Below are positions 1 through 62,623 of a stretch of 62,623 nt of DNA, one piece after another. Numbering within the stretch: the first letter of the stretch is position 1; each line of letters starts with the position of its first letter. The position numbers and the translations under genes were made by a program. The DNA lies in the NCBI GenBank assembly GCA_018399745.1, contig JAGYNZ010000001.1, forward strand, positions 101,948 through 164,570, read 5' to 3'. The notes below the pieces were generated by a model. The model did no database searches. It was not told where the DNA came from and saw only the letters and a program-made list of their open reading frames with translations. This DNA comes from Deltaproteobacteria bacterium. Lineage in GTDB: Bacteria > Desulfobacterota > Dissulfuribacteria > Dissulfuribacterales > UBA3076.

Positions 1-172
1 TCTCATTGCTTGGGCTGAGGTCGCAGAAAAAATCTTTTGCGGTAATTTTTTGACTTTCTACAACAGAACCGTATACTAATCAACGGAGTTTTGATACCAG
101 AGTTCTGACTCCTGAATTTTAAAAGATAGAATATGATTACTTTGTTAATTAATTAATCAAAGGCAGACACAG

Positions 173-283
173 ATGCAGGGTTCAACGAGCAAAATGGGCG
201 TACGGATCGACGAATATTCATACACCTGCAGACTCGAAATGGCAACACTGCAGCTGTTCACCGCCACAACGGAAAGCAGATAA
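173..283 (+). CDS. Possible 36-residue leader ORF (unrecognised)
   Basis: A short ATG frame preceded by an AAAGGCAG ribosome-binding-like stretch, ending with TAA five bases before the GTG of the following methyltransferase. The peptide holds one Cys, is not membrane-like and matches no family I recognise. Its only support is the start context and the tight spacing to the next gene; it could equally be chance. Nothing else is evident in the first 288 bases. Confidence 0.22.
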   Translation: MQGSTSKMGVRIDEYSYTCRLEMATLQLFTATTESR

Positions 284-288
284 TACCC

Positions 289-927
289 GTGAGTTCACTC
301 AGACGATCCTACTACAATCTATTTTCAAAAGTCTACGATCGTATTATTGAACTCCACTCTCATGACCTTCAGGGTCGTCTTCGTGGTGCCCTGGCAGACA
401 GGACCGGACTCAAGGCAGGAGATGTAGCACTCGACATCTGTACGGGCACCGGATCTGTTCCGCCTTTCCTGGCTGAGAAGGTTGGCAGTAACGGCCTGGT
501 GATTGGGCTCGACTTCTCAAGCGGAATGCTCCATAAGGCGGCCAAAAAAATACAAGACAGAGAAACAAAAAACATAGTCCTGATACAGGCCGAGGCCCAG
601 TATCTTCCTTTCAAAGGCGGAACCATCTCCGCTGTAACCTGCTCCCACGCTTTTTATGAATTAAAAGGGGATGTAAGAGAAAAGGCCATTATGGAGGTCA
701 AAAGGGTCTGCCGGGCCGGGGGAAAGTTCTGCATGATGGAACATGAAGTCCCAAGGAAAAAGTTTATTAAATTCCTTTTTTATGTCCGAATGCTGGTAGC
801 AGGAAATTTGGGATCTGAGGCCCTTCTAAAGCAGGAGGAAAGCTTTTTCAAGGGGCATTTTTCTGAAGTGAAAAGGGAGATTCTACAGGGGGGCAATACC
901 AAGGTCATCTGCGGGTTGAGCAAGTAA
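289..927 (+). CDS. Class I SAM-dependent methyltransferase (UbiE/MenG-like)
   Basis: A 212-residue cytosolic methyltransferase of the Rossmann-fold class I type. Motif I is clear near residues 46-56 (LDICTGTGSVP), followed by the acidic loop GLDFSSGML that binds the ribose of SAM, and a motif IV region with CSHAFYELK near residue 120. The fold resembles the ubiquinone/menaquinone methyltransferase group, but the usual UbiE signatures are not complete, so the substrate is unknown. The start is GTG, with GGAAAG about ten bases upstream. Its last 23 bases overlap tail to tail with the end of nagZ on the other strand. A role in menaquinone methylation is possible, since mqn genes lie elsewhere in the window, but this is inference. 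Confidence 0.8.
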   Translation: MSSLRRSYYNLFSKVYDRIIELHSHDLQGRLRGALADRTGLKAGDVALDICTGTGSVPPFLAEKVGSNGLVIGLDFSSGMLHKAAKKIQDRETKNIVLIQAEAQYLPFKGGTISAVTCSHAFYELKGDVREKAIMEVKRVCRAGGKFCMMEHEVPRKKFIKFLFYVRMLVAGNLGSEALLKQEESFFKGHFSEVKREILQGGNTKVICGLSK

Positions 928-1912
928 TTCCGGCAATTCGTGAAAGGCTCAGATCTAGGTTTCCGGCTTTGAGTAAGCCTTGGGACCATGCCTTTTCCAA
1001 TGAGTCCAGTGCCTCCTTCATCCTTTGAATCCTGTGGCAAATCAATAATAGATCATGCCCGGCCAGCATTGCCTTTACTGCTGCCTCCCCTGGGGAGCCG
1101 TGATTGATGATCCCTCCCATCTCGAGATCGTCGGTAAGCAACAGACCCTGAAAGCCAAGTTCATGCCGAAGGATTTTATTCGCTATAATTTCCGAAAAGG
1201 TGGCAGGCTCATCCTCATCCAGTGAGGGGAAGACTACGTGAGAGGTCATTACGGCCTTAACACCCGCCTTCACACCTCTGTGAAAAGCGTACATTTCATG
1301 AGTCAATGTCTTTCTTGAGGCAGTGACTACGGGTCTCTGAAAATGAGGGTCCTTTTCCACGCGGCCTATGCCTGGAAAGTGTTTAGCCGTGGCACCTACG
1401 CCATTTGCCTGCAGTATCTGAATATATCTTTCTCCCAGTATTGATACTGTCCTGGGATCGGCTCCATAGGAACGCCCTTTCAGGACGCCTTCCGCCCCGG
1501 TTGGAGCCAGATCAAGGACCGGGGCCAGATTGAGCTTTATTCCCAGAGAATTAAGGATCTTTGCAGCGGTCTCCGCCTGAATATTTGCATGCACCCCTGA
1601 TTTTTCAGATAAAACCATTTCCTCGTTTGAAGGAATTTCCGGCCAAAAGGGGGGGCCAAGTCTCTGGACCGGTCCTCCTTCCTGGTCAACGGCTATAACC
1701 GGCAAAGGCAGTCCTGCATCATGGCAGGCCTCGTTAAGATCATCGCAGAGTTTCCTTGTCTTATCAGGGCCTCCTTTTACGTTCCTTTCAAAGAGTATGA
1801 AGTTTCCTATCCCATATTCCTTTATCAGTAAAAGGCTCTCAGGGTCCAAAACAGTATCCGGGAGACCTATCATCAATAATCTGCCCAAGGGCGGTTTTTT
1901 ATTTCTGTACAT
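905..1912 (-). CDS. nagZ: Beta-N-acetylhexosaminidase, glycoside hydrolase family 3
   Basis: A 335-residue cytosolic NagZ-type enzyme that removes the N-acetylglucosamine from anhydromuropeptides during peptidoglycan recycling. Family 3 hallmarks are visible: AVDQEGGPVQRL near residue 75, KHFPGIGR followed by KDPH near residue 195 (the Asp-x-His dyad that serves as acid/base in NagZ; the commoner KHFPGHG has Ile here), and LLTDDLEMGGI near residue 255 with the nucleophilic Asp. Length matches the family (about 330-370). It has no signal peptide, as expected for NagZ. It is divergent from uppP and overlaps the methyltransferase at its 3' end. Together with the Mpl domain at 36 kb it gives two recycling steps in this window. 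Confidence 0.9.
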   Translation of the reverse strand: MYRNKKPPLGRLLMIGLPDTVLDPESLLLIKEYGIGNFILFERNVKGGPDKTRKLCDDLNEACHDAGLPLPVIAVDQEGGPVQRLGPPFWPEIPSNEEMVLSEKSGVHANIQAETAAKILNSLGIKLNLAPVLDLAPTGAEGVLKGRSYGADPRTVSILGERYIQILQANGVGATAKHFPGIGRVEKDPHFQRPVVTASRKTLTHEMYAFHRGVKAGVKAVMTSHVVFPSLDEDEPATFSEIIANKILRHELGFQGLLLTDDLEMGGIINHGSPGEAAVKAMLAGHDLLLICHRIQRMKEALDSLEKAWSQGLLKAGNLDLSLSRIAGITCSTRR

Positions 1913-2066
1913 TTAAATACTCGTGGCCGTTAAAAAATCAATTTAATCATAAGAGACTGTTTAATGTTTAGGCATCCTTGTGTAAAGTAAACTATTTTAG
2001 ACCTTTCATTAAGGTACCAAAGTAAATACTCAGCCAATATACTATTTATAGTTACACAATACAAAT

Positions 2067-2870
2067 ATGCTGACAGCAGAGGCAATATCTCTTGGAATCC
2101 TTCAGGGCGTAACTGAATTTCTGCCCGTATCCAGCTCCGGCCATCTTGTTTTGGCCGAATATTTTCTGGGCCTGGAAGATACTCCCATAGCATTTGATGT
2201 TACCCTTCACCTTGGCACCTTAATCTCAGTCCTTTGGTATTTCTGGCAAGACTGGTTAAACATGGCGAAATCTCTGATCCCTGGAAGAAAATCAAGAAAA
2301 GGAGATAGACGACTCGTCTTTCTCGTTCTGTTGGCCACTGTGCCGGGTGCCTTTCTGGGTTACTTCCTTGAGGGCGCAGCTTCCACTGTATTTCGTTCCC
2401 CTTGGGTAGTCGTAGCGACGCTTTCCGGAATCGCCTTGCTGTTGTGGTCAGCGGAACGCCTGGCATCACATACGCGCAATTTTAAAAAATTCTCATGGAA
2501 AGACGCCATATGCGTTGGAACGGCACAGGCCCTTGCCATTGTACCCGGGGTCTCCCGGAGTGGGATAACCATGACCACAGCCCTTTTCCTCGGGTTTGAA
2601 AGGATGGCCGCGGCCCGTTTCTCGTTCCTGCTCTCTGCCCCTATAATTGCAGGAGCAGGGTTGTACGAGGGCCTTAAGCTTTGGAAGGACGGTTTTGGGA
2701 CTCTGGGTATGGACTTTCTCTGGGGTTTTGTCGCTGCATGCATCTCCGGATATTTCGTTATAGCCTTTTTGATGCGCTATCTGGCCAAACACACATTTTA
2801 TCCCTTTGTATATTACCGTTTGATACTGGCTTTTATCGTAGCTGTGGTCCTTAAAATTGGAGAACTCTAG
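2067..2870 (+). CDS. uppP: Undecaprenyl-diphosphate phosphatase
   Basis: A 267-residue BacA/UppP integral membrane protein that dephosphorylates undecaprenyl diphosphate so that the lipid carrier can be reused for peptidoglycan and polysaccharide assembly. Both signatures are present: LQGVTEFLPVSSSGHL at residues 11-26, with the catalytic Glu/Ser, and GVSRSGITM near residue 160. About eight hydrophobic segments follow the family topology. The length is typical. The ATG start lies 154 bases from the divergent nagZ start, so promoters for both genes should sit in that gap. The next gene begins four bases after the stop, suggesting cotranscription with the protease. Confidence 0.95.
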   Translation: MLTAEAISLGILQGVTEFLPVSSSGHLVLAEYFLGLEDTPIAFDVTLHLGTLISVLWYFWQDWLNMAKSLIPGRKSRKGDRRLVFLVLLATVPGAFLGYFLEGAASTVFRSPWVVVATLSGIALLLWSAERLASHTRNFKKFSWKDAICVGTAQALAIVPGVSRSGITMTTALFLGFERMAAARFSFLLSAPIIAGAGLYEGLKLWKDGFGTLGMDFLWGFVAACISGYFVIAFLMRYLAKHTFYPFVYYRLILAFIVAVVLKIGEL

Positions 2871-2874
2871 ACCG

Positions 2875-3951
2875 ATGGTCAAATGTATTTCAAAATGCAC
2901 CCTATTCTCCGTCTTTTTTGCTGTTTTTCTGAATCCTTTGTCCTGTATGGGACTTACGGCGGATGAACAATACACGGTCAGCCTATGCGAAAAACTCTCA
3001 GGGGGAATAGTAAACGTAACAAGCACAGCAGTTGCGCTTGAATCCTATTCGGACCCGGTGCCTCACAAGGGCTCAGGCTCAGGGTTTATCCTGGATCACC
3101 TCGGGCATATTCTGACGAATCATCACGTTATCAGTGATGTTTATTCCATTGAGGTAGTCCTGTCCAGCGGCTGTAAGTGGCCTGCCAGATTAGTGGGAAC
3201 AGACGGCGAAACCGATCTTGCCATACTTGAGTTGCGAGCACCAGAAAAAGAACTTGAATCTCTTGTCCCAATGCAGCTTGCAGCCACAAAGCCTGCCATA
3301 GGTCAGAAGGTCTTTGCGCTCGGCAATCCCTTTGGAACAGGGTATACCGTATCACAGGGCGTGATCAGCACCATTGAGCGAAGTATTTCCAGACCTGACA
3401 ACGGGCGTATAGTCCACGGCGTAATCCAGACTGATATAGGCATAAATTCAGGTACTTCGGGCGGGCCGTTAGTTGACTCATCGGGTCGGGTCGTCGGGAT
3501 AAATACTTTGATATTCAGCCCTTCAAAACATATACCGGGAGTGGGTTTTGCCATTTCCTTTGAGACTGTCGAATGGGTAGCCTCACAAATCATTTCCAGG
3601 GGGTATGTAGCACGTGCCTGGCTGGGGGCCGACCTGCAAAATGTCACCCCGGCCCTGGCCAAACTCCTTGATCTCCCGGTTGAAAAGGGGGCCATCATAA
3701 CAGATGTGACCCATGGGGGTCCGGCACACAGGGCGGGAATAAAGGGCGGGAAAAAGGAGCTTCGTCTTGGAAATCGTCTCTACCCTGTAGGGGGAGACAT
3801 TATTGTTGCGATTGACGGTGAAGAGGTGGAATCAGATATCGCGGCAATCAGGATACTGTTGACCAAAGAGCCTGAAGAGGAGGTAATGGTCTCGATCTAT
3901 CGGGGAGAGCGTTTAAAACGCCTCAAGGTCCGTTTAGGAAAGAAGCCTTAA
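2875..3951 (+). CDS. HtrA/DegP-type trypsin-like periplasmic serine protease
   Basis: A secreted S1C protease with one C-terminal PDZ domain, about 358 residues from the ATG chosen here; an upstream TTG at 2857 would overlap uppP. A GGAG lies twelve bases before this ATG, and the product then starts directly with a signal peptide ending near LNPLSC-MG, which might also act as a lipobox. The catalytic triad is visible: His in LTNHHVIS, Asp in GETDLAIL and Ser in GTSGGPLV. The PDZ-like region occupies roughly residues 255-355 (ARAWLGADLQNV, then EVMVSIYRGER). The expected role is quality control of envelope proteins; the family has one- and two-PDZ members and this has one. Confidence 0.9.
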   Translation: MVKCISKCTLFSVFFAVFLNPLSCMGLTADEQYTVSLCEKLSGGIVNVTSTAVALESYSDPVPHKGSGSGFILDHLGHILTNHHVISDVYSIEVVLSSGCKWPARLVGTDGETDLAILELRAPEKELESLVPMQLAATKPAIGQKVFALGNPFGTGYTVSQGVISTIERSISRPDNGRIVHGVIQTDIGINSGTSGGPLVDSSGRVVGINTLIFSPSKHIPGVGFAISFETVEWVASQIISRGYVARAWLGADLQNVTPALAKLLDLPVEKGAIITDVTHGGPAHRAGIKGGKKELRLGNRLYPVGGDIIVAIDGEEVESDIAAIRILLTKEPEEEVMVSIYRGERLKRLKVRLGKKP

Positions 3952-4046
3952 AACCTTTAGCACCAGGATAATTTTTTATAGGTGCTGCCTTATTCTCTTT
4001 TGACATGCGAAAGGCAGACACACTGGAGAAATGCCTTTGGAAAGAC

Positions 4047-4081
4047 AAAAAAACAGGGGCCTGAAAGGCCCCTGTTTTTTT
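4047..4081. terminator. Bidirectional rho-independent terminator
   Basis: A perfect nine-base-pair stem (ACAGGGGCC with GGCCCCTGT) around a TGAAA loop, flanked by seven A residues on one side and seven T residues on the other, so it can end transcription on both strands. It sits between the convergent protease and porin genes, where a two-way terminator is expected. Confidence 0.93.
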
Positions 4082-4102
4082 CAGTTGTATGCGAACAGCA
4101 GA

Positions 4103-6361
4103 TTAGAAGCGGTACGTCACAAAACCTGACAGAGTGAACAATGAACCATCAAGTTCGCCGTACACGTATTCTTCCTGATCGTTATAATCAGAATACCTGC
4201 CGACAACCGTAAGCCCGACCTGATCGGTAATACTTACGTTTGTAGAAAGCTCGAACTCCCACATGATATATTCCAGGTCGGAATATTCATTGGAACCGTT
4301 GATATAGGTGAAGCTGTAGTCGTCCGTGCGTCCTTGTACCGAGAGCACAAAGGGATCACTGGTAAAGCCCAGATCATGGATATTGGCTGTGCCTTTGGTG
4401 AAGGAATATAAGGCTGAGACGTCCCACCTCTTAGGTATAAGGTTGGCATTGGCACCGACATAAACTGTATGGGCCTCGGTCTCATACTCGTAGCTGTCAC
4501 TTTGGCCTCCCAACTGGGAGGATCCGACGGAGCCAGCTCACCCATTGTAGAAGGCCGAACAGAACATGGCCTCATATTTGTCATAGAAGTAGTTATACCC
4601 CATATTGATCCCCAGTTTTGCCATCGGGGTATACATGACATTTACGCCGCCATTGAACATATCCTGTTCCCAGTCGCTCCCGCCCAAATCGCTGTTTTCA
4701 GCGAGTTTATAGTGCAGGTGAATGTTGGTGTTGATCTTACCGGTTGCCATCCAGTGCGTCTTGAATCTCATGTCGTGGACGGTTTCAGGCTGGTTGGACC
4801 TGTCTGCGGTCCTGACACCATAGACATATCGGGAGTAATCACTGTTGGGAGAATAGGTCCCTGGAGCAAACCCTAATGCCTGTGCCTCTTCCCAGGACGG
4901 GCACATTGAATCATGGAATTCATACGGGTCGTCCACATAGGTAAATGCGTAATCCGCACTAACTTTGAGACCCATCATGGGCCTCCAGTGACTGCCTATG
5001 GAGACCTCCTGGGTAGTGGTGTCATCGACCACATGGTGATACTCGGCATTTTCCCTGTCCAGATATTCAACTTCGTAACCCAATTTCAATTTCAGGTCTT
5101 GGAGGAGCTTCCATGCAAATTTGGCCTCAAGGGCGTATTCCTCCTCGTCGTAGGCTGAATATCTGTTAAAATCAAAACCCGTTCCCAGAAAATCCGCCCA
5201 GGTCTGTCCCACTCCGGCAGGGCCGCCGTCGCTGATAGACTCGACAACGTCGACAGTAACCTCATCCGCATCCATGTCATGGTATTTACCTTTCAGGGTA
5301 AAGCCCATGGTCTTGTTGATTTTCCAATGCCAGCCGCCGTTAAGGGCCCAGTAATCCACAGCCAGTTCCTTTTCGTAATTGCCGTACAGGACCCCGGCAC
5401 CGCTGTCGGAATCATTATTTGTGGCCCTTGAACGCACATAATTGAGATTGACTGTATTACCCGGCAAATCGGCCTTCATCTTGACCTTGTGGGACCATTT
5501 TTCCGATTCAGGGGTACGTGAAAAGGGTAGAGATCCGTTTGTATTGTCAAACTGTACTCGGGAATCAAACCCGTCCAAGGAACCCGCAGCTGTTCCGGGA
5601 TTCTGCGCCTCCATATACAGGTTTTGAGGCACATCGCTCCCGCTGTTAAAGGACCTGTACAGGAAATCATAGTTCAGGGTCATGGGTCCGATCCTGAGGT
5701 TTACCGAGGGATTCAATTCATTGGTGGTCTCATCTATGGCCTTGCTCATTCCCACTACGTGGCAGGATGCGCACTTGCTCATGGTCCGGGCCTGATCCAT
5801 GCCCTTGCGTTCCTCGAACCTGTGATTAAAGGTAAAGCTCAATCCAGGAATCGAAGGGACATTCAGTTTGGCCTCAGACTTCCATTCACTGCGGGTTATG
5901 CCATAGTCGTCCATGGAATTGAAATCCGTGTGATAGAGTGTGGCCCCCTGGCCGCCTCTGGCCAGACTGGCCAGAAGGTGATTAAGGTTATTGTGATCCA
6001 GCCGGTGATAAAACCGAAGATAATCGGTCTGAAGCAGCAGGATACGGTTAAAAATATCCAGATCGGCCCCGTATTCCTGATCATCACCATCCAGATAGTT
6101 TCCGTAGGCATCGATCGCCCCTCCATCCATAAAATAAGAGACCCTGCCGTCAAAGATCCAGTTGGAATTTTTTTCGGCTGTGCTGTCGTACTCAGCGACA
6201 CGGCTGCCTTCACCGTCCAGGTCGTTCATTGAAGCGCCGACGCTGATTTCAACATCCAGATTTTCAGGATCAAAATATGGTTGTGCGTCCTCTGCAAATG
6301 CCGAACAGGCAAGGCCGAGGGCTATGAACAGGCTCATTAAAACAGTTGTAGTTATTTTCAT
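4103..6361 (-). CDS. MtrB/PioB-like outer-membrane beta-barrel, candidate selenoprotein (GSU2204-like)
   Basis: A 752-residue frame with an N-terminal signal peptide cleaved near AFA-ED, many alternating amphipathic strands, and a terminal Phe (TYRF), the classic outer-membrane barrel ending. One heme-binding-type CASCH motif lies near residue 200. A UGA occurs in frame at 4538-4540 (codon 608). The same frame stays open beyond it for 144 codons of equally barrel-like sequence, and a SECIS-like hairpin begins 13 bases after it, so I read the UGA as selenocysteine. I recall an NCBI family named GSU2204 CXXCH-containing (seleno)protein that fits, but could not check it. The start is ATG with a GGAGGTGA ribosome site. 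The gene lies 12 bases after the decaheme cytochrome, implying a porin-cytochrome electron conduit. Without Sec insertion the product would be a 607-residue truncated barrel. Confidence 0.82.
4504..4525 (-). promoter_or_regulatory. Putative bacterial SECIS element
   Basis: In the mRNA just after the in-frame UGA, GG pairs with CC, AU is bulged, CCUCCC pairs with GGGAGG, and the apical loop is AGUU. The loop begins 22 bases after the UGA. G is its second base and a U is bulged on the 5' side, as in SelB-binding hairpins. A further GCUG/CAGC pairing can close an outer stem. Loop distance, stem length and loop G agree with known bacterial SECIS rules; SelB binding is inferred. Confidence 0.68.
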
Positions 6362-6373
6362 ATCCTCACCTCC

Positions 6374-7390
6374 CTATCGAGTGAATACCATGCCCTGTCC
6401 GGACACGCTTTGAGAAGGCAGATCCGATCCGTGCACGTTCTGGTGACAACTGGTGCACTGTGTCAGAAAACCACGCTGCCAGTTATGTTCACCGGCCAGT
6501 TGATCGCCCCCGACGGTCTGTCCAGTGTTGGGATCAATTATGCCTGGAGGATAGCTGCCGCGCGGCTGCCCGCTGTAACGTGTGGAATGGAAATGGGCCT
6601 CATGACATTGCAGACACAGGAACGGCTCGTTCTGCACCAGCAGGTTGTTGGCTACTGTGCCGTGAGCATCATGACAGAAGGTACAGTCTTCAATCACAGG
6701 CTCGTGCTCAAACACAAACGGCCCCTGATAACGTGTATGGCATTTAAGACAGAGATCGTTCAGACGCTCATCTGTCTTGAGCATGCCGGATACGAGATTA
6801 TCCGTTCCATGTGGCGAATGACAGTCAGTGCAGCCCATCTTGCCTTCCCTGACGGGATGACGGGACATCAGATAGCCTTTGGACTTGATGTCCTGATGAC
6901 ACTGTCCGCAGAGTTCAAACTGGTCGGCGTTCCTGAGAAGGGTCTTCTCCTTGTTGTAGTGTATACTGTGACACTCAAGGCAGGAGACGTCGTCCTCTTG
7001 ATGGGCTGAACCGGCCCATGACATTAAGGCGCCATCCTGATGGCATGTGGTGCATACCGCCCCTACCTCTCCGCATTCAAGGCCTCCCTCGCCGAAACGA
7101 AGGATCATTTCAGGATCACCGCCTTGGTCCACGTGTGCAGAACCCGGTCCGTGACATCCTTCGCAGCCGATATGGTAACCGCAGACCTCGAATTGGGCGA
7201 TTCTCATGTGTACATTGTATTTATCATTGGCGTGATCTTCGTGACACTCCAGACAGCTTTCAGTGCCCAGATACTCGGCCCCAGGTGCTACTTCCGGCAC
7301 CTTGACCAGGTTGGATCTATGTTCCAGCATCTGTGCACAGCCGATCAGGAGACTCACACCTACTATGGCAAGTAAAAATTTTTTAACCAT
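6374..7390 (-). CDS. Decaheme c-type cytochrome lipoprotein (MtrA/DmsE-like, GSU2203-like)
   Basis: A 338-residue exported multiheme cytochrome. Ten CxxCH heme motifs can be counted: CLECH, CEGCH, CTTCH, CLECH, CGQCH, CTDCH, CLKCH, CTFCH, CLQCH and CTSCH. The N-terminus is a lipoprotein signal with lipobox LIGC (Cys18), so the protein is probably membrane-anchored. The start is ATG, with AAGGAGG twelve bases upstream. It is the first gene of an operon with the beta-barrel porin 12 bases downstream. In Shewanella and Geobacter such a decaheme protein plugs the porin and carries electrons across the outer membrane, and I infer the same here. No outer-surface cytochrome is encoded next to it. 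Confidence 0.9.
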   Translation of the reverse strand: MVKKFLLAIVGVSLLIGCAQMLEHRSNLVKVPEVAPGAEYLGTESCLECHEDHANDKYNVHMRIAQFEVCGYHIGCEGCHGPGSAHVDQGGDPEMILRFGEGGLECGEVGAVCTTCHQDGALMSWAGSAHQEDDVSCLECHSIHYNKEKTLLRNADQFELCGQCHQDIKSKGYLMSRHPVREGKMGCTDCHSPHGTDNLVSGMLKTDERLNDLCLKCHTRYQGPFVFEHEPVIEDCTFCHDAHGTVANNLLVQNEPFLCLQCHEAHFHSTRYSGQPRGSYPPGIIDPNTGQTVGGDQLAGEHNWQRGFLTQCTSCHQNVHGSDLPSQSVSGQGMVFTR

Positions 7391-7998
7391 AATTTCCCTT
7401 TTCCTCCTTAGCTTGATATGTGAGACAAGCTCAGATCCCCTTTCCGCTGAGATAATTTTGGGATGATTTTCTCATCCTCCACCTGATTGCCAGATATCTC
7501 TATTTATAAATATTGACTGCTTCGGCTCATCACCTCCTTTCTGTTATGTCCATAAATGAATCAGACACAGGATCATTTGTGCTTTAAACAACTTTCTAAG
7601 GTCACGATCGACAGTGTCTGTAAAATACTTTAAGAATATTTAAACACCGACCTGTCCATAATTCTATTAACTTACCAAGTTTGTAAGCTTATTAGAGACA
7701 AATGCGATATCTGGAGAATGAAATCTCATTCATTTAAGTATTATTTAAACTATTCTCGTTTGTCAAGACAAAAAGCTCGTTCAAGACCTGGAACGCACCA
7801 AAATACCACAACAAAAAAGAAAATATGCCCGCAACCCTGTGCGTCGAACAGGCGAACAATCTGATGTCATGCATCATGAACTTCTGTCTTATTGAACAAA
7901 AATGGTCACTAATTATGCGACATAATAAGAAAAATACGTGTCGAAGATTTTCCGGACCAGCCTGACTGGCGTTATGGTCCGCATCAGTAATCAGGAAG
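7391..7998. other. Long untranslated leader/intergenic region upstream of the decaheme cytochrome
   Basis: No convincing gene lies in these 608 bases. They hold the candidate promoter at 7738-7766, a six-base-pair hairpin at 7912-7926 just past alaS, and a purine-rich leader on the minus strand. That leader has three GGAGG stretches (complement of 7533-7537, of 7476-7480, and the true ribosome site) and a GGATGA/TCATCC hairpin at 7461-7477. Two tiny frames, of 8 and 14 codons, start at 7530 and 7475, but the purine stretches sit too close to their ATGs for good initiation. Confidence 0.5.
7738..7766 (-). promoter_or_regulatory. Sigma-70-type promoter for the cytochrome-porin operon
   Basis: On the minus strand a perfect TTGACA (complement of 7761-7766) is followed after 17 bases by TAATAC (complement of 7738-7743), in a very AT-rich setting. 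It points at the cytochrome gene, giving a leader of roughly 340 bases. It lies beyond the end of alaS, so the conduit operon need not depend on alaS transcription. Confidence 0.55.
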
Positions 7999-10644
7999 TC
8001 AAAGAACTGTATGTATAACATCATAGACTGCCTCAAGGGCCTCTTCCAGTCTTTCCGGGGCCGGACCTCCTGCCTGAGCCATTGCGGGACTACCTCCTCC
8101 TCCGCCTCCGATCATTTCAGCTATGGGCCTGATTATGTTCCCTGCATGCAGCCGATCATTCAGATCCTTTGTCACCAGGACCAGCAGCAATGCCTTGTTG
8201 CCGATCCGCGATCCTATTACCACGACCCCTGAGCCTATCTTATCTCTGAGCCTGTCGCCAAGTTCCCTGAGCGACCTGGCGTTCTCTGTCTCAACACGGG
8301 CGGACAGTACTTTAATATTATCAATCTTTCGTATTCTGGAAGTTAACTCATCCAGTCCCTGCGAGGCATGAACTGTCTTGACCCGGTGAATTTGCTTCTC
8401 CAGGTCTTTTGTCGTCTCCAGCAGTCTGGCCACTTTTCCCGGGACTTCCCATCTGGGACACTTCAGTTGAAGGGCGGCCATGGAAACCGCTTCTTCCAAT
8501 TTATGTACAAGGTCCAGGGCGGTTTGACCGGAACAGGCCTCAAGTCTTCGTATTCCGGATGCCACACTGGATTCGCCTATAATCTTGAAAAGACCTATTT
8601 GACCGGTATGAGAAATATGGGTACCGCCACAGAGTTCCATGCTGAAATCCGGAATACATACCAGACGCACCGTCTCTCCGTATTTTTCCCCGAACAGGGC
8701 CATTGCCTCGCGGGCCATGGCATCTTTATAGGAGAGGACCTCTGTTTTTACCTCTTTATTTTCTCTGATCTGTTCATTTACCAGGTCTTCGACCTGTCTG
8801 ATCTCATCCGCTGTCAAGGCCGCAAAGTGGGTAAAGTCAAATCGCAACCTGTCAGGCGCTACCATGGAACCTGCCTGCTTTACGTGTTCTCCAAGGACTC
8901 GCCTGAGGGCGGCATGAAGCATATGGGTGGCAGTGTGATTGCGGGCCGTATCTTTTCTAAACCCCTCTGATACCTTGAGCTTTATGGAATCTCCCAAATG
9001 CAGGTCTCCATGTTTTACCTCTATATTGTGTATTATGAGGTCTCCTCGATGGAACGTATCTATCACTTCGGCCCGTCCTGAAGGCCCTTCTATCCAGCCC
9101 CTGTCATCTACCTGACCGCCTGACGCTGCATAAAACGGTGTCTCGGCAGCGACAAGTTCTCCACGCCAGCCGGCAGAGGCCTTTCGCACAGACCGGCCCT
9201 TTTTTACAAGGGCAAGGATCCGCGAGTTATAGGATGTGTCGTCATAACCTACGAATCTGGTGCCAAGATCTGAACTCAACAGGTCCCTGTATACCTGCGG
9301 CAATTCTTCGCTAACCACCTCATGGCGGGCCCTTCTCGACCGGCCCCTCTGCTCTGATTGGGCCTGTTCATAACCGTTTCTGTCAAAACCCATATTCTCT
9401 TCTTTTGCCACATCAAGAAGTATATCCACAGGTAGGCCGTACGTGTCATAAAGCTTGAAAGCAAAATCCCCCGGAATTTTGGTCTTCTGTTCCTTTTTGA
9501 GTATGGCTATTTCCTCCTCAAGCAGGCGAAGCCCGAATTCCAGAGTCGCTGCAAAGCGGGACTCCTCATGCTCTATGACCTTTCCCGTAAAAACCGAAGC
9601 CTTTTTCAGTTCCGGATATGTATCTCCCATCTCTCTGGCAACGACGTCGGCTACTGAGCTTATGAAGGGGTCCTTAAGCCCAAGGACCCTGCCGTATCGG
9701 ACTGCTCTGCGAATAATACGCCTTAACACATATCCTCTTCCCTCATTGGAAGGAATGAGCCCATCTGCAACAAGAAAGGCGCTGGCCCTGGCGTGATCAG
9801 CTATGACCCTCATGGCCACGTCTGATTGACTGCCCTGGCCATAGGTCAGGCCCGACAGCTCTTCTATGCGCGCTAAAAGACCCGCAAAGATGTCAGTTTC
9901 GTAGTTGCTTTCTTTCCCCTGGCATATGGCTGCCATACGCTCAAGCCCTAAACCGGTGTCAATACAGGGATTCGGAAGCAGGTTCAGTTTACCGGATTCA
10001 TCCCGGAAAAACTGCATAAATACTAGATTCCAGAGCTCAAGAAAACGATCACAGTCACACCCCACCCTGCAGTCCGGCCTGCCGCAGCCGACATTCGATC
10101 CCTGATCAATGAGTATCTCCGAGCAGGGTCCACAGGGCCCGGTATCCCCCATGGCCCAGAAGTTGTCTTTCTCTCCGAGACGGACTACACGATCAGGGGA
10201 AATTCCGGTTATTTCAGGCCATAATTCCGCCGCTTCGTCATCGTCGCGGAACACCGTGACCCAAAGACTTTCCGCAGGCAGTTCTATTTCTTTGGCAAGG
10301 AATTCCCAGGCAAAGGAAATGGCCTCTCTTTTAAAATAGTCTCCAAAGGAAAAATTACCCAGCATTTCAAAAAAAGTGTGGTGGCGGGCGGTGTATCCAA
10401 CGTTTTCCAGATCATTGTGTTTGCCCCCGGCCCTCACACATTTCTGACAAGAGGCCGCACGCACATAGGACCTGGTCTCCTCTCCCAGAAATACCTTTTT
10501 GAACTGGACCATACCGGAATTAGTGAAAAGGAGTGAGGGGTCTTCTGCCGGGATCAATGGATAACTGGGCACTATTTCACTGCCGTTGTTTGAAAAGAAA
10601 TCTAAAAAGAGGCTGCGAATCTGGTCGACTGATAATTTCTTCAT
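7999..10644 (-). CDS. alaS: Alanine--tRNA ligase
   Basis: An 881-residue class II synthetase charging tRNA-Ala. The N-terminal catalytic core begins with the conserved SFFSNNGSEIVPSYPLIP-type region and includes the GMVQFKKVFLG motif. The editing domain carries the zinc-binding HTATHMLH motif near residue 565 and CGGTHISHTG near residue 665. The C-terminal part holds a DHHA1-like domain with the glycine-rich GGGGGGSPAMAQAGG run. Length matches the family (about 875). It begins with ATG 228 bases after recA on the same strand, an arrangement found in many bacteria, so the two may be cotranscribed. Confidence 0.97.
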   Translation of the reverse strand: MKKLSVDQIRSLFLDFFSNNGSEIVPSYPLIPAEDPSLLFTNSGMVQFKKVFLGEETRSYVRAASCQKCVRAGGKHNDLENVGYTARHHTFFEMLGNFSFGDYFKREAISFAWEFLAKEIELPAESLWVTVFRDDDEAAELWPEITGISPDRVVRLGEKDNFWAMGDTGPCGPCSEILIDQGSNVGCGRPDCRVGCDCDRFLELWNLVFMQFFRDESGKLNLLPNPCIDTGLGLERMAAICQGKESNYETDIFAGLLARIEELSGLTYGQGSQSDVAMRVIADHARASAFLVADGLIPSNEGRGYVLRRIIRRAVRYGRVLGLKDPFISSVADVVAREMGDTYPELKKASVFTGKVIEHEESRFAATLEFGLRLLEEEIAILKKEQKTKIPGDFAFKLYDTYGLPVDILLDVAKEENMGFDRNGYEQAQSEQRGRSRRARHEVVSEELPQVYRDLLSSDLGTRFVGYDDTSYNSRILALVKKGRSVRKASAGWRGELVAAETPFYAASGGQVDDRGWIEGPSGRAEVIDTFHRGDLIIHNIEVKHGDLHLGDSIKLKVSEGFRKDTARNHTATHMLHAALRRVLGEHVKQAGSMVAPDRLRFDFTHFAALTADEIRQVEDLVNEQIRENKEVKTEVLSYKDAMAREAMALFGEKYGETVRLVCIPDFSMELCGGTHISHTGQIGLFKIIGESSVASGIRRLEACSGQTALDLVHKLEEAVSMAALQLKCPRWEVPGKVARLLETTKDLEKQIHRVKTVHASQGLDELTSRIRKIDNIKVLSARVETENARSLRELGDRLRDKIGSGVVVIGSRIGNKALLLVLVTKDLNDRLHAGNIIRPIAEMIGGGGGGSPAMAQAGGPAPERLEEALEAVYDVIHTVL

Positions 10645-10706
10645 GGACAGAGCCTTTCCTGTTCAGGTTTTTCCTTTGAGGTCAAGACAACTATTCAAGA
10701 TTAATC

Positions 10707-10774
10707 ACGAAAACACAAAACAGCACATAAAAAATCAAGTTGGTGTAACTTTTAGTGTTTTCGTTATGCTGTGT
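10707..10774. repeat. Overlapping inverted repeats in the recA-alaS gap
   Basis: ACGAAAACAC at 10707-10716 is the exact inverse of GTGTTTTCGT at 10755-10764. A second pairing (ACAGCACATAA near 10720 with TTATGCTGT near 10763) overlaps it, so the two hairpins exclude each other. The region is the leader of alaS on the minus strand. It may be a leftover of the common CGTGTTTTCG intergenic repeats or a regulatory fold. Confidence 0.35.
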
Positions 10775-10872
10775 CTTTGCGATAATACTTTTCTTTTACG
10801 GGTGTTGCACAATCTGACGCCTGACCGCCGAGGTCGAATTTTCCACCCTGAAAGTGGTCCTGGGGGTTGTAA

Positions 10873-11913
10873 TCAGGCAGATTCCTCAACTTTCTCTTGA
10901 GGCTTTGATTTTTTAAGATCGTATGTCTCCCTCACCTGCTGTTCTATTATATCAGCCATATCAGGGTGAGCTTTCAGGAAAGTCCGCACGTTTTCACGAC
11001 CCTGCCCAAGCCTTTCTCCATCGTAAGAATACCATGCCCCGCTTTTTTCGATGATATCTACCGCTGTAGCCAGGTCGATCAGAGAACCCTCTCTGGAGAT
11101 TCCTTCGCCATAGTATATATCAAACTCGGCGGTCTTGAATGGCGGAGCTATTTTGTTCTTGACTATCTTCACCCTGGTTCTGTTTCCGATAATCTCTGCC
11201 CCTTCCTTGAGAGAAGCTATACGCCTTATATCCATGCGCATTGTTGAATAGAACTTGAGGGCATTACCGCCGGTTGTGGTCTCAGGACTGCCGAACATCA
11301 CCCCTATTTTCATGCGGATCTGGTTTATAAAGACCAATGCGGACTTGGTGCGATTGATATTGGCTGTGAGTTTCCTCAGGGCCTGAGACATCAAACGGGC
11401 CTGAAGGCCCATATGCTGGTCTCCCATTTCACCCTCTATTTCCGCCTTTGGGACCAGGGCAGCCACTGAATCCACTACTATTAAATCTACTGCTCCACTA
11501 CGCACCAAAGCGTCGACAATCTCCAGTGCCTGTTCACCATAGTCGGGCTGAGAGATCAAAAGGTCCTCGGTATTTACGCCAAGCTTGCCGGCATAAACCG
11601 GGTCCATGGCGTGTTCCGCATCAATAAAGGCGGCTATGCCACCCAGTTTCTGGGCTTCGGCAATCATATGAAGTGCCAGGGTGGTCTTTCCTGAAGACTC
11701 CGGACCGAATATTTCCGTTATTCTGCCTCGAGGCATTCCTCCAACGCCGGTTGCCAAGTCAACCGCAATGGAGCCTGTTGGAATTACAGCGACATTTTCT
11801 ACAGCGCCTCGGTCACCAAGCCTCATAACAGATCCCTTCCCAAACTGTTTTTGTATCTGGGCAATGGCTATATCTACGGCCTTTTCCTTGTCTTTTCTGT
11901 TTGGATCAGACAT
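10873..11913 (-). CDS. recA: RecA recombinase
   Basis: A 346-residue strand-exchange ATPase that drives homologous recombination and LexA self-cleavage. Walker A is GPESSGKTT at residues 70-78, Walker B-like [15 protein letters not shown] lies near residue 145, and the C-terminal region is acidic and Lys-rich as in the family. Length is typical. The ATG is preceded by AGGAGG eight bases upstream. I found no clear LexA operator of either the gamma-proteobacterial or Gram-positive type before it. alaS follows after 228 bases on the same strand. Confidence 0.98.
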
Positions 11914-12123
11914 AGTGTCCTCCTGGTAAAATTATTCCAGCAATTAGATAGCTGATTAATCTTAACTCAAATGGGGAAAAAATCGATAGACGATGATCCA
12001 CTGAAGGTATTGAGCCGAAGCCATGGCCGCTGCCTGGATTTTCTGCCGGAAATCATCATGTATTGTCCCTCAGGTTTATTAAATAGAAACTCATTGTACA
12101 AACTGCAAGCCAAAATAGTGAAG

Positions 12124-12930
12124 CTAATAATTCAGGGGGATAACGGCCCCGCAGCCACCCTCAACAAAATTTTTACCCCAGCTCTTTTTGAACAGGTCTA
12201 TGGCTACCCCCCCGGTACAGTGGCTTGGAGCGACCTTCTCTACACCAAGCCCCTTAAGCTTTCGGATGATTTCACGAACTTGCTCAGAAGACGTCCCAGC
12301 GAGGTGAAATCCCCCAACTACCATATAAATACCCTTTTTGTGAAGACCTTTCACCTTCTGGGCTATCCGCACTATGCCGGGATGCGCGCAACCGGTTATA
12401 ATGACAAGGCCTTTTGGGATTTCCAGGACAAGGCTTTGCTCTTTGATCCATTCGCCCATTTCTCCGGTTGAGTGAACCTGGGCGAAAAGCTGTGCCGGTT
12501 CACCCACTGTCTCTATACGCGCTCCACACTCTTGAACCGCCTGACTGAAAGAAGCCGGAAAGGATTCCGGCAGGTATATAGTAACATCATGATTCCGCTG
12601 AAGAAATTTTTCCAAGCCGCCACAGTGATCGGCATGTATGTGAGAAAGGACTATAGCACTGACTGCCCCGGGATCAATGCCAAGGCCCTTCATATTGGAA
12701 AGCAGGATATCACCGTCACTGCCGGTATCAAAGAGGATTGTATGCTGGAAGCCCTCGATCAGGCAAGAGAATCCCCAAGCGGTCTTTAGACGGGAGGCAC
12801 AGGGTATGTTATTGAAAACAATGGTGAGTCGATAAGAAAGGTCTCCTCCAGGGATATCAATGCCTGAATAGGCCGGAGTGCCGATCAGTACGGATACTGA
12901 CATTACTATAGATTTTCCCAGAATGTTCAT
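12124..12930 (-). CDS. Metallo-beta-lactamase-fold hydrolase (class II-like)
   Basis: A 268-residue MBL-fold protein. The metal-binding signature HIHADHCGG lies near residue 117, preceded by LFDTGSDG (the beta-strand Asp), with TGCAHPG near residue 190 and GGFHLAG near residue 218 supplying further ligands. This HxHxDH plus GCAHPG pattern is typical of the group annotated as dihydropterin-ribofuranosyl-aminobenzene phosphate synthase-like. A hydrophobic N-terminus (residues 5-22) may be a signal peptide. It lies 95 bases after a second MBL-fold gene on the same strand. The substrate cannot be told from the sequence. Confidence 0.82.
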   Translation of the reverse strand: MNILGKSIVMSVSVLIGTPAYSGIDIPGGDLSYRLTIVFNNIPCASRLKTAWGFSCLIEGFQHTILFDTGSDGDILLSNMKGLGIDPGAVSAIVLSHIHADHCGGLEKFLQRNHDVTIYLPESFPASFSQAVQECGARIETVGEPAQLFAQVHSTGEMGEWIKEQSLVLEIPKGLVIITGCAHPGIVRIAQKVKGLHKKGIYMVVGGFHLAGTSSEQVREIIRKLKGLGVEKVAPSHCTGGVAIDLFKKSWGKNFVEGGCGAVIPLNY

Positions 12931-13025
12931 GGCTGTCTAACCCCAAAAATCTTATAAACCAATTACATTGTCAATTGAACTGAATATTAATGACCTTAAA
13001 CCTTGCGCCGCGTACATTGTGGATA

Positions 13026-13784
13026 TTAATCTTTTCCCGCCGGTATTGTATCAACAGAGGCAAAATCAGGTTCATGAAGCGGGAGCAGTATTTCGGCCAT
13101 GTCTCTTACTTTCAGCATTATGTCGTATGCCTCGTATGCGTTGACATGGGTCCCGGGCGGGATAACATCCATCTCCATTGCTGTTATCTCCCTTGGAGGA
13201 TAGAAATTTTCCATGATTACGCAGAATCCGGTTATGGCCGCCAGACCCTGAGATGTATCTATAAGTACTGTCAACCCTCCTTCCGTATGGGCCGGCGTAT
13301 GGATAACACGAATGCCCGGGAGTATCTCCTCACCCCCGGTTACCGTTTTGATCTGCCCAGCCTCTTCCGTGTCCATGATATAATCTTCCAGATATCGGAA
13401 ATCCAGGGGATGGGGATTGTGTATATGCTCCAGTTCTTTCTCATGTATATAGAATGTGGCATTAGTGCACTTGTAATCATTTTCGCAGTGATCGTTGTGT
13501 AAATGGGTATGGATAACGACGTCGATAGATTCCGGAGTCAGGCCCCAGATACCAAGCCCTTCCTCAAATTTATGGATTTTCCCTCCAATGGATCTTTCCC
13601 TGTCCTCGGATTGTAAAGGACTCATCTCTCCTGTATCCACCAGGACCTTCTGATCGCCGCCCTCCAGATACCAGCAATAGATAGGTATGGTATAAGGTTG
13701 TCCGTAGCCATGTTGATAGGTCATCATACCTTTGTCAAAAATTTTTGTTCCCATGACAATGGGATGTATTTTGTATAGGCTCAT
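13026..13784 (-). CDS. Metallo-beta-lactamase-fold hydrolase, N-acyl homoserine lactonase-like
   Basis: A 252-residue cytosolic MBL-fold enzyme. Zinc ligands are visible in HTHLHNDHCEN near residue 91, TPAHTEGGL near residue 165 and the late LLPLHEPDF His near residue 240, matching the AttM/AhlD lactonase branch. That family opens acyl-homoserine lactone rings, but many members act on other esters or thioesters, so quorum quenching is only a possibility. It is followed by another, distantly related MBL gene, with a TauE/SafE permease gene upstream on the same strand 271 bases away. Confidence 0.82.
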   Translation of the reverse strand: MSLYKIHPIVMGTKIFDKGMMTYQHGYGQPYTIPIYCWYLEGGDQKVLVDTGEMSPLQSEDRERSIGGKIHKFEEGLGIWGLTPESIDVVIHTHLHNDHCENDYKCTNATFYIHEKELEHIHNPHPLDFRYLEDYIMDTEEAGQIKTVTGGEEILPGIRVIHTPAHTEGGLTVLIDTSQGLAAITGFCVIMENFYPPREITAMEMDVIPPGTHVNAYEAYDIMLKVRDMAEILLPLHEPDFASVDTIPAGKD

Positions 13785-14055
13785 ATCTTACCCCTATAAC
13801 CCCTGATTTCAGAGGGGCTTTCGGCCATTTTGATTTTTGCGCATATGACAATTTATGCTGTAAAATCAATATTTTTAACGATATTTTTTAGTATTTCGTA
13901 CAGAAGCAAACCTCTTTGGTCTCAAGTCCCTGCGTCCGAAATCACCTCTACTCATCGGCACATCCCTTGCGGGCAGGTTAAACAGGATTATAACATTGCC
14001 GCCATAATAGTGGAAGGAATATGGCATTTTCCCGTTTAATCGGGCAGTTCAGATA

Positions 14056-15015
14056 TCACCTGAAAAATGCCAAAATATAATCAATAGCTGGAAATAAAAT
14101 GCAAAATACCAATGTCAGTTTGATCAGCCTGGCCGGTACAAATTTCTGCACACTTGCTCCGCAATACATGCCGGCAAATCCACCCAGGCCGAACAGGAAA
14201 CCCAGGGCCCAATCCGGCGCAACCGCCATTTCAGGATAAAAGGGCGCTATTGCCTGATAAAACAGCACGCCCACAATCGAAGTTATACAAGTACCCATCA
14301 GTGCCGCGCCGGCTACGGTATAAACCGGAAGACCGAAGAAACTTACAAAAAAGGGGGCAATAATGGCCCCGCCGCCTATCCCGTAAATACCGCCGATTAT
14401 ACCAACAGAAAAACTCAACAGCATTATCCCCATGACGCTTATATCAAACATCTGGCCATGGAATTCATAAATAATGCGAGACACGTCAAATTTCTTTACG
14501 ATGATTCGTGGTATCTGCCTTTGACCTGAAGCATTATCGGATTCATTTGATTCATAGTATTTTTTGACTGTTTTATGGAATTGCTCCTCTGCCGGCATTT
14601 GATGCCCATTGGATTGCTTTTTTCCAAGCAGATCTTTTATTAATCTACCCGCAATATATAAGAGGACCAGACCTGCGAACGCCTTAAAGTTCTTTGGATT
14701 CGGAAGATACTGTATGCGCAGAATCGCTCCGATTATAACTCCTGGCAGGGTACCTATTATAACCGCCCACGTGAGCGGCCACACCATTCGACCTTCTTTT
14801 ATATATCGATAGACCCCACTGGGAATCGCAACAATATTAAAAAGCTGATTAGTGGCACTGACTGCCGGTGTGCTGAAGCCGAGGACACTTACCTGGAAAG
14901 GCAGGATCAGAAAGGCGCCTGAAACACCACCCATTGAAGTAAAAAAAGAAATAACAAAGGCTGCAAGAGGTGGAATCCAAGGACTTGTTTCGATATCTGC
15001 AATTGGAAAATACAT
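14056..15015 (-). CDS. TauE/SafE family sulfite/organosulfonate permease
   Basis: An integral membrane protein of about 319 residues with two repeats of hydrophobic helices flanking a hydrophilic loop (residues 130-180, with KKQSNGHQMP). Characteristic glycine-rich helices include SFFTSMGGVSGAFLILPF and GIYGIGGGAIIAPFF. The family exports sulfite, sulfoacetate or related anions. I chose the ATG giving MYFPIADIE because it follows GAGGA closely and matches how related proteins begin as I recall; a TTG ten codons upstream (15045), also behind a GGGAG, is the alternative. In a sulfur-metabolising anaerobe sulfite is a plausible substrate, but this is inferred from the family. Confidence 0.85.
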   Translation of the reverse strand: MYFPIADIETSPWIPPLAAFVISFFTSMGGVSGAFLILPFQVSVLGFSTPAVSATNQLFNIVAIPSGVYRYIKEGRMVWPLTWAVIIGTLPGVIIGAILRIQYLPNPKNFKAFAGLVLLYIAGRLIKDLLGKKQSNGHQMPAEEQFHKTVKKYYESNESDNASGQRQIPRIIVKKFDVSRIIYEFHGQMFDISVMGIMLLSFSVGIIGGIYGIGGGAIIAPFFVSFFGLPVYTVAGAALMGTCITSIVGVLFYQAIAPFYPEMAVAPDWALGFLFGLGGFAGMYCGASVQKFVPARLIKLTLVFCILFPAIDYILAFFR

Positions 15016-15110
15016 TCCTGAATCCTCAAAATTGCCATTGGGCAATTTCTCAATCTCCCTAATGGTCTTGTCAAAGCATTTGCCTTATGTTAAGCATCAC
15101 CTGCTTTAGG

Positions 15111-15186
15111 GGCGGCGTAGCCAAGTGGCTAAGGCGACGGTCTGCAAAACCGTTATTCCCCGGTTCAAGTCCGGGCGCCGCCTCCA
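15111..15186 (+). tRNA. tRNA-Cys (GCA)
   Basis: A full cloverleaf: acceptor GGCGGCG pairs with CGCCGCC, the anticodon loop is CTGCAAA with GCA at 15144-15146, and the T loop is GGTTCAAGTCC. The discriminator base is T, as required for cysteine tRNAs, and CCA is encoded at 15184-15186. Confidence 0.97.
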
Positions 15187-15196
15187 ATATCGAGCG

Positions 15197-15228
15197 GATT
15201 GCGGGCAATTGGGCGGCAATCATTTTTT
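15197..15228 (+). terminator. Likely terminator after tRNA-Cys
   Basis: GATTGC at 15197-15202 pairs with GCAATC at 15216-15221 around a 13-base loop, followed by ATTTTTT. It begins 11 bases after the tRNA 3' end. The six-base-pair stem is modest, so this is likely rather than certain. Confidence 0.5.
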
Positions 15229-15391
15229 ATCAGTATACCCATACTGAACGAAATTGATTATAGCCTGTGCTTTGCATTGAAACGGGTCTGCTTTTTTGCA
15301 ACCATCCATACTCCCGACGGTCTGGTAATAAACCATTACCTTTAGTATATACCCTTATATATTGGAATCTAAAAGAGCTTGAAGGTATCAC

Positions 15392-16738
15392 ATGCGTGTA
15401 ATCGTTGTTGGAGTCGGTGAAGTAGGTCGTCACATCTGTCAGCAACTCTCCGCAGAAGGCCACGAAGTCATCCTCATAGACAGGAATGCAGACCGTCTGA
15501 AGCGTGTAGAAAGGGACCTCAACATGCTTTGCATTGAGGGAAACGGGGCCTCTGCAGGGATTCTGGAACAGGCGAATATTTCAAAGGCCGATCTCTTTAT
15601 TGCCGTCACCGACATAGACGAGGTCAACCTGATTGCCTGTATTATGGCAAAGGAATACGGCGTATTGCGCCGTGTGGCCAGGGTCAGGAATGAGGAATAT
15701 TTTTCCGGTGCCTCTCCGCTGAATCAGCATCAGCTGGGCATAGATCTCCTGATCAACCCTGACCAGGTCATGGCAGAGGAAATACTCAGAATCAGCAAGA
15801 TGTCAGAGGCCTTTGAGGTGGTTGATTTCGCTCACGGAGAGGTCATACTGGTAGGTTACCAGGTAAAAGAAGGCAATCCTATCTGTAATATAACACTGGC
15901 TGATCTTAAGGATCTAAGAGGACTCTATGATTTTGTAATAGTAGCCATCGTCCGGGAAGGACAAACCATCCTCCCCAGAGGGAGCGACATAATACAGGCA
16001 GAGGACCGGATTTACCTGGTTGTCAGGCACAAAGACATGGCGGCAGTGGAGGATCTGTTCAATCTGTGGAGTACAGCGCCTAAAAGGGCCTTTATTATCG
16101 GCGGGGGTCAGGTCGGCTTCAGGGTAGCCAGGGCCATGGAAAAGCAAAAAGTAGATGTAGCCCTTGTAGAGGCCGACCCGTCGAGATGCGAGTACCTTGC
16201 CGAGCATTTGAATAATGCCGTCGTACTTAACTTTGACGGTCTGGACGCCCGTGATTTGCTGTCAGAAGGAGTAGACACCACGGATCTCGTAGTGGCTGTC
16301 ACAAATGAAGACACCACAAATATCCTTTCCAGCCTCCTTGCCAAGTATCACGGTGCAAAGAAGTGCATAACCCGTATAAGCCGTCCTGATTTTATTCCGC
16401 TTCTTGGAAAACTGGGAATAGACGTTGCACTCAGCCCGAGGCTGGTAGCAGCCAATATGATTTTACGTTTTGTAAGGCGGGGCGCTATAATTTCAGTGGC
16501 CACATTGCTCGGGAGCGAGGCGGAGGTGGTGGAGCTGGTGGTCCCTGATCGTTGGTTACATATAGATAAGCCATTAGGATCTATCGGCTTTCCTGAGGAT
16601 ACCAACCTCGGGGCAGTGGTCAGGCAGGGAAAGGTGATAATACCCTCTGGAGATACTGTTCTTGATGCTGGAGATCGGCTGATAATTTTCAGTATGAAGA
16701 AGGCGATTCCCCTGGTGGAACAGTTCCTGGCATCATGA
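15392..16738 (+). CDS. trkA: Trk potassium uptake regulatory protein TrkA
   Basis: A 448-residue peripheral membrane protein that gates the TrkH potassium channel by binding NAD(H) or nucleotides. It has two tandem RCK units: Rossmann motifs VVGVGEVGRHI at residues 4-14 and IIGGGQVGFRV near residue 233, each followed by a TrkA-C domain (near residues 140-220 and 365-448). The length is that of the two-domain TrkA type. The ATG follows GAAGGT. Its stop overlaps the trkH start by four bases (ATGA), so translation of the two is probably coupled. Confidence 0.96.
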   Translation: MRVIVVGVGEVGRHICQQLSAEGHEVILIDRNADRLKRVERDLNMLCIEGNGASAGILEQANISKADLFIAVTDIDEVNLIACIMAKEYGVLRRVARVRNEEYFSGASPLNQHQLGIDLLINPDQVMAEEILRISKMSEAFEVVDFAHGEVILVGYQVKEGNPICNITLADLKDLRGLYDFVIVAIVREGQTILPRGSDIIQAEDRIYLVVRHKDMAAVEDLFNLWSTAPKRAFIIGGGQVGFRVARAMEKQKVDVALVEADPSRCEYLAEHLNNAVVLNFDGLDARDLLSEGVDTTDLVVAVTNEDTTNILSSLLAKYHGAKKCITRISRPDFIPLLGKLGIDVALSPRLVAANMILRFVRRGAIISVATLLGSEAEVVELVVPDRWLHIDKPLGSIGFPEDTNLGAVVRQGKVIIPSGDTVLDAGDRLIIFSMKKAIPLVEQFLAS

Positions 16739-18213
16739 GACTGGGTACTATCGGCGCCCTATTGGGTTGGCTCCTTATCTTCCTCTCTGTCGCCCTCCTG
16801 TTACCCATAGCGTTCAGTATATATTATGACGATGGGAACTGGCGTTTCTTTGTCATCTCCAGCGCCATCGGGTTCCTGCTGGGAGGAACGCTGGCCTGGT
16901 CCTGTGTCTCAGAGCCGGAGATGGGCCACAGAGAAGGTTTTGCCATTGTGGCCTTTGGCTGGCTTGCCGCCGCCGCCCTGGGGGCATTGCCCTATTATCT
17001 CTCCGGTGCCATACCGAGCTATCTCAATGCCTGTTTTGAATCCATGTCCGGTTTTACCACCACCGGCGCCACTATATTGGGGGAGGTTGAGGCCCTGGGA
17101 CCCAGCCTGCTTTTCTGGAGGGCGCTCACCCATTGGCTGGGGGGAATGGGGATTATAGTCCTTTCTCTGGCCATCATGCCCATACTGGGGATCGGGGGCA
17201 TGCAGCTCTTTCAGGCGGAAATGGCAGGTCCTACTAAAGATCGCCTTGTTCCCAGGATACAGGATACGGCCCGAATCCTGTGGAGTGTATACTTCATACT
17301 TACCGCGGTGGAGACAGGACTGCTTATGATGGCCGGCATGGGATTCTTTGATGCCATCTGCCACGCCTTCTCCACCCTGTCTACCGGCGGATTTTCCACC
17401 AGGACTGAAAGCATAGCCGCATTTCATAATCCGTGGATCGACAGCATTATAACCGTGTTTATTATCATTGCCGGAATAAACTTCTCTCTTCATTACCGCC
17501 TGCTGTCAGGTAACTTAAGGGCATTCGCACGGAGTGAAGAGCTCCGCTTTTACCTGGGAATTGGTATTTTTGCCACTATATTAGTCATGTTTGCAAATAT
17601 CCTGTTCGGCACATATGAATCATGGTCAGACAGTCTGAGATACGGAGCCTTTCAGGTCTGGTCCATACTGACCGGCACCGGTTTTTCCACAGCGGATTTC
17701 GACAGCTGGGCACCGGTGTGCAAAATTACCCTGGTCACCCTCATGTTCATGGGAGGTATGGCAGGATCTACTACGGGCGGTATTAAACAGGTCAGAATAC
17801 TCATGTTCTGGAAGTTTACCAGAATGCAGATAAAAAAACTGATTCATCCAAAGGCGGTGGAGGCGATCAAGCTTGACAATCGCAAGGTCCCTGCAGAGGT
17901 GATCCAGTCCATACTGGGATATCTCTCTTTGTATATGCTGGTATTTGTTGTTGCGACTATGATAGTAACCGGACAGGGGACGGACATAATTACCGGATCT
18001 ACTGCGGTCATTGCTACGTTAAACAATATAGGCCCGGGGCTGGGAGGCGTCGGCCCCTGCCAGAATTTTGCCGGGCTCCCTGATCTTTCAAAGGCCGTTT
18101 TAATCATATGTATGGTGGCAGGCAGGCTGGAGCTTTATACCATTGCCGTATTATTTTTGCCTAAGTACTGGAAGGATGTCCACTATCCCAAGTGGCGGTG
18201 GAGCAGATCCTGA
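16735..18213 (+). CDS. trkH: Trk potassium uptake channel TrkH
   Basis: A 492-residue pore-forming membrane subunit for potassium uptake, partner of TrkA. Selectivity-filter-type segments are visible: SGFTTTGAT near residue 103, STLSTGGFSTR near residue 217, LTGTGFSTADF near residue 313 and NNIGPGLGGVGP near residue 425, one for each of the four pseudo-repeats. Hydrophobic helices run throughout, as expected. It overlaps trkA by four bases and heads a downstream series of small redox-related genes beginning 59 bases later. Confidence 0.96.
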   Translation: MRLGTIGALLGWLLIFLSVALLLPIAFSIYYDDGNWRFFVISSAIGFLLGGTLAWSCVSEPEMGHREGFAIVAFGWLAAAALGALPYYLSGAIPSYLNACFESMSGFTTTGATILGEVEALGPSLLFWRALTHWLGGMGIIVLSLAIMPILGIGGMQLFQAEMAGPTKDRLVPRIQDTARILWSVYFILTAVETGLLMMAGMGFFDAICHAFSTLSTGGFSTRTESIAAFHNPWIDSIITVFIIIAGINFSLHYRLLSGNLRAFARSEELRFYLGIGIFATILVMFANILFGTYESWSDSLRYGAFQVWSILTGTGFSTADFDSWAPVCKITLVTLMFMGGMAGSTTGGIKQVRILMFWKFTRMQIKKLIHPKAVEAIKLDNRKVPAEVIQSILGYLSLYMLVFVVATMIVTGQGTDIITGSTAVIATLNNIGPGLGGVGPCQNFAGLPDLSKAVLIICMVAGRLELYTIAVLFLPKYWKDVHYPKWRWSRS

Positions 18214-18272
18214 TAAACACCGCCATTCTTCCAAAGACCTGATTTTGCAAAAGGCTCACAGGAGATATTATC

Positions 18273-18572
18273 ATGGCACTCATGGAAATAAATGTTTCGC
18301 CCCTTGGAACCGGATCCACAAGTCTGGGTGAATTTGTGGTAAACATGCAGAGGCTGCTCGCAGAGCAGGGGCTTCCATATGAGCTCACGGATATGGGGAC
18401 AATAATTGAAGGCAATATTGATCAGCTCCTTGCTGTGGCAAAAGCCTTGCATGAAAGCACTTTTTCTAATAGGGCAAAACGGGTATACACGATTATAAAG
18501 ATAGATGACCGCCGTGACAAAGAGGTGCACCTGGGGCAGAAGACCGGGTCGGTCAAAAAAAGGCTCGAATGA
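18273..18572 (+). CDS. MTH1187/YkoF-like thiamine-binding family protein
   Basis: A 99-residue protein of the DUF77 (MTH1187) family, which forms ferredoxin-like tetramers; YkoF relatives bind thiamine pyrimidine moieties. Conserved parts include the N-terminal MEINVSPLGTGS strand and YELTDMGTIIEG. The C-terminus (DDRRDKEV, then LGQKTGSVKKRL) resembles the usual end of the family. The ATG of the next gene lies inside its terminal codons (ATGA), suggesting translational coupling with the CXXC protein. Its actual ligand is not known. Confidence 0.85.
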   Translation: MALMEINVSPLGTGSTSLGEFVVNMQRLLAEQGLPYELTDMGTIIEGNIDQLLAVAKALHESTFSNRAKRVYTIIKIDDRRDKEVHLGQKTGSVKKRLE

Positions 18573-18703
18573 AGCGTTATCTTCCTCTTCTTACGACATT
18601 TGCCTTTATTGCACTCCTGGTATTGGGAATCTGGTCCGGCGAGGTACATGCAGTCTGGCATAAGGCCGTTACCGTATGCCTGAGCTGTATGGGGATCGGC
18701 TGA
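18569..18703 (+). CDS. CD1871A-like small membrane protein with CXXC motif
   Basis: A 44-residue protein: a single N-terminal transmembrane helix (residues 5-22), a short GEVHAVWHKAVTV linker and a terminal CLSCMGIG. This matches the layout of the CD1871A family of CXXC-motif proteins as I recall it (helix, G-E-V, CxxCxGIG end). The function is not established; the paired Cys suggest redox or metal transfer at the membrane. It overlaps the previous gene by four bases, and its TGA overlaps the ATG of the next gene by one base, so all three are probably translated together. Too short for many gene finders. Confidence 0.8.
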   Translation: MKRYLPLLTTFAFIALLVLGIWSGEVHAVWHKAVTVCLSCMGIG

Positions 18704-19596
18704 TGGAACATATGCGAAGAAGAAGCCAGTACATCTTCACGTTACTGGCTAACGCCTACTGGCTTTTCCTATGGAAAAGCCCTATCTATCAAGGACCTCT
18801 TAAGAAAATCTGTTTTCCCGGGCTCAATTGTCACTCCTGTCCCGCCGCTACTATGTCATGTCCCCTTGGTGCCCTTCAGAATCTTCTGGCGGCCCTGCGC
18901 CCCGGCATACATACGGGACAGTTGCATATCGGGGCATATGTTCTGGGAAGTCTTGGTCTGACAGGCTCTGTTGCGGGCCGGATGCCATGTGGCTGGATCT
19001 GCCCCTTTGGCCTGCTGCAGGAATGGCTGTTTCGCCTGCCGGTTCCCAAGATCCCATTCTGGAGACCCCTTAGAAGAGGGCCCTCCTTATTCCTTATCGT
19101 CTTTGTAGTCTTGCTGCCCTTGCTTGTGACAGACTTATCAGGCTACGGCTCTGTCTGGTTCTGCAAGTATGTCTGCCCGGCCGGGACACTCGAGGCCGGC
19201 ATTCCGCTGCTCTCTCTGGATCAAGGCCTGCGCAGTGCTGCGGGCCGGCTGTTCGCATACAAGTTGGTCATACTGATACTGCTCTTGACCTGGTGCGTTT
19301 TTACATCCCGTGCCTTCTGCCGTGCAGTCTGCCCCCTGGGTGCTGTTTACGGCCTTTTTAACAGGGTAAGCTGGCTGCAGTTTCGTTTTCATCCTGACCG
19401 GTGTGTGCAATGCAAGGCATGTCTCACAGTATGTCCTACCGGAGTATCTTTTTATAACGGCCTTGACGACATAAATTCAGACTCCTGCATCAGGTGCCTC
19501 AGATGCCTTTCCATCTGTCCGGCAAACGCCGTATCCATGGAGTTCAGTCCGATACGCAAGGATATTCGTAAGGCGGTTGTTACCACGGGGAGTTAG
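18703..19596 (+). CDS. Membrane 4Fe-4S polyferredoxin-like protein (NapH/CcoG-type)
   Basis: A membrane iron-sulfur protein of about 297 residues from the ATG that overlaps the preceding stop; an ATG at 18676 lies inside the upstream gene and is less likely. Several hydrophobic helices alternate with Cys motifs: CFPGLNCHSCP, CGWICPFGLLQEW, CKYVCPAGTLE and CRAVCPLGA. Two C-terminal [4Fe-4S] motifs follow (CVQCKACLTVCP and CIRCLRCLSICP). The CPxG repeats are typical of NapH-like electron carriers linking the quinone pool to periplasmic reductases. Being coupled to the CXXC protein, the two may form one membrane electron or thiol relay; this is inference. Confidence 0.88.
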   Translation: MEHMRRRSQYIFTLLANAYWLFLWKSPIYQGPLKKICFPGLNCHSCPAATMSCPLGALQNLLAALRPGIHTGQLHIGAYVLGSLGLTGSVAGRMPCGWICPFGLLQEWLFRLPVPKIPFWRPLRRGPSLFLIVFVVLLPLLVTDLSGYGSVWFCKYVCPAGTLEAGIPLLSLDQGLRSAAGRLFAYKLVILILLLTWCVFTSRAFCRAVCPLGAVYGLFNRVSWLQFRFHPDRCVQCKACLTVCPTGVSFYNGLDDINSDSCIRCLRCLSICPANAVSMEFSPIRKDIRKAVVTTGS

Positions 19597-19648
19597 GGCC
19601 TTTAACTTTGTATCTGGGCATTATTCCGGTTTATACAGGTCAGGTTTT

Positions 19649-20269
19649 ATGAAAAGAAAAAAATTGATACTCGCCACCCGCAATAAAGGAAAGCTGAAAG
19701 AAATCCAGGCACTTTTTTCCGATCTGAATATTGATATCATGTCCTTGGATGACGTAAAAGACGCCCCTCATATAGAGGAAGATGGCACGACCTTCATGGA
19801 GAACGCCTTCAAGAAGGCCAAAGTCATTGCGGAAGCTACGGGAATAATGGCCCTTGCAGATGATTCAGGACTCGAGGTGGACGCCTTTAATGGGGCACCT
19901 GGTGTTTACTCCGCCCGCTACTCAGGGGAAAATGCCTCTGATGCCTCCAATAATGAAAAACTCCTGGTTGAGCTTCAGAAGGTATCTTCAGACAAGAGAG
20001 GCGCTCACTTCACTTGTGTGATCATAGTCTATCATCCATCCGGTCGGTGGATAAGCGCTGAGGCCGGTTGCGAAGGTAAAATTACAAAAAAAATTATAGG
20101 AGACAGGGGTTTTGGCTATGATCCTGTTTTTTACATACCTTCCGTTGGCCGCACCATGGCCCAGCTTACACCGGAAGAAAAAAACAGATTGAGTCACCGG
20201 GGCAAGGCCCTTAGAAAACTGAAATCAGAGTTACCCGGTTTTTTAGATTCACTTGAATCTAGATCTTAA
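19649..20269 (+). CDS. rdgB: XTP/dITP diphosphatase (non-canonical purine NTP pyrophosphatase)
   Basis: A 206-residue RdgB/HAM1 enzyme that hydrolyses dITP and XTP to monophosphates, keeping deaminated purines out of DNA. Visible motifs are ATRNKGKLKE at residues 8-17, DDSGLEVDA near residue 70, NGAPGVYSARY and GFGYDPVF near residue 152. I start at the ATG that begins MKRKKLILATRN; upstream codons in the same frame overlap the preceding gene and have no family resemblance. It lies 52 bases after the polyferredoxin gene. A short unknown gene follows 25 bases later. Confidence 0.94.
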   Translation: MKRKKLILATRNKGKLKEIQALFSDLNIDIMSLDDVKDAPHIEEDGTTFMENAFKKAKVIAEATGIMALADDSGLEVDAFNGAPGVYSARYSGENASDASNNEKLLVELQKVSSDKRGAHFTCVIIVYHPSGRWISAEAGCEGKITKKIIGDRGFGYDPVFYIPSVGRTMAQLTPEEKNRLSHRGKALRKLKSELPGFLDSLESRS

Positions 20270-20294
20270 AGAAAGATATCAGAGGTAATCAACA

Positions 20295-20462
20295 ATGAAA
20301 CTTGAGATATACGCAAAGGAAGAATGCCTGCGTCAAGCAGTCGAAATAACCAAGACATACGCACAATCAGGGGAAAACAAACACGGTCCGGTGACAGAGC
20401 TCCTGGAGCAAGTCTATCATAAGCTTTTGGAACTGCGGGCGGATGTCAGCAAAAATGACTAG
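20295..20462 (+). CDS. Small hypothetical protein, 55 residues
   Basis: An ATG frame with GAGGT eight bases upstream, directly after rdgB on the same strand, giving a soluble, charged, mostly helical-looking peptide with one Cys. I do not recognise the family. The ribosome site, spacing and base usage like rdgB make it more likely a gene than chance. It is followed by a long inverted repeat, which may end the trk-rdgB transcript. Confidence 0.55.
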   Translation: MKLEIYAKEECLRQAVEITKTYAQSGENKHGPVTELLEQVYHKLLELRADVSKND

Positions 20463-20478
20463 AATATTCTGGGTAACC

Positions 20479-20558
20479 GTTCAGGGGTTCAGGGTTTACC
20501 GAAAATCTGAATCGTTGATTCGTAAGTTCTGAAGAAAACAACCCTGAACCCCCTGAAC
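20479..20558. repeat. Long inverted repeat between convergent genes
   Basis: The left arm GTTCAGGGGTTCAGGGTTT at 20479-20497 pairs with its near-exact inverse ending at 20558, with one extra C bulged on the right. Each arm is itself a tandem of GTTCAGGG units. The loop of about 42 bases holds a smaller GAATC/GATTC hairpin. It lies between the rdgB-side small gene and a convergent gene. It may act as a two-way terminator although it lacks a T run, or be a mobile REP-like repeat. Confidence 0.6.
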
Positions 20559-20580
20559 CTTTGAACGCCTGCGGCGAGCT

Positions 20581-21789
20581 TTAATGCCGAACTGAGGATA
20601 CAACAGGCCTCCAGCCGTTTTTACTCCTTTCAAGGACAATGAGAGAACTTGGCGCAAGGCCCGAGTGATCCCTTCCACTGGGCTCGAATATACCCATAAC
20701 CCCGTAGTAGCCTTGATCGAGATCCTCAAGGGCCCTCTGCAGACCCCTATGAGTAGCAGTATCTGATGCCCTCAGCCCCATTACCGCGAGATGGACCGCA
20801 TCCCATGCCATACCTGCTGCCAGAGATTCTTCAATGGAAAAGCCCATTGCCTCTTTTCCCATTGCAATCATAAATCTGGTTATTGTAAATGCACAGGGAT
20901 GTGATACTGGAATATTGTGGCCTAAGAGCAGCGGAGGTGCTGCTGTCCAGAGCCTGAATAGACCTTCATATTCACTTAGCATATCTGATGAAAGAAGTTG
21001 AACCGGAACCGCTATATGTACACCCGTTTTCTTTGCAGAACGTAACAATACAGGCCCACAACTCCTTGGACCCCAGGCCGCGATCACCTGTGCCCCTTCC
21101 TCTTTAAGGCACTGTAACTGTGAAACCATATCCGTGTCGTGCAACCCGAAATTTTGGGGCGGCAGAATGCTCAAACGATATTCCGGTCCATAGCCCTTAA
21201 GCCATAAAGAATCCCTCCTGCCCTTCTGGTTGTCAGCTACAAGAGGACCCACTATTTTGAGGTCGGCCCTGGCAAACTCCCTGAAGATGATCTTTATCGC
21301 AGGTCCAAGGTTGGGGGAAACGCTGAAAGTCCAGCGAACGGATTCATTCTTCCTGGAGGGTAAAAGGGGATCATCCCCACATGTCAAAATCACAGGCACA
21401 TTGTGTGTCTCTGCGTACTTCCTCAGCACCGGAATCAGGCCTTCGTCTGCAGGACCCAACAAGGCCACCACCTTGTCCTGTTCAACAAGTTTTCTGGCCT
21501 GGAGCAGCAATCTGCCCGGTTCACCCCTGGTATCTGCTACTACCAGCTCAACAGGACTTCCGGCAACCCCCCCGTGGGAGTTAAGAGATTCCACCGCCTT
21601 TGTCGCTGCGAAATGGGCGGCCTGGCCCTCTCTGCGGCAGTCTCCCGTAAGGTCCCATAGCCCGCCCACAGATATCGATAAGCCACCCCTGCGGCATAAA
21701 GCCTTATCAGCATTCAGCGCACTTGCAGAAATAAATAAAAAAAGACAGCACAGTATCTTAAGCCATGGAGTTGCCTTGGGTAATCCCAT
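20581..21789 (-). CDS. ABC-type branched-chain amino acid-like substrate-binding protein
   Basis: A 402-residue periplasmic type I binding protein of the LivJ/Peripla_BP_6 class. The signal peptide ends near residue 26 (FISASALNA). The family region starts with VGGLWDLTGDCRREGQAAHFAATKAVE, then GGVAGSPVELVVADT and VVALLGPADEGLIPVLRKYAE, the usual first lobe, and a late GMAWDAVHLAV helix. No permease or ATPase genes lie nearby, so its transporter, if any, is elsewhere, or it is a sensor component. It begins 27 bases after ybgF on the same strand and may be in the tol transcript. The ligand is unknown. Confidence 0.85.
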   Translation of the reverse strand: MGLPKATPWLKILCCLFLFISASALNADKALCRRGGLSISVGGLWDLTGDCRREGQAAHFAATKAVESLNSHGGVAGSPVELVVADTRGEPGRLLLQARKLVEQDKVVALLGPADEGLIPVLRKYAETHNVPVILTCGDDPLLPSRKNESVRWTFSVSPNLGPAIKIIFREFARADLKIVGPLVADNQKGRRDSLWLKGYGPEYRLSILPPQNFGLHDTDMVSQLQCLKEEGAQVIAAWGPRSCGPVLLRSAKKTGVHIAVPVQLLSSDMLSEYEGLFRLWTAAPPLLLGHNIPVSHPCAFTITRFMIAMGKEAMGFSIEESLAAGMAWDAVHLAVMGLRASDTATHRGLQRALEDLDQGYYGVMGIFEPSGRDHSGLAPSSLIVLERSKNGWRPVVSSVRH

Positions 21790-21816
21790 GTTCCTCCTGT
21801 TTACAGGGCGACTTTA

Positions 21817-22695
21817 CTACAGCCTGCCAAGCTTATTCTTGGCTACTGTTGCCTGCGGGCTTTTGGGGTAGCTTTTAATAAGTTTGTTAAATACTATCTT
21901 TGCGCTCTCCCTGTCTTCGAGTTCTGCAAAGGCCATACCCTGTTTCAGCAGGGAATCCGGCACTTTGTTACTTTTTGGATACCTGCTTATTACCTTCTGA
22001 TATTCCAGAATCGCCTCTTCATAGCGCTGAATATTGTACTCGCACTCACCCGTCCAGAAATAGGCATTGGCGACCCTGTCCCCGTGGGGGTGTTTTTCTA
22101 TATAGGTCCTCAGGGTCTCTTTGGCATCCTTGTATTCTTTCTGTTTTATCAGATCTAAGGCCTGCTGATAGAGGTCCACCGCACCCTGAGCGGCATCCTT
22201 CCTGGCCTGCTCCACCTCCCTTGTCACCTTGGTGGAGGCCTGAAGCAGTTTGACTTCCTCTTTCAGATCTTCAATCTGTTTTTTGAGATCCTCCCTGAAA
22301 AGACTTGTCGCATCCTCCTCCTGCTCACTTTTGTGACTGATCTGGTCGATCATACCGTTCAGCCTGAGAAGTTCCGCCTGCAACTCGTCCATACGGTTTG
22401 AAAATTCTGCCTGCCGACTCCTTACAGTAGCCATATCCTGCTTTCCGACCGTCTGGGTGACCCTTTTCAGCTCCGCAACCTCTTGTTTCAGAAGGTTAAT
22501 CTGATTGCTGAAAGAACGATTCTCTACAGACAGACTGTTTATACGCCTCTCCAGCATATTCACCTGGTCACTTGGGGCACAGTGGGCCAACAGCATCGGC
22601 AGCGAGGCAACACAAATCATACGCATTGCCTTTAAAAAAAACGAACTGCTGTTATCAGAAAAAAACATGCATTTCAAATTTTTGGACAACTGCAT
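21817..22695 (-). CDS. ybgF: Tol-Pal system protein YbgF/CpoB
   Basis: About 292 residues, exported, with a lipobox-like LLAHC. A coiled coil follows (roughly residues 45-165, many heptads such as LLKQEVAELKRV), then C-terminal TPRs (YQQALDLIKQKEYKDA, ANAYFWTGECEYN, YPKSNKVPDSLLKQG). CpoB coordinates peptidoglycan synthesis with outer-membrane constriction. I chose the ATG behind a strong AAGGAG; it gives a long n-region before the lipobox, so a start about 23-25 codons further in is also possible. The gene follows tolB, the usual place, but pal is absent between them. Confidence 0.85.
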   Translation of the reverse strand: MQLSKNLKCMFFSDNSSSFFLKAMRMICVASLPMLLAHCAPSDQVNMLERRINSLSVENRSFSNQINLLKQEVAELKRVTQTVGKQDMATVRSRQAEFSNRMDELQAELLRLNGMIDQISHKSEQEEDATSLFREDLKKQIEDLKEEVKLLQASTKVTREVEQARKDAAQGAVDLYQQALDLIKQKEYKDAKETLRTYIEKHPHGDRVANAYFWTGECEYNIQRYEEAILEYQKVISRYPKSNKVPDSLLKQGMAFAELEDRESAKIVFNKLIKSYPKSPQATVAKNKLGRL

Positions 22696-22809
22696 ATCAG
22701 TCTCCTTATTACTAAGAATCTTGCATACTGAATGTATAAAAGGATCAAAGAACCCTGTTATATCTTTTCGACATTCAAAATCCATAACTGGTTATCTACC
22801 TACGGTTCT

Positions 22810-24105
22810 CTAAAATCTGTTGGGGCCCCAGCTGGCTATCTCCAAACCGTTTAGATAACGCAGCAACATCCGCTGTCCTCTCCCATCAGCATACATTACA
22901 AACAGGGCCTTTTCAGGACCCATTCTGGTTGAACTAAATAAAATCTGCTTGCCGTCCGGGGACCAGGAAGGGTTCTCATTGTTGCCCGAACATGTGAGTT
23001 GAACAGGATACCCGCCCTCCGGCGATATGCTGAATACCTGCAACCGTCCTTCATTCATACCTGCGTAAACAATGCGATCTCCATGGGGAGACCATTGTGG
23101 ATCAGTATTGTAGGTTCCATTATAGGTAATACGCCTGGCATACCTGGTTTGAATGTCCATTACATATATCTGTGGACTGCCGGTACGGTCGGACACAAAG
23201 GCCAGACGCTTACCGTCCGGTGACCAGGTCGGGGAGACATTTATTCCCGGTCCTTTGGTAAGCCTCGTCTTTATCCGTCCCTTAAGATCTATAATATATA
23301 TATCCGGGTTCCCGTCCTTGCTGAGGGTTACGGCAAGGCAGTGGTTGTCGGGATGCCATGCGGGGGCTATGTTCAGACCGGAATATTTGGTAAGCCTGTA
23401 TATTTTCCCGGTTTTTGTATCCTTTATGTAAAGACATGGCTTCCCGCTCTTGTAAGATGTATAGACAATGTATTTCCCGTTTGGGGAGTACTGCGGAGAT
23501 ATGGTAACGCCCTTATCAAAGGTCTCTCTCCTTACGTTGAATCCGTCAAAGTCTGATGTATAGACCTCTTTGATTCCACCTTTTTTGGCTATGAAGGTGA
23601 TCTTGGACAGGCTTACCCCGTGCTTTCCTGTTATTGCCATTATTATGAGGTCACAGAAACGATGGGCCATCATTCTGTAATCCTTGACTTTCCCGTTATA
23701 TCTTCTTCCCTGTATCATGGACCCGGTAGACATGTCGAACAGCCTGAGTTCGGCTATCAGGGAATCGCCTTTTTTCTCCATGGAACCCCTGACCAGATAG
23801 TCCAGGCGAAATTTACTCCAGTCTGCACCCTGCCTGTATCCATATCTGGCTGGATCAAGAACTGAAAAGTAGCCGTGAAATATAAGGTCATTAGAGAGTA
23901 CTTCTGAAATCTTACGGCCCAGGAGATCATTCTCAAAGGTATTAGGCGTAACATCTAAATAAGGGACAGCAATAGGGATCTTTTGCAGATAAGGCGAGGT
24001 TATATCAATATAGAGCCTCGCTCCAGCGGAAGAGTGACTGAATATCACAAGAAGGAAAAAAAAGATCCGGCAAAATGTCTTTGTGTAAATATTCTTATCT
24101 TTCAT
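22810..24105 (-). CDS. tolB: Tol-Pal system beta-propeller protein TolB
   Basis: A 431-residue periplasmic protein. It has a signal peptide (residues 1-28, ending SSAGA) and an N-terminal TolB domain with YIDITSPYLQKIPIAVP. A six-bladed propeller follows, with repeated WSPDGK-type motifs (YSPNGKYIVYTS, WSPDGKRLAFVSDR, WSPHGDRIVYAG, WSPDGKQILFSS). TolB relays between the inner-membrane TolQRA motor and the outer-membrane lipoprotein Pal. It starts 10 bases after tolA. All canonical inner-membrane partners are directly upstream. Confidence 0.95.
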   Translation of the reverse strand: MKDKNIYTKTFCRIFFFLLVIFSHSSAGARLYIDITSPYLQKIPIAVPYLDVTPNTFENDLLGRKISEVLSNDLIFHGYFSVLDPARYGYRQGADWSKFRLDYLVRGSMEKKGDSLIAELRLFDMSTGSMIQGRRYNGKVKDYRMMAHRFCDLIIMAITGKHGVSLSKITFIAKKGGIKEVYTSDFDGFNVRRETFDKGVTISPQYSPNGKYIVYTSYKSGKPCLYIKDTKTGKIYRLTKYSGLNIAPAWHPDNHCLAVTLSKDGNPDIYIIDLKGRIKTRLTKGPGINVSPTWSPDGKRLAFVSDRTGSPQIYVMDIQTRYARRITYNGTYNTDPQWSPHGDRIVYAGMNEGRLQVFSISPEGGYPVQLTCSGNNENPSWSPDGKQILFSSTRMGPEKALFVMYADGRGQRMLLRYLNGLEIASWGPNRF

Positions 24106-24114
24106 AATTTATAA

Positions 24115-24951
24115 CTATAATCCCACTTCACCCGGTTTAAACCTGATTCCTATCTCCAGCGGACCGGGCCTTAAGGCCTTAGGCAACGGGGGAAAAGGGG
24201 CTGCCCTTTGTACTGCCCCCATGGCCGACCGGTCAAACAGGGCATGACCTGACTTGTGTTCGTATTCGGCCTCAAGTACCGTCCCGTCCTGAGAAATTCG
24301 GACTATCACAATGGATGTAAGCCCTGTCTTGTCAAGGAGTTGCTCAGGCAGAATCCATTGGTTCCTGACCTTGGCCCAAACATCGATACAATAGAGTCTG
24401 AGCACCTCATTCTGCTCTCCGCTCTCTGCCGCTTTTCCAGCAGCCGCTAAGTCGGACTCCTTTTTCCTGTCCTCAACGCTGGATTTTAAGGCGCTCAATC
24501 GGGCCTCCAGCTCTTTTTCCTTTACCTGTTCTTTAATATTCTTTAACCTCTTATTCAAGAGTTTCTCTGCTTCTTTAGTATCAACAGGTTCTGGCTCAGG
24601 TCTCTTAGTGATCTTAGGCTCCTTGGGTCGTAAGGATACTGTCTTTTTCGGTTTTGGCTTTGACTTCTGAGGCGGTGGCGATACCTTGACCTCTTTTTTC
24701 TCGACTTTTTTGATCTTTGGCTTTGTCTGAACGCTTGGGGCCGGCCTCTTTGGTTCGGCCTTCTTTGGTAAGGGCTGATTTACCTTCTCAAAAAGTTTCA
24801 CGGTATATACCGGTGGCATTGGTCGAGATCTTTCCCATAAATTGGGCGCAACCACAGCAAGTAACGCCAGCGCGAGGTGTATTCCGATGGCCCATGTAAA
24901 CGCGGACTTCCAATTCTCTTTAACCGGCCCTGCTATTCCCTTTTTTGACAT
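24115..24951 (-). CDS. tolA: TolA/TonB C-terminal domain energy-transducing protein
   Basis: A 278-residue protein with one N-terminal transmembrane helix (about residues 15-36) and a long Lys/Pro/Glu-rich periplasmic arm (residues 55-170). The C-terminal TonB/TolA-type domain is recognisable by VWAKVRNQWILPEQLL, GTVLEAEYEHKSGHALFDRSAMGAV and APFPPLP. It couples the TolQR proton-driven motor to TolB and Pal at the outer membrane. It sits exactly where tolA belongs, 11 bases after tolR and 10 before tolB. TolA is preferred to TonB because of this context. Confidence 0.92.
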   Translation of the reverse strand: MSKKGIAGPVKENWKSAFTWAIGIHLALALLAVVAPNLWERSRPMPPVYTVKLFEKVNQPLPKKAEPKRPAPSVQTKPKIKKVEKKEVKVSPPPQKSKPKPKKTVSLRPKEPKITKRPEPEPVDTKEAEKLLNKRLKNIKEQVKEKELEARLSALKSSVEDRKKESDLAAAGKAAESGEQNEVLRLYCIDVWAKVRNQWILPEQLLDKTGLTSIVIVRISQDGTVLEAEYEHKSGHALFDRSAMGAVQRAAPFPPLPKALRPGPLEIGIRFKPGEVGL

Positions 24952-24961
24952 TCTACTTTGA

Positions 24962-25405
24962 CTAAGATCGTTTGTAGGTCTTTTTAGAAGGCTCCAAGGG
25001 CTCTGTTACCAGGCCGATATCCTCTATCCCTACTTCACGAATTGCAGCCATAACTCCGGCAACCGTCCCGTAGGCAACGGCCCTGTCTGCTTCGAGAAGG
25101 ACCTGTTGGGCCAGCCCCTCGTGCCTCATTTCCATAAGGCGACGTTTTAAAACTTCTTGGTCCACAGCGACCTTGTTGAAATAGATTTCCCCTTTTTCAT
25201 TGACCGTGATAACTATATGCTTCTCCTTTTGGGGAAGTGACTTGGCCGTAGTCTTTGGAAGCTTAACATCCAGCCCCTTTGTCATCATCGGTGCTGCAAC
25301 CATGAAGATGATCAACAGCACTATGACCACATCTACCAGAGGCGTCACGTTTATTTCGGACATATATCGCCGTTTACTGTTTCCCTTTCCCTTAATATCA
25401 GCCAT
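24962..25405 (-). CDS. tolR: Biopolymer transporter TolR (ExbD family)
   Basis: A 147-residue inner-membrane protein with one helix carrying the conserved MSEINVTPLVDVVIVLLIIFMV segment, whose Asp is the proton-path residue. A periplasmic domain follows with ITVNEKGEIYFNKVAVD and the terminal VMAAIREVGIEDIGLVTEP. It forms the stator with TolQ. Its start overlaps the end of tolQ by eight bases, implying coupled translation. Length is typical of the family. Confidence 0.96.
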   Translation of the reverse strand: MADIKGKGNSKRRYMSEINVTPLVDVVIVLLIIFMVAAPMMTKGLDVKLPKTTAKSLPQKEKHIVITVNEKGEIYFNKVAVDQEVLKRRLMEMRHEGLAQQVLLEADRAVAYGTVAGVMAAIREVGIEDIGLVTEPLEPSKKTYKRS

Positions 25406-26129
25406 TCAGTCCTCTCTCTTCCTTTGGTTCCTGAGAAGTCCCCTTGCCATGGAGAAGTTGCCTTTCCACGGTATTTAAAAAATCATTTGAAAATCCCTGT
25501 AATTGAATTTCAAGCCTGCCCATCCAACTCATAAAACCATTAAATGCAATAACTGCAGGTATGGCGGCTGCAAGGCCGGCGGCTGTGGCAATCAGGGCCT
25601 CGGAGATGCCGGGGGCCACTGTAGCAAGGCTTGCCGAGCCCATTAACCCGATACTGTGGAAACTTCTCATAATCCCCCAGACAGTGCCGAAAAGACCTAT
25701 AAAGGGAGCGGCATTTCCAGTAGTAGCCAGAAAGGGGAGTGTACGCTCCATGGCTGCCAGTTCCTTCTGAATACCCTTGTTAAGGCTTCTCTCCAGTGTC
25801 TCAAGCCATACCCTCAGGCCGACGGCCGTATCCTGAGCCCCGGGACATTTCTGAAGACGCTTTAACTCTTTATATCCTTCAAGAAATACTCCCGCCATGG
25901 GGGTCTCAGGCATGAGCTTTGCGTGGTTGTATGCCTGAGTGAGGTTGGAACTCTCCCAAAATAGCCTTTCAAAATCTTCACTCCCAACTCTTGCCTGACG
26001 AAATCGCTTTATCTTTGCCAGTATTACGGTCCAGCAAAGGATTGAAAAAACCACAAGTATTGTGAGAACCAATTTGACCATTGGTCCTGCATCTATCACC
26101 ATGGTCCATACATTTGTATTGACCTCCAT
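25398..26129 (-). CDS. tolQ: Proton channel subunit TolQ (MotA/TolQ/ExbB family)
   Basis: A 243-residue inner-membrane protein with three predicted helices. Conserved regions are LTILVVFSILCWTVILAKIKRF at the N-terminus (first helix), LPFLATTGNAAPFIGLFGTVWGIM near residue 130 and ISEALIATAAGLAAAIPAVIAFN near residue 180. With TolR it converts the proton gradient into movement of TolA. It is the first gene of tolQ-tolR-tolA-tolB-ybgF. Upstream lies a gap of about 160 bases with inverted repeats, which should hold its promoter. Confidence 0.96.
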   Translation of the reverse strand: MEVNTNVWTMVIDAGPMVKLVLTILVVFSILCWTVILAKIKRFRQARVGSEDFERLFWESSNLTQAYNHAKLMPETPMAGVFLEGYKELKRLQKCPGAQDTAVGLRVWLETLERSLNKGIQKELAAMERTLPFLATTGNAAPFIGLFGTVWGIMRSFHSIGLMGSASLATVAPGISEALIATAAGLAAAIPAVIAFNGFMSWMGRLEIQLQGFSNDFLNTVERQLLHGKGTSQEPKEERGLNG

Positions 26130-26190
26130 CTTTGATGTCCTCCAGACAAATAATTAATGCTTTAAAATTAACTGTTCAAGGAACGTTGAA

Positions 26191-26283
26191 ATTGGAAATT
26201 AGAAAGTGGGAAGAGATGAAACGAAAGCAAGCAGGCCAAATTTCCAATTAATTTCCAATTTCTACTTTCCAATTAATCCCACT
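26191..26283. repeat. Inverted ATTGGAAA-type repeats between mqnD and tolQ
   Basis: ATTGGAAATTAGAAAGTGGG on the left is mirrored by a region on the right whose complement reads GTGGG, then ATTGGAAAGTAGAAATTGG. The arms are imperfect and contain tandem TTGGAAA units, with a 35-40 base loop. This AT-rich repeat style is common between genes in environmental genomes. A role in ending mqnD transcription is possible. Confidence 0.4.
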
Positions 26284-26292
26284 TGTCTATGC

Positions 26293-27162
26293 TCATGGAC
26301 ACGGACCTGTCAGCAGCTTTTGCAGATCAATGTCCGGATCAAAGGGAAAGGCCCCCTTTTTGTGTCCTTGTTCCAAAAGAAATTTTACGGCCTTTATACC
26401 CTTCTCACCCAGATCCAGGGTATATCGATTCACATAGAGATCTATGTGCCTTTTCATAACCTCTTGAGACATCTCCTGTGCATGTTTCATTACAAAACCC
26501 CAGACGGCCTCGGGATTTTCAAAAGCAAACTTGATACTCATTCTAAGGGCGGCATCTATTGTCTGCAATAATTCAATACCCAAAGAACGTCTGGCGATAA
26601 TTCCGCCTAACGGAATTGGAAAACCGGTCTTTTTTTCCCACCAGGTACCAAGGTCCTGGATACAGATCAACCCAAGGTCATGATAGGTAAATCTGGTCTC
26701 GTGTATGACTATACCTCCATCCACCTCTCCCCGGGCAACCGCCTGGGCGATGAGAGCAAAGTTCATGGGCACCATCTCTTTAACTCCTGGAGCAAAAAGC
26801 TTCAAAAGGAGTGCCGCAGTTGTATATCGGCCGGGTATGGCAATTCTATATTTCTTAAAATTGTGTGTATCTAAAGGCGCTTTTGCAAGCAGCAATGGCC
26901 CGCAGCCACTCCCCATGGCGCCACCCGACCTGAGGAGCATATACTCATTCAGGACGTGCCCCAGCACATGAAAAGATACCTTGCTGACATCGATGGACCT
27001 GGCAAGGACCCTCTGATTCAGCTCTTCCACATCTGCTATCAAGGTGGATAGCTTGTAAGGTAAAGACACTTTGTTATGAAGCAGGGCATAAAAAACAAAG
27101 GTGTCGTTAGGGCAGGGAGAAAGCCCCAAACTGATCTTTTTCCTGTCCCTGATATTATCCAT
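26293..27162 (-). CDS. mqnD: 1,4-dihydroxy-6-naphthoate synthase (futalosine pathway)
   Basis: A menaquinone-synthesis enzyme of about 289 residues that converts cyclic dehypoxanthinyl futalosine to dihydroxynaphthoate. The MqnD hallmark SPCPNDTFVFYALL lies near the N-terminus, followed by IADVEELNQRVL, VSKVSFH and the GSGCGPLLLA stretch. GEVDGGIVIHETR, with the catalytic His, is near residue 150. I start at the ATG before DNIRDRKK rather than a TTG four codons earlier. It lies next to a futalosine hydrolase gene on the same strand, so two of the pathway steps are clustered here, while mqnA, mqnC and mqnE are not in the window. Confidence 0.93.
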   Translation of the reverse strand: MDNIRDRKKISLGLSPCPNDTFVFYALLHNKVSLPYKLSTLIADVEELNQRVLARSIDVSKVSFHVLGHVLNEYMLLRSGGAMGSGCGPLLLAKAPLDTHNFKKYRIAIPGRYTTAALLLKLFAPGVKEMVPMNFALIAQAVARGEVDGGIVIHETRFTYHDLGLICIQDLGTWWEKKTGFPIPLGGIIARRSLGIELLQTIDAALRMSIKFAFENPEAVWGFVMKHAQEMSQEVMKRHIDLYVNRYTLDLGEKGIKAVKFLLEQGHKKGAFPFDPDIDLQKLLTGPCP

Positions 27163-27217
27163 AATCAACCGCAACTATAGCCATTTGCAACATATTGGGT
27201 CTTCCAGATGTCTGATT

Positions 27218-27871
27218 TTAGTCTGATAAAATCCCGAGGACCTTTTCCACGACTTTGGCTGTTGCATTCATGGCCCGCTCCAACCTCCAGTTTTTTTTGT
27301 CGATATCGGCTACCCAGTTACTTATACCTCGAAGTTCAAAAAGCGGGATCTGATAGTGATTGCAGACCTGTGCGGCCGCCGCTCCTTCCATGTTCTCTGC
27401 GACAGCCTTAAACCGTTTATGCAAATCCCAGGCCCTCTCTTTGTTATCTGTAATGCAGGAGACAGTGACCATCGGGCCACAGCATAGGCCAAGACCTTTC
27501 AAACGATCAGACTTAATGATTCGGCGCCATCCAGACTCAAGCGGGAATTCTGTCTGCGCTTCATCACCCTCTAAAGAAATCGGCTCAATACCAGAAGCAC
27601 CTTGACGGCCCAGGTCGCCATAGGATTCAGAGGTTGCAAGGCATACATCCTCAAGCCTCACATCCGCCCACTGATAAGCCCCTGCTACACCAGCCAGAAT
27701 CACAGCGGATGGTGCGCCCCTGCTCTCGATAAACCTTGTCAACTCAAAAGAGGTGCTCCCCGGTCCAAGGCCGCAGACCAGGTATGGGCAATTGTATCTT
27801 TCGGCGAGCGTGATCAGAAACTTCATTTCCCTTTTTGTGGGACATATAATCAGTATCCGGGAAAGGGTCAT
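27218..27871 (-). CDS. mqnB: Futalosine hydrolase
   Basis: A 217-residue nucleosidase of the MTA/SAH phosphorylase superfamily that splits hypoxanthine from futalosine in menaquinone synthesis. Visible family features are VCGLGPGSTSFELTRFI near residue 34, VILAGVAGAYQWADVRLEDVCLATSESYGDLG and the acidic motif AVAENMEGAAAAQVC near residue 155, plus a terminal ISNWVADID loop with the catalytic Asp. Other nucleosidases share the fold, but the neighbouring mqnD makes futalosine the likely substrate. It precedes mqnD by about 55 bases. Confidence 0.9.
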   Translation of the reverse strand: MTLSRILIICPTKREMKFLITLAERYNCPYLVCGLGPGSTSFELTRFIESRGAPSAVILAGVAGAYQWADVRLEDVCLATSESYGDLGRQGASGIEPISLEGDEAQTEFPLESGWRRIIKSDRLKGLGLCCGPMVTVSCITDNKERAWDLHKRFKAVAENMEGAAAAQVCNHYQIPLFELRGISNWVADIDKKNWRLERAMNATAKVVEKVLGILSD

Positions 27872-28070
27872 ATAGGTCCTTAGCTCTCCATCATACTATT
27901 AAGTAATAAAAATGAGCAGATTAGAAACGGAATTTCTGAATGTAACGTCTATATATATGACAGGGTACTGGAACAGAGTGGACCAGCCTGAACGCTTTAT
28001 ACCGAGAATAACCGGATTCGATCGTTTTGCAAGGAAATCAGTAAGTCTTTTCATGTCTGAAGTAATGCGT

Positions 28071-28649
28071 TTAAGACAGCAGACCTTCAGACTTCTCACT
28101 GAAGATCTCGGCACTGAAGATATTGACCTGTGTCTTTGGATCTTTCCAGCAGCCGGGGGCCAGGCCTGCCTTTATACATGTCTGGTCAAGGAAATCAAGC
28201 CTGTCCCACCTGTTTTTCGTAGCCACCTGGGGCAGGAGCACACCGTGAAAAGGTCCTTGAACGATATAGATCCCGTGGATGCCTGTCTCGATTTTATTTA
28301 TGTCAACTACAGGCATCAGTGGAGTGAGTGCGGATATCTCCAAATCTATCTCCTCAAATTCAGAAGGACCCAGCGGGCGAAATCTCAGGTCTTTAAAGGC
28401 CGCTGATATTGCCATGTCTCCAACCACTTCATAGAGAGGCCTGTCTGCTGAAAAGGTCCCGATGCATCCCCTGAGCCGGCCATGTTTGTGGATTGTCACA
28501 AATGCCCCCCTGTACTCGAGGAGATTGGTATTTGTTACCCTGGGAATACTGAAAGGCAGGCCCGCCAGCTCCCTCTCTATGGCCTTTCTTGCGGTTTTGA
28601 GTAACAGCTGCATCTCCGGGCCGGTGAGCTTCCTTTCTTCCATGCTCAC
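28071..28649 (-). CDS. amrA: AMMECR1 domain protein (AmmeMemoRadiSam system protein A)
   Basis: A 192-residue protein of the AMMECR1 family. The diagnostic LRGCIGTF motif lies near residue 60, with AFKDLRFRPLGPSEFEEIDLEISALTP after it and GVLLPQVAT near residue 140. The biochemical role of this family is unknown; it usually occurs with a Memo-family protein and a radical SAM enzyme, neither of which is in this window. The GTG start overlaps the end of the UDP-sugar dehydrogenase by four bases (GTGA); an ATG two codons later is an alternative. About 200 bases without a clear gene follow it. Confidence 0.88.
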   Translation of the reverse strand: MSMEERKLTGPEMQLLLKTARKAIERELAGLPFSIPRVTNTNLLEYRGAFVTIHKHGRLRGCIGTFSADRPLYEVVGDMAISAAFKDLRFRPLGPSEFEEIDLEISALTPLMPVVDINKIETGIHGIYIVQGPFHGVLLPQVATKNRWDRLDFLDQTCIKAGLAPGCWKDPKTQVNIFSAEIFSEKSEGLLS

Positions 28650-29932
28650 AGTCTCCAGTATCTTATGGTCTTCTCCTTAAAATCATCAGGGTGATAAAAG
28701 TCCTTTACGTCTATCACCACACCCCTGTCGGGAGTAAGCATGTCTTTTATTGCTGAAACACCGGCTTCTGCGTATGTTTTATGGGCCACTGCGAGTACAA
28801 CCGCGTCAACATTGGCAGGCAGATCCCTCAATAAACGAATACCATACATGGTTTCGGCCTCTTTCGGATTCGCCATAGGGTCATGTATCATGGGCTCAAT
28901 ACCATACTCCCTGAATTCATGGACGATATCTATCACCCTTGTATTTCTTATATCAGGACAATTTTCCTTGAATGTAAGCCCCAGTATAACGACCCGGGCG
29001 CCCTCAACCCGCACCCTGGCATGGATGAGTTCTTTGACCGTCCTCTCTGCAACATATGAGCCCATTGAATCGTTGATACGCCGACCGGCCAGAATTACTT
29101 CGGGATGGTAACCTGTCTGCTGGGCACAATAGGTAAGGTAGTAAGGGTCAACTCCGATACAATGGCCGCCTACCAGACCCGGGGTAAAAGAGAGAAAATT
29201 CCACTTCGTGCAGGCCGCCTCCAGTACTGATTTGGTATCAATGTTCAGGCGATTGAAAATAATTGCCAGCTCGTTCATAAGGGCAATGTTGAGATCCCGC
29301 TGTGTATTTTCTATGACCTTGGCTGCTTCAGCCACTCTTATGCTCTCCGCCCTGTAGACGCCTGCCTCCACTATGAGTTCATAAGTGCTCGCCACCTCTT
29401 CCAGTGTATCACGATCTTGAGCCGCCACAACCTTTACTATGTTGGTCAGGGAGTGTTCTCTGTCTCCTGGATTTATCCGCTCAGGTGAGTAGCCCACCTT
29501 GAATTCTTCGCCATACTTGAGTCCTGAGACCCTCTCAAGAATAGGGCCGCATGTATCCTCAGTCACACCTGGATATACTGTTGACTCGTATACTACAATA
29601 GCTCCGTGCTTCAGGTTTTTTCCGACAATTTCTGACGCGGAAACCAGGTATTTGAGATCAGGCTGTTTATTGGCGGTAATCGGAGTAGGTACAGCTACAA
29701 CGACCAGATCTGTTTCTTTTATTGCAGCAGGGTCGTTTGTTAAACTCAGAAGCACCGCCTGCTCGAAGTCTGCGCGTTCAACTTCTGCGCTAGGATCAAG
29801 GCCCTTTCTGTAACTGATTATCTTGTCTTCAGATATGTCAAAACCTATGGTCTTTATCTTCTTGCCAAAGGCTATTGCCAGCGGGAGTCCAACATAACCC
29901 AATCCAACTACTGCCACTGAATTTACCGCCAT
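28646..29932 (-). CDS. Nucleotide-sugar 6-dehydrogenase (WbpA/TviB-like)
   Basis: A 428-residue NAD-dependent UDP-sugar dehydrogenase that oxidises the C6 of a UDP-hexose or UDP-HexNAc to the uronate, for surface polysaccharide synthesis. The N-terminal Rossmann motif is VVGLGYVGLPLA (residues 8-19). The catalytic region GGHCIGVDPYYLTY, with the essential Cys, is near residue 257, and the C-terminal domain opens with LGLTFKENCPDIRNT. The sequence looks like the TviB/WbpA branch (UDP-GlcNAc or UDP-GalNAc) more than UDP-glucose dehydrogenase. No other polysaccharide genes are adjacent; amrA overlaps its 3' end. Confidence 0.88.
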   Translation of the reverse strand: MAVNSVAVVGLGYVGLPLAIAFGKKIKTIGFDISEDKIISYRKGLDPSAEVERADFEQAVLLSLTNDPAAIKETDLVVVAVPTPITANKQPDLKYLVSASEIVGKNLKHGAIVVYESTVYPGVTEDTCGPILERVSGLKYGEEFKVGYSPERINPGDREHSLTNIVKVVAAQDRDTLEEVASTYELIVEAGVYRAESIRVAEAAKVIENTQRDLNIALMNELAIIFNRLNIDTKSVLEAACTKWNFLSFTPGLVGGHCIGVDPYYLTYCAQQTGYHPEVILAGRRINDSMGSYVAERTVKELIHARVRVEGARVVILGLTFKENCPDIRNTRVIDIVHEFREYGIEPMIHDPMANPKEAETMYGIRLLRDLPANVDAVVLAVAHKTYAEAGVSAIKDMLTPDRGVVIDVKDFYHPDDFKEKTIRYWRL

Positions 29933-30234
29933 GTTATAAATGCTCCTTATAGATAACTGTTTTGCAAAAATCCTAAAACAGGATTCAGCTCAAAAAAATT
30001 CAAAGATGCAGATTGCAGAATTTTCCGAAAACGAAACGCATTCTCCTTGCGTCAAACCGGCTGAAAAACTGAACCAGCGATATGAAATGAATTTTCTGCA
30101 AAATCATAAATGTTTAATATATATCGAACAGAATGTTATACAATGTTAAATAAAGGTGATATCAGAAAGGCCATGGTCTTGGCAAGCAACTTGTGTCAAT
30201 TTACCCGAGTCCCTGGCAGGAATGGAGCGTAATC
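29933..30234. other. Divergent intergenic region, dehydrogenase to mechanosensitive channel
   Basis: About 300 AT-rich bases separate two divergent starts and should hold both promoters. The region contains one copy of the dispersed intergenic repeat (30004-30044). Short frames here show no ribosome site or family resemblance. No clear promoter could be singled out. Confidence 0.4.
30004..30044 (+). repeat. Dispersed intergenic repeat, copy A
   Basis: Core AGATGCAGATTGCAGAATTT, then TCCGAAAACGAAACGC, preceded by CAAAAAAATTCA. It aligns with copies at 44311 and 60658, sharing ATGCA(A/G)g.cGCA(A)AATTTTCC(g/a)A(g/a)AA(t/c)GA(a/g)A. This is the most diverged copy. Same orientation as the others; intergenic. 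Confidence 0.55.
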
Positions 30235-31473
30235 GTGAATCTGGAAAACATAAGCAGTTTATTAAAAAGCAGTTTTTCTCCGGAGAAACTGGTCATTATT
30301 TTGGGCCTTTTATTGGTGTGTTTTGTAAGTTACTACGCTATCAGAAGATATCTGATTCAAGGGTTGCAGTATATCTTTCGCCGGACGGAATATAAATGGG
30401 ATGATATCCTTATTGAAAAGGGCGTATTCAACCACCTGGCCTACCTGGCCCCCGCAATCGTACTCTACTACGGCATGCATCTCTTTCCCTCCATTACAGG
30501 GCCTGCGCAGAGAATTATAGGTGCGTATGTCTTTATCAATATTATTTTGTGGTTAGGCAAATTATTGACTGCTGTGGAGGCAATATACAATACATTTCCC
30601 ATATCAAAAAAATATACAATTAAAGGATACATTCAGACATTAAAGATAATCTTTTATATATTAGGCTTAATAATAGCAATCAGCCTGATTATAGACCGAT
30701 CCCCATGGGTACTTCTGAGTGGAATAGGTGCCATTACCGCTGTATTAATTTTCGTGTTCAAAGATACTATCCTGTCCTTTGTGGCAAGCATACAGATATT
30801 AATGAATGATATGGTCAGGGTCGGTGACTGGATAGAGATGCCCAAGTATGGAGCTGACGGTTCCGTCATAGACATGGCGCTTCATACCGTAAAGGTCCAG
30901 AACTGGGATAAGACAATAACCACTATTCCGACATATAAATTGATAGAAGATTCCTTCAAGAACTGGAGGGGCATGAGTGATTCAGGTGGCAGGCGCATTA
31001 AGCGCTCTATTCTGATAGACCAGACCAGTATTCGATTCTGCGATGACGAGATGATTGAGAAGTATGAAAAGATACAGATACTGGCTGAATATGTAAGACG
31101 TAAAAAGGCAGAGCTGGATGCGTACAATAAAGAGCACGGCATAGACACCAGCCAGGTCGTAAACGGCAGAAGAATGACTAATATGGGAACCTTCAGGGCC
31201 TATGTGATAGCATATCTTCGCAACCACCCGAAGATTCGACAAGACCTGACCTTTCTGGTGCGCCAACTGGCCCCGACACCCGAGGGACTTCCTCTGGAAA
31301 TTTACGTGTTTTCAAACGATATCGTGTGGGCAAACTATGAAGCAATACAGGCGGATATTTTTGACCACATACTGGCTGTGGTACCGGAATTTGGAATCAA
31401 GGTCTTTCAAAAGCCATCCGGATACGACTTAACAAAGATATCCGGGTTGGTCAGACACTATAATGAGCAATAG
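30235..31473 (+). CDS. Mechanosensitive ion channel family protein (MscS/YnaI-like)
   Basis: A membrane channel of about 412 residues. Hydrophobic helices occupy residues 15-190, and the MscS pore-lining and beta-domain region follows (GIGAITAVLIFVFKDTILSFVASIQILMNDMVRVGDWIEM), then a long cytoplasmic domain with VQNWDKTITTIPTYKLI. Such channels release solutes on hypo-osmotic shock. I prefer the GTG at 30235 because GGAG lies seven bases upstream; a GTG fourteen codons earlier has no such site. The DNA is notably AT-rich. Its last 11 bases overlap the DUF2779 gene. Confidence 0.88.
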   Translation: MNLENISSLLKSSFSPEKLVIILGLLLVCFVSYYAIRRYLIQGLQYIFRRTEYKWDDILIEKGVFNHLAYLAPAIVLYYGMHLFPSITGPAQRIIGAYVFINIILWLGKLLTAVEAIYNTFPISKKYTIKGYIQTLKIIFYILGLIIAISLIIDRSPWVLLSGIGAITAVLIFVFKDTILSFVASIQILMNDMVRVGDWIEMPKYGADGSVIDMALHTVKVQNWDKTITTIPTYKLIEDSFKNWRGMSDSGGRRIKRSILIDQTSIRFCDDEMIEKYEKIQILAEYVRRKKAELDAYNKEHGIDTSQVVNGRRMTNMGTFRAYVIAYLRNHPKIRQDLTFLVRQLAPTPEGLPLEIYVFSNDIVWANYEAIQADIFDHILAVVPEFGIKVFQKPSGYDLTKISGLVRHYNEQ

Positions 31474-32941
31474 ACCTTCCACACTATCCAAATCCCGATT
31501 CCTGGCGGGCCTGCAATGCCCACTGAGACTTTGGCACCAGTGCTATAATCGCGAACTGGCGGATCCGGTTCCGCCAATGCAGCAGGCCCTGTTCGACAGC
31601 GGTCATGAGGTCGGGCGCATGGCCACTAAATGCTATCCGAGTGGCATTTTGATCCAGGAAGATTACCTGCATCATGAAGAGGCGGTCCGATCAACCATTG
31701 ATGCCATGAATGATCCGGAGGTGCAGGCGATTTTCGAAGCCGCTTACACAGAAGGCGGTGTGAGGGTTCGTGCGGACATCCTTGAGCGGGTTCCTGCAGG
31801 GGGCTGGAATCTTATCGAAGTAAAGGCCTCAAGCGGTGTCAGGGAAGAATATTCAACCGATGTGGCCGTCCAATACCATGTACTGCAAATGGCAGGGATC
31901 AACCTGAATCGAGTTTATTTGATGCATATCAACCGGGAATATGTGTTCGACGGCATGGAGCTGGATCCTGACGGATTTTTTATTCTCAAAGATATGACGG
32001 ATGATGCAGTTGGACTTCAGGATTTCGTTCGAGAAAACCTCTCACACCTCAAGGAAATGCTGTCTATGGACAGGCCTCCGGTTATCCAGCCTTCACGCCA
32101 CTGCCATCAACCCCACGCATGCGAGTTCTGGGGGCACTGCACTCGGAATGTGCCTGAAAATTGGATTCTCCAACTGTCCGGCATTCGGCAGGAACGTTTT
32201 GAAGATCTGACCGCAAGAGGTGTTTTTACTATCGACAACATTCCGAAGTTTTTTCCCCTGACGGCGATTCAGCGGCGCATCCGCGACTGTATCATCGAAT
32301 CGCGGGAACATATCGACCCCGCCCTTCATGATGCCTTGGATGATGTCAGTTTTCCGGTCCATTTTCTGGATTTCGAAACGGTCAGTCCGGCTATTCCGCG
32401 ATATACCGGGACAAGGCCGTACCAAATATTACCTTTTCAGTGGTCCGATCACATCCTGTACTCAGATGGGATAATCCAACATAGAGAATTTTTGTGCGAT
32501 GAGGATATCGACCCCAGAGCGGATTTCACAAAATCGGTCCTGGATGTCCTTGGTGAAGAGGGTACGATTTTTATTTATGCGGCATATGAACAGCGGGTTT
32601 TGCGCGATCTGGCAGGACATCTGCCGCAGTATGCCGATCACTTGAACCAGCTCCACAGCCGATTCGTCGATTTGTACGCCTTGATTAAGGCCTATTATTA
32701 TAACCCGGCATTTAACGGCTCCTTTTCACTCAAGGATGTCTTACCCGCTCTCGTGCCTGAAATGGACTATCAGAAACTGGCTATCAGGGAAGGCGGAATG
32801 GCATCCCTGGAATATATTCGCATGCTCGATCCCGAAACGCCGATCGCGAAAAAGAGAGAGATACGCAAAAACCTGCTGGCCTATTGCAACCAGGATACTT
32901 TAGCTATGGTCAAGATCCGCGATGTTCTGCTGGGCAAATGA
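31463..32941 (+). CDS. DUF2779 domain protein, RecB/Cas4-like nuclease fold
   Basis: A 492-residue protein of the DUF2779 family. The N-terminal half looks like a PD-(D/E)XK nuclease of the RecB/Cas4 type: VRVRADILER supplies the Asp and NLIEVKASSG the E-x-K pair (residues 95-120). LQCPLRLWHQC and a later CHQPHACEFWGHC supply Cys that could bind a [4Fe-4S] cluster. The C-terminal half begins with HFLDFETVSPAIP, resembling a DEDD/RNase H-like exonuclease Asp-Glu pair, with a late CNQDTLAMVKI helix. The function is unproven. The ATG overlaps the channel gene by 11 bases, so they are likely cotranscribed. It is more GC-rich than the channel gene. Confidence 0.8.
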   Translation: MSNRPSTLSKSRFLAGLQCPLRLWHQCYNRELADPVPPMQQALFDSGHEVGRMATKCYPSGILIQEDYLHHEEAVRSTIDAMNDPEVQAIFEAAYTEGGVRVRADILERVPAGGWNLIEVKASSGVREEYSTDVAVQYHVLQMAGINLNRVYLMHINREYVFDGMELDPDGFFILKDMTDDAVGLQDFVRENLSHLKEMLSMDRPPVIQPSRHCHQPHACEFWGHCTRNVPENWILQLSGIRQERFEDLTARGVFTIDNIPKFFPLTAIQRRIRDCIIESREHIDPALHDALDDVSFPVHFLDFETVSPAIPRYTGTRPYQILPFQWSDHILYSDGIIQHREFLCDEDIDPRADFTKSVLDVLGEEGTIFIYAAYEQRVLRDLAGHLPQYADHLNQLHSRFVDLYALIKAYYYNPAFNGSFSLKDVLPALVPEMDYQKLAIREGGMASLEYIRMLDPETPIAKKREIRKNLLAYCNQDTLAMVKIRDVLLGK

Positions 32942-33248
32942 AACAGTATCTGGCTTAGACAAAATAAAACGCCAATACATATTAAAACCACTCAGGAAAA
33001 GACAATACCTTCAGCAATCAGCTTACGCCTCTGATTCTCACGTGCTCTGTCCATTGAATGCGTTTATGCAGCAGTTCGATTATGCGGCTATGATCAGGGG
33101 TATTGTTATACTGGTAATCGGTGCTAGGATTCTTCCCCGGTATGTGGAATACGCTAACCACCTTTTTTATTCAGCCAGATGAATCCTAAGGCAGATTTGG
33201 GTGCAGTTCAGTGGGCAGGAAGGGTACCAAAAGGATATAATTAAAAAC
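32942..33248. other. Intergenic region before the P-type ATPase
   Basis: About 300 bases without a supported gene. A frame of 86 codons spans most of it, but it starts inside the end of the DUF2779 gene, has no ribosome site and resembles nothing I know. No terminator or clear promoter was seen. Confidence 0.35.
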
Positions 33249-35933
33249 ATGGGTGAAGAGATAAACAGATCAATCAACTGGTACGGACTTGATTACAAGG
33301 AAGTCCTGGAGAAATTTCAGTCGTCGGACAAAGGCCTTGCTTCAAAGGAGGCCCAAAACCGCCTGGAGCGATACGGCCCCAACGAACTGATCGAAAAAAA
33401 ACGAAAATCGTTGTGGATGATGTTTCTGGACCAGTTCAAAGATTTCATGATCATGGTGCTGATCGCCGCCGCTGTGGTGGCAGGGATAATAGGCGAGCCT
33501 GCGGATACCATAGCCATTGCCGTAATTGTGCTCCTGAATGCAGTGCTGGGGTTTGTCCAGGAATATCGTGCCGAAAAGGCCATGGCTGCATTGAAAATGA
33601 TGGCCGCACCTTCGGCGACCGTCATTCGAGACGGGCAGGCCCAAACCATCCCTGCGCAAAGGCTGGTTCCAGGCGACCTGGTGATCCTGGAGGCCGGCAA
33701 TGTGGTGCCGGCGGACATGCGTCTGATGGAAGCGGTCCAGCTTCGAATCGATGAAGCGGCCTTGACCGGGGAGTCCGTACCGGTGGAAAAAGATACCGGA
33801 TGCCTTCGGGAACCGGACCTGTGCATCGGGGACCGCAGAAACATGGCCTATAAAGGCACCCTGGTTACTTACGGCAGGGGGCAGGGGGTTATAGCGGCCA
33901 CCGGAATGAAGACGGAACTTGGACGGATCGCCGCCATGCTGCAGGAACAGGATGAAGGGCGGACCCCGCTTCAGAAAAGATTGACCTCCTTCGGGCAGAA
34001 GCTTGCTTACGCGGTCCTGGCCATTTGTGTCATTGTTTTCCTGTCAGGTCTACTGCGAGGAGAACCTCCGCTGCTGATGCTGCTCACGGCTATCGCCTTG
34101 GCCGTGGCAGCCATTCCGGAAGCCCTTCCCGCTGTCATTACGATCTCACTGGCCCTGGGGGCCAAGAAGCTGGTCAGGCAACAGGCATTGATTCGAAAAC
34201 TGCCGGCAGTGGAGACCCTGGGATCGGTTACCTATATCTGCTCTGACAAGACCGGCACCCTGACGCTGAACCGCATGACCGTGGAAAAGGTCTTTGCAGA
34301 CGGCCGGCTGCAGGGGTCAGACGAACTGGCGTTCTCTGACCATAAGCTGGCCGCCGGAGATCCTCTGCCCCGCAATACCCCCTGTAATTTGCTGCTGAAC
34401 GCCCTGGCCCTCTGCAATGACTCCCGTTTGGATGCATCAGGAGCCCTTATCGGCGACCCCACGGAAACCGCCCTGTTTGACCTGGCCCTGAAAAAAGGCT
34501 GCCTTCGCGAGGGCCTTGACCAAAAATTCCCTAGGCTGGCTGAAATCCCCTTTGACTCGGACCGAAAACTCATGACCACCTTCCATCCCTGGGAAGACGG
34601 CCAGATCGTTTCTTTCACCAAGGGGGCGGTGGAGGAAATTGCGTCTCGCTCTGAAAAGGCCCTTACCTCGCAAGGTCAGGAAGCAATCGACCATTTGAAA
34701 ATCATGGAAATTGCCGAACAGCTTGCCGGCGACGGCCTGAGGACTCTGGGGTTTGGCATGCGGGTATGGGACGCCCTTCCCGATCCGCTGACGTCGGAAA
34801 AAGCGGAAACTGGCCTGGTCCTGCTGGGGATCGTCGGAATGATGGACCCACCCCGGCCCGAGGCGGCGGAGTCGGTCGGCATGTGTCGTTCCGCTGGCAT
34901 TCGGCCGGTGATGATTACAGGGGACCACCCCTTGACAGCCGGGGTGATTGCCAGACGGGTCGGGATCATCCGCGGACAGGGCCACGGCGTCATGACCGGC
35001 CGGGAACTCGCACGGCTTCCGCTGGAGGAGTTCGAAGACAAAGTGGAAAAGATAAGGGTCTACGCAAGGGTCGCCCCGGAGCAGAAACTCAAGATCGTAA
35101 AGGCCCTGCAGGATAAGGGGCATTTTGTGGCCATGACCGGGGACGGGGTCAACGATGCCCCGTCCCTGAAACGGGCGGATATCGGGGTGGCCATGGGTAT
35201 TACCGGCACCGATGTTGCTAAAGAGGCCTCCCATATGATACTGCTGGACGACAATTTTGCCACCATTGTCAAGGCCGTCCGGGAAGGCCGCCGTATTTTC
35301 GACAACATCCGCAAATTCATCAAATACACCATGACCAGCAATTCAGGCGAAATCTGCACCATTTTTCTGGCGCCTTTCATCGGTCTGCCGATTCCCCTGC
35401 TGCCGATCCACATACTGTGGATCAACCTGGTCACCGACGGTATCCCCGGCCTGGCCCTGGCCGCCGAGCCGGGCGAAAAAGACATCATGAGCCGCCCACC
35501 CAGGCACCCGAAGGAAAGCATCTTCGCCAAAGGCCTCGGCATCCACATCATCTGGGTCGGGCTTCTGATGGGCGCCGTTTCCATCATGACCCAGGCCTGG
35601 TTCATCGACAGCAGCAAGACCCAATGGCAGACCATGGTCTTCACCGTGCTCTGCCTGAGCCAAATGGGCCATGTCCTGGCCGTCCGGTCTGAGCAGGAAT
35701 CTTTTTTCAAACAGGGGGCCCTATCCAACAAACCGCTTTTCGGGGCCGTCGTGCTGACCTTCGTTCTTCAGATGGCCACTATCTATGTGCCGTTTCTGAA
35801 CCCCGTTTTCAAGACGGCTCCGCTCACCGCATGGGAGCTTGTTGTAACACTTCTGCTCTCAAGTGTGGTATTTCTGGCGGTGGAGGTGGAAAAGGGAATC
35901 AAACGGTCGCGAAACAACGGGTTAAAGCCTTGA
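33249..35933 (+). CDS. Calcium-transporting-type P-type ATPase (P2A)
   Basis: A cation pump of about 894 residues. It has an N-terminal cation-ATPase domain (NWYGLDYKEVLEKF), an actuator motif LTGESVPVEKD near residue 180, the phosphorylation site CSDKTGTLTLNRM near residue 335, a nucleotide-binding region with FTKGAVEEI and the hinge MTGDGVNDAPSLKRADIGVAMG near residue 630. A C-terminal set of helices follows. AIPEALPAVITISLALGAKKL, with the Pro-Glu-Ala-Leu-Pro ligand segment, is typical of calcium (SERCA/PMR1-like) pumps, though manganese or sodium cannot be excluded. The start is uncertain: an in-frame GTG lies at 33201. The gene is distinctly GC-rich (38 of 60 bases in one sampled line), unlike the channel gene upstream, hinting at different ancestry. 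Confidence 0.92.
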   Translation: MGEEINRSINWYGLDYKEVLEKFQSSDKGLASKEAQNRLERYGPNELIEKKRKSLWMMFLDQFKDFMIMVLIAAAVVAGIIGEPADTIAIAVIVLLNAVLGFVQEYRAEKAMAALKMMAAPSATVIRDGQAQTIPAQRLVPGDLVILEAGNVVPADMRLMEAVQLRIDEAALTGESVPVEKDTGCLREPDLCIGDRRNMAYKGTLVTYGRGQGVIAATGMKTELGRIAAMLQEQDEGRTPLQKRLTSFGQKLAYAVLAICVIVFLSGLLRGEPPLLMLLTAIALAVAAIPEALPAVITISLALGAKKLVRQQALIRKLPAVETLGSVTYICSDKTGTLTLNRMTVEKVFADGRLQGSDELAFSDHKLAAGDPLPRNTPCNLLLNALALCNDSRLDASGALIGDPTETALFDLALKKGCLREGLDQKFPRLAEIPFDSDRKLMTTFHPWEDGQIVSFTKGAVEEIASRSEKALTSQGQEAIDHLKIMEIAEQLAGDGLRTLGFGMRVWDALPDPLTSEKAETGLVLLGIVGMMDPPRPEAAESVGMCRSAGIRPVMITGDHPLTAGVIARRVGIIRGQGHGVMTGRELARLPLEEFEDKVEKIRVYARVAPEQKLKIVKALQDKGHFVAMTGDGVNDAPSLKRADIGVAMGITGTDVAKEASHMILLDDNFATIVKAVREGRRIFDNIRKFIKYTMTSNSGEICTIFLAPFIGLPIPLLPIHILWINLVTDGIPGLALAAEPGEKDIMSRPPRHPKESIFAKGLGIHIIWVGLLMGAVSIMTQAWFIDSSKTQWQTMVFTVLCLSQMGHVLAVRSEQESFFKQGALSNKPLFGAVVLTFVLQMATIYVPFLNPVFKTAPLTAWELVVTLLLSSVVFLAVEVEKGIKRSRNNGLKP

Positions 35934-39222
<3,289 letters not shown>

Positions 39223-39225
39223 CCT

Positions 39226-40656
39226 CTATTTGCCAAGGCAGAAATGGCTGAAGATATGATCCAGCACTTCGTCAGTGATGCTGTCTCCTGTGATTTCTCC
39301 CAGGGCACTTATTGCCTCTCTTAAGTCAATAGAAATCAGATCGGGGCTGATGCCCTGAGAGATGTTGCCGATTGCACTGTTCACAGATTTAACGGCCGTC
39401 TCCAGGGCCTCTTTTTGCCTCAGATTAGGGACTATATCAGGTGGCTCCGCCGGTGCTTCATCCAGCAATTTATTTATTATAAGCCTTGACAAGTTTTCAA
39501 GCCCCTCCCCTGTAATCGCGGAGGTACCCACCCACACGCCGCCGGCCATCTCCTGCAGACGGCTGAAGATTTCGCTCGCTCGCTTTTCAGCCATGGATTC
39601 CCAGGCGGAAACCTTGTCTATTTTGTTAAATACAATAAGAATTTTTTTCCGTTTCTGAAGTACATATAGTATCTCCGGCGCCCCGAAATCTTCCGGGCGC
39701 AGAGGCTCGCTCAGGTCCAACATCCAGAGAGCGGCCTGTGCGAATTTTACCTTTTTTCGAATTCTTTCAATACCAATTGTCTCTATTGCATCGGGGTCCG
39801 GCCGAATCCCGGCTGTATCAATCAATCTGACCAATATCCCCTGGATGTTAAGAAGTGCTTCTATTGTATCCCTGGTGGTTCCGGGAATGGGAGTTACAAT
39901 GGCTCTGTCCTCACAGGCCAGGGCATTAAGCAGGCTGGATTTCCCGACATTCGGCCTTCCGACAATCAGGACTTCCGCCCCTTCCTTATAGATCTTTCCC
40001 CTGTCGAATGCATCGATCATGGAATTAAGGGGGTTTTGAGCACCTGTGATCAGGAGTTCTCTGAGCTGGGTCTCCGTGATGATTTCTAGCTCTTCATCCG
40101 GATAATCTATGGCGACCTCAAGGGTGGCTATAGATTCCTTGATAGTATTACGAATGTCTTTGATCCGTTTAGACAGACATCCCTGCAACTGTCTTACCGC
40201 AAGTTGTCCTGCAGTGTCACCGCAAGCCTGGGTCAGGTCGAGTACCGCCTCCGCTTGAGCAAGGTCGATTCTTCCGTTTATAAAGGCCCTTTTCGTGAAT
40301 TCACCAGGATCTGCCAGACGGGCGCCCTGTCCAATCAGTGTCTCAATAATACGACGCAAGATTGCAGATCCGCTGTGACATTGGATTTCCATGACATCTT
40401 CTTTTGTATAGCTGTGGGGGGCCTTCATAAGTACGACCAAAACCTCGTCTATAACGGTGTGATCCCTTGGATCACAGGCCCATCCATAATAGAGTCTATG
40501 GGATTGTATTACTTTAATTGGTTTTACGGGCCGGAATACAGATCTGAAAAGTTGTGCAGAGAGGGGACCGCTTACTCGAACTATCCCTATGCCGCCCGGC
40601 CCGGAGGGGGTTGCCAGGGCAACTATTGTATCCTCCCCTCTGCAGATATCAGGCAC
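39226..40656 (-). CDS. mnmE: tRNA modification GTPase MnmE
   Basis: A 476-residue GTPase that, with MnmG, makes the (carboxymethyl)aminomethyl modification at wobble U34. It has an N-terminal folate-binding domain (DTIVALATPSGPGGIGIVRVSG), a helical domain and an inserted G domain with P-loop GRPNVGKSSLLNAL near residue 231. GTTRDTIE and FNKIDKV are the other G motifs, and the C-terminal catalytic end FCLGK is a variant of the usual FCIGK with its essential Cys. It ends the rpmH-rnpA-yidD-yidC-jag-mnmE cluster and overlaps jag by eight bases. Confidence 0.97.
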   Translation of the reverse strand: MPDICRGEDTIVALATPSGPGGIGIVRVSGPLSAQLFRSVFRPVKPIKVIQSHRLYYGWACDPRDHTVIDEVLVVLMKAPHSYTKEDVMEIQCHSGSAILRRIIETLIGQGARLADPGEFTKRAFINGRIDLAQAEAVLDLTQACGDTAGQLAVRQLQGCLSKRIKDIRNTIKESIATLEVAIDYPDEELEIITETQLRELLITGAQNPLNSMIDAFDRGKIYKEGAEVLIVGRPNVGKSSLLNALACEDRAIVTPIPGTTRDTIEALLNIQGILVRLIDTAGIRPDPDAIETIGIERIRKKVKFAQAALWMLDLSEPLRPEDFGAPEILYVLQKRKKILIVFNKIDKVSAWESMAEKRASEIFSRLQEMAGGVWVGTSAITGEGLENLSRLIINKLLDEAPAEPPDIVPNLRQKEALETAVKSVNSAIGNISQGISPDLISIDLREAISALGEITGDSITDEVLDHIFSHFCLGK

Positions 40657-41470
40657 TGTTATTTTTTGTGTTCCGTTGCCTGGACCTGGCGGGATTGATT
40701 ACCACCTTGCGCATGACTCCTTCGCCTACACTGTGGGTACGTACGCCATTAACGGCCTTGAGGGTCAAGTGGACCAGCCTGCGCTCCCTTGCTCCCAAGG
40801 GCTGAAGTGTCACCGGTCGCCCCGTTTTCTGAGCCTTTGTCGCCATACGTTGCGCAAGAAGCGAGATAATCTTTTCCCTCTTTTCCCGATATCCCTGTGC
40901 TTCCAGCTTAACACCGGTAAAGCTTTCGACACTGTGTCGCACAATACGGTTGACAATATATTCCAATGCATCAAGATTTTGGCCTTCTTTTCCTATGATA
41001 AGGGAAAGATCTTCTCCTGATATATCCAAATACGGTCCTTCTTTGTCGTGCCTGATCTCTACTTGGCCGGGAAGACCGGCCTTACTCAAAAGTTCCTTGG
41101 TAATCTCCATGGCCAGCGTGATGTTTTTATCCGGATCTTTCGAAACATCTTTGCCGGATTCAATGAAATCCTCTCTGGTTTCAGGTGATTCGAATATGCT
41201 GCTATTGGCTTCAGCCTCTGTCTGTACGATCTCTTCTCCTGATTTTTTTTCTTTAACCGGAAAAGTGACTTCTTTAGGGACAGCCCTTATCTTGGCTTTG
41301 CGTCCTCCCAGCCCGAAGATGCCTGTGGAACCCCTGGTAAGTATTTTGATTTCAAGATCTTCAGACCTTGCCTCAAAATATTTACATGCAGATTCTATGG
41401 CATAGTCTACAGTTTTGCCGTCAAATTCTCTTGATCCTCGTGTCGGTACAGAAGATTCGTTATATGTCAT
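40649..41470 (-). CDS. jag: RNA-binding protein Jag (KhpB/EloR)
   Basis: A 273-residue RNA-binding protein with the three expected parts. These are an N-terminal Jag-N domain (residues 10-65, KTVDYAIESACKYFEA and GIFGLGGRKAKIRAVPK), a KH domain (SLIIGKEGQNLDALEYIVNRIV near residue 180) and a C-terminal R3H domain (LQPLGARERRLVHLTLKAVNGVRTHSVGEG). An acidic, low-complexity linker separates the first two. Jag works alongside YidC and influences envelope growth in several bacteria. It lies between yidC and mnmE, its conserved position. Confidence 0.94.
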   Translation of the reverse strand: MTYNESSVPTRGSREFDGKTVDYAIESACKYFEARSEDLEIKILTRGSTGIFGLGGRKAKIRAVPKEVTFPVKEKKSGEEIVQTEAEANSSIFESPETREDFIESGKDVSKDPDKNITLAMEITKELLSKAGLPGQVEIRHDKEGPYLDISGEDLSLIIGKEGQNLDALEYIVNRIVRHSVESFTGVKLEAQGYREKREKIISLLAQRMATKAQKTGRPVTLQPLGARERRLVHLTLKAVNGVRTHSVGEGVMRKVVINPARSRQRNTKNNSA

Positions 41471-41548
41471 TATATTTCATTCCAATTATATTTCGAATCA
41501 AAGTTTCGGATTCTCGTGCTTAGTCGGCCTGTCTGATGGCATGAAAAA

Positions 41549-43237
41549 TCAGTCGGTGAATTTGTTTACATAGTGCTGCTGGCCGATGGAAAGCACGTTG
41601 TTAATTAACCAGTAGAGCACTAATCCCGAGGGAAAGTTAATGAACATACAGGTAAATATTACGGGCAGAAATTGCATTATGCGGGCCTGGGTAGGGTCAA
41701 GAGAAGAAGGGCTTAACTTCTGCTGTAAAAACATGGAAAGGCCCATCAGCAATGTAAGTACCGGTATGCCCCCCAGGTAAGGAATATGTACCCCTGGTAT
41801 CATCAGACGGTCAGGGGCTGAAAGGTCGTTTATCCACAGTGTAAAAGGGGCATGACGCAGCTCTATTGATTGAAGTAATACCTTGTATAAAGCAAAAAAT
41901 ACTGGAATCTGAAGCAGCATTGGCAGGCAGCCGCCCATAGGATTCACCTTATAGGTTTTATAGAGTTGCATGAGTTCCTTGTTCATTTTTTCCTTATCTT
42001 TTCCATGCTTTTCCTTAAGTTTAGCCATTTTAGGCTGCAATTTCTGCATGGTCTTCATGGACTTTGCACTTTTTTGTGCCAAAGGCCAAAAGGCAATCTT
42101 GATCAGTATGGTAACAACAATTATGGCCAGGCCATAATTGTGAATATATCGATACAGAAATTTGAGGAAGTATAAAAGGGGTTTGGCAATTGGATCAAAC
42201 CAGCCAAAATTTATGGCCCTGGAAAGATTGTGCCCCAGATCGTTCAAGCGGTCGATATCTTTTGGTCCGAAATATATTCCCAGATTTAAGACCTCAGCGC
42301 CTTGCCCCGGGGTCTCAGGAGACGGATTGAGTGCAGTCAGCCGGCTCTCGGTAAGACCATCCGGCTCTTTCTTCTCAATCAATACTTTACAGGGCCCCTC
42401 TTTAACAAGCGGGATCAAGGCTGTCAGAAAATAGTCGTCGCCGTAACCCATCCAGTCAATCGGACCTGTGTAGGCATGTTTTTCTCCAACATCGTCCAGT
42501 TTTATTTCATGCAACTCATTGTCGGCGTAATATGAAGGACCTGTAAATGTGAATGTACTGACTTTCGTGCCGGGTTTATTATATAAGGATAACGTACAAG
42601 GGATAGTCCCCGCCCCTGATAAATAAACAGACATATCTATCCAGTAACTTCCCTGGTGAAAGGTGTATGCCCTTGTAATTTCAATTCCATTGGACATTTT
42701 GTAAATAAACTTCAGTTGTGCTTCCTCACCCGCCTGGGTTAGTTTCAAATTTTCTTTATCCGGCACAAAGAACTGAGAAGACAGGTCTAAGGGCGGCTGA
42801 GATTCCACTTGTATTCCAAGAGTGAAATATGGAGGAGAGACATTGATCAAATCCACAGGAGGGGCATCATCTGAAAGCGTTGTCGGGTATTGCTTCAAGA
42901 GGTATTTTTTAACTACTCCCCCTTTTTCTGAAAAAACAAGTCGGTAAAGATCCGTTTCCACTGTAACATCTTTTGCCTTGCGAAGAAGTGCCTTTTCGTC
43001 AACTGGAGTATCAGAAGTCCTTATGGCATTCAGTGAAGAAGTCTGTAAAATTCCATCAGCGTGGATTCCTTTCCCGTATTCATGGTCTGGGACTTGTTCT
43101 CTCTCACCTGGGGCGGGACTGGTCTCAAAACTGGTTTCTTCACGAGGTGGTTGTGAAACATCGCCACCAAAGAAGTATTGAAAAACAACCAGGACCGCTA
43201 TAGACAAAACTAACGCCAATAATGTACGTGAATCCAT
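41549..43237 (-). CDS. yidC: Membrane protein insertase YidC
   Basis: A 562-residue insertase of the long Gram-negative type. The N-terminal helix is MDSRTLLALVLSIAVLVVFQYFF, and a large periplasmic beta domain covers residues 90-340 (YRLVFSEKGGVVKKYLLKQYP). The conserved core helices follow, with YGLAIIVVTILIKIAFWPLAQKSAKSMKTM, LMQLYKTYKVNPMGGCLPMLLQIPVFFALY, and INFPSGLVLYWLINNVLSIGQQ near the end. It inserts proteins into the inner membrane, alone or with SecYEG. The gene is in its usual place after rnpA and yidD; a 97-base gap separates it from yidD. Confidence 0.97.
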   Translation of the reverse strand: MDSRTLLALVLSIAVLVVFQYFFGGDVSQPPREETSFETSPAPGEREQVPDHEYGKGIHADGILQTSSLNAIRTSDTPVDEKALLRKAKDVTVETDLYRLVFSEKGGVVKKYLLKQYPTTLSDDAPPVDLINVSPPYFTLGIQVESQPPLDLSSQFFVPDKENLKLTQAGEEAQLKFIYKMSNGIEITRAYTFHQGSYWIDMSVYLSGAGTIPCTLSLYNKPGTKVSTFTFTGPSYYADNELHEIKLDDVGEKHAYTGPIDWMGYGDDYFLTALIPLVKEGPCKVLIEKKEPDGLTESRLTALNPSPETPGQGAEVLNLGIYFGPKDIDRLNDLGHNLSRAINFGWFDPIAKPLLYFLKFLYRYIHNYGLAIIVVTILIKIAFWPLAQKSAKSMKTMQKLQPKMAKLKEKHGKDKEKMNKELMQLYKTYKVNPMGGCLPMLLQIPVFFALYKVLLQSIELRHAPFTLWINDLSAPDRLMIPGVHIPYLGGIPVLTLLMGLSMFLQQKLSPSSLDPTQARIMQFLPVIFTCMFINFPSGLVLYWLINNVLSIGQQHYVNKFTD

Positions 43238-43334
43238 GTTATTAAACCTTAATGATCAGTGCCCGTAAATTTACAAACGGCTAATCAAGCAAACATTTTT
43301 TGCTGTAAAGGACCTTCTTAACGTAAACAGGCAA

Positions 43335-43562
43335 TCAGGGGACAGGGTCGTATCCGCCCGGAGTCCAAGGATGACACCTTAAGAGTCTTTTGGCAGTCAA
43401 CACAATACCTATAACAGGACCGTGTTTAACAATGGCCTCCTCAGCGTATTGAGAGCAGCTTGGAAAGAAACGGCAAGACCTTGGTAAAATAGGAGAAAAC
43501 AATAGTCTATATATTCTAATGAAAAAAATTATGAATTCACTCAATATGAACTTAATATTCAA
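43335..43562 (-). CDS. yidD: Membrane protein insertion efficiency factor YidD
   Basis: A 75-residue protein of the YidD family: an N-terminal amphipathic/hydrophobic helix, then IRIYRLLFSPILPRSCRFFPSCSQYAEEAI with the conserved three-Cys cluster, and the terminal LLRCHPWTPGGYDPVP. It aids YidC-dependent insertion. The start is TTG with AAGGTG seven bases upstream, three bases after rnpA stops. Its position between rnpA and yidC is conserved across bacteria. Confidence 0.94.
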   Translation of the reverse strand: MNIKFILSEFIIFFIRIYRLLFSPILPRSCRFFPSCSQYAEEAIVKHGPVIGIVLTAKRLLRCHPWTPGGYDPVP

Positions 43563-43565
43563 TTG

Positions 43566-43925
43566 TTAACACCTTTTCAAGACCTCAAATGCCTTAATAA
43601 GATTGCCCTTTAATTCATTCAAATCAAGGTGAAAAATCTTCCTGTATGGCACAAAAACCAGATCATGACCAGCAGGGAAAATCCGCTTGTTAGTGCGGAA
43701 CAGCTCCCTGATCAACCTTTTGGCCCTGTTTCTTTTGGCAGCTTCACCAATTTTTTTTCCGGCACTGATACCGAGTCTACAGTAGGGCAAATCGTTCCCT
43801 GCAACTATGATAGTAAGGCCGGGCAGCTTTATCCGTCTTCCCTTTTGATAAACCCTGATAAAATTTTCCGCACCTGTCAATCTCTCTTTTTTTGATAAAG
43901 ATTGGATGTGTAAGGACTGCCTCAT
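43566..43925 (-). CDS. rnpA: Ribonuclease P protein component
   Basis: A 119-residue basic protein that assists the RNase P RNA in removing tRNA 5' leaders. Family features are SLSKKERLTGAENFIRVYQKGRR at the start and the signature KKIGEAAKRNRAKRLIRELFR near residue 77, followed by HDLVFVPYRK. It lies 56 bases after rpmH and three before yidD. The ribosome site is poor; translation may depend on the rpmH transcript context. Confidence 0.95.
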   Translation of the reverse strand: MRQSLHIQSLSKKERLTGAENFIRVYQKGRRIKLPGLTIIVAGNDLPYCRLGISAGKKIGEAAKRNRAKRLIRELFRTNKRIFPAGHDLVFVPYRKIFHLDLNELKGNLIKAFEVLKRC

Positions 43926-43981
43926 CTTAATTGTGAGGTGATTTTTGTTTTACGTTCAGAAGGCCTGCCTCACAATATTTC

Positions 43982-44116
43982 TTATGCCGACAAGACTTGT
44001 CTCCCCTTTGCCCTGCGCCTGTTCAGTATCCTTCGGCCGGCCTTTGTACTCATACGTTTACGAAATCCATGGGTCCTCTTTCTTTTTAAATTGCTGGGTT
44101 GAAAGGTCCTTTTCAT
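43982..44116 (-). CDS. rpmH: 50S ribosomal protein L34
   Basis: A 44-residue, strongly basic protein with the L34 sequence pattern: [21 protein letters not shown], then [19 protein letters not shown] and LSA. Its start is followed directly by rnpA, the universal arrangement. An extended -10 promoter lies about 72 bases upstream. It is short enough to be missed by length cut-offs. Confidence 0.97.
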
Positions 44117-44187
44117 ATCAATAAGCTCCCTGTGATCGGCTAACTTTGCTATTATTGTCGAATTTTGAACAGCCTGTTTCCGGCGGG

Positions 44188-44196
44188 ATTATAGCA
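44188..44196 (-). promoter_or_regulatory. Extended -10 promoter for the rpmH operon
   Basis: On the minus strand TGCTATAAT, a perfect TATAAT (complement of 44188-44193) with the TG extension, lies about 72 bases before the rpmH ATG. No good -35 is visible, as is usual for extended -10 promoters. Confidence 0.55.
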
Positions 44197-44310
44197 AACA
44201 GCCTATTATTCTGCTTCTGTTTTTTTATCTCTATATATCTAAACTATAAACAAATAAATTACCTTTGAATACAAAGAAAAGTCCAAAACATGATTCCATT
44301 GAAAAAATCA

Positions 44311-44351
44311 AGTATGCAAGACGCAAAATTTTCCAAGAATGAGAAATATTT
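44311..44351 (+). repeat. Dispersed intergenic repeat, copy B
   Basis: AGTATGCAAGACGCAAAATT, then TTCCAAGAATGAGAAATATT, preceded by GAAAAAATCA. It aligns with copy C at 60658 over the whole core, with a handful of substitutions, in the same orientation. Confidence 0.6.
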
Positions 44352-44510
44352 ATAGTATATCACCATGACCTGTCTGCACACAGAGCACAGGCGGGCCGGA
44401 AAATTTAAGCAGTACCGCGGTATGGTTTCTTTCAAAAGAAATCATGTTTCATTTATATACTTTCATATGGCAGGACTGCTAACATCAAAAAAGACATTGT
44501 GTCTAAATAT

Positions 44511-44519
44511 CTATCCACA
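44511..44519 (+). promoter_or_regulatory. DnaA-box-like site
   Basis: CTATCCACA differs from the consensus TTATCCACA at its first base. It is the only good match found in the rpmH-mreB gap, so binding is uncertain. Confidence 0.25.
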
Positions 44520-44880
44520 AAAAAAAGTCTTAGAAAAAGTGTTATTTTATTAGTATAAATGTCCAATAAGCTGTAAATTCATACCCACATGCTGAGTATA
44601 TGTCAAGATAAGTTGCTGAACCGGTCGGCCGCTTGCAAAACCCATATTCGATCGGGATTGCCGTTCCCGGATCGATGTTCTGATGGCTGAAATGCTAACC
44701 GCGCCTTGCCCTTGAACAAAATTTGGGATTTAGCAAAAAAGTCGTATTTGACTATCATTTCTTGCTAACTGGAAATGCCTTTAGTAGGATTTAATCCCGG
44801 CAAAAAATATTTTGTTTTTTTTGGAAAAAGGCATACATGGTAATTAAAAGTCCAATATCAACTTACTTAAGGTAATAAAT

Positions 44881-45912
44881 ATGTTTTTAGGCTTTCTTTT
44901 AGGGCGGTTCTCAAGCGATCTGGCGATTGATCTCGGGACTGCAAATACACTGGTATATGTTAAGGGTAAAGGTGTCGTCCTGCGCGAGCCGTCTGTAGTC
45001 GCAGTGCGCAAAGATGCCAGGGCAAACAGGGTCGTGGCCGTTGGCAAAGACGCCAAAATGATGCTTGGGAGAACACCTGGAAATATTGTGGCTATACGAC
45101 CCATGAAGGATGGCGTAATTGCTGATTTTGAAGTTACAGAGGCCATGCTGCGCTATTTTATAAGAAAAGTACACGATCGGCGGGCACTGATTAGACCTCG
45201 AATAAACATAAGTGTGCCTTCCGGAATTACGCAGGTTGAGAAACGAGCGGTCCGGGAATCAGCCGAGTCCGCCGGTGCAAGAGAAGTTTACCTGATTGAA
45301 GAGCCCATGGCGGCAGCTATCGGCGCAGGGCTGCCAATTACAGAACCTATTGCAAATATGATAGTGGATATGGGGGGAGGTACTACGGAAGTAGCTGTAA
45401 TTTCTTTAGCCGGTATAGTATACAGCAAGTCTGTTCGTGTAGCAGGCGACAAGATGGACAATGCCATCTTACAGTTCATTAAGAGAAAATTTAATCTGCT
45501 GATCGGAGAGCATTCGGCTGAAAAAATCAAGATAGCACTAGGCGACGTTATGCCGGAAGAACCTTATCAGGAAATGGAGATAAAGGGTAGAGACCTGGTA
45601 TCAGGCGTACCCAAGACCATAACAATTAATTCGTCAGAAGTGCGTTCAGCTATAGCGGAACAGATAGACACCATAGTCGACGCGGTAAAAAGCGTACTTG
45701 AGCAGACCCCTCCTGAGCTGGCGGCTGATATTGTCGATAAAGGTATTGTTCTGACAGGAGGTGTGGCATTGCTGAAGAATCTGGATAAGCTCTTGAGAGA
45801 GGAGACCGATCTCCCTATAATTATTACTGACGATCCTCTATCTTCGGTGGTCTTGGGTGCGGGTATGTCCCTGGATAATCTTGATATCTTGAAAGAAGTT
45901 ATGATCACTTAA
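44881..45912 (+). CDS. mreB: Rod shape-determining protein MreB
   Basis: A 343-residue bacterial actin that forms membrane-bound filaments guiding side-wall synthesis. Actin-fold nucleotide motifs are visible: DLAIDLGTANTLVYVKGKG at residues 12-30 (phosphate 1), NMIVDMGGGTTEVAVISLAGIV near residue 158 (phosphate 2) and VLTGGVALLKNLDKLL near residue 290 (adenosine motif). The N-terminal MFLGFLLGRFSSD can form the membrane-binding amphipathic helix. The ATG follows AAGGT by nine bases. First gene of mreB-mreC-mreD-mrdA-rodA. Confidence 0.97.
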   Translation: MFLGFLLGRFSSDLAIDLGTANTLVYVKGKGVVLREPSVVAVRKDARANRVVAVGKDAKMMLGRTPGNIVAIRPMKDGVIADFEVTEAMLRYFIRKVHDRRALIRPRINISVPSGITQVEKRAVRESAESAGAREVYLIEEPMAAAIGAGLPITEPIANMIVDMGGGTTEVAVISLAGIVYSKSVRVAGDKMDNAILQFIKRKFNLLIGEHSAEKIKIALGDVMPEEPYQEMEIKGRDLVSGVPKTITINSSEVRSAIAEQIDTIVDAVKSVLEQTPPELAADIVDKGIVLTGGVALLKNLDKLLREETDLPIIITDDPLSSVVLGAGMSLDNLDILKEVMIT

Positions 45913-45944
45913 TCCAGCCACATCTTCTCTGTTGTATATCGATT

Positions 45945-46796
45945 GTGCCATTCCATACTGGAAATTCAAAAAACCGCATGACGGCATATTTAGTCCTGGC
46001 CGTTGTCGTCTTTTTGATCTTTGTAGTGGTGGGCCTGCGTTTCGGTTCGCCGGCAGTTATATCTCCTATTAAATATTTTTTTATGGATATGACGGGCTAT
46101 TTGCAAAAAGGCCTTTCCGGACCCCCGAGATGGGGGAAAAATTTTTGGCGATCATATGTGGCGCTTCAGGACGTTGAGTTAGAGAACAAGGCCCTTCGCA
46201 AAGAGGTAAATCAACTCCAAAAAGAAATTGGCCGTTACCGTGAGGCACTTATTGCCAATGTCCGTTATAGAATGTTATTGGAAATAAAAGAGGATGTCGG
46301 CGGCAAGGTAATAGCGGCCAATGTAGTTGGCGTGGATTTGGCTCCATGGTTAGCCACAATTACCGTGGACAAGGGTCGCAAAGAAGGTATAAAGCCCGGG
46401 ATGATGGTTATGTCCGGATCGGGTGTTGTCGGTCAGACATTGGAAGCTTCCCTCTATTTTAGCAAGGTTTTGTTGTTGTCTGACTATAACAGCGCTATAG
46501 CGGCCCTAATACAACGTAATCGAGCCAGGGGCATTCTAAAGGGCGCCGGGAGCGGACTATGTCGCCTGGCCTATGTTGAAAAACTAGTGGATGTTGAAGT
46601 TGGGGATCGAATTATTACATCCGGCACTGACGGAATTTCGCCAAAGGGACTTTTAATAGGAAAGGTCTCTTCTGTAACTCAGGGCCCTATTTCTAATCTT
46701 TTTCAGAATATAACGGTGACGCCGGCTGTTGATCTGAAAAGAATAGAAGAAGTGGTTGTACTTGTAAAAACTCAGCCCTTTGTGGAGTCGCACTGA
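45945..46796 (+). CDS. mreC: Rod shape-determining protein MreC
   Basis: A 283-residue inner-membrane protein with one helix (residues 12-33), a periplasmic coiled coil (residues 75-105, LENKALRKEVNQLQKEIGRY) and two beta-barrel domains. Typical motifs are ITVDKGRKEGIKPGMMVMSGSGVVGQT and ITSGTDGISPKGLLIGKV. It links MreB to the elongation synthases PBP2 and RodA. The GTG start lacks a clear ribosome site; an ATG at 45978 is possible. It follows mreB by 32 bases. Confidence 0.94.
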   Translation: MPFHTGNSKNRMTAYLVLAVVVFLIFVVVGLRFGSPAVISPIKYFFMDMTGYLQKGLSGPPRWGKNFWRSYVALQDVELENKALRKEVNQLQKEIGRYREALIANVRYRMLLEIKEDVGGKVIAANVVGVDLAPWLATITVDKGRKEGIKPGMMVMSGSGVVGQTLEASLYFSKVLLLSDYNSAIAALIQRNRARGILKGAGSGLCRLAYVEKLVDVEVGDRIITSGTDGISPKGLLIGKVSSVTQGPISNLFQNITVTPAVDLKRIEEVVVLVKTQPFVESH

Positions 46797-46995
46797 AAAC
46801 AGCCGCCCGTTCAAAAGTTCATGGTAATCCATGGATTCAAACCGTTGATTCGCTGGTTTTAGATGGAAAAGGCATAAGAACAAGAATAATTTAAGGGTGT
46901 AACAGGTATGGCACTCATGGACTTTAGCCACAGAATACATTGTTGAAAAATGCAAAAATGGTTGTGATAGGTCATTCGGGGCGGGATAATTCTGA

Positions 46996-47505
46996 ATGAT
47001 GAATCCTGAACCGGTGAAAACTTATAAAAAGGCGTTGCTGGTTATCTGTTTAGGATACATTCTGCTTTTAATCGAGACAACCCTGGGCCTCCCGTTTCAT
47101 TTCGGGCACATCCAACTGGATGGTCTGGTGCCTCTTATAGCATGGTATGGAATTCAACATCCTCTACCTGGCGGTATCCTTGCTGTATTGGGTTTAGGAA
47201 TCCTCAGCGAACAGATGTCAGCCATGCCGTATGGACTTTATATTTTAGTATATGCCGGTGAATATTTGATGATTCGATATATCTTAAATCAAATAGTGTG
47301 TGCCGCGGCATGGCAACAGATGATGCTGGTCTCGTTTTTGAGTATTGAAATCGTAGCGGTCCTTCTGATAGGCAGTGGTGCCACCGAACTCCTTTGGCCA
47401 TGGGGATTTGCGCAGGCCCTGCTCAACGGCATTATCGCGCCTTTATGGTTTTTTGTCTTTGATAAGGCAAATTGGTTTATTTTCAGTCAAGATATGCGAC
47501 CTTGA
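46996..47505 (+). CDS. mreD: Rod shape-determining protein MreD
   Basis: A 169-residue, highly hydrophobic inner-membrane protein with about five helices. The family is poorly conserved, but length, topology and position between mreC and mrdA identify it. The start of the transmembrane part (LLVICLGYILLLIETTLGLPFHFG) and DGLVPLIAWYGIQHPLPGGILAVLGLGIL match the pattern of a first periplasmic loop then a Gly-rich helix. A 199-base gap separates it from mreC; it holds a CATGG/CCATG hairpin but no gene. Confidence 0.85.
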   Translation: MMNPEPVKTYKKALLVICLGYILLLIETTLGLPFHFGHIQLDGLVPLIAWYGIQHPLPGGILAVLGLGILSEQMSAMPYGLYILVYAGEYLMIRYILNQIVCAAAWQQMMLVSFLSIEIVAVLLIGSGATELLWPWGFAQALLNGIIAPLWFFVFDKANWFIFSQDMRP

Positions 47506-47517
47506 GTAAGAAAACAC

Positions 47518-49425
47518 GTGAAATTTAAGATCGAGACAATCTGGCACGTCAAGCGCTTTCACCGGCTGGATCAGGAAGCAAACAAAAGAAGGTGTGATGT
47601 TGCCATTCTGATCATGTTTCTGTGTCTGGTTACATTTTGTGCGCGCCTATGGCATTTACAGGTTGTACAAGGTGAGCATTTCAGAAAAAAATCCGAGCAA
47701 AATCGAATAAGATCTGTGCGTCTTCAGCCGCCTCGAGGCAAAATTCTTGACAGGACCGGTCGTCTCCTGGCAGGGGTAAAGCCGTGTTTTAATATATGTC
47801 TTATCGAAGAAGACATAACGGACATGGAGGCCCTCCTGGCCAAACTGTCTCCCCTGTTAGGTGAGACAGAGGCTGATATTCGGACCCGTCTCGGGTCAGA
47901 ACAGAAAGGACCTAAATACATACCCATAGTAATCAAGAGGGGGGCTGAATGGGAAGTCCTTTCCAAGATTGAGTCCCGACTCTTCAGCCTGCCCGGTGTA
48001 TTTATCGAGGTAACTCCCGCCAGAGAATATCCCCATGGAAGCATTGCTCCTCATCTGCTCGGTTACCTTGGAGAAGTCAGCCGGGAAGACATTTTAAAAA
48101 AACGTTACAGTTCTGCCCGCTCTGGAGATCTGGTAGGGAAATATGGAATAGAGAAAAAGTTTGAAAATGACCTGGCAGGGATAAAGGGCCAGCGCAGGCT
48201 GGAAGTTGATGCCAAAGGACGTCTGGTAAGAGTGATAGACGAGAAACCACCTGTTCCGGGAAAAGATCTGTATCTATCTGTTGATTTGGAGCTTCAGAGG
48301 GCCTCTGAGGCTTTGATGAAAGGGCACGTAGGCGCTCTTGTTGCCATGGATCCTCAGACCGGACGGATACTTGCTTTGGTCAGCGCCCCGGCCTTTGACC
48401 TGGATGCGTTTGCCGCCGGCATCGATCATAAAGAGTGGGAAGAATTGAATGATCCTGTTAAACGGCCCTTGCAAAACAAGGCCCTTCAGGACAGATATGC
48501 CCCTGCCTCCACATTCAAAATTGTGATAGAGGCAGCGGCTTTACAGGAGAGAGTAGTTACACAGCATACGTCGTTTGAGTGCACGGGTAGTTATCGTTTA
48601 GGCAACAGCGTCTTCAGGTGCTGGTCATGGCGTGGACATGGCCAGACCAATTTATATAAGGCCCTCGTCGAGTCTTGCGACATCTATTTCTATCAGGTGG
48701 GTCTCAAACTCGGGATTAAGAAAATAATAGATTATGCCAGGGATTTTGGGCTGGGTTCCAAGACCGGGATCGAGCTTCCCAGTGAGAATCCGGGATTTAT
48801 CGCCACGCCGGACTGGAAACTCAGAAAATATAATGAGCCCTGGCAGGAAGGAGAGACCCTCATCACAGCCATAGGCCAGGGTTTTACCCTTGTCACTCCT
48901 CTGCAGATGGCCTGTCTCATATCTGCCGTAGCCAATGGCGGCACTTTATACAGACCTGTTTATTTGGAAAAATTGACAGGACCGGATGGACATATCTTCA
49001 AATCCTTTGAGAGTGATCCAAAAAATAAATTGCCAGTCTCTGAATCAAATTTAAGGATGATTAAAAAGGCCTTGGTGGGGGTGGTAAATGATGAAAAGGG
49101 TACAGGGAACAAATGTAAATTGACCGATGTCATTGTGGCGGGCAAGACTGGTACAGCGCAGGTGATCGGGCAGGATAGACGCCATCAGGATGAAAAATTA
49201 GATTGGAGATATAGAGATCATGCCTGGTTTATAGCTTACGCTCCAGCGGACAGGCCTGAACTGGCCGTAGCAGTATTGTGCGAACACGCCGGACATGGCG
49301 GATCCATTGCAGCACCGATTGCCAGAGAGGTTTTCGAGACCTGGTTTAAAATTCAATCCCCCTGGCCTGTCCTGAGACATTACAAGAATGCTTTCAATAT
49401 AAATAGTGTAGATGACCATGTTTGA
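47518..49425 (+). CDS. mrdA: Penicillin-binding protein 2 (elongasome transpeptidase)
   Basis: A 635-residue class B PBP that cross-links new peptidoglycan during elongation. One transmembrane helix (about residues 28-47) is followed by a dimerisation/pedestal region with QNRIRSVRLQPPRGKILDRTGRLLA. The transpeptidase domain carries the active-site S-x-x-K in YAPASTFKIV near residue 328, S-x-N-type VESCDIYFY near residue 385 (Asp replaces Asn, as is usual for PBP2) and AGKTGTAQV near residue 543. The GTG start lies 12 bases after mreD. Its end overlaps rodA by 14 bases, tying synthase and transpeptidase together. Confidence 0.96.
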   Translation: MKFKIETIWHVKRFHRLDQEANKRRCDVAILIMFLCLVTFCARLWHLQVVQGEHFRKKSEQNRIRSVRLQPPRGKILDRTGRLLAGVKPCFNICLIEEDITDMEALLAKLSPLLGETEADIRTRLGSEQKGPKYIPIVIKRGAEWEVLSKIESRLFSLPGVFIEVTPAREYPHGSIAPHLLGYLGEVSREDILKKRYSSARSGDLVGKYGIEKKFENDLAGIKGQRRLEVDAKGRLVRVIDEKPPVPGKDLYLSVDLELQRASEALMKGHVGALVAMDPQTGRILALVSAPAFDLDAFAAGIDHKEWEELNDPVKRPLQNKALQDRYAPASTFKIVIEAAALQERVVTQHTSFECTGSYRLGNSVFRCWSWRGHGQTNLYKALVESCDIYFYQVGLKLGIKKIIDYARDFGLGSKTGIELPSENPGFIATPDWKLRKYNEPWQEGETLITAIGQGFTLVTPLQMACLISAVANGGTLYRPVYLEKLTGPDGHIFKSFESDPKNKLPVSESNLRMIKKALVGVVNDEKGTGNKCKLTDVIVAGKTGTAQVIGQDRRHQDEKLDWRYRDHAWFIAYAPADRPELAVAVLCEHAGHGGSIAAPIAREVFETWFKIQSPWPVLRHYKNAFNINSVDDHV

Positions 49426-50527
49426 CAGGCGCTTTCTGGAACATTTTGACTGGTGGCTCTTTCTATCCATTCTCCTGCTTATGGTTATAGGTTTTGTCAA
49501 CTTGAACAGTGGCAGTGAAGCCACAGGATATCCCTTTCAATGGAAACAGCTTCAGTGGTATATAGCTGGCAGTGTTTCGATGTTGATTTTGGTAGTCTTT
49601 TTTGATTATCGTCTTCTCGCGGTTTATTCTGTCCATATATACTTGATCATGGTTTTTATGCTTATACTGATAGTTTTCATAGGTAAGACCGTAGGTGGAT
49701 CACAGCGATGGCTCTCTCTGGGATTTATGAATATTCAGCCGTCAGAGTTGGCTAAACTCGCCACGGTTATTGTCGTAAGCAGTTATTTCTATCATGATGA
49801 TAAACCAGAGTACGGGCTAATGGATTTATGGCGGCCCGCCCTTTTGATGCTTGTTCCAATTTATCTGATTTATCAACAGCCGGATCTGGGAACGGCATTA
49901 TTTCTGGTATTTATTTTTGCTTCTTTAGTGTACATGGCTCGTCTTAAGTGGACATCTTTCCTGTTGCTTCTTGGCTCAGCGATTGCCGCTTTTCCCCTTG
50001 TGTGGGAATTTCTGAAACCCTACCAAAGAAATAGAATTATGGACTTCCTCTTTCCGGGAAAGGACCCACTCGGTGCAGGATACCATATATCACAATCCAA
50101 AATCGCCATAGGTTCGGGGCAGATCCTGGGTAAAGGTTATATGAAGGGAAGTCAGGCGCATTTAAACTTTCTTCCCGAGGTCCACACTGATTTCGCATTT
50201 TCCATCTGGGCCGAGGAATGGGGTTGGGTTGGAGCGGTATTTTTGTTGGGGGTATTTTTCCTTATGCTATATCGTGGATTTTTAATAGCATCTCAATCAA
50301 GGGAACGTTTCGGGGCCTTTTTGGCCTTTGGAATAACAGCCATGTTTTTATGGCAGATAGTGATAAATATCGGCATGGTCATGGGACTTATGCCTGTAGT
50401 TGGTATCCCCCTGCCACTGATCAGCTATGGAGGTTCATCGGTTTTAATTACGCTCGTGGGAGCAGGACTGTTGCTTAATGTCAGATTGAGGCGCTTCATG
50501 TTTCAAAAGGGTACGAAGACCAGATAG
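49412..50527 (+). CDS. rodA: Rod shape-determining glycosyltransferase RodA
   Basis: A 371-residue SEDS-family membrane glycosyltransferase that polymerises lipid II with PBP2. About ten helices are predicted. Conserved SEDS motifs include GGSQRWLSLGFMNIQPSELAKLA near residue 95, YLIYQQPDLGTALFLV near residue 150, FLPEVHTDFAFSIWAEEWGW with the catalytic Asp near residue 255, and GLMPVVGIPLPLISYGGSS near residue 330. It ends the mre operon and converges on a lytic transglycosylase gene five bases away. Confidence 0.96.
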   Translation: MTMFDRRFLEHFDWWLFLSILLLMVIGFVNLNSGSEATGYPFQWKQLQWYIAGSVSMLILVVFFDYRLLAVYSVHIYLIMVFMLILIVFIGKTVGGSQRWLSLGFMNIQPSELAKLATVIVVSSYFYHDDKPEYGLMDLWRPALLMLVPIYLIYQQPDLGTALFLVFIFASLVYMARLKWTSFLLLLGSAIAAFPLVWEFLKPYQRNRIMDFLFPGKDPLGAGYHISQSKIAIGSGQILGKGYMKGSQAHLNFLPEVHTDFAFSIWAEEWGWVGAVFLLGVFFLMLYRGFLIASQSRERFGAFLAFGITAMFLWQIVINIGMVMGLMPVVGIPLPLISYGGSSVLITLVGAGLLLNVRLRRFMFQKGTKTR

Positions 50528-50532
50528 AGGTG

Positions 50533-51141
50533 TCAATCAGATCTGTATTTGTGCCATTGTTTCAGTACTTTTCTTACATATCTCCTGGTTTCGGGGTATG
50601 GTGGAATCCCTTTGTATCTCTCAACCTTGTTCGGACCTGCGTTATAAGCCGCCAGAGCCAGGACCAGGTTGCCTCTGAATTGTTGAATCAACCGACTGAG
50701 GTATTTGGTGCCGCCCTGTATATTTGCTCTGGGATCAAGGGGATTTGAAACTGCAAGATTTGAGGACGTTTGAGGCATCAGCTGCATGAGTCCAATTGCA
50801 CCTTTTGGTGAGCGGGCATCAGGAACCCATCCTGATTCTATCTGTATTATGGCCCTGATCAAGTCAGGATCCAGATCATACTGTGTGGCGGTCTCTGATA
50901 TAATTTTTTCAAATTCGGTGTAATTTCCTGCCATATAAGGGGAAATGTGCCTGAACTGTTTTGTCAAACCATAACGCGGATCCGCAGGCACATTACTGAA
51001 GTGCCATCTGCCGTTCTCGTCCACGAAGGAATATATGCCTCCCGCACTTGTCATTCCTGAATTGCATAAAATAAGCAGTGCGCAAGTCACAAACAGTTGT
51101 ATTCCAGAGACCGACCATCTGAAAAATTGTATTGTCGCCAT
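50533..51141 (-). CDS. Lytic murein transglycosylase (SLT family)
   Basis: A 202-residue exported peptidoglycan-cleaving enzyme. The signal peptide covers about residues 1-33. A short DUF4124-like strand motif GGIYSFVDENGRWHFSNVPAD follows. The C-terminal SLT domain shows the catalytic Glu in IIQIESGWVPDARSPKGAIGLMQLMPQT and the conserved LALAAYNAGPNKVERYKGIPPYPETRRYV end. It cleaves the glycan to anhydro-muropeptides, the substrates that NagZ and Mpl recycle. The gene follows the aldolase by six bases on the same strand and converges on rodA. Confidence 0.93.
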   Translation of the reverse strand: MATIQFFRWSVSGIQLFVTCALLILCNSGMTSAGGIYSFVDENGRWHFSNVPADPRYGLTKQFRHISPYMAGNYTEFEKIISETATQYDLDPDLIRAIIQIESGWVPDARSPKGAIGLMQLMPQTSSNLAVSNPLDPRANIQGGTKYLSRLIQQFRGNLVLALAAYNAGPNKVERYKGIPPYPETRRYVRKVLKQWHKYRSD

Positions 51142-51147
51142 TAAACA

Positions 51148-51792
51148 TTATTTCGGCACCTTTTCCCAATCAGCTAAAAATTTTTCAAGGCCTATGTCGG
51201 TCAATGGATGATGGGCCAGCTGCGCTATCACTGTGTAGGGAATAGTTGCTATGTCGGCACCAATTTTTGCGGCTTCCAATACATGTATGGGATGTCTGAT
51301 GCTTGCCACTATAACTTCCGTGTCAAAGGCATAATTGTCGAAAATCTGAATTATATCCTCTACTAAATTCATTCCTTCATGTGAGATATCGTCAAGCCTT
51401 CCGATGAAAGGACTGACATAGCTTGCACCGGCCTTTGCCGTCAGTAACGCCTGAAGCGGAGAAAATACCAAAGTTACGTTGGTCTTTATACCCTCACCCG
51501 TCAATTTCTTCGTGGCCCTTAAACCATCGGTGGTCATGGGAATTTTTACAACCACATTAGAGGCAATTTCACCCAGTTTTCTGGCTTCTTTCACCATGCC
51601 ATCAAAATTGGTGCTGATAACTTCAGCACTTACAGGACCATCGACGATACTGCATATTTCCCTTATCCGGTCTTCAAAGACACAATTTTCTTTCGCAATA
51701 AGAGAGGGGTTTGTGGTCACTCCATCTGCCAGTCCCAGGTTCGCTGCTTTACGTATTTCGTCCAAATTGGCAGTATCAATAAAGAATTTCAT
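51148..51792 (-). CDS. fsa: Transaldolase/fructose-6-phosphate aldolase family protein
   Basis: A 214-residue TIM-barrel of the short transaldolase (TalC/FSA) subfamily, starting [35 protein letters not shown]. The Schiff-base Lys is in VVVKIPMT near residue 85, and the C-terminal [25 protein letters not shown] is characteristic. It acts in the non-oxidative pentose phosphate route or as a fructose-6-phosphate aldolase; the two cannot be told apart by sequence alone. It lies six bases before the lytic transglycosylase. About 290 bases with no gene lie upstream. Confidence 0.93.
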
Positions 51793-52082
51793 ACTTTGTT
51801 ACTCCTTTTCACCCTGTTTTTTTAATAATAACGTACGGCTTGCAAAACTCAAGACTTTGTTCTATGCCAGAGTATGGAGAAATCCGTGATTTAAAGATTA
51901 GATGTACCTTTGAGAACTGTAAATTGCGAATTTCAGGATTGGATGTATTTTAAAGCGTTCATATATTAAAAATTTATGACTTAACGTTATTTTGAAAGAT
52001 TGTGGATAGAGGAATTGAATAAACTATATTGATTTTAATTCCTCAATTCTTCAATCGCACATCCATAACAGGAGGTCTATAC

Positions 52083-52445
52083 ATGCCTTGGGTAAAACAA
52101 GAAAACTGTTCAGGTTGCGGGGAATGTATTGAGGAATGCCCCGTTGAAGCAATCTCTATAAGAGATGAAAAGGCATATATTAACATGGAGAAGTGTATAC
52201 GCTGTGCCATATGTCATAATATCTGTCAGGAAGAGGCCATAAGACACGACAGTGAAACAGTGAACATTGAGATAACTGCGAACGTACTTAGGGCCAAAGA
52301 ATCAATGGAGATCTGTGCGAGGCATTTCGGTGATTACGAGGAAGCTCAAAAGTGCCTGAAGAGATGGATAAAATATTATAATAAAGAAAAGGCAATTGCT
52401 GAAAAAACCATGGCAGAGCTTAGATCACTTCAAGAAACATCTTAA
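52083..52445 (+). CDS. Ferredoxin-type 2[4Fe-4S] protein with C-terminal helical extension
   Basis: A 120-residue cytosolic iron-sulfur protein. Two cluster motifs lie in the first 55 residues: CSGCGECIEECP and CIRCAICHNICQ. The second has Gln where Pro is usual. A charged helical tail of about 60 residues follows, with two more Cys (EICARHFGDYEEAQKCLKRW). I start at the ATG behind a strong AGGAGG; upstream codons of the same frame are not ferredoxin-like. It probably serves as an electron carrier; the partner is unknown. It converges on a small unknown gene. Confidence 0.85.
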   Translation: MPWVKQENCSGCGECIEECPVEAISIRDEKAYINMEKCIRCAICHNICQEEAIRHDSETVNIEITANVLRAKESMEICARHFGDYEEAQKCLKRWIKYYNKEKAIAEKTMAELRSLQETS

Positions 52446-52468
52446 GGAATGATCCTTGCGGCTCCCCC

Positions 52469-52717
52469 TTAATGGAGTCCGCTGTTTTTGAATGCCAGAT
52501 TCCTGTAATTTTTTGTGTCCTTTACATAACTTTCAAAGTCTTTTTCAAGGAGAAACTGAGAAATCATTTCATCGACCTTACCTGCGGTATCAATGTGATA
52601 GACACCCCTTTGATCCGGCCCGGCACTTTTTTTAGCGTTTTCAACAATTGTCTTAAGGGATACAGGGGTTATTTCCACATTAACACGGACGGTAATAGTA
52701 TCTTTCGATTCAGCCAT
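52469..52717 (-). CDS. Hypothetical protein, 82 residues
   Basis: A small soluble protein, MAESKDTITVRVNVEITP at the start and KVDEMISQFLLEKDFESYVKD in the second half. It reads like a beta strand followed by helices. I do not recognise a family. An AAGGAG stretch precedes the ATG at a somewhat long spacing (about 13 bases). It converges with the ferredoxin gene, 23 bases apart. Probably a real, lineage-restricted gene. Confidence 0.6.
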   Translation of the reverse strand: MAESKDTITVRVNVEITPVSLKTIVENAKKSAGPDQRGVYHIDTAGKVDEMISQFLLEKDFESYVKDTKNYRNLAFKNSGLH

Positions 52718-53311
52718 AAGATCTATCTCTCCTTTTCTTTTTGAAAATGAGGACTATACCAATCTTTATTCGATGTCAATGGATTCTGACGAATATAAGT
52801 CTTTATACGCAGCCCCTCAAATGCCTGAATAGAATTTTTTCTATTTGGAAAATCGAGTTTTTCATTCATTTAAAAAAAGATTTGTTACTGGTCACCCCTT
52901 TCCCTGCGATCCATCAGATTTTCGCTGAATCAAAATTCAGCTGTCTTCAAGGCATGGTCTGAAAAATCCTTGGCAAAGGGTAGGTATTGTGCTACATAAA
53001 AGATCAAATTAATTTTTACATTAAGGTAATTATAAAAAGAATTTTTTTATTATGGAAGATTCTGCGGAAAAAATTCGAGCTGTGGCCTAGCCTTAATTCT
53101 CCAGTCGGTGCAATGTGCTGTTAATTATAAGTACGACTCATTTCTGGCAGATTGTACACATCACATCTCGGGTTTTTTTGAGCTGATCGAATATCAGACT
53201 TTTACAGGTAATAATGAATCTGTCTTCAGTAAGATGTGTGTAATTTTGGAATTCTCCAAAACTACCCGATAGTTTTTTAATTTACCGAAAATTTTTAAGG
53301 AGGATGTTAGA
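52718..53311. other. Intergenic region before ppaC
   Basis: About 590 AT-rich bases. No frame has a ribosome site together with family resemblance. Near the right end is the TTTTGGA/TCCAAAA inverted repeat (53244-53261), followed by an AAGGAGG ribosome site for ppaC. The rest shows nothing I can name. Confidence 0.4.
53244..53261. promoter_or_regulatory. Inverted repeat upstream of ppaC, possible operator
   Basis: TTTTGGA, a four-base spacer ATTC, and TCCAAAA, about 50 bases before the ppaC ATG. Size and position would suit a dimeric repressor or activator, but no such site is known to me, and a chance AT-rich repeat is possible. Confidence 0.3.
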
Positions 53312-54238
53312 ATGGCTGTTTATGTATTTGGACACAAGAGCCCGGACACAGATGCTGTAACTGCCGCCATCGCCTGGGCGGAATTGCAGAAGATGCTGGG
53401 TGTAGATGCTGTACCTTGCAGACAGGGAGAACTCAATCCTGAAACAGAACTGGTGCTGAAAAAGTTTGGTTTTGATGTACCTGAACTTCGCACAGACGTG
53501 ACAGGTGAAAAATTCATGCTGGTAGATCACAGCGATCTCAAGCAAGCACCGGACAACTGCGACAAGGGAGAGTTGCTGGCAATTGTTGATCATCACAAAA
53601 TCGGAGATATTACCACTCCCAATCCGATTTTTGCCTGTGTCATGCCGGTCGGATGCACAGGTACTGTTCTCCATGTCCTGTATAAGGATGTCTACAAAAA
53701 AGAAATCCCGCCAAATGTAGCCGGCATAATGATGTCGGCAATTCTGAGCGACACGGTACTCTTTAAGTCGGCAACCTGCACCCCTGAAGACAAAGAGGCT
53801 GTTGAGGCCCTTGCAAAGATAGCCGGCATTGATAATCCAATGGACTGGGGTATGGAGATGGCCAAGGCCAAGAGTTCAGTGGAAGGTGTTCCTGCGAGGG
53901 ATCTGGTGTTCCGTGACTACAAAGACTTCGATATGAGCGGCAAAAATGTAGGGATCGGCCAGCTGGAGTTGATAGCGCTGGACCTGGTGGCCAACATGAG
54001 AGATGACCTCTACGCGGAGATTGAAAAGGTCAAGGCCGAAGGTAACCGTCACAGCGTCTTTCTGATGCTCACTGATATTATGCAGGAAGGCACTGATCTT
54101 ATGGCTGTTTCCGATGATGTCGGCGTTGTTGAAAAGGCCTTTGGCAAGCCACTTGAAGGTCGGACTGTCTGGCTCCCCGGTGTAATGAGCCGGAAAAAGC
54201 AGATGGTTCCTAACTTGGAAAAGGCCTTTGCCTCATAG
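53312..54238 (+). CDS. ppaC: Manganese-dependent inorganic pyrophosphatase (family II)
   Basis: A 308-residue DHH-superfamily pyrophosphatase that hydrolyses PPi from biosynthesis. Metal-binding motifs are FGHKSPDTDAVTAAI at residues 6-20, LVDHSDLKQA near residue 70 and AIVDHHKIGD near residue 91. DTVLFKSATCTPED lies near residue 150, and the C-terminal substrate-binding Arg-Lys-Lys is in GVMSRKKQMVPNL. There are no CBS insert domains. The length is that of the simple type. The ATG has AAGGAGG upstream; a strong terminator follows. Confidence 0.97.
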   Translation: MAVYVFGHKSPDTDAVTAAIAWAELQKMLGVDAVPCRQGELNPETELVLKKFGFDVPELRTDVTGEKFMLVDHSDLKQAPDNCDKGELLAIVDHHKIGDITTPNPIFACVMPVGCTGTVLHVLYKDVYKKEIPPNVAGIMMSAILSDTVLFKSATCTPEDKEAVEALAKIAGIDNPMDWGMEMAKAKSSVEGVPARDLVFRDYKDFDMSGKNVGIGQLELIALDLVANMRDDLYAEIEKVKAEGNRHSVFLMLTDIMQEGTDLMAVSDDVGVVEKAFGKPLEGRTVWLPGVMSRKKQMVPNLEKAFAS

Positions 54239-54262
54239 TTTCCAAGGACATTTATTTTCGTG

Positions 54263-54290
54263 GCCGGGGTATATCCCCGGCTTTTTTTTT
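54263..54290 (+). terminator. Rho-independent terminator of ppaC
   Basis: GCCGGGG at 54263-54269 pairs with CCCCGGC at 54275-54281 around TATAT, followed by nine T residues. It lies 25 bases after the ppaC stop. Confidence 0.95.
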
Positions 54291-54427
54291 GATGATTTTT
54301 AAGACCGGAATGTTTATGTTTTATTCGGGCTTTTTGTTGATCTTCAGTATTGATTTTTGCGGCAAAGGTATGAAACAATAATATGATAAACCAATTTTGT
54401 GAGAACAAGGCCTAAGGAGGAATACAG

Positions 54428-54868
54428 ATGAGGCAGGATTTAGAAGAACGTTTTATGGATGCGCAGTTCAAATTTATGGATGAGGATTTTGAGGGTTGTA
54501 TCGCCGTCTTTTCAGACATATTGGATGAGGACCCCCGGTGTGCCAAGGTATATCAGGCAAGGGCCATAGCATGTCTGAGGTTAAATGATAATGATGCGGC
54601 GATCAGGGACATCGACTGTGCAATTGAGTGCGATCCGGAAAATGCCCGGCTTCACTATCATAAAGGTGCTATTTTGTTCAAGGCTCAGATCTTGGATGAG
54701 GCGCTGAAATGCCTGACACGGGCAATTGATCTATCACCTGAATATTTCCCTGCTTACGCACTCAGGGGGGAGGTCTATGAACGCCTGGGCGACAAAGACG
54801 CAGCAGGTCTGGATATGAATAACGCCATGGTACTCAGAAAAGAATCGACAAATGTTGTAGACTGGTAG
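54428..54868 (+). CDS. Tetratricopeptide repeat protein
   Basis: A 146-residue soluble protein made of about three to four TPR helical pairs: DFEGCIAVFSDILDEDPRCAKVYQARAIACLRLNDNDAAIRDIDCAIECDPENA, then HYHKGAILFKAQILDEALKCLTRAIDLSPEY and AYALRGEVYERLGDKDAAGLDMNNAM as units of about 34 residues. There is no signal peptide. TPRs mediate protein contacts, and the partner is not apparent. The ATG is preceded by AAGGAGG. It converges on the TonB receptor gene two bases away. Confidence 0.85.
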   Translation: MRQDLEERFMDAQFKFMDEDFEGCIAVFSDILDEDPRCAKVYQARAIACLRLNDNDAAIRDIDCAIECDPENARLHYHKGAILFKAQILDEALKCLTRAIDLSPEYFPAYALRGEVYERLGDKDAAGLDMNNAMVLRKESTNVVDW

Positions 54869-54870
54869 CT

Positions 54871-56895
54871 TCAGTAGTGCCACTTGAGTCCCAGATACGC
54901 CTCAAAGGGATCGGCCTCTATCGGGCTGTAAGTGCCTGGCACCTTGTAGTTCTCGTTGAATACATTTTTCAGCGCCAATTGTATGTCAAGGTCTTGAATC
55001 AAGACATCTTTGACGGTAATTGTAGTATCCAGAAGCCATTGGGGCTCAGTAGAATAACATAGCTCACCCTGTTTATAATAAGATATCATGGAATCCGCAT
55101 ATTGCAGGCGGGCAAAAAAATTCAATCGATCCACAGGACTCCACAGGAGTCCGATATTGAACAGATTTTCCGGCCCTGTATCAAAAGGTGTTTCCCACGA
55201 AGAATAGTACTCTTCTTTTGTACCATCTGGTTTTATAAAGACAAAATCAAGGACCCTGTATTTCTCTTTATCCCCGTTCTGGGACAACAATGTTGTATTG
55301 GCCCAAAATCGCAGGCTGGGGGATACCTGCCACGAGATATCGAGTTCTCCTCCATATATGTCTTCAGATCCAGGTTTCGAAAAACCGCCATAGGGTTCTT
55401 CCTGAATATGGCGACGGATCTCATTCCAGAAAATCGTGGCTGAAAAGGAAAATGATGCGTGTGGAGACCAATTAAAGTTCATGCTGAGATTTTGTATCTG
55501 TTCCGGGTCAAGACCTTTCCTGCCCACCAGTTCCTGATTATATGGTGTCCGATAGGCAGTGCCATAGAGCAGCTTAAGATACCATGACGGTCTTGGAAAC
55601 CAATTGATCCCTATATTATGGCTTATTGTCTGATTATACTGGCTGTGGTTGTCCAGTCTGAGACCCAGCCAGGCATCAAGATGGTTCCAGTGATGCCGAA
55701 ACTGGCCGAAAATTGACCAAAGTGACGTATTGAAATCTTCTTTCTCTATAAGCGGTGTAAAAAGCGTGTTCTCAGGCTCAACGGAAATAGGGTCTTTTCT
55801 TACTATGGAATCGGTAATTTTGTTGTATCTATAGGACGCCCCTAAGGTGAAAAGACCTTTTGTATCCAGCAGTTCCCTGTCATACAGGATTTCTCCGAAT
55901 GATACATGGCTTTTAGGTGTCCAGGATAAGTCGATCTCTTCTTCCTTGTAGTCCAGTTCGTTGTAATAGGCATTGAACCTGAGATCTGAATGACCTAAAG
56001 ATTTCTCCATTTCCAGACGCACAAACCTGAATGGTGACTCCCTTTTTCCGGCCCAACTGAGATCGGTTTCAGGCTCCTGCAAGATATAAGAGCGCTCTGC
56101 ATCAGACCACCTGCCTGATACGCGAAGCCAGTCCTGCCAGGAAAAATTCAGTACCGCCTCCAGGTATTTGGAATCATCCACTCTTGCAGAACTGAATTCA
56201 TCTCCTACGAACTTTGCTACATTATATTTGTTCTGCAGGGGCTTGAGCCTTGTTGCACTGACTGACAGAAATGCCTCCCAGAGTCCTGCATTTTTTCCCC
56301 AATTTATATTGAAATCCGCCTCATGATCTGGAGTTCCCATGCCTGTATTTAATTCTATTCCGTCGACGTCTCTGCCCTGCCTGGGTACAATGTTTACGAT
56401 TCCTGCAAAGGCATCCGGACCCCATAATACTGAACCAGGCCCGCGTATTACCTCTATACGTTCTATATGGTACAGAGAGAGTTCTTCGTCCAGGGGATTG
56501 ATAGTCTTTGTATTGTCTGATGTTAAAGGAACTGAGTCATAAAGAAAAAGGATACTGTTTGATACCCCCCTGAGATATGGCTGCGAACCCCACTCCTTGA
56601 AAGACATGTAAAAACCTGGCAGCATGGACAGGGCCTCTCCAAGAGTTCGGACCCCGCTGCGCTCAAGGTCTTCCTTTGTGATTATCTCAGCCACGGCAGG
56701 CGCCTTGTCTATAGGCTCTGCCCTCCTCGATGCGATAGTTAGCACTGAAAGATCTTCTCCTACAAAGAGAAGAGATGTATCTACGGCCCTTGAACTTTGA
56801 GCCTGGGCCAGGAGGAGCAATATGATGACAATGACCTGCAGCAGAAAGGCAGGCATGTTTTGATATATTAAGGATATTCGGTGGTCAGCTATCAA
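54871..56895 (-). CDS. TonB-dependent outer-membrane receptor
   Basis: A 674-residue receptor. The signal peptide ends near residue 37 (QAQSSRAV). A probable TonB box lies in EDLSVLTIASRR. The plug domain runs to about residue 180 (EIITKEDLERSGVRTLGEALSMLPGF, VIRGPGSVLWGPDAFAGIVNIV). A 22-stranded-type barrel ends in Tyr (GLKWHY). The FENIGL and NVFNENY patterns near the end are typical of siderophore, cobalamin or metal receptors; the ligand is unknown. The start is TTG, seven bases after GGAGG, and overlaps the response-regulator stop by four bases, so it is the last gene of a regulated uptake operon. Confidence 0.93.
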   Translation of the reverse strand: MIADHRISLIYQNMPAFLLQVIVIILLLLAQAQSSRAVDTSLLFVGEDLSVLTIASRRAEPIDKAPAVAEIITKEDLERSGVRTLGEALSMLPGFYMSFKEWGSQPYLRGVSNSILFLYDSVPLTSDNTKTINPLDEELSLYHIERIEVIRGPGSVLWGPDAFAGIVNIVPRQGRDVDGIELNTGMGTPDHEADFNINWGKNAGLWEAFLSVSATRLKPLQNKYNVAKFVGDEFSSARVDDSKYLEAVLNFSWQDWLRVSGRWSDAERSYILQEPETDLSWAGKRESPFRFVRLEMEKSLGHSDLRFNAYYNELDYKEEEIDLSWTPKSHVSFGEILYDRELLDTKGLFTLGASYRYNKITDSIVRKDPISVEPENTLFTPLIEKEDFNTSLWSIFGQFRHHWNHLDAWLGLRLDNHSQYNQTISHNIGINWFPRPSWYLKLLYGTAYRTPYNQELVGRKGLDPEQIQNLSMNFNWSPHASFSFSATIFWNEIRRHIQEEPYGGFSKPGSEDIYGGELDISWQVSPSLRFWANTTLLSQNGDKEKYRVLDFVFIKPDGTKEEYYSSWETPFDTGPENLFNIGLLWSPVDRLNFFARLQYADSMISYYKQGELCYSTEPQWLLDTTITVKDVLIQDLDIQLALKNVFNENYKVPGTYSPIEADPFEAYLGLKWHY

Positions 56896-58250
56896 CTATA
56901 TGCCTCCAGTTGCTTTACCCTGGTCCGCAGCTTTGAACGGGTAAGGCCTAATAGTCTTGCAGCGGCGCTCTGGTTGTTGTTGGTCATTTCCATTGCCTGT
57001 TGTATAAGATCACGTTCCAACTTTTCAAGGGCTAGACCGTCCGGAGGAAGCCTCAGGGCTTCAACAGCTCCTGTCTGTATCTTGCCGGTCCTCAAAAAAG
57101 ACAGGTGTTCAGTAGTTACAGGTCCTTCTCCAGCCAGGATAACCGCCCTCTCCACTGCATTTGCCAGCTCTCTCACATTTCCAGGCCAGGTATGGTCCAT
57201 AAGGACTCTCTTGGCCCCCTGGGTCAGGAGATTTTCTCCTGAAAGTCGTTCTCTGAATTTGCGTATGAAATGCTCCGCCAATGGCACTATGGCCTCTATT
57301 CTTTCTCTTAATGGGGGAATGTGCAGAGGAAAGACATCGATCCTGTAAAACAGATCCGACCTGAATTCTCCCTGTTTAACCAGGGATTCAAGGTCCTGAT
57401 TTGTCGCACAAATCACCCTGACATCCACTTCGATGGACTCATTTCCGCCAATACGCTGAACGATCTTTTCCTGGAGTGCCCTCAGAAGCTTTGCCTGGGC
57501 CTCTAAGGGAAGATCTCCTATCTCGTCCAGAAACAGGCTTCCACCGCTTGCGTACTCGAAAAAACCCTGTTTGCGCCTGTCTGCCCCGGTGAAGGCCCCT
57601 TTTTCATGACCGAACAAAATACTTTCTACCAAATTTGCCGTTATTGCGGCACAGTTGACCGTTACAAAACGCCTTTTTGCCCTGGGGCTGTTTTGGTGGA
57701 TGAATCTGGCTACTATTTCTTTACCTGTGCCGGACTCGCCGGTAATCAGGACTGTTGTATCCGCCTTTGCAGCTACTTTCTGGGCCGTTTCCAAAAGATG
57801 CTCCATGGCCCGTGATACACATACCAGGTCCTCATCTCCTATAGACCTGTTCAGTTCCTCCTTGAGTTCTCTGTTCTCCGTCAGGATTCTGGATACTCCC
57901 AGGGCCTTCTCTACTGCCAGTATTATGTTTAACTCTTCAAAGGGTTTGGTAATATAATCCATGGCCCCTTTCTTCATAGCCTTGACAGCGGAGTCAATAG
58001 TTGCATACGCAGTAATAACGATTACAGGACAGGGGACCTCCATCGACTGGATATGATCGAGCAAATCGAGCCCATCCATTCCCGGCATCCGTATATCTGA
58101 AATAACCAGATCATAGGGCCTGTCCCTGACCATTGCCAGGGCTGTTTCACCGTCTTGGGCCTCTTCTATGCTATGCCCTTCAAGACCCAGCATAATCTTC
58201 AGAATGTGTCGCATTTTGGATTCATCATCAACTATCAATATTGAAGCCAT
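56892..58250 (-). CDS. Sigma-54-dependent response regulator (NtrC family)
   Basis: A 452-residue regulator in three parts. The receiver (residues 1-120) has acidic pocket DD at 8-9 and phospho-acceptor Asp52 in VISDIRMPGMDG. The AAA+ domain has Walker A GESGTGKE at 171-178, the sigma-54 contact GAFTGA at 218-223 and a late LPPLRERIEAI-type sensor region. The Fis-type HTH sits at the end (NNNQSAAARLLGLTRSKLRTRV). It is expected to activate sigma-54 promoters in response to the histidine kinase encoded 47 bases upstream, and probably controls its own operon with the TonB receptor. Confidence 0.96.
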   Translation of the reverse strand: MASILIVDDESKMRHILKIMLGLEGHSIEEAQDGETALAMVRDRPYDLVISDIRMPGMDGLDLLDHIQSMEVPCPVIVITAYATIDSAVKAMKKGAMDYITKPFEELNIILAVEKALGVSRILTENRELKEELNRSIGDEDLVCVSRAMEHLLETAQKVAAKADTTVLITGESGTGKEIVARFIHQNSPRAKRRFVTVNCAAITANLVESILFGHEKGAFTGADRRKQGFFEYASGGSLFLDEIGDLPLEAQAKLLRALQEKIVQRIGGNESIEVDVRVICATNQDLESLVKQGEFRSDLFYRIDVFPLHIPPLRERIEAIVPLAEHFIRKFRERLSGENLLTQGAKRVLMDHTWPGNVRELANAVERAVILAGEGPVTTEHLSFLRTGKIQTGAVEALRLPPDGLALEKLERDLIQQAMEMTNNNQSAAARLLGLTRSKLRTRVKQLEAYS

Positions 58251-58296
58251 AATTCCCTTAGCATCTCCTTCTTCGAATCACCAAACCACCAGACAG

Positions 58297-59679
58297 TTAT
58301 TTCCCACCGCACTCAAGCCGTATTTCAAAGATCGTACCCTTGGGGTGATTTTCACGAAAACTGATTTCACCTCCGTGGATCTCGATGACCCTGGCGGCAT
58401 AGGCCAGCCCCAGACCAGTGCCTTGGGCCTTGGTGGTATAAAAAGGTTCAAGTGCCTTCTTCCGCGTCTCATTGTCCATACCCTTACCGGTATCTGCTAT
58501 CTGGGCAATCCAGTTATAATGAGATATGCTGCTTTTTACCGATACACGCCCGTCACCATCACATGCTTCACATGCATTTTTAATAACATTGAGCAGGGCC
58601 TGGGAAAGCATATCAGGATCTGCCTGTGACAGGCATTTTTCTTCGGAAATATCCATATCAATAACAACACCCTTTTCTTCCCATTCCAGCCTCAGCCGTT
58701 GCAGCAAGTCTTTCATCAGGGAATTCAGCTCAACCTTTTCAAATACGGGCTTACGGGGTCTGGAAAAGTCTAAAAAATCCTGAATAAGTCGATTTAACCT
58801 TCTTATTTCATCATCGACATATTCAATCATGGTCGATTTAACCCCATGATCAATATCCTCTTTTTTCAATATATCCAAAGCGCCTTTAATGATTCCCAGG
58901 GGATTTTTGACCTCATGGGCCACTGTGAGGGCAAAATGGCCCACCTCAGCCAGGGCCTTCTGCTGAATCATCTCCTGGTATGTCTGTTCAAGGCTCTTAC
59001 GGCTCTCGTCAAGGGATGCCAGCATATGGTTAAATGCCTCGGCAAGTTCGTTGGTCTCGGGTAAAGAGCCTGGCTTGACACGAGCGTTCAGATCCCCTCT
59101 GGCTACTATTCTTGAGGCCTTAACAAGTTCTTTCAGGGGTGCTACCAGTGAGCGGCTGAAGAAAAAAAATGCCAGTAATCCAACGGCCGCAAGCCCAATA
59201 ACGGCTACAGCATATCTCGTCCTGAGTTTATCCAGCAGTTCATCAATTCCTGAGGCAGTGTAGACTACATACACCTTACCCAGTACCTGATCCTGTGCTG
59301 AAGAACCCCAAAAGGCCTCGTTTTCCTCCTGCTGTCTGAGCCTTATCTGGGCAACTGCCTCTTTCGAATCGTTGTGGACACCGGATTCCACCTTTACCAG
59401 AATTTCACCCTTTTCATCTTCTATAAGGACCTGAACAACGTCTTTCTCAGACAGGAGGTTATTTGCCAGACGCTCAAGCATCTTTTGATCACCAATGAGC
59501 ACACCCAGTTCAGAGTTAAGGGCCAGATATCTGGCCAGAAAGGCCATGCGGTCTTCAAAGCGAATACGCAAAAACGTTTCACCCAGGTGAGTACCAACCA
59601 TGCCCAGGGTAATTGTTGTCATGGCGAGCAAGAGTAATACCCCCAATAACAACCTCTTCTGAAAGGTTAAGGCCCTCAT
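58297..59679 (-). CDS. Membrane sensor histidine kinase (NtrB/ZraS-like)
   Basis: A 460-residue kinase. The first helix covers residues 8-29, a periplasmic sensor of about 125 residues follows (FLARYLALNSELGVLIGDQ to VYVVYTA), and the second helix is at residues 157-176, then a HAMP domain (177-230). The dimerisation box AEVGHFALTVAHEVKNPLGI has His255. The ATPase N-box is VIKNACEACDG, with G-box DTGKGMDN and GTGLGLAYAARVIEIHGG. It should phosphorylate the downstream NtrC-type regulator. Its start overlaps the binding-protein gene by four bases, so the two may act as one sensor. Confidence 0.95.
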   Translation of the reverse strand: MRALTFQKRLLLGVLLLLAMTTITLGMVGTHLGETFLRIRFEDRMAFLARYLALNSELGVLIGDQKMLERLANNLLSEKDVVQVLIEDEKGEILVKVESGVHNDSKEAVAQIRLRQQEENEAFWGSSAQDQVLGKVYVVYTASGIDELLDKLRTRYAVAVIGLAAVGLLAFFFFSRSLVAPLKELVKASRIVARGDLNARVKPGSLPETNELAEAFNHMLASLDESRKSLEQTYQEMIQQKALAEVGHFALTVAHEVKNPLGIIKGALDILKKEDIDHGVKSTMIEYVDDEIRRLNRLIQDFLDFSRPRKPVFEKVELNSLMKDLLQRLRLEWEEKGVVIDMDISEEKCLSQADPDMLSQALLNVIKNACEACDGDGRVSVKSSISHYNWIAQIADTGKGMDNETRKKALEPFYTTKAQGTGLGLAYAARVIEIHGGEISFRENHPKGTIFEIRLECGGK

Positions 59680-60611
59680 GGTACATCTCCGGAAGACCTG
59701 GACTGGACACTGCCTGAGTAATCAGTAATCTTCTTCCATACCTTTTCACTCCATTCTATCTCGAACGGAGGGGGGTTGAGCCTGCATTCAGAACCGGACA
59801 GGACATCTCTTGCCAGTTCGGCACCTAAAATCCCGACTCTTTCATAGTCTATGTTAAAGGCCAGAACCGCACCTATCTCCATGAAAAAGTGGTTATAGCC
59901 CACAACAGCAATTCCATGGAGCAGGGCGTCTTTTACCAGATGTGACAGTAATGCCATTGAAATTACCGTGGAATCGGGAATAAAAAGTAACGTGTCAATA
60001 TCCTGATAGGCTGAAGAAAGGACCTTTGTAATCTCATGCCTGCTGTGAACCGGCAAAGGCATGACACTGGCCCCGAGATCAGAGCCATGTTTTTGCGCTT
60101 TCTCCACCCACTCCCTGTTTTCCGCCGGGTTGTAAAGAATTCCAATTTTTCTTCTGTCACCGAGCCTTTCCTTTATCAGTTTTATCTGTTCCTTAATGGG
60201 TATCCTCAGATCGACTCCGCATGGCTCGGCATCCTCAAGCAGTTTCTGCTGGTCAAGGACCATAAGGGCAATCTTTTTGTCGCCTGGATTTAACGTTGAC
60301 CAGGCAAGTACAGATGCCTCCGGTCCTATAGCAATCAGCAGGTCATGGCGTTCCTGACTTAAATTATGTCGTATGAGTTCCGGATTTAAATTCAGATAAT
60401 ATATCTTTAACGGCTGCTGGAGACTGGAACGCAGTCCTTCAAGGGCCATTACATAAGGTCTGATCTGCGAAGAAACTATTACCGCTACATCCGCGTTATG
60501 TTCCCCGGCATGCAGCAAGGCTGAAAAGAATGACCACAAGAGAAATACCAGGATAGTCCCTTTAAATTTTTTAGGAGGAACTACAGCGTCTTTTCTCATT
60601 GTTGACAGCAT
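59676..60611 (-). CDS. Periplasmic ABC-type substrate-binding protein (PF04392-like)
   Basis: A 311-residue exported protein with a signal peptide (about residues 18-37, ending LLHAGEH). The mature part is a type I periplasmic binding fold: ADVAVIVSSQIRPYVMALEGLRSSL at the start, HDLLIAIGPEASVLAWSTL, IGILYNPAENREWVEKA and LLFIPDSTVISM. The family often carries small organic or amino acid-like ligands. No permease or ATPase is adjacent. Instead it is coupled to a histidine kinase (ATGA overlap), a sigma-54 regulator and a TonB receptor, suggesting it presents a ligand to the kinase. The start is ATG without a clear ribosome site. Confidence 0.85.
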   Translation of the reverse strand: MLSTMRKDAVVPPKKFKGTILVFLLWSFFSALLHAGEHNADVAVIVSSQIRPYVMALEGLRSSLQQPLKIYYLNLNPELIRHNLSQERHDLLIAIGPEASVLAWSTLNPGDKKIALMVLDQQKLLEDAEPCGVDLRIPIKEQIKLIKERLGDRRKIGILYNPAENREWVEKAQKHGSDLGASVMPLPVHSRHEITKVLSSAYQDIDTLLFIPDSTVISMALLSHLVKDALLHGIAVVGYNHFFMEIGAVLAFNIDYERVGILGAELARDVLSGSECRLNPPPFEIEWSEKVWKKITDYSGSVQSRSSGDVP

Positions 60612-60657
60612 ATTACACTGCGAAATGCATGGGACCTGATACCGTTCAAAAAACCAT

Positions 60658-60698
60658 GGATGCAGGGCGCAAAATTTTCCGAGAATGAAACGTACTTA
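60658..60698 (+). repeat. Dispersed intergenic repeat, copy C
   Basis: GGATGCAGGGCGCAAAATTT, then TCCGAGAATGAAACGTACTTA, preceded by GTTCAAAAAACCAT. Further downstream GCAACGTAGCG may belong to the same unit. It is the best-formed copy in the window and lies between the binding-protein start and trmJ. Confidence 0.65.
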
Positions 60699-60759
60699 TC
60701 ATAGGTATCAGTAATTGCAAAATATAAGCAACGTAGCGAATAAGGTGTTTTAAACAAAA

Positions 60760-61494
60760 TCATTGTCTGAAATATTTCTTGTTCTCAATGGCCCTTAGTA
60801 TCTGTTGGCAGAAACTTCGTATTATTTTCACTTCCCTTGCCCTGAGTTCCTGTCTTCCCAAAAGTCGTCTCGTATTATCTACCCAGTATTCCGGATTTTG
60901 AGGATTAGTCAATTCAACCGCTGTGAAGGCCCTTTTCAAATGTTTATACATACCCTCAAGCTCCCTTGTAGTGGCGAGCTGTGGATAGACCTTTTTCCCA
61001 TGGCCCATGGCCATGAACAGTTCATAACACAATATCATAACACTTTGGGCCAAATTGATAGATGAAAAAGTTGTGGTGGGTATATTAACAAGGGACTGGC
61101 ACAGTCGTAACTGGGAATTCGTGAGGCCACGATTTTCAGGGCCAAACAGCAGGGCAATGCGATTTTCATGACCCAGGTCAATCAGCTTTCTTGCCATATC
61201 ACGCGGGGTATGAGTAGGTAAGCGTTGCCGTCCGGTCCGGGCCGTGGTGCCGGCAACATGCTGAAAGGGGCCCAGGGCCTTCTCAAGATCGTCAAAAACG
61301 AGCATTGTTTCTATAAGGTCCGCCGCCTCATGCGTGGCCATCTTAAGCATCTTCTCCGAATCAAGCCGACACGGTCTGACAAGGATCATCTGGGGGATAC
61401 CCATGTTGCGACAGCACCTGGCGGCAGCCCCGATATTTTCCGGATAGCGGGGTTCGTAAAGGACAACGCAGAAGTTATTCAAATCGGATTTCAT
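60760..61494 (-). CDS. trmJ: TrmH-family tRNA/rRNA methyltransferase, TrmJ-like
   Basis: A 244-residue SPOUT methyltransferase of the TrmJ type, which 2'-O-methylates tRNA position 32. The three SPOUT motifs are visible: VVLYEPRYPENIGAAARCCRNMG near residue 10, IALLFGPENRGLTNSQLRLC near residue 113 and SSINLAQSVMILCYELF near residue 142. A C-terminal helical extension ends in RGREVKIIRSF-type sequence. The ATG start is clear. It is monocistronic here, downstream of a gap with no genes. Confidence 0.9.
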   Translation of the reverse strand: MKSDLNNFCVVLYEPRYPENIGAAARCCRNMGIPQMILVRPCRLDSEKMLKMATHEAADLIETMLVFDDLEKALGPFQHVAGTTARTGRQRLPTHTPRDMARKLIDLGHENRIALLFGPENRGLTNSQLRLCQSLVNIPTTTFSSINLAQSVMILCYELFMAMGHGKKVYPQLATTRELEGMYKHLKRAFTAVELTNPQNPEYWVDNTRRLLGRQELRAREVKIIRSFCQQILRAIENKKYFRQ

Positions 61495-61860
61495 TTGAAT
61501 ATTACTAATCCCTCAGGCAATAAATCTAATCTTACGGTTTTTTGTTCCGCCTGAATTGTATACCCACCGTACATCAACCGAAAACATCCTATCAGCAAAA
61601 TGCCTGAATACAAATATATCACAAGCAGATTATTATGGGGAAAAGCTCAAAGGCAGTTTGCATGAGCCGCTGCAGGCCCAAAAGTGAGACAGTGCTTTAT
61701 GGACACTGAAATATTAAATTATCTGTTTTAAAAAAGAAATTGTTCAGCTTAGCAGGGGGAACAAAAGAATGTCCCGTAAATTCCCGAAATACACAAAAGG
61801 GACTGATGATTTTTTGTTTTTCGTGTATTTGGTGGTCTGTTTTATCGAGACCGTTAATCC
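61495..61860. other. Intergenic region between trmJ and the decayed nucleotidyltransferase
   Basis: About 370 AT-rich bases. A GTCCC/GGGAC inverted pair near 61775-61804 is followed by a T-rich stretch and could be a weak terminator. CGTGTATTTGGTGG-type sequence resembles a common intergenic repeat. The frame beginning at 61769 has no ribosome site and is not supported as a gene. Confidence 0.35.
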
Positions 61861-61983
61861 TCACTTCAAATTTTCCAGATCAGCCAGATCCTGGTGTCTG
61901 CCTGTGACCTGCCTGTTCTTTTTCAGGTTGGTAAGATCAATGAAATTCACGCTCACCCCATCAATGAAGACGGTGGGACGAGT
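61861..61983 (-). pseudogene. Decayed C-terminal tail of an MNT-type nucleotidyltransferase
   Basis: A 40-codon frame with no start, ending in TGA, reads TVFIDGVSVNFIDL, then NLKKNRQVTGRHQDLADLENL. The GR-x-QDLADLE motif after a strand and an (I/V)NFIDL(T/E)NL helix is typical of the end of minimal nucleotidyltransferase proteins of toxin-antitoxin modules. The nucleotidyl-transfer core is absent. The frame opens just inside the 3' end of the RAYT gene, as if that element had inserted there and cut the gene, leaving this fragment. Confidence 0.55.
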
Positions 61984-62623
61984 TTAGCAGCTTAATATCA
62001 TTCTCTTTCCCAAATTTTTCACCTCTCTTGACGGCCTGAGAGACTGAAGGCCGGGACATACCGAAATACCGGGCCAATTCCTTCCCGTTAATGCCAAGCT
62101 GGCAGTACCCCAAATAACAAATCAAACCCTTGGCAGATGAGAGATCGTTGGCCCTGCCTTTCTTGTGCAAATCATCAGGATCAACCGAAAGCGTGCGGCA
62201 AACTTCACTCACTAAACGATTCAGGTCCCAGCCTTGCCTTTTCAATTCCTCCTTATGGGTCAACTCATCTTCTGATAATTTTAAAACTTCATTGACAAAA
62301 TCACCATTACCTAATATCCGCTCATCCCCGCGCCAATATTCCTTTGCCCTCCTCAACTCAAAAATACCCTCCCAACCACCTGCGCTTCGTCTCAGGCCAC
62401 CACCAGTCAAATCTTCACGTCTCCCCATATTGAAACCATCTTCAATGAACTCCCTGTATTGCCTCACAGATTCCCTCTTCCTTAAACCAAAATGGGAGAG
62501 TATTTCATCCCGGTCCTGCCAGGTCCTTCGCCTGCGACCAACCAGAACACTGTGCCCTGACCACCGGTACCGGTCAAGCTCGCTGATACTTTTCACCACA
62601 CCGGCCCTGACCGGGTTCAGATG
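61961..62623 (-). CDS. REP-associated tyrosine transposase (RAYT), 5' end beyond window
   Basis: The frame is open to the edge of the window, so only the last 220 residues are seen. It begins HLNPVRAGVVKS, the conserved RAYT/Y1-Tnp stretch that follows the HUH core, then YRWSGHSVLVGRRR. The C-terminal half carries a DnaA-like helix-turn-helix: SVDPDDLHKKGRANDLSSAKGLICYL and ELARYFGMSRPSVSQAVKRGEKF. The catalytic Tyr and HUH would lie in the missing part. Such transposases mobilise or spread palindromic REP sequences. Its 3' end overlaps the remnant of a nucleotidyltransferase gene. Confidence 0.88.
   Translation of the reverse strand, partial: HLNPVRAGVVKSISELDRYRWSGHSVLVGRRRRTWQDRDEILSHFGLRKRESVRQYREFIEDGFNMGRREDLTGGGLRRSAGGWEGIFELRRAKEYWRGDERILGNGDFVNEVLKLSEDELTHKEELKRQGWDLNRLVSEVCRTLSVDPDDLHKKGRANDLSSAKGLICYLGYCQLGINGKELARYFGMSRPSVSQAVKRGEKFGKENDIKLLNSSHRLH

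Follow-up and report, generated by a model that had tools for sequence, protein, structure and literature searches.

The porin MtrB pairs with an extracellular cytochrome, MtrC. Its barrel has 26 strands, joined on the periplasmic side by tight turns (PMC7198977). In G. sulfurreducens, GSU2203 and GSU2204 were up-regulated on hematite and magnetite (PMC4070692). Another paper has called OmcK extracellular, with an adjacent periplasmic cytochrome reported as absent (PMC10553843); from these two papers together we infer that OmcL is GSU2204. In a 2026 review the GSU2204 family is listed among the selenoprotein families as an MtrB/PioB family with 1 Sec (PMC13188914). It may be noted that the text of the paper cited there for the family (PMC2398784) has no GSU, CXXCH, cytochrome or outer membrane in it, and that the word selenocysteine is absent from the main text of PMC10553843.

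Here we analyse a porin gene of this kind in a stretch of 62,623 nucleotides (the window) from contig JAGYNZ010000001.1 of a Deltaproteobacteria bacterium, where an original prediction had seen a candidate selenoprotein. The reading that we favour, with a probability of roughly 0.88, is an OmcKL-type conduit operon in which UGA 608 of the porin is decoded as Sec through SelB, tRNA-Sec and a hairpin. The Sec part of the prediction is supported, but the porin is not a new candidate because its family already counts among the catalogued selenoproteins (PMC13188914).

Results

The features of the locus are collected in Table 1. The read-through product of the porin gene has 752 aa with a single CXXCH, and its frame (6361..4103, minus strand) holds the TGA at 4540-4538 (codon 608) as the sole in-frame stop. 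As had been described, the frame then stays open for 144 codons and closes on Phe (...TYRF-TAA), and a ...YRF-type C-terminus recurs among the UGA relatives. The GSU2204 family CXXCH-containing (seleno)protein, named in the original prediction, is a real NCBIfam entry (NF041027), which the porin matches with 565.6 bits against a cut-off of 350. This match covers the pre-UGA part and ends at residue 607, and Pfam MtrB_PioB (PF11854) on the whole read-through porin spans residues 50-730, across the UGA; the C-terminal 144 aa alone gave no match to the NCBIfam models. The porin shares with the family the sequence, the CXXCH and the UGA directly past the model end, and with no difference found it is a member. 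The probable terminator sits past the second stop (TAA) and not past the UGA; weak Rfam sRNA matches around it were discounted, all being below gathering scores. Elsewhere in the window, a mechanical scan gave a frame at 47503 (+) with a TGA after 169 open codons that goes on for 639 codons, which is probably two separate ORFs.

Table 1. Features of the porin locus, in window positions
Feature	Position	Strand	Basis
Probable terminator, strong hairpin and U run	4047..4081	-	16 bp, -25.3 kcal/mol, z -6.1
Porin gene, MtrB/PioB-type outer-membrane beta-barrel, GSU2204/OmcL family	4103..6361	-	NF041027, MtrB_PioB, model
C-terminal barrel strand, residues 739-751, Phe end, coded only past the UGA	4106..4147	-	DSSP of model
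bSECIS hairpin CCUCCC/GGGAGG, loop AGUU	4506..4521	-	Fold, covariation, bSECIS constraints
In-frame UGA, proposed Sec608	4538..4540	-	Same alignment column UGA in relatives
CASCH c-type heme-binding motif, residues 197-201, loop of strands 7-8	5759..5773	-	Both Cys and His invariant in alignment
Decaheme c-type cytochrome, GSU2203/OmcK family	6374..7390	-	NF041028 427.9 bits, cut-off 325

Between the gene of the decaheme cytochrome and the porin start downstream of it lie 12 bases. The cytochrome has a lipobox-like LIGC at the N-terminus, scores 235.4 bits with the DmsE-family model TIGR03508 (cut-off 192.2), and finds its closest solved relative in chain A of the Mtr complex 6r2q (E 1.1e-43), which is MtrA. 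In each of the 23 named loci inspected, the ORF next upstream of the porin is rich in CXXCH, with ten CXXCH motifs in 22 of them and six in the one that is cut by a contig end. No gene for a third, MtrC-like extracellular cytochrome was found beside the operon in the stretches inspected. The two genes would make up an operon for an electron conduit across the outer membrane, of the GSU2203-GSU2204 (OmcK-OmcL) type, with the first product as the putative decaheme MtrA/DmsE-like wire and the second as a 26-strand MtrB-like barrel that would sheathe the wire and carry one heme motif of its own.

The AlphaFold2 model of the read-through porin (23-row alignment, mean pLDDT 74.4, pTM 0.70) is an MtrB-like barrel in which we counted 26 strands by hand. 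Foldseek on this model gives 6r2q_B (MtrB) as the first match (E 1.3e-23, TM 0.66/0.76), the next being at 1.3e-10. Strands 22-26, the C-terminal strand included, are coded past the UGA, and therefore no complete barrel would be expected without selenium decoding. The C-terminal strand with its Phe end (739-751) is the probable BAM beta-signal. In the model, Sec608 is in loop 21-22 and CASCH in loop 7-8, and on counting strands from a periplasmic N-terminus, which is how the sides were assigned, the long loops including these two appear to face the extracellular side. The Sec had been described as near the heme motif; CASCH is in fact 407 residues before Sec608 in sequence, and what the two loops share is the probable face. 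The Sec608 loop has pLDDT < 50, and the model defines no Sec-heme distance there.

In the alignment of the homologues, one column is UGA in 36 of the 43 relatives that form the first set, and the other 7 have Cys (2), Gly (1), or Ser, His, Arg or a gap. Most members of the second, named set also have UGA (among them a Nitrospirae MAG, a Desulfuromonas MAG and the isolate Thermodesulfatator autotrophicus), and five Aminicenantes have Cys. The Cys forms of both sets (L049, L051, L078, L079, L080, L081 and L091) fall on two branches of the homologue tree, which needs at least two separate changes. For 21 pairs of close relatives the dN/dS past the UGA is 0.03-0.40, similar to the pre-UGA part, and by this measure the porin is under purifying selection past the UGA. 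Comparison of the homologues shows translation to run through the UGA, at a residue that is interchangeable with Cys.

All of SelA, SelB, SelD and tRNA-Sec, for which the original prediction had proposed a search, were found in the window's own genome, and the SelD (L093, contig C2 of G000) itself has an in-frame UGA, in GAGUASK. SelB scored above cut-off in 30 of the 34 UGA-form genomes inspected as opposed to 0 of 5 Cys-form Aminicenantes by hand tally (hypergeometric P about 2e-4, by hand and uncorrected for kinship). SelB over cut-off was not found in four UGA-form MAGs, of which two are less than 90% complete (G024 and G029), G026 is 90% and G057 94% complete. The homologue check proposed along with that search gave UGA at the column, or Cys in Aminicenantes genomes without SelB, and from this distribution Cys replaces Sec where SelB is missing. 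One close relative from the window's own family (L035/L070, G009) carries Gly (GGA) in place of the Sec codon with SelB present in its genome; Sec is therefore not indispensable there, and this Gly form is a natural loss of Sec.

Three further copies deserve mention. The Cys-form paralogue L051 has a TGA at codon 575 of its frame, at an otherwise invariant Arg and with the strong hairpin absent, which is probably a nonsense mutation and a useful negative control. The porin gene of Thermodesulfatator autotrophicus (L071) has a TAA at 2950-2952, ahead of the conserved UGA and hairpin, which is a sequencing error or marks a recently broken copy. That of L052 (G002) is in two pieces about 1.8 kb apart whose matched regions overlap briefly, as after an insertion.

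The hairpin CCUCCC-AGUU-GGGAGG has a 6-bp stem 17-32 nt past the UGA, with 22 nt from UGA to loop, and a lower GG/CC extension widens it to 4525-4504. Its place is as described earlier, but the bulged U also noted then, at position 16 past the UGA, is not conserved (T in 20 of 41 sequences, A in 16), and two of the three closest relatives (L019 and L022) have lost the lower GG/CC pairs. Taken by itself, the window hairpin does not stand out from shuffles (z about -1.0 to -1.3); the selenoprotein case rests on comparative evidence. A hairpin is present at the same place in 41 of 41 distinct UGA genes. When 33 UGA sequences are aligned in one register, 92.4% of the cells pair and the covariation score is 0.337 versus 0.123 in shuffles (0/500), with slid structures dropping off. 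The stem pair at position 20, which involves the third base of a Gly codon, is AU in 15 cases, GC in 8, CG in 7 and UA in 2, so that a synonymous base tracks its partner. The loop is one base shorter in the window's own clade. The median fold energy at the site is -3.9 kcal/mol for non-UGA homologues versus -9.3 kcal/mol for UGA genes (kinship uncorrected), and in the Gly form L035, with GGA where its relatives have TGA, only a weaker fold is left. A SECIS check past the UGA, also proposed earlier, was made with published bSECIS constraints (loop 3-9 nt, stem 4-16 bp, 16-37 nt from the UGA, G within the first two loop positions, MFE <= -7.5; PMC13188914); the window hairpin (AGUU loop, 6 bp, 22 nt, -14.2 kcal/mol) and those of 39 of the 41 relatives with UGA lie within them. 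The comparative data show the hairpin to be a conserved RNA structure. UGA 608 would be decoded as Sec by SelB and tRNA-Sec under the direction of this hairpin, and the porin UGA is almost certainly read as Sec, as in dozens of related bacteria.

Discussion

A porin gene in decay, with a true nonsense mutation or an assembly error, would also show an in-frame TGA, and broken copies do exist in the family (the extra TGA of L051, the TAA of L071, the split gene of L052). Yet dozens of independent genomes have the UGA in this column, dN/dS is as low past it as before it, the hairpin covaries and the terminator-like hairpin comes after the second stop, which leaves decay a very small chance. It is likewise hardly credible that the UGA stops the porin and a second protein starts downstream, e.g. 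at TTG 4513, from which a 136-aa ORF is mechanically listed, as those homologues that have Cys, Gly or Ser in the column code one continuous barrel, the downstream part amounts to five strands of the 26-strand barrel, and such a split would need no SECIS-type hairpin. We reject all three of these readings (pseudogene, assembly error, split gene) because of conservation, dN/dS and covariation.

For the role of Sec608, which the original prediction suggested might be a redox or metal ligand, our preference is tentative and stays short of even odds: Sec/Cys608 may be a free selenolate or thiolate at the outer mouth, acting as a metal or substrate ligand or as a one-electron relay with no obligatory selenenylsulfide, and in that capacity it would sit where electrons leave the heme chain. 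Four of the five Aminicenantes Cys forms have the 608-equivalent as their only Cys beyond the CXXCH, apart from one extra Cys that the probable signal peptide holds in three of these four; the fifth has one further Cys downstream. Since the Cys forms are usually without another non-heme Cys in the mature protein, a partner thiol would not be obligatory. A reversible Sec608-C601 selenenylsulfide (C-x6-U) could serve as a thiol redox switch to tune or sense the conduit. This would suit the presence of C601 in most Sec forms, but C601 is missing in the Aminicenantes Cys forms as well as in L021, L030, L038, L047 and L048, and in the Gly form it is kept with C487, suggesting a structural C487-C601 disulfide; we consider the switch unlikely. 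C487 and C601 usually co-occur and are both absent in the Aminicenantes forms, which fits a structural pair with Sec608 left free. That Sec608 is the axial ligand of the porin's own heme is less probable still: the Sec608 and heme loops are on the same putative face, but about 14 of the 26 barrel strands separate them, the CXXCH is retained in the Gly form, and the invariant H119 and H291, close to where strands 5 and 10 appear to end on the outer side, make better distal ligand candidates. Extending the free-selenolate role, it is conceivable though doubtful that the selenolate is the conduit's last redox or metal-binding site and that selenium supply, because the final barrel strands are coded past the UGA, also gates assembly of the whole conduit. 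If true, such gating would hold as well for the OmcKL conduits for which a role in interspecies electron transfer has been proposed.

Standard gene calling ends the porin at the UGA and drops its last five strands, because of which OmcKL-type conduits risk being misannotated or labelled as truncated. The comparative data point to an electron conduit that, in several bacterial groups, has a fixed Sec in a loop at its outer surface, a pattern that offers specific tests of selenium in extracellular electron transfer. Against the limited literature searched, novelty seems to lie in the topology, the covariation of the hairpin, the argument from the lone Cys and the connection of the selenoprotein family with the OmcKL conduits.

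To our knowledge MtrB has neither heme nor Sec, unlike the porin described here. The locus resembles the Shewanella MtrAB (PDB 6r2q, PMC7198977), whose MtrB is the top Foldseek match of the porin model, in having a 26-strand barrel that sheathes a decaheme cytochrome. With OmcK/OmcL (GSU2203/GSU2204 of G. sulfurreducens; HS1_RS02760/02765 of HotSeep-1, PMC10553843) it shares the gene order, a decaheme cytochrome followed by the porin. It differs from the OmcK/OmcL of that report in that the OmcK-family protein here also passes the DmsE (MtrA-like) cut-off, and so it may be the wire itself.
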